Shown one piece after another: positions 1 through 64,000 of a stretch of 64,000 nt of DNA. The notes under the pieces were generated by a model. The model did no database searches, had not been told where the DNA came from, and saw only the letters and a list, made by a program, of their open reading frames with translations. Position numbers and translations under genes: made by a program. Source of the DNA: Bombyx mori (Eukaryota; Arthropoda; Insecta; Lepidoptera; Bombycidae); NCBI RefSeq assembly GCF_030269925.1, contig NC_085128.1, forward strand, positions 9,488,501-9,552,500, written 5' to 3'. Numbering within the stretch: position 1 is the first letter of the stretch; each line of letters opens with the position of its first letter.

Positions 1-141
1 TTATTTACGCCAGTGACGACAGCGACTCTTCGTTATGTCAACGATGAGGAGCCAACTCCTTCTACCAGCTCAGGTGCTACCATAAATTTAATCCAAGGGG
101 TAGCACTATTAGAAAATGATAGTGACGACGGCGACACATAA
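1..141 (+). CDS. 3' end of an unidentified open frame
   Basis: Frame 1 is open from the window edge to a TAA at 139-141, giving 46 residues rich in Ser, Thr and acidic residues and ending in a Asp-rich tail. I do not recognise it. It could be the last exon of a host gene, but AK7 continues on the same strand from 754 and needs upstream exons, so this piece may instead lie inside an AK7 intron and be the end of a transposon protein. It is too short for a family call. Confidence 0.3.
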   Translation, partial: LFTPVTTATLRYVNDEEPTPSTSSGATINLIQGVALLENDSDDGDT

Positions 142-753
142 TTTTTAATATTAAGTATATTTTTTTAAATAAACTTCTTAACTTTTAATTGTATTTTATT
201 TATAACACCTAATACACTTAACGAATTCCTCTCTTTTCTTTAACTTTCATCTAAACACACAGGCTTAAAGACAAATTATGGCAAATAAAAAATTAAATTA
301 AATTAAATTATATGCGGGCAATAAAAGTGACCATTTTTTGTTGCAATGTGCACTATGCCCGACATTATCCTCACTACACCAAAACCTTGCCAACTTACGT
401 GCCACTTACCTACTATACTAGGCACCAATACATCGCGTCCACAAGCATCGCGCGAATTTAAAATACGCGCGTAAATCGCGTGCACTACGCCAGAATCTCG
501 ACTCGCGCGTGATTATATTATTTTCCCTCCGTTTTTGTCTCTCTAGCGACGGTAAGCTTTATAGTTCGTACTGACTAAATTCGTCCCCAAATGCTCGCGC
601 GTAGGTACGCTCTTTCTGGGCGAAATGGTCGCGCGTGATACGCACGAGAGAATCGCGGCGAATTCACTCCTTCTGGACAAGCTCTTAAAGCGAAAAATAA
701 CGACAAACGAGTTTAAATATATCTAACCCTATATTTTAATAATAACTTTTTAG
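142..753. other. non-coding stretch before first visible AK7 exon
   Basis: AT-rich sequence with a short TTAAA/AAATT repeat near 290-312, then a stretch from about 410 to 670 with many CG dinucleotides and the word CGCGCG. No exon or known repeat was recognised. The end at 745-753 is the polypyrimidine tract and AG acceptor of the AK7 exon. Confidence 0.5.
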
Positions 754-3700
754 GATACCCCAGATTTACCTTTCTTAGAAAGTGATTTCCGCAAAAGGAA
801 GCCACATCCTAATTACAAAATTCACTATGACATTGAAAATGATGTGATTGCTATTGCTAGAAAATATAAATCCCAAATCAGGTAGTTAAATCCTTTTCGT
901 AAGTAACTTGTTACACTTTGATATAATTAAAAACCATAGTCTTTAATATACCTAGTGCCGTGTAGAAATACAAAAACATGCTCAGTGGTTAGAATGGAAT
1001 AGTTGGTACGAATAGTTGGTGGCTGTATAGTCCGACATTACACCCACCCGTTTCTTAATCACATTCTCGATTGCAATTTTGTTTCAACAAATCTAAGGCT
1101 AGTGTCCTTCATAGATTTTCATGGGACGCGGATTACATTAAAGCGACTTCCTCTCTCTCAAGAAATCGTTGCTGCTCTTGTCATCATGGAGCAGTGGTGG
1201 CAAACCATAGAAAAAATGATTTTATTTTATATTAGACAGACTCCACAGTTTCACTTGTGTTAAATCTGTAATTCAGATGGGATAAAAAACGTTGCCTTAT
1301 AATGAGATATTTGTCTTGTTCTTTGGTCCATAAAGTACCAGTCGAATTAAAGATTATTTGGTACGTAAAATCATGAATCAGCAAGCAGCACTGCCTTATT
1401 TACTATAGAAGTTATTTATACCCAGCTTTGCCCGGGTCATTTTTTATCATAATAAAAGTAGATAAACCTGTGTTCATCCAGGTTAAAAATTGAAATCACG
1501 TGGTATGGTTTTTTAAATATACCCACAGACACAGCCCACTGAGTTTCTCGCCGGATCTTCTCAGTGGGTCGCGTTTCCGATCCGGTGGTAGATTTTACGA
1601 AGCACTGCTCTTGCTAGGGTCAGTGTTAGCAACTCTCCGGTTTGAGTCCCGTGAGCTCACCTACACACGCTAGGGTAAGCTGACATAGCCTCTCAAGGCT
1701 ATCAGCATAGGTAAGAAAAAAAAAATTAAGTATATTTTTTCTTATTAATACTTTGTAGGGCTACAGTGATTGCGTCTGGTATAACTTACGGTGGTCGTGA
1801 GGATGTGCTATTTTATTGGTTTCAAAAAGCTTGGGAATGTGAACGTCTTTTACCAACAGTCGGACGTGGTGGCAATATAATTCCCCTGATTAATATTATC
1901 GATTTAGCACAGTAAGTATGCATAGCTTTAATCTGCCAAAAACTGTATTACAAAATGACCTTTCAGCAGGAAATGCAGATAATTACGGTGCGCCTTAATA
2001 TTAAGGCTCACCGTTCACGGGCCATATGTCACAAACCAAGGAGCTTTATATATGTATTTGTAATCGTTTTAAAAAGACAGTGTTGTGGAAACTGTGTCCT
2101 TTGTTTTTTTTTTATTGCTTAGGTTGGTGGACGAGCTCATGGCCCACCTGATGTTAAGTGGTCACCGAAGCCCATAGACATCTACAACGTAAATGCCGGC
2201 ACCCACCTTGAGATATGAGTTCTAAGGTCTCAGTATACTTGCAACGGCCCCACCCTTCAAACCGAAACGCATTACTGCTTCACGGCAGAAATAAGCAGGG
2301 TGGTGGTACCCGTGCGGACTACCACCTACCACCAGTAAGCTTCCCTTCGTGTGCCGCCATACAAATTTGAGTCAACTTTACGCGATCGAGAAGTTAAAAA
2401 ATTCACTAAGCACACAGGTCTTGCATTACTCACGGTGATTCTCGAGCAAAACCACTTGCTATAATGACATCATTATCGCCATTAACGCCATAACGTCATT
2501 CGTTTTACAGAATTGTGTATAACTTGGTGACGGATTTCCCCAAGAAACTCTACATACTTGCTGTGGAACAAAACATTTCCAAACAAAGAGAGGTAATTGA
2601 AGGTAGGGTTTGAATTTTTTTGGTTTTTTGTTTCATTAAATATCTAATTGAGAGAAAAACTCTTATAGATTGTGAAAGCTTTAGGAAGAATCGTTGGTTC
2701 GGGTATGTTCACATGCATACCACCTGAAGATGCTTTTTTAATTCCCGAGATAGACGTAAGTCTGCTTTTTTTGATATTTTGGTTATATGGTTTGAAAACG
2801 AAAAAGTATTAACTAAACCCTTACTCTAATGTTAACTAAAAGTATTTTAAATTTTATAGCAAAGAATTTACGATTCCATAACACTAAATTTGACAATGGA
2901 GCCTACTTTTATCGTTGAGACAATGGGTCTTCAGTGGGTTTCGGAGCAAACATTCGCAGAAAACGTTCCGATGTTAATGAATCAATTTAAAAAAGAGAGA
3001 GGTTTGAAATCTTTCAAGGTATTTGAATTTGATGTTTGCGTTGGATATTTAATAATTCCAATTGAATACCTATAAGCGTTGATGTCTTTACGAAATTGAT
3101 AGGTCATTGTTTACGGACCTCCGCTGGTTGGGAAGACGACTCTGTCAAACCTCATATGCGAATCTTACGGATTATTGTATATTTCTCCAGAGACAATAGT
3201 TCAGGATACTATAGATGATTTGGTCAGTACATTCAATGTTCCTATATATCTGTATGTAAACACTACACGTGTAAACATAAGGTACCTACATACTTAATTG
3301 TCTCTGTTTGTCATTCGATAAAAAGCCATGTGTTTCATAATCGTTTAATAATGCCATAGAACGCAACCATAAAAAATATATGAAAAGTACCTAATAGCTA
3401 AAGGATGTCACACCACAACATTATTTTGATAAAAATATTAATTTATACTTTTATAAATAGTATTAGTAGGAGTAGATTTATTTGAAAATCGTAAATAGTG
3501 AGCAACTTCTAACATCGTCTTCAATTTATTTTTTTCATAATAAGTTCTATTAATTGTAATTTTTCATGTATTAATGTATATTCATTATATTTTTAATTTG
3601 AATAACATTCACCATCGAATGAAGACATGGCGAGTAAACCATTGGGAGAAAGGGGAAACCGCAGCTTTAGGCCCTATAATGGGTGAGGAGGCCGAACCAA

Positions 3701-6700
3701 GTGAAGTCGACGATGATTTTGGTGAGGAAGAGGGCTTTCAAGAATCGGCGAAGCACACTTTGGCCATGCTCCAGACTGGGCGCCCCCTCGACGATGAAGA
3801 AATTCTAGGGTGCACCTTTTTCATTTTAAAAATACTTTAAATTTTTATTTCCCCTTCTGAACAGTCGTAAAAACGGAACTATTTATTTACAGATACATAA
3901 GACAACGATTACTGTGCCGTGCGGCAACAAATAGAGGATGGGTACTTGATGGTTTCCCGACCTCTCTAGGACAATGTTCTTCATGTAATATTTCCAAAAT
4001 TGATACACATAATTATTGGATAAACTTATAAAACTTTCACATAATTAATAATAATACAGTAAAAGCTTCTTATTCGCGCTTCCTCCATTCGCGTTTTCAC
4101 TATTCGCAGATTTAAAAAAAAAAACCACCCGTTTCCTATGTACGCGGCTAAAGATTTATTTATTCGCCAATCGAACTAGTACGTACATACACATTAATAA
4201 AAATAATTCCAATATGTAGGCATCCAACCGAATATCCTTTTTAAATGCGCTTTTCCATATTCACTTTTTCTGTATTCGCGGCATATTCACGGAAAGTATA
4301 CCCCGTGAATAAATAAATTTTACTGTAATTTTTTGTCAGTATTTGAAAAAGGCGACGAACAAGATTCAGAGACCGGGGAAGAGCGCAATGAAGATGATTT
4401 TGATGAAGATATTGATTTGTACAGTAATGTTTTGAAAAAGTTATTACCAGGTAAAGATCAGGTAGATAAAGACATAAAAAACACACACAGACTAACAATT
4501 CATATGATGTATAATTTATATTCCATTAAGACGAATAACACCAAGCCATAGCGCGTGAAACACGTCATGTCGAATCCTCCCGATCCACTGACGATGCTTT
4601 TTGGTACCCCAAGCACCGGTCATCGTTCTCGTCGAACCCGTCGCTTGCGACGAAGGGCTCGACGAGCGAATTAACTCATAGACACAACCCACTGAGTTTC
4701 TCGCTGGATTTTCTCAGTGGGTCGCGTTTCCGATCCATTTGTCGATTCTGCGAATCGCGGATCTTGCTAGGGTTCGTGCTAGCAACATCGTCAGGTTTGA
4801 GCCCCGTGAGCTCACCTGCTCGCCCGGTGACGCTGAAATGGTCTCTCTAGAGTCTAGACCATTAGCTTAGGTAGGAAAAAAAAACAGCGCGTTTCAAGGA
4901 ATCTTTATATCGCTATTTATACTTTTTCCATGCCTATTACCTGGTAGCCTAAGGAGCTATTCCAGCTAAGCCCGGGTGGATAGGTGAACTCACGGGCTCA
5001 ACCGGTGACAATTTGCCGACACTAGCCCTCTAGAACTCTTCGACGTAATCGACGAGTTCGACGAGGATGGTGACCGGTGCTTGAGGGGCCTAAAAGCACC
5101 GAGAGTGGATCCACGGGATCCGACAAGACATGTTTTGCCCCACGGAATAGATAAATAAGGTTTCGCCCTACGACAGCTTTGTGTTGTCCCGTCGTGGTCG
5201 AATAAGGGACTTATGCCATATACCGAATGATAATGTAAAGACGAATACAAATTTTAGTGGCTTATTCTACCAATTTACAGATACTTAATTTCGAGAGATA
5301 GTAATCTATTTATTTGTTTTATGGTATACTCGCATGTAGTTTTAGGTTAATCTGACAAAAGGATACATTTTCTCCATTATAACGTGTATTAGGCTAGATT
5401 AGGCTAATCCACTCTAAGGAATGGTAAAGTATTTTAAAATTCTGAAACTTGATATACAGTTTTAAACGATTATGACAAAGACGATTTACCATAAAAACAT
5501 TAAAAACACCTTAAGCACTTGTAAAAATATTATCTATATGTCGGTGTTTTTTAGAGTATTCAATGAACAAGCGTGAAGTACCGCTTCTGCCATATTTATT
5601 ATAATACCACAATTTAATACAGTGTTGTGTGAAGAGTAGGAGCGCTAATGATACATATCAATAATTCATTTGAGACTTTGATTTCTTGTCTTAAGGTAGA
5701 CAGCGGAATTCACGTTTGAGGCATTAGTGAACTCGGATAAATGCTCAACCGTTGCTCATGCCGATGAGTCGTCAGCACAATTACCCTCAAAAAACCTTTT
5801 GTAGATATTGTGGTATCTCTGGAAGCATCCGACGATTTCATCTGTGAAAAAGCCATGCGGCAACCCGAAGGTGATGAGCGTCTGGATGAAGAAATAGTTC
5901 TTAAAAGGTTAAATGAATTTCGAGCAGGAGACATGAGAGATATAACTCCGCTGAATTTTTTTGATGAGCTTGACATACACCCGCTTGTGGTGCCCGTGAA
6001 AGAACATTGTGATTATGCTATGAAAAGCATATATACCACTGTGGCCCTCCGAATGGGAAGGCCATGTCTTTATGGGAAACTTATTGGTACGTCGTATTTA
6101 TAATTTGACGCCCATTATTTATGCATAGTTGCCATCTGTGAGATGCGAGTTCCTAAGCTTAGATTTAAATCTGATTGTTAATCAACCATTCGAAAACATT
6201 CGTCTTTTTACAGTCTAGAGAAATAAGAAGACCTCTTTGTATTTTTTAAAGTATGATTATGCTTCTAACCATCCTTGTATTCGTTAAAAGTCCACTTGCA
6301 AAGATCGTGACAAGCCATGACAATAGAGAAAAACAAATCAAGAAGCATTTTTGTTTCTTTAAATGATTTAGTAACCACTAAAACTGTAAAGTATTTGAAA
6401 CATCGGAAATAATAAAAAAAAATACGAAATTAAACCGTAAGAGTAGTTTTAATTATGTACCTACTTATGATGAGTTTGTCAGTAGGAATGCCTTCGAAGA
6501 TAATATGAATGTAACGTAGATAAAAACATTTTTTATTTTATTTAAGTATAATTGATAGATTAAAAAGAAGTAAAAACGTGAACTCTTAGTTCAATTGTTT
6601 TAATTACTTAAATAACACATTACATTTCATGATTATTTAATTTTCAATACTTAGCCATAGCAGAAGCTACGAAAAAAAGAGAGAAAGAGGAATTAGAGAC

Positions 6701-7560
6701 ATTAAGGTCTAAGGAAGCAAAACTGATGAAAGAAATGGAAAATAAAATGAGGACTGATCGGGAGGAAAAAATGGAATATTGGGTATAAAAAACCAATCAG
6801 TAAAACCGTAATATGATATGTATTTACTGGTGGTAGGACCTCTTGTGAGTCCGCGCGGGTAGGTACCACCACCCTGCCTATTTCTGCCGTGAAGCAGTAA
6901 TGCGTTTCGGTTTGAAGGGCGGGACAGCCGTTGTAACTATACTGAGACCTTAGAACTGATATATCAAGGTAGGTGGCGCATTTACGTCGTAGATGTTTAT
7001 GAACTTCGGTAACCACTTAACACCGCTGCAAGCTCGTCCACCCATCTAAGTAATAAAAAAAATGTATATTTTTACTTTTCTAATTAATTGCACAAAATAA
7101 ATTTTAGTCCGAACTGTACGCTTTGCTGCGTGAAGAGGAAGAAGCCGCTCTAGCTGCTGCCAGTGAACCGATGAGGAACTATTTAGTACAATACATATTT
7201 CCTACTCTTACAAAAGGGTTATTAGAAGTTGCCAAACTTCGCCCGAACGATCCAATAGATTTTCTCGTATGTATTAATCCAATTAACCGAACATATACCT
7301 AGTATTTGTACTGATAAATAATAGATTCATTGGCCATTAAAATATTGCAGGCCGAATATCTTTTTAAACAGAACCCCACTGGGAAAATGTTGGAGCCCGG
7401 TTATAACTTGCAAGCGGAAAAATTATTGGGTAAAATAAAAATCCTAGATGATGCTATAAGGGATCTGAACATCCAATTGGAGCCATTACTGCCAGATGAT
7501 GCGAAAGCGGACGAGGAATCGACTTCAAAAAAGAAAATATATAGCATGACTGCATTTTAA
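754..7560 (+). CDS. AK7: adenylate kinase 7 (5' incomplete)
   Basis: Exons, all phase-consistent: 754-881, 1759-1911, 2511-2592, 2669-2755, 2860-3018, 3103-3222, 3625-3809, 3893-3984, 4340-4450, 5805-6086, 6655-6782, 7108-7266, 7351-7560; 631 residues. The first five encode a Rossmann/epimerase-like region typical of AK7 (PFLESDFRKRKPHPN, then a LINIIDLA stretch). Exon 3103-3222 begins with the P-loop GPPLVGKTTL. Exons 3625-3809 and 4340-4450 add acidic inserts, and 3893-3984 carries the kinase motif GWVLDGFP. A Lys/Glu coiled coil (6655-7150) leads to a Dpy-30 motif (NYLVQYIFPTL...FLAEYLFKQNP). AK7 converts AMP + ATP to 2 ADP and is linked to motile cilia and sperm flagella. The start of exon 3625 is the least certain boundary (weak pyrimidine tract). 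About 120 N-terminal residues are expected upstream of the window. Confidence 0.88.
1517..1723 (+). mobile_element. Jockey-clade LINE 3' end fragment
   Basis: The stretch matches the 3' untranslated region of the near-full-length Jockey element at 49372-54555: the words CCACTGAGTTTCTCGCCGGA and TCTTCTCAGTGGGTCGCG, and a run ending in poly(A). 5'-truncated, lying in an AK7 intron. Confidence 0.75.
2104..2338 (-). mobile_element. Bm1 SINE (5' truncated)
   Basis: Reverse-strand Bm1: poly(T), then ATTGCTTAGGTTGGTGGACG, the internal TTCAAACCGAAACGCATTAC and a TACCACCAGTAA end. In an AK7 intron. Confidence 0.85.
4557..4883 (+). mobile_element. Jockey-clade LINE 3' end fragment
   Basis: Shares the Jockey tail (CCCACTGAGTTTCTCGCTGG) plus about 130 upstream bases that also occur at 38684-38800 and, reversed, at 29390-29470. 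Ends in poly(A). AK7 intron. Confidence 0.75.
4930..5235 (-). mobile_element. Jockey-clade LINE 3' end, rearranged
   Basis: Reverse-strand Jockey tail (TAGCCTAAGGAGCTATTCCA, then the conserved 3' segment). The order differs from the other copies because the CCACTGAG block is missing. A 23-base match to the ends of the 1359-bp element at 41211-42569 sits at 5140-5162. Confidence 0.65.
6826..7062 (+). mobile_element. Bm1 SINE (5' truncated)
   Basis: Forward Bm1 from CTGGTGGTAGGACC to the ATCTAAGTAATAAAAA tail, in the AK7 intron 45 bases before the exon at 7108. Confidence 0.85.
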
Positions 7561-7605
7561 TTATTATTAATAAATTCTTGTTCAAAGGCTTTTAAATGGT
7601 GTTTC

Positions 7606-7611
7606 AATAAA
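7606..7611 (+). promoter_or_regulatory. AK7 polyadenylation signal
   Basis: AATAAA 46 bases after the AK7 stop codon, in a 3' region with a second AATAAA-like word at about 7569. Likely cleavage follows within 30 bases. Confidence 0.6.
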
Positions 7612-7669
7612 AAGTGTTGCTGAAGTTCGTTTTATTATTCTTAAAAGCTCTTTTTTTCTATCCTTACCT

Positions 7670-7850
7670 ATTCGCTAGTCTAGTCTAATGGGCTATTCCA
7701 GCTACGCCCATAAAGCTAGGTGAGCTCACGAGCTAAACTTGAGAGAATTTACTAACACTAGTCCTAGCGAGAGCAGTGCTTCTAGAATCTACTACCGGAT
7801 CAGAATAACGACTCCTTGAGAAGTTCCGGCGAGAAACTTAGTTGGATAAA
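7670..7850 (-). mobile_element. Jockey-clade LINE 3' end fragment
   Basis: Degenerate reverse copy of the Jockey tail: GGGCTATTCCAGCTACGCCC, then CACTAGTCCTAGCGAGAGCA and a diverged CCGGCGAGAAACTTAGT. Confidence 0.7.
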
Positions 7851-8338
7851 AGCATTGTAATTGTTGCAATAATTTCCGAGGATTTTAAACAAATATACAT
7901 AATACATTCATACAAACTAACTTCATAGTATTATCATTATACCAAGCATACATCTACGCCAATCATTAATGATTAAAAAATATTAATGGTGAATGAATTT
8001 ACTAAAAAGTTATCACGATGAAACTAAGGCAACTTTATTAATGCGATTTGTTTCACATAAATCAACCTAGAATGCGTTGGTATGTATTGCGTTGGTTCTG
8101 TACATAAATTAATTAAAATCTGCCTATCAAAAAACGAGATTCAATATTTGTCGATCATAAGTAGGTAAACATCAGATACGACTTCGGCCTTGTGGTGCAA
8201 TTACTACTTCCTATTATTTCCGAGTATTTTTATAGTCTGCTATCGTAAACTTAATATTTAAAAAAAAATTGACAATATCTGGGCATCAGATCGAACCATT
8301 TTCAATTCATTCGTTCATTCCAGTAACATTGCGTACAT

Positions 8339-8582
8339 TTTTTTTTATTATTGATTAGATGGGTGGATGAGCTCACAGCCCACCTGGTGTTAAGTGGTTA
8401 CTGGAGCCCATAGACATCTACAACGTAAATGCGCTACCCACATTGAGATATAAGTTTTAAGGTCTCAGTATAGTTGCAACCGCTGCCCTTCAAACCGAAA
8501 CGCATTACTGCTTCACGGCCGGAATAGGTGAGGTGGTGGTACCTACCCGTGCGGACTCACAAGAGGTCCTACCACCAGTAAT
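8339..8582 (-). mobile_element. Bm1 SINE (5' truncated)
   Basis: Reverse-strand Bm1 from poly(T) with GATTAGATGGGTGGATGAGC through to CCTACCACCAGTAA. Confidence 0.85.
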
Positions 8583-9045
8583 TTCCCTTTATATTTCTAG
8601 AAACCATTATTGAGGCGAACCTGTAGAAAAAACGTTCGCTCGAATCAAATCGCAAGCAGTTCAAACTTCAAAGGGCCTGCTAAAGCTCAAGATACACTAT
8701 CCTTATAGGTTTATGATAAACTTAGATAAGATTCAAAACAAAAAATCAAGTATTACAGGAACATATCGATGTGTTCTACAGATTAATATTAATAATGTAT
8801 AATGTTCAATAATGTAAATGGAAACGTTTCATAAAACGGAACCCTTAAAACGTACAAATAATAAAAATATAATTGCGTTATTTGTGTCAATTATGATATA
8901 GGACATTCAACAATCACGCTATGAGTAATCGATCGTTGTGATACAATCTCAGTAGCGTGATGTGTAGTAATGCTGAAGCGACCACGCCAACGCTCCGTAA
9001 CTTTACTACATTAGTCGATGATTTATTTTGAAAATGTGAAACGAT

Positions 9046-12000
9046 ATGAAAGTTTATCCAGAGAATAAAGTAAAACATGGACGTAAAAGTAATAGAAAAA
9101 TTGAGAGAAACGAGGAGGTCAACGGCATATCACTGTTTGCTGCTAGTCTACGACATCAAACAACTGAATTCTTCAATAATTCAACACTACACGGGGTTAG
9201 ATATATCGCAGAAAAAGACAGACCGTTTTGTGAAAAGTACGTGGACGTATTAAATTAATTTACCGTTTTTTCTATAACTATTTTTTAGAAGTTGTTTCTG
9301 ATTGATTTTTTTGTAGGTTTATGTGGTTCAGTTTTACTGCCATAGGAGCAGTAACGACTTGTATTATTATCGTAAGCTTATGGGAAAAGTTTCAAACCAA
9401 TCCAACGATTACAGGTAAAACTTTGTTTTTGTCGTAGCTCAATAGTATTTAATAGACATAATAGACAAAAAGTGCATTAGGAAATGGTATTTTCAGGTCT
9501 CGATACGGATTTTCACAATTGGGATGTTCCTTTTCCAGCTGTGACAATATGTGATGCTAGTCCTGTCGATGATGAATTACTGCAAGAGTATATCGAAAGG
9601 TAAAATGCGTACACTGTTAGAAATAACCGATAGGAAATGTGTTTTTTTTTTTATTGCTTAGATGGGTGGACGAGCTCACAGCCCACCTGGTGTTAAGTGG
9701 TTACTGGAGCCCATAGACATCTACAACGTAAACGCGCCACCCACCTTGAGATAAAAGTTGTAAGGTCTCAAGTATAGTTACAACGGTTGCCCCACCCTTC
9801 AAACCGAAACGCATTACTGTTTCACGGCAAAAATAGGCGGGGTGGTGGTACCTACCCGTGCGGACTCACAAGAGGTCCCAACACCAGTAAGATTTTATGT
9901 GAGGTAAGTACGTATCGCAAAAGACGCGTATTTTGACTCGCGCTTTTATTTTGCAAATTTCCAGTGTTTGGGGCTCCGATCCTCCGGAACGAGCTGCCGA
10001 AATGCTGCAATGGCTGGCCACATTGAGCTATAGTTCTATAGCAGAACATGCCGCTGAATACTTAGCGGAGCCGGGACTTGTAGGCGAAAATGAAAACAAT
10101 GTGCCGGAACCCGCTAGAGATTCGAAAGAAGCCGTATTTAAAGTAAGTGAAGAAGAAACAAATGCGACTTAGTCTAGGTACTTGAACCATAAAGACGTCG
10201 CCTTTTGACCTTGACCACACTTATAGTTCCTACCTACATATTTAATGGATGTCTTCAGGTTGTGCGACATTGCGAAACATTATTCTACGACTGCGTGTGG
10301 AAAGGAGATTCCGAAGAGTGTTGCGATTTGCTCATACCTGTATTCACGGAAATGGGCTTTTGTTATGCTTTTAATTCAAGACACGCGGAGAAAATTTGGC
10401 CCTGGTAATGATTAAATGAAGTGATTTTATTTACGAACTAATTGAAGAGTATATTTTACCAATTTTAAGTCGTCGTAGCCTGAAGGATATTACGCCTACT
10501 GTACTTATAGGTACTGAGCGACGCAACTATGCCCGTGTTCAAATTCGCGGACCGGTATCTAAATGAAATGAAATACAAATATTCTTAACATATTATGTTC
10601 ACGAATGACTTCCACGATAAAGGAATAGCATTGCCTAATAAAAATCAGACGTATAAAACATATAATTTGCCTAATTACCTACTATACAATTAAAACATTC
10701 TCAAGAAGAATAGCGGCATTTAGGTTGAGATGTCTATGGGCTCTGGTGGTTACTTAAAACTGAGGGGGCCATGAGCTTGATCACCCATCTAAGCAATAAA
10801 CCTGTGTAGAATGAATATCATAATTCAAAAATGTTCACAGGCAGTCGCAAGCACAACAAGAACAGTTTATAGAGGCATTTATTCACGAAACTGACGCAAA
10901 ATGGTCATTTATGTTTAATTCGGACCGCAAAAATACGACGTTCGACGTACGTACAACACAAAATTACTTTCATGTTGTTTATTTTCGTCTATTGATTTCA
11001 TTTATTTTAGTCAGTAATTTATCTAACAGATCTATATACATTCGACTGAAGAAATGGCTGGTTTAGAACAAAGCGCTCAGCACTCATGGGACTATCGCGT
11101 CGAAAAGGTTTCATTTTCCGTCAAGCATACCTATACAACTGACGATGCTCGCCAATTGTCAATCCGTCAAAGGCGTTGCGTATTCGCTGATGAATTGCAC
11201 CTGGATACATCGAATATCTACACCTATTCAGCTTGCATGAGACAATGTCGTATGCGAAGAAGTCGTTCGTTTTGTAAATGCGTGCCTCATTTTTATCCAA
11301 CTATAAGTGAGTTTGGTAATAAGTTATAATCGTTCTTAGTGTAAAAAAAAACACTGTTAGTAGAGTCTTGTGAGGCCGCACATGTAGGTACACCCTGCCT
11401 GTATCTGTGATAAAGGAGTAATGCGTTCAGTTTGAAGGGTTGGGCAACCGTTACACTATAAAACTGAGATTTAGAACCCGTGTTTCAAGGTGGGTGGCGG
11501 CATTGGCATTGTTCACGCAAATGGGTTCCGACGACCACTTAACAGACCCATCTGAGCAATGAAATATAATCAAAAAGTGAATTAACTCGATTCTTAGCTT
11601 TTAAACTATCTAGGCAATTCGACAAGGTCACGACTCACCTCGTGTTATGTAGGTAGTTACCGGAGATCATATCGTAACGTGAATCTATCTAGGGTCAAGA
11701 GGTTGAAGCCTTCGTTAGTTTATAACTGCTTCATCTAAAGAAACCGGAATGCAGCTGTCACGCTGGTTCGCGTCAAAAATGGGTAGGACGATGGTGCCTA
11801 CCCGTGCAGACACAACCACGAGTAAGACTCGGGTTTCATTGCGTTTTGTTGCGCATAGAAAACAGAATCCTGTTCTTTCAGAGGGATACAAGCAATGTAC
11901 ATTGCGGGAGCTGGAATGCATAGCGAAACACGCAAGCGCTATTACAGATGTGACTAAATGCTCATGTGAGCTGGGCTGTTCCCACACCGTTTACGAAGTT

Positions 12001-13814
12001 GAAAAATTATCTGAAACTGAGTAAGTGACATCGATAAATTAGTTAAGAGCATTTGCCCAATGGTTCGGTCACAATTATTAACCGTTCAGAATTCAAAATC
12101 ATATTAGAGCTTACATTTACTCTTATGTGTTATTATTAATATTTTTGTATTGAAAACGTATACATCATCAATCGATACTAAAAAACCAATAAGAGAAAAT
12201 CTATTAACAATTGACGAGAAAATGTTAGATACTTAACTCTATAGTTTTCGTTGAAGGAAAATACCTTTTTCAATTTCTGGAATAAGTCCTCAACGGTCTT
12301 TGGTATGCATGGGAACTATGAAATAGTTATTATTAATTATTCTTTATTATGTGTGCAATAGTGCTACGAGAGGGGGCGAAAGCAATTCTTTGGAGACGGA
12401 ATTTGTATCGTGGCCGATGGTGCGCTATAAGCGCGAAGTGCTCTTTGGATGGGTGGACCTTTTAGGTATGTCTTTTTTAAGTGTGTAGCTATTCGCTGGT
12501 AGTCTAAGAGGCTATTCCAGCTACGTCCGAACGGGTAAGGGAGCTGAGAGAATTTCCTGACACTAGCCCTAGAAAGAGCAGTGCTTCGCAGAATCTACTA
12601 CCGGATCGGATTTGCGACTCACTGAAAAAATCCACCGAGAAAATCAGTGGGCTTTATCTATGGGTTAGTGCGCTCGTCTCTCGGGAGCTCTTTCGACGTT
12701 CGACGAGGACGCTAAGCAGTGCTTGAGGGACTTAAAAGCATCGAGAGTGAATCCGGGGATCTGACAAGACATATTTCGGGCGACGGCGGATTTGCGTTAC
12801 CTCGTCGCGGTCGGATAAATAATTAGCGGCGGCCACAAGTGCGGTTTTCTTGTCGCGCCGATTTGTCGAAGTAGCGTTCTGAAGCTTCCATAAGATACTT
12901 ACGTATCTGTAGGTACTAGATTTAGATGGCCTTGAAAATCTACATTCCTCACATACCACTGTGCCATGACGGCTATGCTGCAGAAACTGGATTGGTTGAC
13001 ATGGAGAGAGTGAACGTGTGTACGGGCCGCGTGAGCGAACACTACACTTGCATGACAAATATTTATTGTACAACTGGCATTCGACCTTTAATAAGTGTTT
13101 GTACGAAAAAAAAAACCTATGTAAACTAATAATGCGAAAATTTTAGTATCTTTCGGGGGGATCGCTGGTTTGTTCCTCGGTTTCTCGCTGTTGTCCGGGG
13201 TCGAGTTGCTGTACTACTTCACGCTAAGGGCGTGTTGCGCAGCGGTACGTGACGCCGACCAGCTGCGAAGAGAACGAGCCGAAAGACTAGCGCAGCCGAA
13301 ACCGCCACACAATCTTAGTTTGATACCTTGGTAAGAGATTTTAATTTTCGAAAAACACCGTCATATAGCTGAATTTCAGTAGATGGACGGGGTTAATGGT
13401 CTCACGTGACGGGGGGAGGGAGTGTCCGCCATATTGCGGGTTCACTAATTCAAAATTCGTATTCATGGTTTATAAATATATTCACAAAGAGCAAACGAAT
13501 TTGTTATATACACGAATGTTTGCCCCATGAAAAAAATCGAGCCTACGACCCTCGGCCGGTCCGGGATGTTAAATACTGCGCCGCCGAGTCATTTAAACGT
13601 ACCTAACTGTTTTGTCTTTGCTCTAGTTATATATAGATTACCCAAATCGAATTGAGTCACATCGACCTTCCCAAAACTACCAATTAAAATTAACATTTAT
13701 AGGTGGAAAGAACCGCCTATACCCGGAAGCGTACGCCCGATTCTTGTTCGTGCAAAGGATTCCATGCCGCCGCAGTACTCTCCTCCGCCGGGTTACACGA
13801 CATATTTACCGTAA
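9046..13814 (+). CDS. ppk: pickpocket-type DEG/ENaC sodium channel
   Basis: Eleven phase-consistent exons: 9046-9236, 9317-9414, 9497-9599, 9965-10142, 10259-10404, 10841-10946, 11030-11306, 11882-12020, 12362-12465, 13147-13330, 13703-13814; 545 residues, normal for the family. The ATG follows an in-frame TGA nine bases earlier. The cytoplasmic N-terminus has the gating motif STLHGVRYI (HG at 49-50), followed by TM1 (about 65-86). The large extracellular part is Cys-rich (YSACMRQC, CKCVPHFYP, KCSCELGC). TM2 is preceded by FGGIAGLFLGFSLLSG, with the G-x-S selectivity filter as GFS (459-461). The C-tail is Pro-rich. Family members form trimeric, amiloride-sensitive Na+ channels in sensory or epithelial cells. 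Which insect ppk paralogue this is cannot be told by eye. Four or more introns carry Bm1 or Jockey debris. Confidence 0.9.
9643..9892 (-). mobile_element. Bm1 SINE (5' truncated)
   Basis: Reverse-strand Bm1, well preserved, filling most of the ppk intron that ends at 9964. Confidence 0.88.
10540..10800 (+). mobile_element. ancient, deleted Bm1 SINE
   Basis: Forward pieces of the Bm1 middle (CGAATGACTTCCACGATAAA) and tail (GATGTCTATGGGCTCTGGTG, CACCCATCTAAGCAATAAA) with the part between lost. In a ppk intron; ends 40 bases before the exon at 10841. Confidence 0.6.
11356..11566 (+). mobile_element. degenerate Bm1 SINE
   Basis: Diverged forward Bm1: TCTTGTGAGGCCGCAC, AGTTTGAAGGGTTGGGCAAC, TTTCAAGGTGGGTGGCGGCA and a CATCTGAGCAATGAAA tail. 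ppk intron. Confidence 0.6.
11600..11825 (-). mobile_element. degenerate Bm1 SINE
   Basis: Diverged reverse Bm1 running to GGTGCCTACCCGTGCAGACA; with the preceding copy it makes a head-facing degenerate pair. It ends about 55 bases before the ppk exon at 11882, so it may supply part of that exon's acceptor region. Confidence 0.45.
12488..13090 (-). mobile_element. 5'-truncated Jockey-clade LINE
   Basis: Reverse-strand Jockey copy longer than the other fragments. After the 3' UTR the reverse strand encodes a broken reverse-transcriptase C-terminus (VAAANYLSDRDEVTQIRRRP) resembling the end of the ORF at 49636-51462. Frameshifted and inactive; occupies the ppk intron before the TM2 exon. Confidence 0.75.
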
Positions 13815-16800
13815 CAGGTATATATGTATATACATATTATATATAGACGAAATTGATAAAATTTTACGTTATTACAAAATTTGATATGAACCTTTCGGAT
13901 AATTTGAAAATGATTTCTAAAATTAATTATTGTCGTGGTAATTTAATTTTGTGAGATTTTTAAAACTGAAGTATTCGGAACATGGTCAATAATACAATAC
14001 GCGAGATTAATTAATACTTTGACAGGTATTTTTAATTAACGATGAAAATACTATTATATATTAGATGACATTTTCTTCTTTGATTATTTAAATTGAAATA
14101 TTTAATTCTCTGGATCTTCTCAGCAGGTCGCGATTCCGACGCATTTCACCCTATGAACTGACTATAAACTAACTTCCGTCATATCAACCAACCAGGTCTA
14201 AATATTGTAGTATGTGGGTGTTTGTCGCAGTTTCACCTGCTTTTAAATTGGCGATAAATAATATGACTCTTATCGACATGGAATTACATGAATTAAGAAT
14301 AAAAATTCAATTATATTAATATTATTTTATTCGATTTCTCTTGGTCACACAACACATTCATCTAAATCTCGCGACAAGATTACATTGAACTGCATTATCG
14401 TAATAAAAGACGTAAAAATAGTCAACAAACATTCGAAAATTAAATGTTACAAAAAAAAAAAGGAAATAAACACGAAAATGCAACAATTTACTATGATTAC
14501 ATATTAATTTTTTTCAAATCATAATCTGTCAAAAAAAGTTTGGACCTCTTTCAAACAATTACACGTAATATGTAAATTGGTATCGACTAACAATCGAGTT
14601 ATTATTCCATTACGAAGTTTGACTCGTAAATTGCTCAACTAGATCATCAGAAACCAATAAATTAAACTAACTAGGACTTAATGCTTACATGATGTAATAT
14701 TTTTTTTTAATACATACATATTTTATCACCTTGTCGGGGTGTTCGTTCTAAACTTTACTTTCAGTTTTATTGACAACCGACCGAACGGTAGCAATTAATT
14801 TAACGTAATTAAACTATCAATCTTCTACAATATTCTACCTACATCATTCATTCGTTCTAATTTCAACTTTGGCTAAATAATACGTTCGTTAACTTCGACT
14901 CATAATTCGAATTGTTTTATGTGAAAAATCTACCCAGTTCATTAAAATATTAAAACTGTTGTATACACATTAATATTACGTTTATAATTGAATTATTGAC
15001 GGTACGTACTTTTCAGGTGTTAATAAATAAGGATTCGTTTAAATAGTATTTCGAAATTGTTTAAAGTACCAATTCCGCACATGGTTTAAATAGTGACGAG
15101 CGATTATGACGGAAAATCGATTTTAATGCAATCGTTTACAATCGAATAATATCGACGATTTATTGATTTGAAATGATTAAAAGGGACCATCGTATTATTA
15201 CGATCGATCCGCGAACAGTCGCTTAAGTGCTTATAGAATTTCATCTATTGAACGAATCTCTCTGAATAGCACTGTTTATTCGAAATTATTACATGCACAT
15301 TACCTTATGTTTGGCACTAAGATATTATTAATTACGAAAATAACGTAAATCACGCACAAGATGGTTTACCTGTTGTCCTAGGTGGGCGGTGGTGGGCGAA
15401 CAATAGCGATGCTACGCAGTGCGACTAATTTCAATAAAACACGTGATTTTTGTGTCACATGTTTCGACCTATTTTCACAAATGAACAAAGAGTTGTTACT
15501 ATCCTAATATCCCTGCTAAATCTTATTCAATCAGTAAAAATTCCCTATACTGTATATTTAATAAAAAATAATTTTATTAAGTATAAATCTATTGAAAAAT
15601 ATTCAATAGATTATTTTTCAAACATCGGTCAAACTGTATCGCTTCGGTTTGTCGCTCACGTAGGACAAGGCCTTACATTATATTAATTAAGTGTTGACAG
15701 GCAAGAATAAATTTTAATGTAAATTAGTAGTAGTGAACGTTTTATGTAAATTTTAATAATAAAAATTTATTAAAATAAATTGAGGTATCTTTTTTAATTC
15801 GCCATATTCGAAATAAAACAGAAGAAAGCGTCAGTGAAAAGTTTGCAAAGATTTAGAAGACACGGTTAGTATGATGTAATGATTTTACAAAGTAAATGAT
15901 TCTCAGATTATTTAATTGGTCAATACAAATTAGCAGATTCAAGATTTACCTGCGTTATGGGTAACGCAAGCATACATACGTATGAGAAAGGAACAAAGAA
16001 ATACAACTCAGAACCTAAACAATTATCAATAATAAAGACACTAACTAACCATTAAGATTAATGTGATAATCCGAGAATCATTTAGGATATGTTTGGGAAA
16101 AATAAAAATATTGGCCGATGTAGCTAAAGTTAAATTGTTGGGAACCATTACGGTTTATAAAAACTTGTAAAATTTAATTGCATTAAGTACGAACCCTATG
16201 TAGTTTTTTTTCTTTAGTTTCATGTTTTTAACAATTCAGTACGGAGTACGATTCATATAAAAGTGTAAGTACAATTTATTAAGAAATGCAAATACATTGA
16301 TTGGGCCGTTTTTTTTAAATTCGACCTTCAATGTAGCTATCTTAAGTAACTATTAATCCACTGAATCGCTCGCCGGATCTTCTCAGTGGGTCGTGATTAT
16401 AATCCGGCGGTAGATTCTGCGTAGTACTACTCCTGCTAGGGGCAGTGTTAACAAATTCTCTAAAGTTGACCCCGTGAGCCAGCGAATGAGTAGAGAAAAA
16501 GAAAAAAGTAACTACTGCTTTATTAATTAAGCAATAGTATTGTAACTAAAGGGTAAGTAAGGTATCGAAATATCGACTTTCAATAAATTGGCATTATTTT
16601 TATCACAGCACGAAATAAATAAATTATTAAGCACCAAAACGTAAAAAAAATAAACGAAGAAATAAAAATAGAAACAACCGAAATACAGATTAAAAAATAA
16701 ATAGTACAACGAAACGTGTAAGTACTCATTTTAAGATAAAGTATACACAATACCGTCTAAGTATTTCACATGTACACACGACACCCATAGGTAACTCTAG

Positions 16801-17119
16801 TTTTGTGATAGGTCACGCTTACGACCTCGAAATAACGCTCCTAGGAATGAATTTAACATTTCATCTTATTAAATACACGTTATCCTATGAATTAGATTAA
16901 TACGGACGCCGGATCGACGCCATCATTGACTACAAATTATTGAGAACTGAATTCCATGATACATTACTAGTTATGGCAGATTTACACGGAGTCAGTTACA
17001 GGCGTCAGCGCTGGGTTCGAGATCCGACAATATTCACATTCGGCGTCTCGTGTTGCCAGTTAGTCCAGTCATTATAGGGGGTTGATCTCGGAAAATCGAC
17101 ATACCCAGTATATGACCAC
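13815..17119. other. ppk-ATPase intergenic region, no gene seen
   Basis: AT-rich. AATAAA at 14298-14303 could end the ppk transcript. A 40-base Jockey scrap lies at 14107-14150 and a Jockey tail at 16358-16500. ORFs here are short, without recognisable domains, and were not accepted. Between 14300 and 16350 I see no known repeat. Confidence 0.5.
16358..16503 (+). mobile_element. Jockey-clade LINE 3' end fragment
   Basis: Forward tail: GCTCGCCGGATCTTCTCAGT, then TGACCCCGTGAGCCAGCG and an A-rich end. Confidence 0.65.
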
Positions 17120-17421
17120 AAATTAAAACTTGTATTTCGGCATCCTAAAACTATTCTCAAAATTCATATATAATTGGATGGTCGCAAGTTTTAAAGTCAG
17201 GGGTCAAAGTTCACAAACTCGATTATTTTTACATTTTTTTGCAAATATCTCGGTTTCTATGGGTTTTACGCAATTTATTATCAATATTGCAGAGAATTAA
17301 ATTCTCCACAACTTTTCTATTTAATATTTTTTTTTACCTTGAACTCAACGTTTGTGACCTTTGACCCCTGATTTTAAAAATATGTGAATTTTGAAAATGC
17401 CAGAATACAAGTTTTTACGTG
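17120..17421. mobile_element. fold-back MITE-like element
   Basis: Two imperfect arms of roughly 80-95 bases in inverted orientation. The outer ends pair (AAAACTTGTATTTCGGCAT against AAAATGCCAGAATACAAGTT), and the inner blocks at about 17197-17220 and 17348-17372 pair as TCAGGGGTCAAAGTTCACAA and its near complement. No ORF. Family unknown. Confidence 0.55.
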
Positions 17422-17424
17422 GTA

Positions 17425-17899
17425 ATATAAATTTGTTCTTCTACCTACGCCGAAAGTTCGGTTTTCGTCCCGCTGTACAGGGAAGAAAGTGTAACTTTTC
17501 CTCCCTGAGTACTGACAAGTGCGCATGCGCGTTAGTGTCTACGTCAGCTCTCACGCACCTAAAATTCTCCGCCATTGTTGTGCTCGAGTAATTTGCAATA
17601 TTGTGTTTAGTGTAAAAGTGAAATAAACAAAAGGCAATAAAATTTAATAGTGAAGTATTAAGCAAAGATGAGTTCATCAGACAGTTCTTATTCAATTAGT
17701 AGTAGTTTATTTAAAAATAAAAAAACAGAAATTATTTTTTTAAAGAGTATGCTCGGTACTCCACGAACTTTCGGCCTGGTAGGAAAAAAAAATGTATGTG
17801 CACCGCGGGAATAAAATAGGACATCCCATCCCGCAAGTTAGCCAATTTTACACACGGGAGGAAATGTCCTACTTTTCTCCCTTGGTGCACAATGTACTA
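17425..17899 (+). mobile_element. insert with 10-bp flanking repeats, promoter-like DNA and a short ORF
   Basis: Flanked by identical TTACGTGGTA at 17415-17424 and 17900-17909. Inside are a palindromic TGCGCATGCGCG (17519-17530, an exact match to the NRF-1 site consensus), a CGCCATTGTTGTG block and an ATG at 17668 opening a 48-residue Ser-rich frame that stops in the insert. It may be a deletion derivative of a DNA transposon that kept its promoter and start codon; 10-bp duplications fit Mutator-like elements, but the ends show only weak inverted similarity. Confidence 0.4.
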
Positions 17900-18127
17900 T
17901 TACGTGGTACGTCGATTTGACGAGATATTTACTTAATTTGGCCTAAAATGACTGGACTAATTAACGCTGACCCTCTTCTAATATGTATAGTGGGAATATT
18001 TAATTAGAGTCAGTAGCTGACTCCGTGTAGATCTGCTTTTAACGCGTTGTGGACCGCGCGAGGGCGGGCGCGCCGGGTGCTAGCTGCGGACGAGTCCGGG
18101 GCAGGCGGTCGGCGCGTGCGGCGCCAG

Positions 18128-21100
18128 TCAGCACACGTGCGCAGGCGGCGCCCACAGCGGACACGCGCCTTCCACTGACGCGTCCTCCTTGTCCCGGCAC
18201 CGTCTCCGGATCAACTTCGACAGCTTCGAGAATTTTTCTGAATTCGACAACGTCATCTGTAACACGATAATTAATTAAGTTAGAAAATTTTAGCACCATC
18301 TGTTTCGTAGGATTATAAATAACTAGCCGTACTCGCCCGCTTCGCTAGGCATTTAAAATTAACATTATTATTTATTGTCATTATTTTTAGGGAGTCCAAC
18401 ACTCATATAAATATTTTTCCTATCCATTAAGTACATGTATTTTCTAGATGGATACCAAGTTTCAAGTCAATCGGATGCATGGTTCAGTAGTTATAACGGA
18501 ACATCCGTAAAAAACACTGTAGATTTATATATTAGTATAGATAGTATAAAAGTATAGATAATATGTAGCGAAAGGTGCTTTTCCAATTCAAGATGGTTAA
18601 CATCATTAAGGTAGTTTAGGTTAGAAAATTTTAGCAGCATTTCTTTCTTGGGATTTAAAATAATATTATGTTACAAAGAATGCTTTTCAAACACGTTTAC
18701 GGAAATTTAAAATCGAATTACCAATAGACTAATAAAATGTATACTCACTTCTATAGTAAAAGCCAAGATCAGATGTATGAAAGGTATCAACATCAGATAA
18801 GTACGGAAAGTTTTTTGGTCCGGATCTGTGGGGTCCAACATTTTGATGTCCATGAAATGCGCGAGCCACGACCAGGGGCACATCAACAGCAGTATCACGA
18901 ATGAGGTTTGCGTCACCAGCGATAGCACCATCGAATCTGAAATGTTAAGTGTATTTGCATCACGGGATCTTAGGAACAGGCACGCCGTCCACATGAAGAC
19001 AGAGCACTATTTCGGTAGGCAGCTGTTTGGCTCTGCCTCTGGCATTGCTGAAGTCCATGGGCGGCGGTAACCACTCACCATCAGGTGGGCCGTATGCTCG
19101 TCTGCCTTCAAGGGCTATAAAAAAAAATTATGATCGAGACTTTTACATAATGTTTTGAAGCAGATACTGGGTTTAAGACATGGTATATACATATATCATG
19201 TTTTGACATTCAACATGTGATATTATGACATTTTAGTGGATTTAAATTGAATTTGTTTTCGTTTTGGAGTAATTTTCTGAACTGTACCTCTGTACAACGC
19301 AAGTTTGCTTAGAGGCTGACTTCGATCAGTAAAATTGTTCATAGTTAGTGTGACCAACAGGACATTTGTGCATTTGTGTAACTATACCTGAGACCTTAGA
19401 ACTTATATCTCAAGGTGGGTGGCGCATTTACGTTATGGATGTCTATGGGCTCCAGTAACCACATAACACCAGGTGGGCTGTGAGCTCGTCCACCCATCTA
19501 AGCAATAAAAAAAAAAATTTTGGACGTGTAAAGCTAAGCACAATTAAATATTCGTTTTAAAATTTTCAATAATTTGTAACTCATTTAATAATGTAAAATT
19601 AACTTTTTATTGTTTGTTCCTATTCTATACGTTCGTTTATGTGATAGAAATGAAACTATAAAGTTATTATTGGCATTTCATTTGTTAAGGTTTCCGGCAT
19701 GGTACCATTAGAGTATTATCGACAACAATGTGTTTGTAGTATAGTATGTACATATTATAGTGACAAGGATTATGTTGACTCACAGTTAGCGTAAAAGCGG
19801 TCTCGGAACGGCCAGCCGTTGGCGTAAACACAGGCCATGATCAAGTACTGAAACGAGGTCGTGATGAATATTACTGTGTTGTCCCAGCACATTATATTTT
19901 CTATGTTCGGTCCACCTTCGATGGATTTGAACCTGCGAACAAAACGTCACCGGGAATTTATGTCTCTTCTGTTTATCTATATCAATCCTCCTCCACCTTG
20001 CGTCGCGTTTCTCAGTGCTGAAGGTCGTAACCTTTAGAGAGTATTTTTGTTTGGATTATGTACAGTGGATAGCGACATTGATGCTGGAGTCCAATGTCGT
20101 CTTAATTTGATCGGACCAGCGCATGAGACTACGCCTCCTAGGCCTCTTTCCTTACACTTGGCCAGTGATCAGTAGTCTTTCGAAATATTCACCCTTTTTC
20201 CTTTATATCTATATCAATAGCATTGTAATTTTCGGACAAGTAGTTCCTGAGATTAGCACGTTCAAACAAACAAACTCTTCAGCTATATATATAAGTATAG
20301 AGTATAGATCAGAATAAATAGAAATGGGACAATTGAAGTTACCAAGGTTGGCCGTGGAGCACGTAGATGGCCGAGATCTGGACCATGAGCACGAGGAGCA
20401 CCTGCAGCAGCAGCTGCGCCAGGCTGACGGGCGACACCAGCGACACGGGCGGCAGCGCGGCCGTGAGGCGCGGGCCCGGACATGCGCGGCCCAGGGACAG
20501 CGCCAGCAGCGTCGTCAGCACCAGGTCGATGTACAGGAACTGATTGTTGCCCAGGGTCGAATGGTGCTACCACGATCAATAGAAGACGGTGAACGTTTTC
20601 CCTTTTTAGGGTTGCTTTTTAAGTCTAAATTTTTTTTATTGCTTAGACGGTAGGACGAGCTCATAGCCCACCTGGTGTTAGACGTCTACAAGGTAAATGC
20701 GCCTCCGACCTTGAGATATAAGTTCTAAGGTCTCAAATATAGTTGTAACGGCTGCCCCACTCTTCAAACCGAAACGTATTACTGCTTCACGGCAGAAATA
20801 GGCAGGGTGGTGGTACCTACCCGTGCGGACTCACAAGAGGTCCTACCACCAGTAAATTTGGTTAGATAAACATGGTCATGTTACAAAATTCATTGAGAAT
20901 TTTTAACTTACAAAAAAAAGTTTGGTCATCCTACCACACCATACTAATACTTTTTTGTGTTACTGGGCTTCCTGAAGCAAATACCTTGGCCACTCCAGTA
21001 ATAAATAGTATAGTATTGTAACTAGGGTCATTGACCACTGGACTAACGAAGTGGCCGTATCTACCAGTAAATCTAAGCTTTATTATACTCGTATAACAGT

Positions 21101-24100
21101 TAATCTCATTATTGGGTGGTAAGGTGAATGAATGAAATAACGACATGCATACCTTGTATAGAATAAGAATTGAGAAGAACTGTATCAGCGAATACAGAGC
21201 CATATATTTAAATATTGCGAATGAAGTGCTGAGTGCACAACGTCCCTCTAGAACTAGCAGTTTGACGCATGTGATGTTTTGCTCTTGAGAAGTGAACGGT
21301 GCCGCCACTGAAACAAAGTAGGTACTGTCTATATAGAAGTATGTAATGATAAAACGATACAGCATTATTTATTTTTGATGCTTACACTTACTTACTTATG
21401 CTTAATGTGTATGTTCTGCATTTTTTAACGTTTCCTACAAGAGTTATTAAATATAAATGATGTTTACCTCTATCGAAGTACTAACCTATCTTATATTATT
21501 ATTATTGTATATTATGTTGTACATTGTATATATGCTATTGTACACAACACAAATTGAAATTTTAATTAACTGTTAGTATTTCGGTTTGCTATTTAAGCGC
21601 GTTTTTTTAGTTTTTATATTACATTATTGAAGACTGGCGTTAGGGTATGGTGTAGGGCAGCACGCGTCGATAACTATTCTCTGCCAAAAGAATTCATTAC
21701 CAGCCCGCTTGGTATTAATTAGTAGTACTGAGGACTGTAGAGGTTACACAAGGTGAATATAACCAGAAAAGGCTTTTTATAAATAAATCGTGAAGTCGCC
21801 GTGACCTAAAGGATAAGACGTCCGGTGCATTCATACCTAGCGATGCAACGGTGTTCGAATTAAGCAGGCGGGGTACCAATTTTTCTAATCAAATACGTAC
21901 TTAACAAATGTTTACGATTGCCTTCCATGATGAAGGAATAACGTCGTGTAATATAAAACAAACCCGCAAAATTGTAATTTGCGTAATTACTGGTGGTGGT
22001 AAGACCTCTTGTGAGTCCGAACCGGTAGGTATCGCCACCCTGCCTATTTCTGCCGTAAAGCAGTAATGCGTTTCGGTTTGAAGGTCGGGGCAGCCGTCGT
22101 AACTATACTGAGACCTTAGAACCCATATTTCAAGGTGGGTGGCGGCATTTACGTTGTAGATATCCATGAGCTCCGGTAACTATATAACACTATGTGGGCT
22201 GTAAACTCGTCCACCAATCTATGCAATAAAAAAAAGTACGTACCGGAAGCGTCGGCTTCGGAGAGCGATATCCCGACGTGCGCGGCTTTGAGGGCGCCGC
22301 AGTCGTTGGCGCCGTCCCCGCACATGCCCACCGTCAGCTCCTCGTCCTGCAGCGCGGTTATCAGCTGCGTCTTCTGGTCCGGACCGAAGCGACCGAACAC
22401 CATACCTGCGCGCGCAACGTTTTTTAACATTACCCTCATAAAGTTGGTATATCTTTATATACATAACTAGCTGTACCCGTCCGCTTCGCTGGGCATTTAA
22501 AATTAACATTATTATTTCTTACCCCCACAAAGATTTTCATCATTAACGCCCCCGCAACTGGTGTAGGGAGTCCAACACTCATATAAATATTAGCCTATCC
22601 ATTAAGTACATGTATTTTCTACATGGATACCAAGTTTCAAGTTAACGTATGCATGGTTCAGTAGTTATAACGGAACATACGTAAAAACCACTGTAGATTT
22701 ATATATTAGTATAGAATATAGGTATAGATTCTACTGTACGATGTCACTGAAGTCCTCCTAAACGGCTGGACCGATTTGAATTATTTTTTTTTGTAAGCGT
22801 TTGGGTGGCGCCCTAAATGGTTTAAATTCACAAGTCAACCCGGCAGATGGCGTTGCAGTCGTTATCTAGGTTATTTATCTACACTGCAACTAAGCGGCCG
22901 GACTGACTTGAATGATTTTTTGTGTATGCTTTCACATGACAACGTCTGTCGAATCCGCTAGTAGTATATAGTTTTTTTATGATTTGTTGTTGATTGTAAC
23001 GTATCGAACCGTTTTTGCTAATTTGTTTTTTTAAAACTAAATTTATCCAATTATTGTTATCTAGAGGTCGAAGTTATAACAAAAAAAGAACATTATACAA
23101 ATCCATTAAATAAATTAAAAAGTCAATTTATCCTTTTAATTTTTTTTTTAATTTGCTTAATGTATAAGAAACCGGGCTTTGTTTCTAAATGGCCGCGCAA
23201 ACTACACAACTCTGTTAAATAGAACGTTATTACCTATATTTATCTATATATTAATACGTGAAGCGAAAACTTTGTATCCCTTTTTACGAACTTTGCGCGG
23301 ACGGAGGAGTATGAAATTTTCCACACTTATAGAGAATATAGAGAAGAAGTGCACAATGCTAATATTTTTTTTAAATAATGCATAAAATATACATTAAATC
23401 AATAAAGAAAACATTACACACACTACATACTATGTATTTGACGCACACACGCCTGCATACTATTTATTGTCAAACTTTTGTTCTTGACGTCTGTTGTCAA
23501 TATGAGATTAAATATTGTTTGTCTTTGTTAATATTTTTTTTGTGTAGTCTTGGCGAAATTTGTGATTATAGAAGTATAAAATACAATCATAATAGTGTAC
23601 AAACTTACAATTCCAAATAATTATAGTCGAATTTCGACTACTGCGGGACCTTTAGTATGCTTAAAAAGGCGCTACTTTAACAATAATCTTTCAAAACTTG
23701 CTATGTAAAAAAGGCCAACGTGATGTAGCGCTTACATATTTTGTAGTTAATAATGACTCATTTTTCTAATGCTTACGTATTATTAAAAGATATGATTTTT
23801 GAAGTGAAAACTTCTTTAGAATCGTTGTGATTTCAAACCGGATGCAACGGAAAAAACGACAGGTAAGAGACACAAATACAAAAATGTGTAGGATGAAGCC
23901 AGCACAGAATGAGGCAGAAATATACATACTATTTAATACAGCGCCATCTGTGAGATTTTTTAATACTAACGTGTGTATGAAAGCTCTTGTAGTGAATTTT
24001 AATTTAGGATTATACGTGAAATTAAAATATCAATTCACAGAGGGCGCTGCCTTACAATTATTTACTAATGACAAAATTTTACATATACTTAAGACGTTTA

Positions 24101-27100
24101 GGATAATTGTATTTTAATTTTGGAAGGTTTCACTTCTACCACGTGTGAATTGCACACATTTTGTATTTTTATATTTAGAGATCGATTAGCATCAGACTAC
24201 AGATTTATTAACATACAACAATTAACCACATATGAACATCACACATTGCAATCAGCGTTAGGCTCGACATTCAAAAGGGATAAAAAATTTACAACTATTA
24301 ATTTCATTTAGCTATTTAAATAAAATCATTAATATTAAACAACAACAAAAACATGTCGTTTATGATTATCGATAACTTATCTCCAAGTGAGGCATCTAAT
24401 TGATTCAATTTTAAATATTAAAATTAATATATAAATACAACCAAACAAAGGCCAAAAGCAAGCTAACATCAGAAGCGACTTTACCTATGGTGTAAGGTTT
24501 GGACGCAGCGGCATTAAGGGCATTTTCAATGAACTTGTTACATTTGTAGCTATTCCATTTTGATCGCGCCCTTACTAGAGGAACTAGAGACGCCTTTGGC
24601 TAACTTTTTTTTTCCCTATCTATTTGCTGGTAACGCCAAAACGTGTAGGTGAGCTCACGGTCTCAAGCTGAGAGAATTTACTAACACTAGTCATAAGCAA
24701 GAGAGGTGCTTCACAGAATCTACCACCGGACCGAAATCGCGACCTACCGAGAAGATCCGGCGAGAAACTCAGTGGTCTGAAGCTAACGTAATCTGCTACT
24801 GTACCTTTTTTCAATACAGTCGGCATTAAATCTGGATAGTACGTTCGTATTGCTTGCCAAGTCTTCCCTTCCAAAGCTATGACATAAGAATCCATCGGTA
24901 ACTTTGGTGGTCCGCTCTCTCCGACGACCTGTAATTTTTAAAAAGAATTCACGACTTATTTACGGTCATTCGTAACTCGCCCTTTAGGCCAACTTAGTTG
25001 TTGTGATATAGGGAATCTTGATAAATTTCAATTTTAATTCAATTCAATGAGAAAAATCGAGAAGCCATATTCTGCGATTCCTCTACGCATGTGTGCTTTC
25101 ACGAAATTCCAAAAGAATATTATGCCATTATTGTGCTTTAGCATCTGATAACTGAAAAACTAATACAATACTATCTACCTTTGTTCCAAAGCAAATACAT
25201 ATTGCGAATTTTTACGATAGGGAAGTTTTAAAAAAAAAAAAGTTTTTTGCGCACGTGATTAACATACTTAATAATGAGCATTTACATTTAAAAATAACGG
25301 CAGCCGCACCGTGAGGATGAAGAGATCGGACTGTCGCAGGCAGAAGGGTTTACTAGGCGGAAGGGATATCTAGTACTAATAAATGCTGAGGGACAAAATT
25401 TAGAACGGATGAGGGAAGCAAGAGTAGGAACTGCTAACATCTGTAACGGGTCGCAAACTATTTTTGAACTGGGTCGTACTTACTTCCATGGTGAGTGGAG
25501 GTTGAGCGTCGTTCGCTTGTGGCACTGCAGTTATCAACACTATCTTCTGTTGCGGTTGCACCATGAAGCATCCGCGGGCCACTGACATAGCCGTCATGAT
25601 GTTATCTCCTGCAATTGAAAATAATTCAGATGAATATGTATCATTGTAAGTGATATTCATTTCCCGAACAATTGTCACATACGAGTATAAAAAGTATTTA
25701 AAAAAATCATTTTCTTGAACAAACTCCATTGTACAAATATGGTATATTAAATTAATAAAAATTCGAATGTTTATATGTTTGTCCTCTATGCGTTCCTAAG
25801 CTATTCATTAGTGTGTGAAGGAATTTGTTAAAGTTATAATTGGCAGTCCAAGAAAGGTGAAAAAGGTTATAGTACTGTGAATGCGCTTTGGACGCGGGTA
25901 GTTTGAAGAAATCAGTGAGTAACCGAGTTTCCAATTGTAACCATACTGGGACCTTAGAACTTCTTAATAAAAAATTGTTTGGGTTACCTTCCTCGACTCC
26001 AGCGTATAATTCGAAGGAATGTCTTGAATTGTTTAAATGAATTGGCTCTAAATAAAAATAAAAAAAAACATGGCGTCATGGTACTTGGGAGTGTGGCCTT
26101 TAGATTAGATCGGGGCATATTTATTTTCGAAGGAATTAACAAAATATTGCATTACGGATATTAAGTATACCAAGTATGTTCGACGATTCTAATTTGTTTT
26201 ACTGTTTATTACAGATTAGGTATTATGGGTAAATACAGACCTGTGACCATGACCAGCCTCATGTTGGCCATGTGTAGCTCTCTTATGATCTGGGTAGTTT
26301 CGGTTTTCAGGCTATTTTGCATGACTAGGAAGCCTAGGAAGACCATATCGCATTCGAGGGTATCTCTTTTGATTCTCTGGGCGTCGACCCATTTCATTTT
26401 ACGGTCAAGCTTCTTGTGAGCGAGACCGATCACGCGGAAGCCGTTCGATGTGTATTCGTTAAGTACTGTGCTGAAGTTTTCCGGCAGGGTTTCCGGGGCG
26501 CACATGCCGGAGATCTGTTCAAAAATTAAACGAACATCTTGTTAGGCACGTGCATATTATTAACTACGGTCCATCTCATTAAGTGTAAGGTTTGAATGGG
26601 TGTATATAAAATTTATATGCACACACATACACCCACACGCACCATACACACACATATCATACACACGTCATAACAAGCCTTGAGATCAGAACTGGGCCGT
26701 TCTACTAGAAAATGAAGTGAAAAGGTATCCTGAAACTATACATATAGAAAAAAAACTACTTTTTCTTTGCTTAGATGGTAGGACGACCTCGGTACCTCCC
26801 TGATGTTAAATGGTTACATTTTTGCGTTATAAAAAGCATACAAATTTACATTATTATTATATCGATTTACCTTCTCGGGCGCTCCTTTAACAAAATACAC
26901 CATTTGTGGTTGTCCAAGCACTCGGGCGATAACTCCCATAGATTGTTGGGATGAAGAAAAGTGAAACCTCCTTAGAAGACCAATCTAAAAACATACGTAG
27001 CAGAAAAATAAGCTATAACTTTTGAAGTCGTCGTAGCCCAAAGGATAAGACGTCCGGTGCATTCGTGTGTAGCGATGCACGGGTGTTCGAATCCCGCAGG

Positions 27101-30100
27101 CGGGTACCAATTTTTCTAATGAAATACGTACTCAACAAATGTTCACGATTGACTTCCACGGTGAAGGAATAACATCGTGTAATAAAAATTAAACCCGCAA
27201 AATTCTAATTTGCGTAATCACTGGTGGTAGGACCTCTTGTAAGTTCGCACGGGTAGGTACCACCGCCCTGCCTATTTCTGCCGTGAAGCAGTAATGCGTT
27301 TCGGTTCGAAGGGTGGGGTAGCCGTTGTAATTATACTGAGACCTTAGAACTTATATCTCGAGGTGGGTGACGCGTTTACGTTGTAGATGTCTATGGGCTC
27401 CAGTAACCACTTAACACCAGGTGGGCTGTGAGCTCGTCCACCAATCTAAGCAATAAAAAAAAAGAAAAAAAAAGAGGTCCTATCAGCAGTAATTACGCAA
27501 ATTATAATTTTGCGGGTATGATTTTTATTACACGATGTTATTCCTTCACCGCGGAAGTCAATCGTGAACATTTGTTAAGTACGTATTACATAAGAAAAAT
27601 TGGTACCCGCCTGCGGGATTCGAACACCCGTGCATCGCTAGTTATAGAGAATGCCCCGGACGTCTTATCCTTTAGGCCACTACGACTTCTTCCTATTACA
27701 CCCTTATCGCAGCGAGTTTCGAAAGAGCGTACAATTAATTCCCAGGCAACTCTCCCCGCTCTATCAACTCATATACTTATCCCTTATGTTCCATCATCGC
27801 TCTACGTAAATTAGAAAACTTTGGTCGTACAATTTCGATTAAGCAACTTGAAGAACTACCGCTAATACTATACTTACCTCATACGGAATTTCCATTGTGT
27901 AAGGGTCATAATTGTCAAGATTCTGTGTGCTCTCCGTTGGCGATACGGGTTTAACTATAGACGGTGTTAGGTTGTCATACCGCGTGTTCTCTGGGCCGGG
28001 CTCCTCCAGTACCTGTTCAGATGATTACCAATTCAACGAAAAATCTGACGAATCACTCACAAAAAGGCCTATGTAAATACGTTCAGTTAACTTATCTGAT
28101 AATTCTGTTGACGTGTTAGCCTTATCAATACGTGATTTTACTATAATATAATAATATTATTTTACTATATATATAACGGTCGAGTTTCAGGGACACGACC
28201 TTCAGTAATGAAGAAAGCGACGAAGAAGAAGAAGTATCAATTTGAAATCATTTTGCATTTTTAGTTTCGTGTGCGTTAATTGACCTTTTTATGCTATAAA
28301 ATAGAAATGGAAGGGAAATGCTATATAGTTATTACTCGTCAGATGTAGAATTGGTATCAACTGGTTGGTCAAAGTGTTCCCTCCGTACACATCATTAATA
28401 TTGTGAGTCCTTTTTGCAACATAGCTACCGGGCAGGAGTTCGTATTTCATAGTTACCGGTATTCTTATCATGTTCATATTGATGAAAAAGATAAAAATGT
28501 AGTGAAAGCAACAAATTAATCAATAATTAAATGACTACATTTGAAAATAGAGTTCCTTGATTTTCAAATAAAATTCATTTGAATTTAGAATTTATTGCCA
28601 GCCATACATCAATTACGTTTCAAATGGCCAGTATCGTAAAATGGCAACTTCATCGAAAAATATCTATTATTTATCTGTTTCGTTTTTATGTTAACGTTTA
28701 TGCAGAACCTTTTGTCCGTTGTCTATTAAAACTTTATGTTATTATTGTTATCGTAAACGTGGCCTTGCATGTTTTAAGCATTAAACATGAAATAGATAGT
28801 TACTCAATAGCTTGACCGGTCTAAGGCTAGGTTGCACAACTTATTTAAGAGCATTCAATGTAAAATATAAAAACCTTATTTCATAACACCTCAAAAGAAT
28901 ATTGTGTATAAACGTAGCAATGAGCAAGTTGTCAAAGTTCCCCAAAAATGACTAAACGTATTTAACATTCTCACAAATACAGTATTGCAGATATTCTTGT
29001 GGAAAATCGTTCGTCTTGTATTATGATTAACGATAAAGAAACCATTGAATTTATGTAGGTAGATCTAATTATTTTAGGGAATCAATTTGTTTAAAGTCTT
29101 ACAGACGACAAATTTGTTAGGTTTCGATTGAACATCCCCCTTTTTTTTCTTTTTTTTTTCCTACCTAAGCTGATAGCCTTAGGGGCTATTTCAGCGTAAC
29201 CGTGGCTAGTAGGTGAGCTCACGGGGCTCAAACCTGATGACGTTGCTAACACGAACCCTAGCAAGAGCCGTGCTTCGCAGAATCTACCACCGGATCGGAA
29301 ACGCGACCCACTGAGAAGATCCGGCGAGAAACTCAGTGGGCTGTGTCTGAGATTTAATTTACTCGTCGAGCCCTTCGTCGCAAGCGACGGGTTCGACGAG
29401 AACGGTGACCGGTGCTTGAAGTACCTAAAAGCACCGTTAGTGGATCGGGAGGATCCGAGATGACGTGTTTTGGGCGACGTCGACTGCTTTCCATTCTGTC
29501 CGCAGGATCGGGAATGGAACATCCCCATCACTACAGTTTTTCTATAAGGTTTCACGAAAGGCGTGACTAAATAATGAAGACAGAAAAAACTGAAATCTAT
29601 GTTGAATATGAGGAAATTACTCATGTATTGCTTAGAAAGTTCAGCCACTTTGACGTTATAATAACCATATTTTATTCTATGTTATGGTTATACGACTAAG
29701 TTGAGAACGCTATGAGATATGAACAGAATGGTGAGTAAATTGTTTTGCAATGCTATTTATGTAGGTAAATAAGCACATGGATAGTCTCTTGCAAGGCGTT
29801 CTTGAAGTCCACATATTTCTAAGCGGTCGACTATGGAAAATTTATGTTTGAATATATAAAGTTAAATATATCCGCATCTGAACCGGTCAGAATATGTAGA
29901 AATCTAATTAGAATTTTAAACTGTTTTATTAATAGACGATTGCAGATTTGTTACGTACCCATCGTGTAAACTCAAACATTTTCAAATCAAGCGGATCTCC
30001 TTTAAGCTCGCCTTGGATGCTGGTCAAGGAATGACACGAAGCCAGGGCCTGCAGTAGAGGACTCGTAGCCGGCAGCCCCGTCACATTCACCACTTGTTTC

Positions 30101-33100
30101 CCGAATTTCTCGCCCTCATTTGAAGGAATTACCGAATAGAAGTCTAAGCCGTCTTCAGTTAAAGTACCAGTCTGTTAAAGAAGGAATATCAAAATTATGA
30201 GAAAAAATAAATAAAATAAAAACATGTTCCAAACAGATGTTTCCTTTTAGTTACCTTATCAAAGCACATGACTTGTAATTTCCCGCAAATCACGATCCTC
30301 GGCGGTGAGACGCAGAATATTTTGTTTTTCCTTAAGCGGCGTTGGCTGTAAACTACGCCGGCTGTCATGGCCGCGGGTAGTGCAGGCGGTACCACTATGG
30401 TTATAATGTCCAATGTACGGAGCATTATCGTACTGACGGAGCTCTGGAAACGGAATTAATTATTTGGGTATCGTTTTTACTTACGCTTTTATTAGCTTCA
30501 GACGTATGTGTGTTTGTAACAATATCTTTGAACATTATTTTGACCCCCTTCAAAACGTCGGATTAACTCGAAATTTGGTATACTTATTAAGGACCGATGA
30601 CAATTCAATATTAAAAATAATAATAATAAAAATTGAAATTCAACTAAAAATGGAAAATAAATAATAGTTTAAAAAAACTAACGAAATACGCTTTTATAGA
30701 AAATCCAAGTAAAAAATAAATTTTAATAAATTTGAATTAAAAATAGTATAAGAAAAAAAATTTTATTGTAAAAAAAGCGTGGGGTGCATGGACAGATATG
30801 AGTAGAAGGGTTATTTTGGTAATATCCTGAAAACCACCCCACGGTTTTGTACAATAAAATCATTTTTTCTTACACTATTTTTTATTAAAATTTATTTTTT
30901 ATTTGGATTTCCTATAAAAGCGTATTTTGTTAATATTTTAAAACTATTATTTATTTTTTTATTTAATGTAAACCAATCAACCAATAAAGGTATCCATACT
31001 GACCCCTCGCAGGACGTATAACCAGACGGAGTAAGCCATGCCAAGCGCAGCAATGGAGAACATGAATGTTACGAATCTAACGGCGTCGTCGTAGAACTGG
31101 AAATTGACCTCTTTTGGATACAGTATGCTTTTTATAAGCTCTCCTTTAGCTGTGTAAAATCCGGTCCTTACGACTTTAGCTAAAACCTAAAAAGGAAAAA
31201 TTATTTGTTGTTACTTCAATTTCTACTAGATGATGAAGATGATGACCGAGCTTTGCTCTAATTTTTTTATAACGCCATCTTGTTGTGTCTTTAAAGCGGT
31301 TATTATTATTCGCCAATAGATGTCGGGAAGAGTCATAAAGTTGATTATTGAAAACACGAATAAAACAACATTTTCTGAAAATAAATCGTAGCTAGATCGA
31401 TTTATCGCCCTCGAAATCCCCTGTAGGTATACTAAATTTTATGAAAATCGTTGGAGCCGTTTCCGAGATACAGATTATATATATTTATATACAAGAATTG
31501 CTCGTTTAAAGGTATAAGATAACTATGGAGAACATTTAACTATGGATTGCTAAGTTTGCTCAGGTTGGTAGCTCACTCTATATCCGATGCGCTTCATATT
31601 AAAAACAATATGGCTTTTAATGATATGATCTAGTCCGATGGTTTTAGCAAGTTCCAATATATATTCTATACTGGTGGTAGGACCTCTTGTGAGTCCGTGC
31701 GGGTAGGTACCACCACCCTTTTATTTCTGCCGTGAAGCAGTAATGCGTTTCGGTTTGAAGGGTGGGGCAGCTGTTGTAACTATACCTGAGACCTTAGAAT
31801 TTATTTCTCAAGATGGGTGGCGCATTGACGTTGTAGATGTCTATGGGCTCCAGTAACCACTAACACCAGGTAGGCTGTGAACTTGTTCACCAATCTAAGC
31901 AATAAAAAAATATATACCAGTCTTCGAGACTTCGTTCAGGCGTGGTTAATACTTATGCGAAAATCGGTACAGGTACTTTTGAACGACGAGCGAATTAACA
32001 AATTTAATATACAGAAATATAGCGTAATAAAATTTTATATAATTTGGTTATTTGGCGGAATACCAGATAAATTTAGAATTTTATTACAATATTCTAAAAT
32101 GTACTACTATTATGTAGTGTATTTATTTCTATTGATCTCAATATATAGATTATCATAGTATATTTGTTAATTCCGCGCACAATACTGACCTGGTTATTAC
32201 CATAAAATCTGGTTTGTATCACATGAGTGCCAGCATAGAGTGTATGTCGTTTATGAACTTCTGTAGAATACACTTCAGATGACAAACACGGAGGGCCTTT
32301 CATAACTGGTACACTTTCACCTAAGCAAAACAAATATGTACAGCTGAAGACTCAATGTTTGAAATGGTTTATACGGGCAGACGAGCCTTTTTGATCCTAG
32401 TTGGTTTACAGAGCCCATGGACATCATCACGTGATGTCGTTCAAGGTGGGCTCTTGGGGTCGAAAACCCTCAGGGACTTAATTTTTTTTTAGATTATTCA
32501 CAGACCGACTATTATCATGATCTCCTATTTGTATGTAAATAAGAAATATATCTGAGGATCCTATTTATGTATGAAAATTTTATTTCTGTTTGATGTAAGA
32601 CGATCATAGGTGTTGTAAATTATTATGAAAAATAGATAAGTACAATACAATTTATAGAAAAGTTATTTGAACTTCACATTAGTTAAAGGTTAATAACAAT
32701 TTAAAATTAAGAAAAAAATTATTAACCTGTTAGCATACTCTCGTTAACAATACAAGAACCCGTCAGAATCACCGCATCACAAGGCATTACACATCCATCA
32801 GATGGTATCACTAATACATCTCCAGGGACCAGCCTGCTAGCATTCACCACGCATTCTTCACGTCCAGAACGCGTTGGTCTCAGAACCGTTACAGTAAAAG
32901 CACTAGTACCACCAGCCATTTTGTGAATTTTGATACTCATCTGTGAAAGTAAATAGACAATCAGAGTGCGCAAAGCATATAAAACAAATAATTTATTCTA
33001 AAAATTCAGTTTTATTTACGGTCACCTTTTTCAGAGGAATATGGTACTACTTGAATTACCTGTTTTGTTTGACACAGTGCTGTTACACATGACGCAGTTG

Positions 33101-36100
33101 ACAAAATGAACACACAAGTAGCATATTGATAGTACTCATCCAATGACCAAAGAACAATGGAGAAAACTTGGAACAAATAGAATGGATTAAAGACTTCATT
33201 GATGAAGATGGTCCAGTAACTCATTACTTTTACCTCCACACTATTTCCACCATAAAGTTTCAGCCTGAAACATAAAAAAATGTAAATAAAAAAATTAGAA
33301 TAAGAAGTAAATTTAGTATGAATTTCGAATACATACAATTCATTTTGTTGTCTCTTGTTGAGTCCTGTTAGATTTTCCATCAACATACATATAGTTAGTT
33401 TTTCGTTGAGAGCGAGAACATTAACAAAGGCACCTTGATCACTCAACCAAATGTAACGATTATGCTGGTAAATAAAATATCTTAATTTATTTTCTCTATG
33501 ATTCGATAGATTGAGATCCATTTCATCTATTTGTGCTAAATAAAATAATCCATCTGAATCTGTCACTGTAACAGAATATTAAATAGCAATAATTATTTAT
33601 GTTAAATACATAGGTAAAAGCTGTTTTATTACAAAAAAGGCATACCGCAAATCTTTTCTGCTGATTTTAAACTGCATTTCACATATTTGAATCGATTGTA
33701 CTTTGGGTAGTACAGCAATGCAATGTATGGGACTCCACATAATACTGTACATATAGAGTGGAAAACGAGGGCATGCATCTTCGAATATTTGTAGCCATAT
33801 ATTTTTAAAATTTGTTCTTCTCCGGGAATTTCCAGGGTCTGCCAAAACGCTTCACCGATGACTTCATATTCATCTAAAATCATAATAAAAATTTAACAAC
33901 TAAACTATCTGACATCATGTTAACAGAAGTTAAGTTTATGAATAATGTAACAATTACATTACTAGGTGGGTAAGTGGTAAGTGTCAGCAAGCTACTGAGA
34001 ATTAATTAAGTGTTAAGATTAATTGAGGCTAGGATTAAGGATAAGTGTTAAGATTGATACTCAATTTCAATTTATTTATATGTGGTAGCGCTTAGCGTGG
34101 TATGGATATGTGATGCGTAGAGAGAAGATGCATGTGACTAGGAGATGTATGGTAATGGTAGTAGTGTAAGGTGGAGGGGAAGAGGCTGACCGAAGAAAAC
34201 ATGGATGGAGTGTGTGAATGAGAAAGAGAGAGAAGTGTGAGTGTTGAAATTGATAGAAGAGAATGGAGTAGTAAAATTCGCTATACCAACCCAACCTAGT
34301 GGGATAAGGTGGAGAAAAAGAAGAAGATATATATATGTGTAAGTATATCTTCTTATTTACATTTTATAGCTCGGGGAATCCTAATCATCATGACTTTAAG
34401 CAGGACCTTAGCTTTGGTCAAATACCTTAGACATCTCAAGATACTACAACTTTCTTTGTAAATGCCAACCTCCTAGTTCTTCTTTCACATCAACCTGTCA
34501 GAGAACACATATGGCACTAGCTTTCTGTTGATATCCCAACAGCTGTAGCAATTGAAACTTCAATCTTATATCTTAAAATCTACAATAGTATTATCATTGA
34601 GATGTCTATGGACTCTGTTAGGCCTATACATAGGTAGAACAATATTCCAGTTTGTGCTTCTTTTCTGAAGAAAAAAATGTAATATTTTCAGTCAGATCTT
34701 TGTGCGTCACAACAATGCTGAGTTCACAGTCTGTCAGCCCTATTATTAAGAATAATAATAATCCAATGCTATTCGCATTGCATTATTATGCATCTGCATG
34801 CAACTGTCATAATCACAATAAATACTCATTTAGCTAAAAAGATACAAGATTTTTAAGTATTATAGTTTATTGTTCAATTTTATGGTCACCTTAACAGACA
34901 TTGTAAACTAAAATTATTGTCATTGTGGGTCAATGGAATTGAGTCATCAATTGCAGCAATCTTCATTGAAATTTCAACAGTTCAATTGAAATTCATGTTT
35001 TCAATTTAACTAATCATTGATATAAAATAGAACAGATTAGAATAGCTACGTTGAACCATTGCTTAATATTGATGAATGTGATTGTAAAAATGACAAAACT
35101 AATATTATATCTTATGTATTTTGACAGTAACTTAATATACCCAGATATGCATTATTATCAACATATTAACTTGTACATAAGCTTGGCAGACTATTTCTCT
35201 GAAACTTGGAAATTGTGGATGTGCATAGACCCAAATCCCCACTCTGGCCCAGTACATAGATGAGTGCATTATTTTTAACTGAGTATAATGAGTAATTAAG
35301 GTATTAAAACAAACAACATATAAGAATGGCAAACAAAGTACAGGATGCCCTCAGGCTCTGTGGAGTGATAATCTGTGCAGGATGGCAGGCAGGAGCTGGT
35401 TGAGAGAAGCCGAGGATCATTCTCAGCAGCAAGCAATTGGGGAGGCCTATGTCCAGCAGTGGACTGCTATAGGCTGATGATGATGATGATGATGATGAAG
35501 GTATTAAAATAGGTATATTGTTGCAAAGTTCAACATATCATTGACTAGATATGTAAAAAGACTAGTAAATATTATACTATAACTTGAAAATATTAAATTT
35601 TATATATATTTTTAACATAGGTGTTTAAAACATTTTTGCACCATTAAAAACAATAATTATGAAATCACAATTCATAACTGACAAAACAAGTATTAATCTG
35701 GTATACTGATTTGCCCAATAAATATAGCACTAAGTTTTTGAAAGAATTTTCTAAATTAATTGGGATTTTTTTTCTTGAATAGCATTTCTCACCTCACTCA
35801 TTTACTCAGAACTGTTGAAATTCTTACAAATTATGATCTTATGACATGGAGTAAAATTATCTTTAATAAATATAAATGCAGCTAAGAATATTAAGTAAAG
35901 TCCAAATTATGTACATCATAAAATATCTGATAAATTTCTATAATTGATTTAAGCGAATATTATTATTATACATATTCCACTGTTTTTAATGTTAGCTTAA
36001 TATATTATGTTTGATAAAATATAAAAATGGCAGAACAATTGAACAATCATATGCATTAAAGTACTTAATCATTCACAAATATGTGGACTTCAAACTGAGC

Positions 36101-36285
36101 TGCCTTGAAGTGCTGGAGTAAGTGGTTAACTTTGATAAAGAACAAATGCTATATTTTGAGATAGTAATAAATACGTTTTCTAATTGTGACCACAGCTTTT
36201 TAGAATAAGACAAGCATAATTATTTATACAAGTGTATTACATAGTACGTACCATTGGCGAGAGGATCATTTTTGAAAAAAGGCAT
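18128..36285 (-). CDS. ATP13A3: P5B-type ATPase (ATP13A2/3-like, polyamine transporter family)
   Basis: Twenty coding exons, all phases agree, 1134 residues: 36285-36252, 33873-33646, 33565-33337, 33264-33060, 32940-32727, 32320-32190, 31186-31004, 30443-30255, 30171-29959, 28012-27878, 26984-26871, 26514-26241, 25608-25484, 24928-24805, 22405-22244, 21307-21153, 20566-20343, 19932-19784, 18936-18749, 18256-18128. The ATG follows an in-frame TAA. Visible motifs: actuator loop TGES (303-306), the P5B membrane signature PPALP (427-431), phosphorylated Asp470 in DKTGTLT split by an intron, nucleotide-binding KGAPE (620-624), hinge GDGAND (829-834), then about six C-terminal membrane spans. P5B pumps sit in late endosomes and lysosomes, and characterised members export polyamines to the cytosol. 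The fly relative is anne boleyn. The 42-residue C-tail exon is GC-rich and its stop position rests on phase alone. Confidence 0.92.
18323..18541 (-). mobile_element. non-autonomous Helitron-like element
   Basis: Reverse copy: the 3' end is CTAG preceded by a CG-rich stretch (plus strand CTAGCCGTACTCGCCCGC) and the 5' end reads TCTATACTAATATATAAATC on the minus strand. Same family as 22467-22715. Lies between ATPase exons 19 and 20. Confidence 0.65.
18955..19132 (+). mobile_element. LINE/SINE 3' tail of a common lepidopteran family
   Basis: Contains GTCCATGGGCGGCGGTAACC and CAGGTGGGCCGTATGCTCGT followed by an A-run, a widespread moth repeat end distinct from Bm1. Confidence 0.55.
19377..19519 (+). 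mobile_element. Bm1 SINE (3' part only)
   Basis: Forward Bm1 from AACTATACCTGAGACCTTAG to the AAGCAATAAAAA tail; ATPase intron. Confidence 0.85.
20630..20857 (-). mobile_element. Bm1 SINE (5' truncated)
   Basis: Reverse Bm1 with a small deletion after GGTGTTAGACG; starts 64 bases upstream of ATPase exon 17 on the transcribed strand. Confidence 0.85.
21793..22236 (+). mobile_element. full-length Bm1 SINE
   Basis: Complete with a tRNA-like head: A-box-like TAAAGGATAAGACG and B-box GTTCGAATTAAG (mutated), then body and A-tail. Its tail ends 8 bases from the ATPase exon 15 donor (exon edge 22244), on the opposite strand to the gene. Confidence 0.88.
22467..22715 (-). mobile_element. non-autonomous Helitron-like element
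   Basis: Reverse copy ending CTAG at 22467 (plus strand CTAGCTGTACCCGTCCGC) and beginning TCTATACTAATATATAAA at 22715. Confidence 0.7.
22716..22985 (+). mobile_element. Helitron-like interspersed repeat
   Basis: Contains two copies of the AAACGGCTGGACCGATTTGA type motif (22773 and, diverged, 22894) and a GAATCCGCTAGTAG end, as seen in lepidopteran Helitron derivatives. Boundaries uncertain. Confidence 0.4.
23160..24320 (+). mobile_element. unclassified lepidopteran interspersed repeat
   Basis: I recognise the block around 23255-23520 (ACGAACTTTGCGCGGACGGA, ACACTTATAGAGAATATAGA) as a dispersed moth and butterfly repeat. The second half carries an inverted pair, CAGCGCCATCTGTGAG and its near complement at 24036-24052. 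Short ORFs have no domain. Lies in the ATPase intron 24804-22406. Confidence 0.45.
24608..24780 (-). mobile_element. Jockey-clade LINE 3' end fragment
   Basis: Reverse tail ending CCGGCGAGAAACTCAGTGG only about 25 bases from ATPase exon 14 (edge 24805), close to its donor. Confidence 0.7.
26615..26665. repeat. CA-rich microsatellite
   Basis: Imperfect (CA)n run with CAT and CCC interruptions in an ATPase intron. Confidence 0.6.
26757..26818 (-). mobile_element. Bm1 scrap
   Basis: About 60 bases matching the reversed Bm1 end (TTGCTTAGATGGTAGGACGA, CTGATGTTAAATGGTTAC). Confidence 0.5.
27029..27469 (+). mobile_element. full-length Bm1 SINE
   Basis: Complete copy: head with AAAGGATAAGACGTCCGGTG and an intact B-box GTTCGAATCCC, body, and an AAAAAAAAAGAAAAAAAA tail. 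Immediately followed by an inverted partial copy. Confidence 0.92.
27470..27690 (-). mobile_element. Bm1 SINE, 3' part missing, inverted
   Basis: Reverse copy covering only the head and middle (ends GGCCACTACGACTTC on the plus strand). It starts directly at the tail of the preceding copy, with no unique DNA between. Confidence 0.88.
29140..29520 (-). mobile_element. Jockey-clade LINE 3' end fragment
   Basis: Well-preserved reverse tail: poly(T), TAGCCTTAGGGGCTATTTCA, CACTGAGAAGATCCGGCGAG, ending in the GGATCGGGAGGATCCGAG block. ATPase intron. Confidence 0.78.
30654..30962. mobile_element. AT-rich fold-back MITE
   Basis: Near-palindromic: arms of roughly 130 bases starting AAATAATAGTTT and ending in its complement. 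Paired blocks include AAATACGCTTTTATAGAAAA with TCCTATAAAAGCGTATTTTG, and GCGTGGGGTG with CACCCCACGG, around a spacer of about 50 bases. Fills the ATPase intron 30444-31003. No ORF. Confidence 0.65.
31225..31510. repeat. interspersed repeat, class uncertain
   Basis: Contains CGTTGGAGCCGTTTCCGAGA and a TATATATATT block, phrases common to short moth DNA-transposon derivatives. Boundaries not resolved. Confidence 0.35.
31671..31911 (+). mobile_element. Bm1 SINE (5' truncated)
   Basis: Forward Bm1 from ACTGGTGGTAGGACCTCTTG to an AAGCAATAAAAAAA tail. Confidence 0.87.
32368..32475 (-). mobile_element. degenerate LINE/SINE tail
   Basis: Reverse, diverged relative of the 18955-19132 repeat (GGGCAGACGAGCC, GAGCCCATGGACATC). 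Confidence 0.35.
34078..34327 (+). mobile_element. RTE-like LINE 3' end
   Basis: Same family as 61645-61881: GTGGTATGGATATGTGATGC, GCATGTGACTAGGAGATGTA, ending GGGATAAGGTGGAGAAAAAG. The reading frame resembles the last residues of an RTE-type polymerase ORF (WYGHVMRRE-like) but is frameshifted. Confidence 0.6.
35335..35505 (+). mobile_element. LINE 3' end with (TGA)n tail
   Basis: GGGGAGGCCTATGTCCAGCA, GTGGACTGCTATAGGC, then about eight TGA repeats: the usual 3' end of a common lepidopteran LINE. Confidence 0.65.
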
Positions 36286-37544
36286 TCCCAGTTACGAGTT
36301 TTAAATTTTGTAACTAGAAAATGTTCTATTTATTATTGAAAAAAATGTTTAAGGTACTCTGTTACCGCATATTCATTTATTTAATCAGAACGAATTATCA
36401 CGAAATTATAGAAAAATGTACTACTGCTCAGCACCCAGTGCCCAGTACCTATTCACATTTATCAGCACACTTGCAGTGACGCACACACACGACCGCGATG
36501 TGATAATATGACAAATGCAAATGTCAATGTCAAAAAAAATGCTATTTATAAGTGATGCAGCATCGTCTGGTATTATATCAAACGAAGAGAATACCCCCTT
36601 GATACTAGTATTTTTTGGTATTATAAAATTTTAAACGTAAAAGTAACTGTGAACTGCTAATAAAAGTCACGGCACAGTTAAAAGTAAGGTCAACTTGTTG
36701 AATTTTTATTAAGTCTTCCCTCGATTCTAAATTTCAATTGTAATAATTGAAAACTAGAATCTAGAATGAACTAAAATGGAATAAACAAGAACTTATAAAT
36801 ATTACAAAGTCATTTTTGAATATTCTTAAAAAATCTAACTTAAGACACAAAGAAAAAATGTGGTCCTTCATCAAAATATAATGTAGTTAAATAATTAAAA
36901 CTACTTTTATGGCCATGGACGACTAATCTAATTACCGTTAAAATTTCACAAAACATAATTTTGTCGTCCGTATCCACAAAAACAGTAAATGTATTCGAAC
37001 ACTCTGGAAAAAAAAGAGATTGCATCGTAAAAGTAATTTTTAATTCTGTTTTTATAACTAACGAAAACCGAAGAAAATACTAGCTTATTAAATTTCACTC
37101 ATTAATCATATTTTTCTGATTAGTATTGCATGTAAATAGATACTTAATGACTCGATTTGTGAGGTTCAATTTTTATCTATCGACGCAAAATAAGTATGGT
37201 TTTGACATTTAACGACATAATTTTTCTAAGATTATAATCAACTTAGCAGGTCTTGCTTTAAGCAACATCTCATCTCAAATTCGCATAACTTACTTCAAAA
37301 ACTAATTTAATAGTCAACAAACTGATGCGTAATTCTACATAATTCCGATAGATGGCAATATATTCAACTTTAAGAATAAGCTTGCCTGATATTGATTTGG
37401 TTCCTAGTGATAAAAATTATGAAATTTAAACAGCTGTTGTACAGTGTAGTTATTTAGTCTGTATTGTTATACATTGCACAAAAATAATAGAAAGCGGAAA
37501 AACTAAGCTTAGCGTTCCTATTTGAAGTTCCTATTTCAAGAAAC
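36286..37544. promoter_or_regulatory. shared upstream region of two divergent genes
   Basis: 1259 bases separate the ATPase ATG (reverse) from the bves ATG (forward). Both 5' UTRs and promoters must start here unless non-coding first exons lie elsewhere. No transposon was recognised, which contrasts with the repeat-filled introns. A direct repeat of TTCCTATTT occurs at about 37514 and 37528 just before the bves ATG. No TATA box assigned. Confidence 0.4.
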
Positions 37545-40500
37545 ATGTCTCACGGTGGTTTCACAGGGAGAAAAAGTGACTTTCTAGAAATAGGAGAATT
37601 GAATTTTTCTTGGCCGGTAGAAAATGGTAGCTATCACGACTTTGGTTCGGTTAACTACACTATGCCATCAGGTAAATACTAACAAAAATTTTATTATCTT
37701 TGATACGTGTGAATTTGAATAAGCGGTAGACGACTTTTATTGCATAGGTATGTAGATGCGTAAATGAGTTCACCGTTCTCCTAATGTTTGAAAAAGGGTG
37801 AAGAAGAATGAGAGTACAGAAGAACCCGGATCAACTTTTTACCTTTTCGTGCTATTATTCAGTAAATTTACATCCTAGTACCATCCACCCCTACTAAGTG
37901 TATCAATACACGTCCAGACAACAACGTAATGGTCAACTGATGCTTCTCTTCTAAGATGGGGTTTCATCTGGCTTGAACCCTTTATTCATATAATCTAATA
38001 TATCAGTAAAACATCATAAGTAATACTCCGTTCTACTTCGAGATATATATCTCGAGGTGAATGGAGACTGGACTGGAGAATGGTATAGAATCCCTTTATA
38101 TCGCAAATAGAATTACTTACAAGACGACATGCGACAGTTCTAACACAGATACTGGGAAAAATAGTAGTGTGTAGACGAAAAGATCAATGTCGCGTACGCG
38201 TATTTTCAAATTAATCAGTACTCATAATGTTGAATCCTATTAAAATTATAGGACCATGGTACTGGCCGTGGTGTCCGTTATGGAGGATTCCACAACACCC
38301 ATTATTTCAGGTAAGTTGTAAGTAAAAGCTTGTTGATTTTCAGATCTTTTAAAATTGCTCCAAAATCTAATGTTTTTTTGTGTACAGCTTTCCAATTTGC
38401 TGTTTGTAGCATCTTACTGTGCACCGAGTACAAAAAAAGGTCAATTATGGATGCACACAATTCTTATATTTGGTAAGTTACTTAAGACGTTTTACGCACA
38501 ATTTTAATTTGAAATACAGTATAGGCTACAAATACTGCTTACATCACATACGCCATAGATAATTTATTACATTACCACATTCTTTAGAATAATAATTATA
38601 AATGTTTCCATTTCCTTAAAGCGGCACGACACGAGAACCCTCTCATCGTGGCCGCCGGAAACTATATAGCCGATCCTGCCAAAACGCGTCATCTCGGATC
38701 CTCCCGATCCACTAACGGTGCTTTTAGGTACACCAAGCACCAGTCATCGTTCTCGTCGGACCCATCGCTTGCGACGAATGGCTCGGCGTGTAAATTAACC
38801 CACAGACACAGCCCACTGAGTTTCTCGCCGGATCTTCTTAGTGGGTCGCGGTTCCGATCCGGTGGTAGATTCTGCGAAGCATGGCTCTTGCTAAGGTTCA
38901 TGTTAGCAACGACGTCAGTTTTGAGCCCCGTGAGCTCATCTACTAATTCGATGAATCTAGAATAACCCCTCGAGGTTAATAGAATAGGTAGGAAAAGAAA
39001 AAAACAGATAAATTTCAACTGTCAATTTGTTAACCAATATCATAACACTTTTCCCGCCCTTTTCTTATAATGTTACCTATTTATTTTTGCTAATGTTCGT
39101 CATTTTGATCGTTATTATTTGTTTTATATTATAAAATTCTGTTGGTATGTTTTATTTGAGACTAGGCTTATCTTGCGCTTCCACTTTATTAGTTGGCTAA
39201 ATTAAAAACAGCACGAAGTTTCATCTGTAATTTGTTAAAAACTGAAAACAGTAGTAGTAAACTCTAGTTCTCTCTAAAATCTAGATATATTCCTTAAAAA
39301 GACTCATGCTATGAATCAAAGCCGAATTCCCTGGTACAGGGTTATTGTCAGAATTAATAAATCAATGAGACTATCATTAATCACGTTCTTCTTCTCCTTC
39401 GTCGCTTCCTCATTACTGAGGATCGTGATCACCTTGGTCTAGTTTTTGCACCAGCTTTCCCAAAGTTGCCTGCATTCGGCCTGCTTAATGGCGCCTGGGA
39501 CGCTGGTGACAATGTCCGTCCACCTGGTTGGCAATATTCCTCGACTTCTCTTTCCTACCACGTGACCTACAACTATTAGTTTTTTTAATGTGTCAATTCT
39601 CTCGGAGCTAAACGTCAAGACCCGTCTCTACGATCTGTATGCAGCGCCTCCTCAAGTACTTCGGTCACGTGGCCCGACGAAATCCTGACAACTTGGAAAA
39701 ACTAATCACGTTAGATTGAGTTTAAATAAATTGAATGAAAGATATTAAATCGTAATGAGATATAATTGCCAGTTTTAAAATATTCGTAACAGAAAATCAA
39801 CAAAATATTATGTTGGCGTGGTGCTCGAACCACCAATTATATTATGTATAAAATATTAAAACATAGACAATACAGACCAATTTAAAATTAAAATAAATAT
39901 TAAAATAGAATAGAAAGCCCTTGATTTGTGTTCTGTTTTCAAATAGCAAAAAAAATGAATTCTTATTATTTCATTCCGATCCCCAGTCCTACATCGTACA
40001 CATTTCGGTCTATTGTGAAACAACATAATGAAATGAGTTTCCTAAATCATAATAAACCAAAAAAGAACAGACTTGTCTTTATTTACATATTAATATGGTT
40101 TCACCAACTTCAAGATGACTCCTGAAAACTGATTAACCTGAAAATGTTCTCAAATGCAATAATTTTATTACTTTGCCCTAATATGACCAGAATAACCTCA
40201 ATAAAAAATGTTTATTATTAATTACATATTAGTTCTGTTTGCTATTAAGTTGCGAATAAATTACATACGTCCCCGTATTGTAAGCTTGCTCCAATTGTTC
40301 AAAAACTCACAGAGTCGTCTTAAGTGGTACGAACACGTGATGTGGAGGGACTGTGACTACGTCGTTCACCTGGCACTACTAGAAAAAAGGCGTAAAATAG
40401 AGCGACCCCCGGGCACATGTTGAACAAATACGACTCGAACACTTAAAGAGGCCAAGGTCTAACTGGACAGTACGATAACTCAAGATAGAAAATACCTGGT

Positions 40501-43500
40501 GGTGGAAAGTCGACCCCAACCCTCTTTAGATTAGGATAATAAAGAAGAAGAAGTTTACTATTATGCGTGTTTTTTTTTAACACTACTGCTTTTTACTATT
40601 TAAACCTTTTTTATATGCTTCTTACATGTTTTAAAATACATAATTTGACCATTTCATTTGGTCCCGTGATTAGTGTTAGCCTGATTGCTGCTACCTGCAC
40701 CTATAGTTCGTTTCCAGTTTGTATCTTAAAAATATTTGGTATTCAGGTTTCCATGTGTTTCCGATCGTCGAATAATTCCTTTAAATGATTACGTTTTTTC
40801 CGTTTAGCTTTCATGCTGTATTCGATTTGGGCATGGCACGTGATATGCTCTCCAGATGCGTTCTCGTGGAACTTTGGATTCGTGTTCCTTAATTTAGCTC
40901 AGGTCGTGTATCTGGTTTATGAAATGAGACCCGTCAAATTTGATCCGGAACTCGAAGAAGTATTTCACACGTTATTCGAACCGTTTAAGGTAAGCGAACG
41001 AGATAGTCCAAAATTACGTAGGTTGTGTTTTGAATTACGAATGTTTCAAAGTCTTTGTAAGTCTAGATCAATGTTACTTTCCCATTATCATTAAAAATAT
41101 TGATCCGACATGTCCGTTGTGAGTCCGCACGGGTAGGTACTATCACCCCGCCTATTTCTGCCGTGAAGCAGCAATGCGTTTTGGTTTGAAGGGTGGGGCA
41201 GCCGTTGTAACCACGGAATAGATAAATAAGGTTGGAATGGTAATGTAGGCGGGGCAAGCGTGCCACTGTTATGATAGAACAAACATAACTCGACCGATTT
41301 TTTCATTCACCGCGTTTAGTGCGCTTCGGACTACTTGGCGAACAGATCTCCGCTTTATAGTGCCTCATCCGATCGAATCGATCGAAAGATATACCTCCTC
41401 GCTCAAGTATAGAGCGAGGAGGTATATCTTTCGATCGGTAAGTCGAAATTACCATTTAATTACAATATTATTTGTCTAAAACATAAAAATATACTGAGCA
41501 TTATGAAATTCCAAACATTAACAATATTATTGAAGCATGTTATAAATAGCATACATTGCGCGATGTGTACTCGCCCAATGAACGCAATGACCAAGTCAGC
41601 TTCCAATGTACTACATGCATTGCGTTCTCTACACTTCAATCTTTGAAATTTCGGCCTTTGCCCTGATTGGCTGTGCAGTTTGTCGATAGTGAGGTGACCA
41701 TGTGGTAAAATCATCGACAGAATTCTCGACTATATTTACATTTGAGATGGATAATTTTTGCATTATTTTATATTTAATTAATGATACCTAGTATATTCTT
41801 AGTGAGACGTATTTTGAGTAAAATAAATATGTATTATTATTATTGAATTATTATCATTGAATTAAAGTGAAGGTATAATATAAAGGGACATGTAGACCTC
41901 TAATTTACGGGTATTTACTATATTGTCTAAGACGTATTCAAATCTAAGTAAAATGCTATTTGACTTATGCAGTAAATTAAAAATTTTAGGTTTCCTAAAG
42001 AACCTAACGCCAGGGAACAATGGATTGACGTGACAGGTAGAGGAAACTGGAGACAAAGACGAGTACTATTTGCTCTAAACATTTTACTGAAAATGATTTT
42101 ATCATAAAAAAAATCAGAATACTTTTAGTTTTGAAAAATTCATTCGCAATTAATAGCAAGCGCCAACTGCTTAACAAATACGTTTTATTACAGCGACAGT
42201 GACTATTTGTAATTAATAAAAGTAAAATAGTTTTTTTTTTCAATATTTATTTCATGTTTCATTTTCTCCATTCATTCATCAGATAATTTATCGATAAAGA
42301 ATATCGATTTTATCAAGCACTAGCGTGTATGAACATTTTTATTGCCTTTTTGCGTGTGTGAGTGTGTATGCCTACGGGTGTTTTGTGCTAGTTTGCGAAC
42401 GAATATCTGTCCTGAGATTTATGTGTGGGTGTTTTTGTTGTGTGCGAAATACTTGTAATCACAGTGTGTGTATGTGTAGAAATTAAAATAGTGGGGATGA
42501 AGCGGCGACACTGGTTCTAATACAAAATTAGAGCAAAGGCCTTTCCAACCTTATTTATCTATTCCGTGGTTGTAACTATAGTTGAGACCTTAGAGCTTAT
42601 AATATCTCAAGGTGGGTGGCGCATTTACGTTGTAGATGTCTGTGGGCTCAAGTAACCACGTAACATCAGGTGGGCAGTGAGCTCGTCCACCTATCTAAGC
42701 AAAAAAAAAAGTCACTCTAGAGTCATAGATAGGCCTTTAGAGTTTTAAAAGTCTTCAAACGAAAACTTATTTGATGATTGGAAACTACCCAAAGCCGTTG
42801 CTGTTTTTCAATATGATTTTCGTAACTATATTATGTCCAAACTAATAATTAACGTAGAGTAGGTAAACAGAAAGTCAAATACATTTAAATTGATTAAGCA
42901 CGTAGTTATGTGAGTACATTAATGTTACCGACTGCAAACTGGGGTGTGTTGATCGTAAAACAAGTGAATTCCCTTTAACCAATGCCGTAAACGACGAAGT
43001 AATTCGAAATGCAATTATTTTACGACCTTATTTAAAAAATATATATATATTATCCAATGGAAAAGCGCAAAATGTTTGCAACAATTTGGTGTATCTTTTA
43101 GAAAACGTGTCATATAAAGTCAAGAACAGTACACGGGCTCTAAGGAGTTCCACTATATGTCTCAGTGTGAACAACGGATATCATATTGATGTCCACGAGC
43201 TCTAGTGGTTCATTATGATTTTGCCCTAAAAAATATTAGTCCTAAGCTTTTATATTTAAAGGAAGTATCGTCTAGACCCTGTGTGAACCAAAAACAAATT
43301 TATTAATTTTTATCAAGCAAATTAATGTTTTGATAATTTCAATAATATTCATTTCGTCAAGGTTTCAAGGTTACAATTCAAGAGGATGGTGTCGCCGGAT
43401 TTTGCTCATATTATGTCTTTGCACGCCGGCGAAGCGTACGCGATGCAAAACTTGACAAAAACCGATAGACTTGGACTATTGCTTTCAGGGAAGGTAAGAT

Positions 43501-46500
43501 TAGCGATTGAGAAGATTGGTAGTTTCTTAGGGAATTGAGGCTGGTAGGTTTTAAAATGATAACTGAGAAACAGCTATAACTGGACAGTAAATATATCGAA
43601 TCGTATTTTAAAAAGAAATAATTGACTCGATTCGGCTTTAGGTCTGTTACATTTCTGTAGACTAGCGGTTTAAAATTAACGCGTCCGTCACGATACAAGA
43701 TCATATCGACCCATGCAGTAGTGAGTTTTCTTATTTTCACTCATAACTAAACGTAAAAACCCATTTAGGGTACACACGAAAGTGCTTTCCAGTAAAGATA
43801 GCGATGGATTTAAAACAGTTTTTCCTCGTGTTCACGTACAGATGCCCTCAATGAAGATACGCGATCACGTACCTAAATGGTGTAGACGTGACTTCGAACG
43901 ACACCTATTCGTAATTTTATGGAAGCGTTTCGCTTAGACTTCATGATCATGAATACGTTTATGATACCGAGAGAAAAACTCAAAGAGCATATTTTAAATG
44001 CATTCTAGGCTTAGTGTTGTAAAAAGAACAAAAATATCAGCGAATTACCTACCTAAAAAAAGTATATTGTTTCATTATAAATAGACGAGTTAAATCGTAA
44101 ATGCATCCGTTTGTTGGTAGATAAGAATCATTGATCCAATGAAGGGGATGCAAGCTGTTCCAAAATATCGATATTTTTGTATCGATAAATTATTAGTTGA
44201 AAAATAAAAATAAAAATACGCATAATAACATGATGATGATCCCAACGAAGTAAAGTATTACAATTCACATTTTCGAGAATCTTAGACAAGATTAAAAAAC
44301 CTCTATAGGTAGTCTACCAAGAAGTTTTATATAGATTATTAAAATTAGAATTATGTTATTATAAAAATTTCTATTATATTTACTTTTACAAATAAATAAT
44401 AACGTTCCTTGATTCTAGTTTGTTTTATTATAGGTAGAAACAATACGAAGAATAGAACCTACTTTTAACCACGTACGATTGGCTACATCTAGTTGTAACC
44501 AGCATAAAAAAGACTATACCTAGTTTTAACCAAATGAAATCGGCTACACCTAATATTAGCCGTGAACAAATCTGTTATACCTAGGTTTAAACGCCGAAGT
44601 GCGGCTACACCTAATTTTAGCCGGCTAGAACTAGGTGTAGTCGCACTTCGGGTACAGGGCGTTACATATATATTTTTTTTGTAATAAAATCCATTGTATC
44701 TAGGAATCAATGACGTGAAAAAATCGATGGCCTGTTAAATTATTTTCTAGGTAAATGTAATGAGTGGACATCAATTCCTCCATCCGATTTTGCCGTGCGA
44801 GTTCCTAGACTCGCCAGAATTCGAGTCGAGTCGAGCCACTATCGATGAAAAATTCAAGGTGAGTTCCGTTTAGGTATGAGTTGTTCAAGTTTTCATTGGT
44901 CTATATGTTAGTTAATTAACATTTTCCTAATTTTTTTTTATTGTATTTAAGAAGCAAATCTTAGTTGAATATTATTATAATAAAATATAAAATATCTTAT
45001 TATCCATGAAAATAAAATGTATACCTTCATTTAAAAAAAAAGTTCCTTTTGAGTTTTAATGGAGTTTTAAAGGAGTTCGATATAATCGAGCGATGAAATA
45101 ATAAAATTCTGTAATTGAAAAAGTGCAAAGAACAATGAGGGCTATTGTCAGGACCCATTTAAAAAAAAAAGATTTATACCTTTACACATACATCGACTCC
45201 AATCTGAGATTTTTCTAGTTTTATTTTTATTTTTTATTTTTTTATTGCTTAGATGTGTGAACGAGCTCACAGCCCACCTGGTCTAAGTGGTTACCGGAGC
45301 CCATATACATCTACAACGTATATGCGCCGCTCACCTTGAGATAATAAGTTCTAAGGTCTCAGTATAGTTACAACGGCTACCCCACCCTTCAGACGGACTC
45401 ACAAGAGATCCTATCACCACTAATTACGCAAATTATAATTTTGCGGGTTTGATTTTTATTACACGATGTTGTTTCTTCACCGTGGAAGTAAACCGTGAAC
45501 ATTTGTTAAGTATGTATTTTATTAGAAAAAATTGTACCCGCCTGCGGGATTCGAACACCAGTGCATGGCGAGATACGAATGCACCGGACGTCTTATCCTT
45601 TAGGCCACGACGACTTCTAGTGCTCAGGGTACCGGAAACACACGTATGAGATGACCGATACGGATCGAATCACCTTTCTTATTACAATGCAAAGGCTGCG
45701 ATAAACTTATCAGTACAAAAGCGATTCAAAAAAAAGTAGCTTTTAACTTCTGGTTTTCCTGATCTCAGTATAAATGGCTGAGGTTCAAGCACAAAGGTGG
45801 GTTAATTCCATTACAACGTTGTTCAATACCCTAATAATTATAACAGGTTTTGTATTTTTGTAAACAATCTCTTTATTCTTAGAGGTAGGTACCTTTTTTT
45901 TTTTTTTTTTTTTTCGGGTAGAGGGCCGAACCTCCTACGAGGTCCCCGCGCAAAAGGGGCGCGCGGGGTATGTGAGACTCAACGATCTGCATGGTGTTGT
46001 GAGCAGACCGCGGGCCCAAGGATTTTAGAGCCCACCCACTAAACGACTCCTCTGCACTCTTACACCCGACGTCCGATCCCCTCCGAGGTCAGAACCCGGA
46101 TGAGGTAGGGGGGCTACCGCGGTCAACACTACAACCAGACGGCGCGGCTCACCCCAAGGACGCCCAGCCGACGGAGCCTTCGAGGCGAATCGAAGGCTCT
46201 AAAACGTCAGCCGTCTCGGTACGGCAGCCCGTCGGGCCGCCCAGACGGTGCCGCTGGTGTCCCGGAATACCCCGCTGGACCAGAACCAGCCTGCCGGGTC
46301 GGGACGCGATACACCGTCGACCGGTCGCTCTATTCACTCCACGGCAGCGCGCTAGAGTGCTGGTAGCGCGCCGCGCGGCCTCACCCCCTCAGGTCGCCCC
46401 TTGACCTTCACCGGGGGGAGGCCGCCACCTACAGGGGCCGGGACGTACGGGCGTATTCCCGCCTCCGGCCCCCGGCTCGACGGCGACGGATCGGTGCGGA

Positions 46501-48085
46501 AAGGGAAGAGCTCTCCCTCTCTCGCTCCGCCGCCTCCTTCTGCGATATGGTGGACTCGCAGAAGTCGAGCATCGCCTTCCAGGACGCGTCGCTGCCGAGC
46601 ATCGTAGCCACGACGCGCGGCAGCGAGAGGTCCTCTCCAATGACCGCGACGAGGGCGGCGCGTTGCTCGTCGAATCCAGAGCAACGCGCCAGCGTGTGTT
46701 CCGCTGTGTCTTCCTCGTCGCGGTCCGCGCAGTGGTGGCACTGCGCCGTCGGTTCCCTTCCGGCTATCTTAAAGAGGTACCGGCCAAAACACCCATGGCC
46801 GGTCAACATCTGCGTCAGCCGGAAGGTGAGGCATCCGCGGTCGCGGCCCACCCAGTCCGCGAGGACCGGACGGACCGCCTCGACGGTACGGAGGCCGGCC
46901 GACGGGTCCGCCAAGCGGCGAGACCACGCCTCCAGCACGGACCGCCGAGATTGGAGCCTCCGCGCTCGAACTACTCCTTCGCCGGGGCGCCCTTCCCCCC
47001 TAGAGCGGAGGTCGCTACGCCACCGGTAATCGGCAGCGAGCGCCTCCGCCTCCAGGTCCCAGGGTGGCGCCCCGGCGAGCAAGCACGCCGCCTCGAAGGA
47101 GACGGTGCGGTATCCTCGGATCGCCCTGACCGCGATCGCGCGCTGCGGACGTCGCAGCGCGGCGATGTTCTGGCGGGTCAGGGCGTGGCACCATACGGGC
47201 GCGCCGTATAGTGCCATCGACCGCACCACCCCCATGTAGAGGCGGCGCGCCACCTGATCGGGACCCCCGACGTTTGGAAGGAGCCGGCTCAAAGAGCCGG
47301 CCGTTGCCATCAGCCGAGGGCCCAACTTCTCAAAGTGAGCGCGGAAGTTCCACCGACCGTCCAGTTCGAGGCCGAGGTACCGAAGACCGGTCACCCCGAC
47401 CCCGACGCGGACGCCTCCGATCACGAGGTGGGCACCCACAGGCGGCGCTCGTCCCGGCCCGTGAAAGAGCAGGGCCTGGGTTTTGTCGAGCGCCACCTCG
47501 AGCCCCAACCGTCGGATCCTGGTGACGACGTGTGCCACGCCTGCGCACGCCAGACGGGCAGACTCCCGGTAGTCCCTCCCCGGAGCTACGACCAACGTGT
47601 CGTCAGCGTAACAAATTACGCTGAGCCCGGGGAGGGGTCCCCGAATGACGCCCCGCAGGACCCAGTCGTAGCCGATGTTCCACAGCAGGGGGCCCAGGAC
47701 GGACCCCTGCGGAACACCACGCTCGACGGGGAAGCGGTACATCGCCCCACCGTGTCCGATGCACTGGATCGACCTGCCCTCGAGGTAGGAGCCGATCAGT
47801 CGGCGGAGGTATGCGGGGACGCCGTGATACTCCAGCGCCCCCGCGATCACCGACCAGGGCAGGGTGTTGAAGGCGTTCCTTACATCTAAGGATAACGCCA
47901 TCGCCACCCCGCCCCGGGATACGGCTTCATCGGAGAGGGCCCGCACGCGCAGAATTGCGTCGATAGTCGAGCGGCCCTCTCTGAAGCCGTATTGCTCCGC
48001 CGAAAGATCGGGACCCGTCTCGGTCAGGTGCCGGACGATGCGGGCCGCGACGATCCTCTCGAGCATCTTGCCCGAGAGGTAGGTA

Positions 48086-48121
<36 letters not shown>

Positions 48122-49365
48122 CGGGTAGAGGGCCGAACCTCCTACGAGGTCCCCGCGCAAAAGGGGCGCGCGGGGTATGTGAGACTCAACGATCTGCATG
48201 GTGTTGTGAGCAGACCGCGGGCCCAAGGATTTTAGGACCCACCCACTAAACGACTCCCCTGCACTCTTACACCCGACGTCCGATCCCCTCCGAGGTCAGA
48301 ACCCGGATGAGGTAGGGGGGCTACCGCGGTCAACACTACAACCAGACGGCGCGGCTCACCCCAAGGACGCCCAGCCGACGGAGCCTTCGAGGCGAATCGA
48401 AGGCTCTGAAACGTCGGCCGTCTCGGTACGGCAGCCCGTCGGGCCGCCCAGACGGTGCCGCTGGTGTCCCGGAATACCCCGCTGGACCAGAACCAGCCTG
48501 CCGGGTCGGGACGCGATACACCGTCGACCGGTCGCTCTAATCACTCCACGGCAGCGCGCTAGAGTGCTGGTAGCGCGCCGCGCGGCCTCACCCCCTCAGG
48601 TCGCCCCTTGACCTTCACCGGGGGGAGGCCGCCACCTACAGGGGCCGGGACGTACGGGCGTATTCCCGCCTCCGGCCCCCGGCTCGACGGCGACGGATCG
48701 GTGCGGAAAGGGAAGAGCTCTCCCTCTCTCGCTCCGCCGCCTCCTTCTGCGAGATGGTGGACTCGCAGAAGTCGAGCATCGCCTTCCAGGACGCGTCGCT
48801 GCCGAGCATCGTAGCCACGACGCGCGGCAGCGAGAGGTCCTCTCCAATGACCGCGACGAGGGCGGCGCGTTGCTCGTCGAATCCAGAGCAACGCGCCAAT
48901 GTATGTTCCGCTGTGTCTTCCTCGTCGCGGTCCGCGCAGTGGTGGCACTGCGCCGTCGGTTCCCTTCCGGCTATTTTGAAAAGGTACCGGCCAAAACAAC
49001 CATGGCCGGTCAACATTTGCGTCAGCCGGAAGGTGAGGCATCCGCGGTCGCGGCCCACCCAGTCCGCGAGAACCGGGCGGACCGCCTCGACGGTACGGAG
49101 GCCGGCCGACGGGTCCGCCAAGCGGCGAGACCACGCCTCCAGCACGGACCGCCGAGATTGGAGCCTCCGCGCTCGAACTACTCCTTCGCCGGGGCGCCCT
49201 TCCCCCCTAGAGCGAAGCTCGCTACGCCACCGGTAATCGGCAGCGAGCGCCTCCGCCTCCAGGTCCCAGGGTGGCGCCCCGGCGAGCAAGCACGCCGCCT
49301 CGAAGGAGACAGTGCGGTATCCTCGGATCGCCCTGACCGCGAGTCAGGGCGGAGGTAGGTACCTA

Positions 49366-49410
<45 letters not shown>

Positions 49411-52400
49411 ATTGAAAGTTTACTGGTGGCCCGAAGGCCTTTCCAGTTTCACCAGGACAGGTGGGCGAGCAAAGGCTCAGCCAAGAGGGGTGGGATTTGC
49501 TAACAACTGCCCGAGCGCCTCCGAAGGAGACCTAACAACTCAAGAGCAATTGTTTCGCGAATGAATCTACTACCGGATCGGAATCGCGACCCGCTGAGAA
49601 GATCCGGCGAGAAACTCAGCGGGCTGATGCATGGGTTAGGTTGCACGTCGACCTCTTTGTCGAGTTCGACGAGTACGGTTACCGGGGTCCCTAAGCCTGC
49701 CCCTAGTATTAGAGCTGAAGGCATCTAATGCAAAGGTTATTGGATCTGATGGATCCGTAAGGACGTGTCTAGGGCGTCGACGGTGACTGGCTCCTGCATG
49801 ATCAGGATTCGGGGAGTAGTCAGCGGCGGCAACGATAAGGCGATTATCATGACGCATAGCCTTATCGAAGTATCGTTCCGACGCTGACTTCATGTATTTC
49901 CGAATTGATTCGAGGCCCAGGTCGTCGTGTAGGTCAACGTTCCTCACGAACCACGGAGCCCCGACAGCTAACCTGCAAAAGCGGGATTGTAGGGATTGGA
50001 GGGTGTCTATGTGTGTGCGGGCCGCGTGAGCGAACACCACACTCGCGTAAGTCATGACGGGCCTTATGCAAGTTTTGTAAAGTGTCACCTTGTTCCGAAG
50101 GGACATTTTACTCCGCTTACAGATCATGGGGTAGAGTCTACCGAGAATAAACGCGGCACGGTCACGGACTGATTTTATATGCGGGCGGAATGTCATCGAT
50201 GCATCCAGGGTAACGCCCAGGTACTTGACCTTCCTGGCCCAGGGTATGGGTTGTCTAAAGAGAGTAATCGGGGGTGTGAGATTCCTCCTCCTAATCCGGG
50301 AGGAAATCCGTGTGGAGCTTCCCCTCTGAAATAGCACCGCAGTACTTTTCGCTGGGTTGATGTCTATGCGCCATTTTCGGAACCACTGTCCTAGGGCTAG
50401 GGCTGCGCTCTGAAGCTTCTTCGCGATTAGGGACTTATTTCTACTAGAATAGTAAACAGTCGTGTCGTCGGCGAATAAAGCTAAATGGGTCGGCGGCGAC
50501 CGGGGAATATCGTTGACGAATAAGCTAAATAGGAGGGGTGAGAGGACAGAGCCTTGCGGGACTCCAGCTGTGAGAGGTCGTGGGGAGGAGCGGGTTCCCT
50601 CGACTCGATATCGAAAAGAGCGGTTCGACAAGAAGTCCCGTATGATGAGCACGAGACTATCCGGCACGCCCATGTTGAATAGTTTGAAAATCAAACCATT
50701 GTGCCAGACTTTGTCGAACGCTTTTGCGACGTCGAAGAAGAGAGCTCCCGTGTATAACGGTTTTGGTCGATTAAGCCCCACAAGAATGTGCTCCGTGAGG
50801 CGGTGCACCTGTTGAACGCATGAGTGATTTGTACGGAATCCGAATTGTTCATCGATAAGAATGCCCTTGGATGAGACGAAGTCTCTGAGGCGTTTGTAGA
50901 GCAGACGCTCATACAGTTTGCCTAGAGACATGAGGAGGCTAATCGGGCGGTAGCTCGTCGGATGATTTTTTGGTTTACCGGGTTTATGTATGCCGATAAC
51001 GTCCGCTTCTTTCCACACCGCGGGAAAGATACAGTTCGCCATAGCGGCATTGAAAATAGATGCCAACATCACGATGAGTTGGACGGGTAGAAGTTTAATA
51101 ACGCGGTTGGATATACCGTCGGAACCGGGAGCCTTGCGAGGACGTAGGTCTTTGATCAAGTCTTTAACTTCCATCGGGGTGACGGGTGGTAACGCATCAG
51201 AGGGTGGCAAGGAGGCTCTGCGTTCTACCTCACTGTCTACTAATTCTACATGAACAGGGTCCACGGATTGAGTGCTGGGCGTGCACTGGGTTTGCAATGT
51301 ATCGGCCAGCAGCTCTGCTTTTTCGTCATCATCGAACGCCGCGAGTCGGCCTGAGGGGCCTACGAGGGGGGGCATAGTTACTACCGTATCCGATTTGAGA
51401 GTACGAGCTAAGCGGTAGTAAGACCTTTGAGAGGGCGCGAGTCCTTCTAAGAACCAGACCATCTGGCATCTCGGACTTCGGTGATGCGAGACTTTACGTC
51501 GCGTTGTAGGGCACGCATTCGAATACGATTTTCCGCGGTAGGATACCTATCGTACGCACGGATCGAGGCGTTCTTAGCTCTAAGGAGTTCCCTAATATCG
51601 TCAGGCAATTTGAAGCGGTGAAGGAAATCCTCCGCTACAACTTGCTTCGATGACCTATCTAATGTCGAGGTGATGTGTGACGTTACGATGTCTATGGCTT
51701 CAGCGGTATCCTGAGGAGACGGGATAGAGTCCGGACTAAACGGAAGCGATGGTGGATCAGATTCAGCCAGGCTGATGCCCAGCGTGTGCCAATCCACCAC
51801 AGTCCTCGTGACGGGAACGGAATCGGGAGCGCGACCGAGCTTCATAACGACGGGACGGTGGTCTGAATCTAACTCTGAAACTACTTCGATCGAGTGTAAG
51901 CGCAGAGTTACGTTTTTTAATAACGCTATGTCGAGTATATCCGGGCGATGCGCGATATTTAGCGGGTAGTGAGTCGGGGTTAGCGGAGCGACGATATCGA
52001 AGGCGAGATCATCGACTAACGCGTCAAGCCGCCTGCCATTCGGGGTTGTGGTGTGTGAGTTCCACCTGATGTGTTTACAATTTAGGTCGCCCGCAAGAAT
52101 GACAGAGCTCCCCATACCGAGCAGCGCCTCGATATCACTGCTTAGAACGATCTTATCCGGTGGAAGATAAACGGACGCGATAACGATCGGCGCGTGTCCC
52201 GTCAGTGAGATTCGGCACACTGATGCTTCGATATTAGCGAGCGCGGGAGGATCGAGCGGGACGCAATGCAGGGCTCTTCTATAGTAAATGACGGTACCAC
52301 CACCACGGGCAGAGAGCCTGTCGTTCCTGACCATGTTATAGTTCGCGATTTTAGGGTCACGGCGCGCGGGCTTAAGTAGGGTCTCCTGCACTAAAAAGAT

Positions 52401-55400
52401 ATCAATTTGGTGGTCACGCAAAAAGTCAGAAACCTGATCACGTTGATTTGCGAGACCGTAAGCGTTAAAAAATCCTATCGTTACGGATAGGGGCTTTATT
52501 CTACTTATATACGCCATTGATTACCGGCGGAGTGAGGGGAGGACGTACGTATTTAATGACGCGTATACGTCGGCGTATTCCTGCACAACGGCGATAAAGT
52601 GTTGTGCAGTGGAGGCAGCGCGAATGGCGTCGCCCAAAGCGTTAACGCGCTCAAAGTTGATCGACTGAAAGAAGTCGATCGCTAAAGCGAGATTGTCGGA
52701 CGCGGTCGGAGGGCAAGTCGCGGGAGAGGGACGAGTCGCGGGGGCGGGACGAATCGCGGAGGAGGGAGTTGTAGCCGTGTTCGTGTACGGCAGCGGTTTT
52801 GCCCAGGCCGAGACACTGGGCACCGCCGCCGGAACGAACGCTGGCTTAGCCTGCGACGCAGAGGGTGCCGAGGCTTTGATGTCTGGGCCGGAAGCTCGGA
52901 GGCGGTTTTGGCGGGCGACGCGGCGATTTATTTTAGGGGCTCGGGGGCAACCACGGTAATTCGCGGGGTGACCCTGTGTTCGACACAGGACGCAGCTAGG
53001 CGGTTCCGTCGCGGTTTTTTGGTCGCGAGCGCAGAGGGCCGTGGCGTGATCGCCCAAACACTTAACACATCGGGGGCGCGCGTGACAGTTACGGGAAGAG
53101 TGCCCGTACAATTGACAGTTATGGCACTGGCTAGGAGTGCCTTTTTTATGGGGGGCTTCGACAGCGATACCAGAGAGCCTACAGACGGTCTGCGTGTTAA
53201 AGATTTTCTTACCCTCGGGGGTAGGCTGGAGAGCGACTAGAACCATATTATATGGCTCCCTACCGCGACCGGTGTGCATACGGTGCACAGAATTCACTGG
53301 TAGGCCTTGTTCTAACAGGTCGGCTTTTACGAGCTCTACATCTAACTCTTTAGGGATTCCGCGTATTACAACGCGGAGTTCGCGCTCCTCCTGGAGCGTA
53401 TACGTATGGAAACTTATACGCTCCTTACGGAGGTAAGAAGAGAGGGCCCTATGGTCGTCGGGTGTTTGAACCTTAATTTGAATGCCGTTCGCGAGGTTAC
53501 GGGCATTCGTGAAATTTATATTTTTGGCCTTAAGGGCCAGGCAAACTCGATCCCAAGCTGCCTTCTCCTGAAGGATAACCGGGGGAGGGGTCTGGGTTTT
53601 ATTTTGTGCCACCGGACGCGGCGACGGAGTGGCACGGGCTGGGGGCGCAACGGGAGTCTGAGGGCGGGGGCGCGACGCGTTCACGGCTTTGCTAATTTTA
53701 GCGGCCGCGGGAGCTCGAGACTCCGCGGCACGCTTCTTACCCTTCTGTACCAGGGTGAATCCATCCGTCGATGAGGCGGGGGCGAGGTCGACCTCCATGT
53801 CCGAGTCAGAGTCGGAGCACGAGGAGGCGGGTGCAGGCGACCTACGAGCAAGTGTAGGTGTTTTAGAGGGCGCGACGGAGGCCGCGGATGATCGCTCAGC
53901 TGAAACGATGGTCACGGCGGACGACGCAGCAGCTTTTCTCGCCAGTATAGGCGACACGGGAGCGGCAGGCACGACAGAGGCTGCGGTGCTCAATGCAGAA
54001 GCTCTGCACGCAGGTACAGGCGACGCAGGAGCAGCGAGCGCGGCGGAGTCCTCGAGAGGGCTCGCAGTGTGATTGGCCTTGAAGGCCAAAAACTCCGAGG
54101 CGAGCTGTGGGTGGCGAAGTCGGAGGAATTCCGCGAATACAGCGTCCATGATCGCTGAGTACCCAGGTGGGGCGGCCCCGGGTCTTGAAAACACTCGCCT
54201 TGCGGCGAGGCCCCAACTTCTCGGACCTGAGCGGTTCTATTGAACACAGGTGGCAATGCGGCGCGATTACTACAGGACAAAGAAAAAGCACAACAAAACA
54301 GAAATTACGAAAAGAAACAAAACAAATAAATACTTGCAGGAAACCACTTTGTCGGCAGATGTACCACGAACACAGAAACAACAAAAGGAAACAAAACAAA
54401 TAAAAACTTCCAGAAAGAGCACTTAGTCGGCAGATGTACCACAAACACAGGCCGCGCGAACAATGGCCGGGCTAACAAAAGCCGGGCGAACAAAGACCGG
54501 GCGATCGAGTCGACGATGAGCACGTCCGCACGTGACGGGTGCCTCTATCGGAATGACCTAAGTTCTCTGGTATCGACCCCAGTATGCGAAACCCCTGGCC
54601 TATTTAAACAAATGTTAGACGAGGATGTAAAGGTTGAGCTAATATCAATATATCAGGTGGATAAAGTTGCAAACACCCCCAAGTTTGTTTACGAACAATA
54701 AAAAAGTATCAAGGAACTATCGTTTCTCTTTTTGATATCAGAAGAGTTTGTTACTTAATTAAATGTAAATAATACACATATTATCTATATTTTAATTTAT
54801 CTCGTTTTTTGTTTGTTTGTTTAAACGCTTCGCTAAAGGCTAAACTTTTGCTGACCTTTTTTGAGCTTTTAAAACTTATAATTGGCACGCAAAACAAAGT
54901 TATTCTCGGAATACTCATAATGTTTTTACCAAATTCATCGTTTTCAAATTCACTCAAAGAAAAACAGTTCATTCAAAAATATTTAGCTGTACGCCTGTAA
55001 TACAAGTAATCCTGTCATTATCGATATTTATAAATGACGGATCTATCAAAATCTTAAACTCGTTTGCCTAAATTCTGCTATAAATATAACAATTATGGAT
55101 AAATCTAAAAATATAACTAAAACATAAAATCGTAACGGGGTCGATTATTAATTCGACCAAACATTTACTCTAAGATTCCCAAAATAAAACCCTTAATTGA
55201 GTCGACTATTATCAAAGCCGGCAATGTGACTTTTGGACAATTATTGGTAAATCAGAAAAACGAATTATTGACTTTGTATTCCATTGGCAGTCACAAAACT
55301 CTTCTGATCGACATCTTAGATAAATAACAGGTTAAGTATTAACCTTTATTTAATGCAGGTTTTGAACCGTATTCTTTGAAGGAGACGATTATATTCAAAT

Positions 55401-58346
55401 CAATCTGAATTGACACATCAATAACATTTTTTTGTCCAAATGCACAGATTGCCACCTTTGATAATAGACGACTCAATTAATTGATACTCAATAACCGAAT
55501 GCTATTTAATTTATATGAATAGAATCTATCAATTTCTCAAATTTAGTAAATTCAATAGTATATTTCATTTGAATTAATAAAAACTAAAAGCTAGTTATTT
55601 TTTTATGTCTGTTCAACAACGAAAATCATTTTCACGAGTTTTATCGCACACGTAAAACTGTTTTAATGATTTGCCGCATAAAATTGACTACTTCAACTAT
55701 TGTGCCGGCTCTCAAATTCCGCAGACAAGTACCAATATCTCTAATGAAATACATCTGAACTTAAATTTTAATGATATTCACGAATACACAATAATGGTAT
55801 AACATCGTGTAATAAAAATAAAATCGCAAAATATAATTTTTATAACTAAGTAATATGAGCCGAGACGGTGTTCGCGTTGTGATATCTATGGGCTCCGGGA
55901 ACCAATTAACATTGGTTGAGATGTAGACGCGTTCGCCCGTACATGTAAAAAAAATATTAAAGAACATCGCCCATAGGCACTAGATATTCTGAATCCCACC
56001 GCACACTTTGAGGAGGAACTCTCTTTTGCGTGGAACAAGGGCTACCCAATAACATTAATCAACTTAGGTTCAGCTACACGGGAAAGATGCGCGCTCTTGA
56101 ACTTCGCCAGAAAAAATTGTGGGCTATCGTTAATCTTAATATATATAATTCTTCTGTCCGTGTGTGTGTTAGTGAACTCCTTCTAAATGGTTGGACCGAT
56201 TTTGATAAAAGAATTCGAGAATGGCTCAGATTTACAATTCGGTATTGTAATAACAATTTTATTCAAAACGATTCACATTAACTTATTCAAAAAAGTTTGT
56301 AAACGTCTGTCGTTAGTACTATTTAAATATATTAATAACTCAATACTTTGACATACGTATCCCACAGAACTGAAACTTAAATTGATATAAATGCAAGAAC
56401 GATGCAATAAATTCAACTATCGAACTAAAATTGAAGTGCCCATAACATTGTATCCACGAAAAGAAATAATTTCAAGTCTTGTTCCGCCCGTTTTCGCAAG
56501 GAGGTTTAGACTTCATCGATATTTAACCCAGTTTCTTCCATTTATAGCTACTTTAACTGCTACACAGCCATGTTAGACAACAATTAGGTCAACGGAATGG
56601 GGTTGGTAATGCCAAAGAGCTTTGTGATGAACGGCTTCGGAAAACTCAATGTAATTTACTTAAATGCAAAAATTTGCGTTTTTTAAGTCAGATATTAATT
56701 TTTCGCGACATTTGTTCGTATTACTTTTGTTCCTAATATCGAATTTTCACAAAGAATTCAGAATTGAATTAATTTAAAGTGGGAGGATTAGAACATATTG
56801 TGAGCCCGCAATTAGTATTATTTAGTTCAGATGTGATGGTAGGACAGCCATTTAACAACACACTTGGAACTTCGCCCCAGGCGGCTATTATATTGTTGTG
56901 TCTATGGACTAAACACCAGTTGGGACGTGAGTTGTTTCTTCAATCTAGTGCAATAAAAAAAGAAAAAAAAGGTTTGAAAATTAATTAGGGAACACAAGTA
57001 TGAGAATCAATCATTCTGCTACCGTGTCCCGCTTCCTCTGTAGTCCGCGGTCATATCATTAGAACTAAACTGTGCAGCCGTAAGGTGTTATGATAAACTC
57101 ACTCGCCTATATACGTAGCGCCGTCGGTCTATTCCGGGCGCAAACCACACGGATTGGATTATTTAATTGTCAACAAAATATATAAATGTTAATAGTAACT
57201 GGTGGTAGAACCTTTTGTGAGTGCGCACGGGTAGGTACCACCGCTCTGCTTATTTCTGCCGTGAAGCAGTAATGCGTTTCGGTTTGAAGAGTGGGGCAGC
57301 CGTTGAAACCATACTGAGACCTTAGAATTCATATCTCGAGGTGGGTGACGGCATTTACGTTGTAGATGTCTATGGGCTCCAGTAACCACTTAACACCAGG
57401 TGGGCTGTGAGCTAGTCCACCAATGTAAGCAGTAAAAATAATAAAAATAAAGGCTTTCATTTGTTCTCCAGGTATCTATAGTAGCGGCTTCATCCTGCCG
57501 CTACGTGTACTGGCAAAGGAGTTCCCTCGAATATCTATTCGTGAAAGAGCCGTACTTAGCCTGCGTTGTTACCACGCTCATAGCACGGGACATCACCACG
57601 AAACTGTATGCTATGAACAATAAGATTGTGACGGAAAGAGGATCACATCTAGACATTAGGCTGCCGAGCATCTCTCACGCTTTGGCCCGAAGTCCGAGGA
57701 AACTGCGTTCTGTCAGCAACCCGCCGCCACCGACTACTGTACAGCCCGTTCCGCCAGAGAAAAGACCAAGTAAACAAATAATCATACATGTTACAGAAAA
57801 ACACGAGTACTTGCCAAAATAAAAAATGCCTAAATTTAATGTTTACCACAAGTTTTTTTTTTTTTTATTGCTTAGATGGGTGGACGAGCTCAAAGCCCAC
57901 CTGGTGTTAAGTGGTTACTGGAGCCCATAGACATCTACAACGTAAATGCGCCACCCACCTTGAGATATAAGTTCTAAGGTCTCAGTATAGTTACAATGGC
58001 TGCCTTACCCTTCAAACCGAAACGCATAACTGCTTCACGGCAGAAATAGGCAGGGTGGTAGTACCTACCCGCGCGGACTCACAAGAGGTCCTACCACCAG
58101 TAAAATATTTATTCTCGTCAACCAGGTTGCTGGACCCGGGAGGTCGAGGCTCCAGAAACCTTGAAACGAAACTGCGTTCAAGGAATAACGTATACCGATG
58201 GTGATGAAGAGCTGATGCCGCTTGCTGCTCATGAAGCGAAGGTGGCTTCTTTAGACGACCTGTCTGTAGCGGACAGCTGCCCCGACACCTCGTCTAAGTA
58301 CCATAGCTGCGAAGCTGTTGAAACAGATGATGAATTAAGACATTAA
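37545..58346 (+). CDS. bves: Popeye-domain membrane protein (Bves/POPDC)
   Basis: Exons 37545-37671, 38252-38310, 38388-38472, 40808-40989, 43362-43493, 44751-44858, 57472-57769, 58126-58346; 403 residues, all phases agree. An N-terminal region with a NGS glycosylation site is followed by three membrane spans (about 63-140). The cytoplasmic Popeye domain then begins (FEPFKVSRLQFKRM, LTKTDRLGLLLSGK). The cAMP-binding motif reads FLDSPEF (DSPEF at 215-219) where most family members have Trp last. Popeye proteins bind cAMP and act in muscle and cell-contact membrane trafficking and excitability. The C-tail is Ser/Pro-rich, then acidic. Intron 44859-57471 is 12.6 kb and filled with retrotransposons. 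Reading through the donor at 57770 gives a second end stopping at 57822. Confidence 0.9.
38635..39005 (+). mobile_element. Jockey-clade LINE 3' end fragment
   Basis: Forward tail including GTCATCTCGGATCCTCCCGA and CCACTGAGTTTCTCGCCGGA and ending in an A-rich tract. Confidence 0.78.
39390..39720. mobile_element. LINE fragments, mixed orientation
   Basis: 39390-39560 looks like a reversed LINE piece (TTCTTCTTCTCCTTCGTCGC). 39605-39700 encodes a forward scrap reading LLKYFGHVARRNPDNLEKL, the C-terminal signature of a LINE polymerase ORF. No intact frame. Confidence 0.45.
40300..40556 (+). mobile_element. LINE 3' end fragment
   Basis: The translation contains SRLKWYEHVMWRD, like the end of a LINE polymerase ORF; the tail ends AATAAAGAAGAAGAAG. 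Clade not determined. Confidence 0.5.
41211..42569. mobile_element. 1359-bp non-autonomous DNA transposon, 6-bp TSD
   Basis: Inverted ends of about 27 bases start CCACGGAATAGATAAATAAG at 41211 and end in the complement at 42569. TTGTAA is duplicated at 41205-41210 and 42570-42575, and the uninterrupted Bm1 sequence confirms the empty site. Inside are a perfect 26-base hairpin (41379-41437) and a GT-rich stretch (42345-42480), but no convincing ORF. A 6-bp duplication excludes Tc1/mariner, piggyBac and hAT; superfamily unknown. Confidence 0.8.
41379..41437. repeat. perfect 26-bp inverted repeat
   Basis: Arms 41379-41404 and 41412-41437, exact complements, with a 7-base loop AAGTATA. Lies within the 1359-bp element. 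Confidence 0.9.
44459..44660. repeat. degenerate ~31-bp tandem array ending in a hairpin
   Basis: A motif like CTACACCTAATTTTAGCC recurs six times about 29-32 bases apart (about 44459, 44482, 44514, 44543, 44575, 44605). The last copy is followed by its reverse complement, so CGAAGTGCGGCTACACCTA pairs with TAGGTGTAGTCGCACTTCG around a GCCGGC centre. In a bves intron. Confidence 0.7.
45237..45618 (-). mobile_element. Bm1 SINE with internal deletion
   Basis: Reverse copy from ATTGCTTAGATGTGTGAACG to the tRNA-like head; about 70 bases are missing after ACCCCACCCTTCA. Confidence 0.87.
45882..45893. repeat. target-site repeat 1, GAGGTAGGTACC
   Basis: First of three identical 12-bp copies bounding the R1-clade insertions; the others are at 48076-48087 and 49352-49363. 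Confidence 0.9.
45894..48075 (-). mobile_element. R1-clade LINE, 5' truncated, copy 1
   Basis: Reverse element: poly(A) tail (45894-45914 as T), GC-rich 3' UTR, and an open frame 46429-48066 for the C-terminal two-thirds of ORF2. That frame encodes reverse transcriptase with GVPQGSVLGP and CYADDTLVV, thumb region, and a C-terminal CHHC zinc motif (CHHCADRDEEDTAEHTLARC). Endonuclease and ORF1 are missing. Flanked by GAGGTAGGTACC on both sides. Far more GC-rich than the host introns. Confidence 0.9.
46429..48066 (-). pseudogene. truncated R1-clade ORF2 (reverse transcriptase)
   Basis: 545 codons open to the 5' truncation point, so recent. Reverse transcriptase palm motifs and the R1-type end rich in Arg after SQKEAAERERE are visible. 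Cannot encode a working element because the endonuclease half is absent. Confidence 0.88.
48088..49351 (-). mobile_element. R1-clade LINE, 5' truncated, copy 2
   Basis: Same element as copy 1 with only scattered single-base differences, truncated further (inside the polymerase thumb region; open frame 48636-49289). Poly(T) at 48088-48121. Its 5' junction carries a 9-base templated inversion (49343-49351). Confidence 0.9.
49636..52517 (-). pseudogene. Jockey ORF2 (endonuclease and reverse transcriptase), one frameshift
   Basis: Two overlapping frames. 52517-51447 encodes the apurinic-type endonuclease (QETLLK, AGDLNCKHIRWNS, SDHRPV). 51462-49636 encodes the connector and reverse transcriptase (GVPQGSVLSPLLF, FADDTTVYY). 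The frame changes at about 51447-51462 by what looks like one lost base, so this copy cannot make a fused polyprotein. Confidence 0.85.
52521..54194 (-). CDS. Jockey ORF1 (Gag-like nucleic-acid-binding protein)
   Basis: 557 residues. Ala/Pro/Ser-rich N-terminal half, then an RNA-recognition-like region, then three Cys-His zinc knuckles: CHNCQLYGHSSRNCH, CVKCLGDHATALC and CVLCRTQGHPANYRGC, the last with the ANYRGCP signature of Jockey-type Gag. Binds element RNA. Stop at 52521, three bases before the ORF2 ATG. Confidence 0.85.
   Translation of the reverse strand: MFSRPGAAPPGYSAIMDAVFAEFLRLRHPQLASEFLAFKANHTASPLEDSAALAAPASPVPACRASALSTAASVVPAAPVSPILARKAAASSAVTIVSAERSSAASVAPSKTPTLARRSPAPASSCSDSDSDMEVDLAPASSTDGFTLVQKGKKRAAESRAPAAAKISKAVNASRPRPQTPVAPPARATPSPRPVAQNKTQTPPPVILQEKAAWDRVCLALKAKNINFTNARNLANGIQIKVQTPDDHRALSSYLRKERISFHTYTLQEERELRVVIRGIPKELDVELVKADLLEQGLPVNSVHRMHTGRGREPYNMVLVALQPTPEGKKIFNTQTVCRLSGIAVEAPHKKGTPSQCHNCQLYGHSSRNCHARPRCVKCLGDHATALCARDQKTATEPPSCVLCRTQGHPANYRGCPRAPKINRRVARQNRLRASGPDIKASAPSASQAKPAFVPAAVPSVSAWAKPLPYTNTATTPSSAIRPAPATRPSPATCPPTASDNLALAIDFFQSINFERVNALGDAIRAASTAQHFIAVVQEYADVYASLNTYVLPSLRR
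54195..54510 (-). repeat. Jockey 5' UTR with tandem repeats
   Basis: Two copies of a ~76-base unit (54312 and 54388 on), each ending GTCGGCAGATGTACCAC, then three ~16-base units at about 54455-54505 (GGCCGGGC, AGCCGGGC, GACCGGGC). Likely internal promoter region. Confidence 0.6.
55718..55955 (+). mobile_element. ancient Bm1 SINE
   Basis: Diverged forward copy: AAGTACCAATATCTCTAATG, AACATCGTGTAATAAAAATA, GATATCTATGGGCTCCGGGA. Confidence 0.65.
56120..56285 (+). mobile_element. Helitron-like 5' fragment
   Basis: AATATATATAATTCTTCTGT followed by GAACTCCTTCTAAATGGTTGG, a common start of lepidopteran Helitron derivatives; 3' end not found. Confidence 0.45.
57197..57450 (+). mobile_element. Bm1 SINE (5' truncated)
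   Basis: Forward copy ending just 20 bases before bves exon 7; the exon's pyrimidine tract lies immediately after the A-rich tail. Confidence 0.87.
57770..57822 (+). CDS. bves: alternative bves C-terminus (intron retained)
   Basis: If the 57770 donor is not used, exon 7 runs on for 17 codons (SKQIIIHVTEKHEYLPK with the split Ser) to TAA at 57820-57822, overlapping an AATAAA word. The spliced form instead adds 73 residues from 58126. Which is used is unknown; the intron between is only 356 bases and mostly Bm1. Confidence 0.45.
57851..58103 (-). mobile_element. Bm1 SINE (5' truncated)
   Basis: Reverse copy making up most of the 356-base intron between the last two bves exons. Confidence 0.9.
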
Positions 58347-58380
58347 GCTTATCGCGATGCTTTATAATTTTCATATAAAT

Positions 58381-58386
58381 AATAAA
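58381..58386 (+). promoter_or_regulatory. bves polyadenylation signal
   Basis: AATAAA 35 bases after the bves stop; more AATAAA words occur in the duplicated block that follows. Confidence 0.6.
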
Positions 58387-58389
58387 GGT

Positions 58390-58608
58390 TTTGTTTTATT
58401 CCAAACGAGGCTTGCAAAATAAATAGTATAAGTGCATTGTTGATTTTTATTTCAATTAACTTACAACAATTCAAATATTATATGATGTGAAGAGTTTGTT
58501 TTATTTCAAACGAGGCTTGCAAAATAAATAGTATAAATACATTGTTGATTTTTATTTGAATTAAGTACCATAATTAACTTACAACAATTGAAATATTATA
58601 TGACGTGA
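58390..58608. repeat. imperfect tandem duplication, ~105-bp unit
   Basis: Unit 1 58390-58494 and unit 2 58495-58608 share CGAGGCTTGCAAAATAAATA and TTAACTTACAACAATT. Unit 2 has an extra ~12 bases (GTACCATAAT region). Confidence 0.85.
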
Positions 58609-58895
58609 GCGGACATCGTTAGTTATAAGTGAAAATAATTACGCGGATACATAATTTATAAAATTTTCCACAAAGCAACGAACATTAATAAATTACATTG
58701 AAAATTTGAAAAAGTATAATTAAACTGCGATAACAAGTTTGCTTTAGATTTATGTTTTTATACATATAGATGATTTGCAAATAGTTTTCTGTATCTAACG
58801 TCTCTCTAATCTCAAAGTCGTCAAGAAAGATAAAATAGTTAATTTATAAAAAAATTAAGGCAAATAAGTAAGTAACTAGATAAAAGCAGAAAACA

Positions 58896-59149
58896 AAAGT
58901 CGTCGCGGCCTAAAGGATAAGACATCCGGTGCATTCGTATCTAGTGATGCACCGGTGTTCGACTCCCGCAGACGGGTACCAATTTTTCTAATTTTTCTAA
59001 TGAAATACGTACTAAGCAAATGTTGACGATTGACTTCCACGGGAAAGGAATGTAGGTGGCGGCGTTTACGTTGTAGATGTCTATGGGTTCCGGTAACCAC
59101 TTAACACCAGGTGGGCTGTGAGCTCGTTCACACATGTGTGCAAAAAAAA
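58896..59149 (+). mobile_element. Bm1 SINE with internal deletion
   Basis: Complete tRNA-like head (AAAGGATAAGACATCCGGTG, B-box-like GTTCGACTCCC), then a jump from GGAAAGGAATG to the 3' tail; about 200 bases lost. Confidence 0.87.
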
Positions 59150-60838
59150 ACGCATCAAAATGCCAAAAATGCATAAAAACAACACACATCTTAAGTATGT
59201 TTCTCAGCAGAGCACTTTTCATACATTGCTCATGATTACGGCTATTCACAATAATATATACGACTTTAATTCGGCACGCCGCTTGTGCCAGCCAATTACT
59301 AGAAGGCTCACAATACTTCAACTTACTTTAATGTCTTTTTCAAACACTGTCGAATTAAAGTATTTTGGCGAGCAGTCGTCACAAAAGTGCCAGGAAACCT
59401 GCACCTATGCATTCTGGCATGCCAAAAGTTTCAGAACACAGATGTTTGTTTACCTTATGACCAAATTAAAACGATTCGACTTCACTAAAACTAAACCAGG
59501 CTTTCTCTTGGCTTAACATTTTATTGACTATACTACATGTCGTCTAATCCTGAACACAGGCTTTAGCCGAATACAACCTCTACTTTTATGACTAAAATAG
59601 GTTCACTAAAAGTACGATGTAATATAAAAACTAAATCGGCTGTATACGTACTCTGACCGTGACCTGATATATTTATTTTGTCAGGGCAAGCTTGGAAATA
59701 TAAGTAGAATCGACGAAAGTCAACAGAAGTTAAGGACTATGTACAAACAAAAACCAAAAAGTAAAATGTTATATACTATTAGCGAGCCCTGCAGGCTTTG
59801 CCTTGTTAACCAACTTAAAAAAAGGAGGAGGTTCTCAATTCGACTGTATTTTTTTTATGTTTGTTACCTCATAACTTTTGACTGGGTGAATCGATTTTGA
59901 AAATTCTTTTTTTTTTAGAAAGCTGACGCTTCTTGTGTGGTCCCATTTCAATTTAGTTCAGTTCTGATGATTGTATCCATGAGAAAACCATATGTCTTAA
60001 ATTTGCATTAAGTGCGTGCGCGACAAATACATGAATAAATCAATAACTCAATATCACGCCAACCGATTTCGATGATTATTGTTTTTAGTGTATATTAATT
60101 TGTTTTGGAATATCTCTTTTTTTCTATTTGAAGTCGGTTTTTGTTAATGCAAGTCTATTTACAATTATGTGAAACATAAAGGCTGTACTACTGGAAACAT
60201 TCTTGAAAACGATAACAGGTATCTTCAATAGCACAAAAATCACGTTGAAAAAACGTTCCGTTTAATACAATTAATTACACAAATAATACGTGGCATCTAC
60301 ATTATATCTAAAAACGCAAACTACACCTTGATAATCTACACAAAAATTACTTATTACTCGTAGTAAACTGGGATTCGTCATTCCGTTTTTATTAATAACA
60401 AACAGGTCTCAATTTTACAATTCTGAATAAATAAGCAAAGGCAACATAATTAAGAATTCTTTGTTTAGTAGCTATTGAAATATGAATAGACAAATTAATT
60501 GCTTAGTTTCGAATTTCAAATCGTAGTCGTCTTCGTATCTATCGTCTTAATAATCGTCTTAGTACCGAATTTTCTAGACAGTCAATTATGTTACCAAAAA
60601 TTTTAAGTATCATTTTCTTCTCTGTTTATTCACCAATTTTCCATTATTAATTTCTATTGTATCTTTTTCTTCAAATTAATTTAGATCTTGAGGTGTCAGC
60701 TGTTATAATAGACGTATCTATTTTGATTATCGGATGAATAGGTTAGTTAACAATCGTTCTTAATAATATACGTGTACAATCTTCTTATACAGCAGCCACT
60801 TCGTCTAAGAAGTTGCTGTACGTACTTAAAATTAGGGT
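59150..60838. other. intergenic, one dispersed repeat
   Basis: 59815-60160 carries a widespread moth repeat (GGAGGAGGTTCTCAATTCGA, TTGTTACCTCATAACTTTTG). The rest is AT-rich without recognised genes; the open frame at 59118-59516 has no domain and starts inside Bm1. Confidence 0.45.
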
Positions 60839-60840
60839 TA

Positions 60841-62351
60841 AAGTATGAAATTGCTGATTTGTACTGAAAAATTGAAATTGGTTTATTTTTCATTTAAGAT
60901 ATTTATACAATCAAAATATCCACCATTATTATCTATACACTACTGCCATCTAATAGGAAGGTCATTTATTTATGCCTTTGCGATAGAACGATGTTGATCT
61001 AGATTCTACAAACTGTGTGAAAGCATTTTGTACTGCCTCGTGGGAAGAAAACTTTTTATCGCGTAGAAAATTATCCAAATCGCGACAACAATGGTAGTCC
61101 GTTGGAGCAAGGTCTGGCGAATACGCAGGGTGACGAATGGTTTGTAATTGCAGTTCCTGTAGAATTCGTGCTGCATGAGGTCTCGCGTTATCATGGAGCA
61201 ATAATGGTGAAGATCGATTCATGAGTCGGGGCTGTTTCACTGCAAGTTTTGCTATCACTGTTCGGAGTTCGGCATAGTAGACATATGCCGTTATTGCTTG
61301 ACCAGATCGGAGACAGCTCTAGTGAATACACCATGCTGAGACCACCAAACAGTTACCATTACCTTTTTATTGGTGACCTTTGCTTTAGGACACTGTTACG
61401 GCATTTGACCTGGGGTCAGCCATTGCATTTTTCGCTTACGGTTATCGTAAAGAATCTACTTTTCATCACATGTCACAATTCGATCCAATATTCCTTCATA
61501 TCTGTATCGATTCAACAAGGAAACCCAAGTTTGAAAATGCGTTTCTTTCTGCAGATCAGTCAAATCATGAGGCACCCATTTTTCATATATTTTTTATTTT
61601 ATTGATTTGACGCAAATGAGTCAATGTTGTTGGTAAGGTAACGTGGCGTGGTATGGACATGTGATGCGTAGAGAGAAGATGCATGTGACTAGGAGATGTA
61701 TGGAAATGGTAGTGCAAGGTAGAGGGGGAAGAGGTCGACCGAAGAAGACATGGATGGAGTGTGTGAATGACGATATGAGAGAGAGAGGAGTGAGTGTTGA
61801 GATGACGGCTGATAGAAGAGAATGGAAGAGAAAAATTAGCTGTGCCGACCCCACCTAGTGGGATAAGGTGGAGAAAAAGAAGTTGTTGGTAAGGTAACGT
61901 TAAACCATGCCGCCAATTCCTGGGTAGTTTGGCTCGGATCAGCTTCCACCATCTCTTTTAAATATTTGTTATTCACATGGGTGGGTGGTCTCCCACATGG
62001 TTCGTTTTTCAAATGAAAATTTCCATCACGAAAGCGTTTAAACCAAAATCGTACGGTGCGTTCATTAGCAGGCCCCTGTCCATACGCAACATTGATATTG
62101 CAAGCTGTTTCTGTAGCGTTAATTCCGCGTCGGAACTCGTGTTCAAAAACCACTCGAATTTTCGAAGTATCCATCTTTCTTGTCTAAGCTGAATCAAAAA
62201 ACAACTGAAAGTCGATAATCGAATGTTGCACGTTTTTTAAAAGAAGAACTTCATAGGTACCATTTGAAAAAAGTTTCACTCAAAAATCTCAAAACCATGA
62301 AAAGGTTGTATGTCAAATTACGTATTACAATAAAACGGCAATTTCATACTT
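60841..62351 (-). mobile_element. mariner transposon, inactivated
   Basis: Flanked by TA at 60839-60840 and 62352-62353; inverted ends AAGTATGAAATTGC and the complement GCAATTTCATACTT. Transposase on the reverse strand starts at 62174 with a paired-domain-like N-terminus and ends at 60962 with HDNARPH and YSPDLAPTDYH catalytic motifs. It is broken by an RTE-like insert and by frameshifts in 61259-61640. The two visible catalytic Asp are 30 residues apart rather than the usual 34 in mariner, suggesting a small deletion. About 1.25 kb without the insert. Confidence 0.88.
61645..61881 (+). mobile_element. RTE-like LINE 3' end inside mariner
   Basis: Bounded by a 19-bp direct repeat GTTGTTGGTAAGGTAACGT (61626-61644 and 61882-61900). 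Encodes the last residues of a polymerase ORF ([16 protein letters not shown]) and ends GGATAAGGTGGAGAAAAAGA. Same family as 34078-34327. Confidence 0.85.
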
Positions 62352-62353
62352 TA

Positions 62354-63072
62354 TTCCCTATTATAACGATTAAACTTAAACAAACAGACGATAGCATGAA
62401 TATGTAAATGTGCCTATTTCTGCTAAAGGTCAACGATTTAATATGAGCGGTAAAAGTCTTAGCTTCGAGAAAAAGTACCTATTGACGGAGCAATATAAAT
62501 TGTACGAGCTTCCTAGAAAACGCTTCTGAACTCTTGAAATAAAATGTGGCCAAGCAATAAAACTTTGTTACTGAAACGGCGAGGCCGTCTTTCATCTCGC
62601 TAGTGCCGTAGTAACTTACCGTCGCGTCGACCTGTTTCGGATTTGTATGCAGCTCTTGTGTGAAGCAACGTTAATAATTTATTTTTACCTGGAGTGACCT
62701 ACAAATAAAATATTCAGTGCTTGTAAAATACTTCTTATTAGATTTCAATGAAGCACTTAGTATAATTTTTCGAAGCTCAGTAATTTATTGGCACAGACAT
62801 AATTTATAAAGACAGGTACAGATTTCCCGTTTTTTTTTATTGATGCCGATGGGAAATGTATTTCACGGCTTATTAAGTTGCAGGGTTTGCGAAGGTCACA
62901 AAATTAGGCACGTTGTTAGAAAGTAAACGGCACTACTGCTCAAAAGGGATGATTCCTTGAATTTATAGTTAAATTAAATAAGACGTCATTTATGACAAAA
63001 GTATCGAAATTACTCGAAATGTTTTAAAAAATACGTCCATCTAAAGAAAAGCAGGGCTCGTTAAAAATAATA
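62354..63072. other. intergenic, nothing recognised
   Basis: AT-rich single-copy-looking sequence; no gene, no known repeat seen. Confidence 0.4.
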
Positions 63073-63331
63073 TCTTCTAATATATAAAAATGAATTGCTT
63101 CGTTAGTCTCACTAAAACTCGAGAACGGCTGGACCGATTTGGCTAATTTTGGTCTTGAATTATTTGTAGAAGTCCAGAGAAGGTTTAAAAGGTAGATAAA
63201 TATGAAAATGCTCGGAATTAAATAAAAATAACAACTTTGTTTTTCCTTTGATGTGTCCCCCGTCGGACGGACAAATGTTTAGGTCCTTTATTTCTCGATT
63301 GAGGCACTACGAAGTCTGCCGGGTCAGCTAG
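63073..63331 (+). mobile_element. non-autonomous Helitron-like element
   Basis: Starts TCTTCTAATATATAAAAATG, has the CGAGAACGGCTGGACCGATT motif and ends CTGCCGGGTCAGCTAG followed by T, matching Helitron ends. No ORF. Confidence 0.7.
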
Positions 63332-64000
63332 TATCTGATAAAGATGCTAGGTCGTTAACACTGTAAATGTTTGTAACTTACTTATAATTATTACAAACTT
63401 TGATTTTGGATTTATGATTTGTGTGGATTTGTGGATAAAATGTGAAGTTGGATACAAAAAGATAGAAAAAAATTCATGTTGCTTTGGCTAGTCTTCAAAG
63501 CGGAACGTTTCTTTCTAGTATATGTGGGACTCGACTACTATCTACATACAATAATACCGGACGTATTGGTAGTTGAGTAATACAAGTGAAGCGTGTTGTG
63601 ATTTAAATCTAGGGAAATTTAGAAATCTTGGTGAAGGAATTTTTTTTCTTATAATGTTACGAGCTCACATATCATTATGTTATTGTTTTGTATGTATGCA
63701 TGGGTGTGTGTTAAAGGCCACAATAAATACATTTATTGCTGGTTTCTTTAAACATACGGATAAACAGGTTTTAATTGATTATACCGTGGGTAGATTTGAT
63801 TGTTAAATATTTTTGTCACCGAGAAGAGAACTCACTTAAAATAGCTCTTAACTAAAAGTTAAGTGGAAATAAATCCTAAGATCTCTATCGAAACTTTGTT
63901 ACCTTCAGGTTAAGCCTAATTAATAGTACACGATACGATCGCTTCGAAGGCACTGTGGTCAAGGCTGGTTCACCACAAATGGCCTGTTGTAAACTACATA
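63332..64000. other. window end, nothing recognised
   Basis: No exon or repeat recognised. A 77-codon frame at 63573-63806 lacks any domain or splice context and was not accepted. Confidence 0.4.

What the first reader, a model, noticed from the sequence alone, without database searches (positions are those of the whole stretch)
45882..49363. Two copies of one R1-clade LINE inserted at exactly the same base
GAGGTAGGTACC occurs at 45882, 48076 and 49352, and each interval holds one 5'-truncated copy of the same element whose poly(A) abuts the repeat. The simplest reading is two separate insertions into one target, each duplicating the same 12 bp. R1-clade elements (R1, TRAS, SART) are known for sequence-specific endonucleases, so this may be a family that targets this sequence rather than rDNA or telomeres. 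The differences between copies show they are not one duplicated insertion with a shared truncation point.
Basis: partly seen in the sequence, partly recalled or inferred. Interest (0 to 1): 0.75.

Follow-up and report, generated by a model that had tools for sequence, protein, structure and literature searches.

The report
Two LINE copies at one site
Two separate copies of a silkworm-type jumping gene landed at exactly the same base, one beside the other, which is probably a known side-effect of how such elements duplicate their landing site rather than proof of a new targeting rule.

Summary
GAGGTAGGTACC occurs three times, exactly, and brackets two 5'-truncated minus-strand copies of one R1-like LINE: E1 (45894-48075) and E2 (48088-49351), each with its poly(A) against the repeat. 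They are two separate retrotranspositions: 20 differences over the shared 1242 bp, 13 of 14 ORF differences synonymous (P 3.1e-7 to 2.6e-6), different truncation points, and a private 9-nt fold-back at E2's 5' end. The host looks like Bombyx (98.7% protein match over 311 aa). The best mechanism is the one published for tandem Drosophila R1s: an insertion duplicates 12-14 bp, the duplicate at its 5' end keeps the first-nick site, and a second element inserts there. This implies E1 first, E2 second. A family dedicated to GAGGTAGGTACC is not shown: only one native site was seen, and the genome-wide test could not be run (18 of 18 genome searches unanswered). The undisturbed site, CTTA-GGTACCTACCTC-TAAG, resembles the TTAGG/CCTAA sites of silkworm telomere LINEs, but that is a post hoc lead from one site. 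A jockey-like LINE sits in the same 19 bp. New example of a known kind, with an open, testable targeting question.

The parts
45878..45881 (.). native flank CTTA (left arm of CTTA-N12-TAAG)
45882..45893 (.). target-site duplication copy 1, GAGGTAGGTACC (3' side of E1)
45894..48075 (-). E1: 5'-truncated R1-like LINE; poly(T) 45894-45914 on +
46429..48066 (-). E1 open reading frame, 545 aa, reverse transcriptase (Pfam RVT_1) and C-terminal part of ORF2
48076..48087 (.). target-site duplication copy 2, between E1 and E2
48088..49351 (-). E2: shorter 5'-truncated copy; poly(T) 48088-48121 on +
49329..49351 (+). fold-back at E2 5' end: CGCCCTGAC, loop CGCGA, GTCAGGGCG; similarity to E1 ends at 49342, the last loop base, so 49343-49351 is added sequence
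49352..49363 (.). target-site duplication copy 3 (5' side of E2)
49364..49367 (.). native flank TAAG (right arm)
49361..49370 (.). duplication of the neighbouring jockey-like LINE, ACCTAAGTTC, overlapping the R1-like target by ACC; second copy at 54556-54565
49371..54555 (-). neighbouring jockey-like LINE with ORF1 (PRE_C2HC), endonuclease and RT ORFs, inserted in the same 19 bp of native sequence

Best explanation
Two R1-like LINE RNAs from two slightly different active source copies were inserted one after the other by target-primed reverse transcription. E1 inserted first at the native site (element sense) CTTA|GGTACCTACCTC|TAAG and duplicated 12 (or 13) bp. The duplicate at E1's 5' end still carried the first-strand nick site (bottom strand GTACC|TAAG), so a later RNP nicked the same base and inserted E2 there, again duplicating 12 bp. 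Shown: two independent cDNAs, one nick position, equal duplications. Inferred: the order E1 then E2, and that the endonuclease has a moderate preference for such a site (a CTAAG/CTTAG-like core) rather than a dedicated 12-bp target.
For: Three exact repeats, each interval closed by its own poly(A). 13 of 14 ORF differences synonymous; P(<=1 nonsynonymous of 14) 3.1e-7 to 2.6e-6 over transition weights 1-8, so the differences arose in functional source elements before insertion. Different truncation points, and a private 9-nt fold-back that abuts the repeat at E2's 5' end. Published precedent: tandem R1s in seven Drosophila species, copies separated by the 14-bp TSD, ascribed by the authors to insertion into the TSD at the 5' end of an earlier R1 (PMC2718515). 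E1's shorter poly(A) (21 v 34) fits E1 being older, weakly. R1 membership: Bombyx and Papilio proteins named R1 among the best 120 relatives listed, and the tree.
Against: The flanks of no other copy of the family were seen, so the preference rests on one native site. CTTA-N12-TAAG occurs at two other places in the window (15672, 36825) and four relatives' proteins matched by tblastn only E1, E2 and the jockey-like LINE, so these two sites are empty. The reverse order (E2 first, then E1 into the TSD beside the poly(A), nick GTACC|TTTT) is not excluded by sequence. Why a jockey-like LINE landed within the same 19 bp is unexplained and could mean a hot spot of another kind.
Confidence: 0.78

Rival explanations
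1. A target-specific R1-clade family whose endonuclease recognises GGTACCTACCTC (or a longer sequence including it) wherever it occurs, as R1 does 28S and TRAS/SART do telomeres.
For: Same base on both strands twice. If the first nick lies at the edge of the repeat, both nicks fall at C|TAAG. TTAGGT spans the first nick; SART1Bm joins its poly(A) to AGG (PMC7265360). TTAGGT occurs at 0.00028 per strand position of the window outside the inserts. The only R1-clade endonuclease among the 6 PDB rows returned up to E 10 with the Arctia relative P0058 is TRAS1.
Against: One native site only. SART1Bm needs at least three TTAGG repeats and there is one here. The match is post hoc: 28S-likeness (8 of 11 to a recalled R1 site, 0.00099 per strand position) scores about as well as TTAGG (0.00079). 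Two other CTTA-N12-TAAG sites in the window hold no such element. Re-use is explained once the site is duplicated.
Confidence: 0.12
2. One insertion duplicated by unequal exchange through the 12-bp repeats, then E2 shortened by deletion.
For: The three identical repeats would be expected; similarity 98.4%.
Against: 13 synonymous to 1 nonsynonymous differences are not expected to accumulate in dead copies. The deletion would have to end exactly at the repeat and leave a 9-nt fold-back.
Confidence: 0.04
3. Assembly artefact: two alleles, each with one insertion at this site, joined in tandem.
For: Could not be excluded: no reads, and the genome search did not complete (18 of 18 requests).
Against: Only 12 bp would support the false join. 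Even so it would still need two independent insertions at one base. (Inference.)
Confidence: 0.06
4. One compound event: two RNAs reverse transcribed in succession at one nick (template jumping).
For: Same orientation, same first-strand nick.
Against: Template jumping joins element to element; a complete copy of the 12-bp target between E1 and E2 needs two rounds of staggered cutting and fill-in (established knowledge of TPRT, not a call).
Confidence: 0.03

Closest known systems
Tandem R1 arrays in Drosophila 28S genes (Stage and Eickbush 2009, PMC2718515; passages and sections 12 and 14 read, not the whole paper)
   Same: Copies in tandem at one site, separated by the target-site duplication (14 bp there, 12 here). 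The paper also describes 5'-truncated R1s and non-templated nucleotides at 5' junctions.
   Different: There many, perhaps all, tandem copies lie in rDNA loci at the normal R1 site; here the native flanks next to the site have no repeat in the window and no rRNA family matched. Element has a long poly(A).
SART1Bm, telomere-specific R1-clade LINE of Bombyx (PMC7265360, passages read)
   Same: Poly(A) tail joined to (A)GG; sense-strand site TT(A)|GGT.
   Different: SART1Bm needs three TTAGG repeats; there is one TTAGG here. No row named SART1Bm was at hand for comparison.
TRAS1Bm (PMC2868851, passages read)
   Same: [quoted passage not shown] here the nicks fit C|TAAG if placed at the edges of the repeat. 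Best PDB endonuclease match of relative P0058.
   Different: TRAS1 cuts the other (TTAGGG) strand at T-A, which is not what the second nick here shows. The element's own endonuclease is missing (5' truncation); no telomeric array here.
R1 insertions outside 28S in Drosophila (PMC2718515, section 14 read)
   Same: Where both junctions were recovered, off-target R1 insertions keep 4-9 bp of identity near the lower-strand nick and make TSDs of 3-14 bp.
   Different: Identity of this family to R1Bm was not tested.

Membership tests
R1 clade of non-LTR retrotransposons | Reverse transcriptase closest to R1-clade proteins | tested here: met
   Bombyx and Papilio proteins named R1 among the best 120 of 587 hits (such names are the sources' own). 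Four relatives match E1 at 50-59% and the jockey-like RT of the same window at 27-30%; tree, whose deeper forks are mostly unresolved
R1 clade of non-LTR retrotransposons | Apurinic-type endonuclease at the start of ORF2 | not testable with these tools
   Both copies lack it by 5' truncation; relative P0058 has it, with TRAS1 as best PDB match
R1 clade of non-LTR retrotransposons | TPRT with target-site duplication and 5' truncation | tested here: met
   12-bp repeats, poly(A), truncated 5' ends; this feature is shared with other LINE clades
SART family (telomere-specific) | Insertion in (TTAGG)n at TT|AGG | tested here: not met
   For these two copies: one TTAGG at the nick, no repeat array
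SART or TRAS family | ORF2 phylogeny with SART1Bm or TRAS1Bm | not tested
R1 proper | Insertion at the 28S R1 site | tested here: not met
   For these two copies: no rRNA family in the window at Rfam gathering score; 8 of 11 match to the recalled 28S site
New target-specific family | Independent copies at separate loci share the target | not testable with these tools
   18 of 18 genome searches unanswered; viral and genome contig scans gave no relative

The most novel reading that the evidence does not exclude
A SART/TRAS-related Bombyx LINE family has left the telomere and now recognises short non-repetitive sites of the form CTTA-N12-TAAG, cutting C|TAAG on both strands, so that tandem re-insertion at one base is its normal behaviour.
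Probability: 0.1. Interest if true: 0.6.

Novelty: new member of a known kind. Interest (0 to 1): 0.35.

Why it matters
It is a clean natural record of two independent LINE insertions at one base, at a site that shows no rRNA or telomere-repeat array. The synonymous-site test separates re-insertion from duplication without reads. If genome-wide copies share the C|TAAG context, it would show how the target specificity of R1-clade endonucleases drifts from telomere or rDNA to ordinary DNA.

Tried and rejected
Duplication followed by divergence was rejected on the 13:1 synonymous ratio. Telomere and 28S resemblance of the target were both kept only as leads: outside the inserts TTAGG occurs at 0.00079 and an 8-of-11 28S-like match at 0.00099 per strand position, so neither beats the other. 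CTTA-N12-TAAG occurs at two further, empty places in the window; spacings 10 to 15 gave 1, 0, 2, 1, 2 and 0 occurrences, so spacing 12 is not special in the window. A repeated native target was looked for: a self-comparison of the window at E 1e-10 showed no repeat in the flanks next to the site, 45619-45881 and 54566-57197.

Routes that gave nothing: a 21-base pattern near the element's 3' end in viral contigs (0 matches); E1 protein in genome contigs (42 stretches, no relative) and viral contigs (2 stretches, none); alignment A1 in viral contigs (9 stretches, none) and genome contigs (35 stretches, none); E1 DNA in plasmids and phages (no match). These tools warn that records of the window's own genome may be left out. 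The three protein searches listed the best 120 of 587, 317 and 472 hits; no row is named SART1, TRAS1 or R1Bm, and most rows have no name, so the sublineage was not placed. Two rows are named R1 [Bombyx mori] (P0037, P0051), as the source wrote it. Paper searches were seen as listings; no title or abstract start there reports this locus or family. The E2 rows of the blastp used a wrong slice and are disregarded; E1 and E2 proteins were compared codon by codon.

Full report
The finding is real at the sequence level. GAGGTAGGTACC occurs exactly at 45882, 48076 and 49352 and at no other place in the window with up to one mismatch; the expectation from 100 shuffles was 0.15 and none reached three. 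The two intervals hold minus-strand copies of one element, E1 (45894-48075) and E2 (48088-49351), each starting on the + strand with poly(T) (21 and 34 bases) directly after the repeat. They align over 1242 bp at 98.4% identity.

The element is R1-like. E1 keeps an uninterrupted 545-aa frame with a reverse transcriptase domain. Among the best 120 of 587 relatives are Bombyx and Papilio proteins that their sources name R1. E1 groups with a Bombyx mori protein, A0A8R2QYD3 (P0005, a cluster of 14 sequences), at 98.7% over 311 aa, and with a Bombyx protein named R1 4 (P0037) at 79% over 296 aa; the forks near E1 are well supported, most deeper ones are not. The host is therefore most likely Bombyx; this is inference. 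The endonuclease is missing from both copies. In the Arctia relative P0058 (60% identical to E1 over 78% of it) the best PDB endonuclease match by sequence is that of TRAS1. No row named SART1, TRAS1 or R1Bm was listed, so the sublineage is open.

The copies are independent insertions. Of the 14 differences in the shared ORF, 13 are synonymous and one is Asp/Glu; 6 more lie in 514 bp of 3' UTR. Without constraint about 69-74% of ORF changes would alter the protein, and the chance of at most one in 14 is 3.1e-7 to 2.6e-6. So the differences accumulated in working source elements, before insertion. The 5' ends differ, and E2's ends with a perfect fold-back: similarity to E1 stops at 49342, and the next 9 bases, up to the repeat, are the reverse complement of 49329-49337 (hairpin -11.4 kcal/mol, 0 of 200 shuffles as stable). 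That looks like the cDNA end copying itself before joining the target; this is inference.

The undisturbed target, in element sense, is CTTA|GGTACCTACCTC|TAAG. The first-strand nick is GTACC|TAAG, or one base further (CCT|AAG) because the next T merges with the poly(T); the second-strand nick is CCTC|TAAG. With the first placement both nicks fall at C|TAAG, and the bottom one matches the C-T cut of the CCCTAA strand by TRAS1 endonuclease (PMC2868851, passages). With the second placement the first nick matches SART1Bm, which cuts TT|AGG and joins its poly(A) to AGG, but needs at least three repeats (PMC7265360, passages). The two readings exclude each other and the sequence cannot choose. E1 has an extra T at its 5' junction that could be a thirteenth duplicated base. 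The likeness to telomere sites is suggestive but post hoc: outside the inserts TTAGGT has a frequency of 0.00028 per strand position, TTAGG 0.00079, and an 8-of-11 match to the recalled 28S R1 site 0.00099. CTTA-N12-TAAG occurs at two other places in the window (15672, 36825), and neither holds an R1-like copy that four relatives' proteins could detect.

The mechanism has a published precedent. In seven Drosophila species R1s lie in tandem separated by the 14-bp TSD, and the authors ascribe this to insertion into the TSD at the 5' end of an R1 already in place; they find bottom-strand cutting rigid and top-strand cutting flexible (PMC2718515, passages; sections 14 and 12). Applied here, E1 came first, its 5' TSD kept the native GTACC|TAAG, and E2 used it. 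The reverse order would need a nick at GTACC|TTTT, beside poly(T), and is less likely but not excluded.

A dedicated target is not shown. Only one native site was seen. With an assumed 1000 copies in an assumed 460-Mb genome (both round numbers of mine, from no call), coincidence of two insertions at the same base without preference would be about 5e-4 pairs per genome, but about 0.5 if one position in a thousand is acceptable. So moderate preference suffices. The test that would decide, the flanks of other copies, needed the host genome; 18 of 18 requests did not complete.

A jockey-like LINE (49371-54555) with TSD ACCTAAGTTC (49361-49370, 54556-54565) lies in the same native stretch and in the same orientation: the two duplications together cover 19 bp. 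I have no explanation beyond a possible hot spot.

Changes made on checking: the native stretch shared with the jockey-like LINE is 19 bp, not about 22; the two empty CTTA-N12-TAAG sites and the mutual exclusion of the TRAS-like and SART-like nick placements were added.

Noticed in passing
window 49361-54565: A jockey-like LINE inserted 7 bp from the R1-like nick, same orientation, with overlapping TSD ACCTAAGTTC: three LINE insertions in 19 bp of native DNA. Its ORF2 is split in two frames at about 51450.
   Followed up: partly
window 47662-47730 and 50060-50126: Rfam microRNA families mir-3389 and mir-2822 match inside E1 and inside the jockey-like LINE, on the + strand, so these microRNA families may be transposon sequence.
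   Followed up: no
proteins P0010, P0029, P0179: R1-like ORF2 proteins filed under Acinetobacter baumannii, Pseudomonas aeruginosa and Piscirickettsia salmonis. P0029 aligns with E1 at 73% over 349 positions with 4 gaps, with long stretches identical by eye, so probably insect contamination of bacterial assemblies.
   Followed up: partly
window 54295-54375 and 54369-54450: Two 85% similar tandem copies of about 80 bp at the 5' end of the jockey-like LINE.
   Followed up: no
window 9642-9898, 27220-27469, 57198-57452, 57856-58112 and others: A dispersed family of about 250 bp with many copies in both orientations, one copy ending near 45391 left of the locus; probably SINE or MITE.
   Followed up: no
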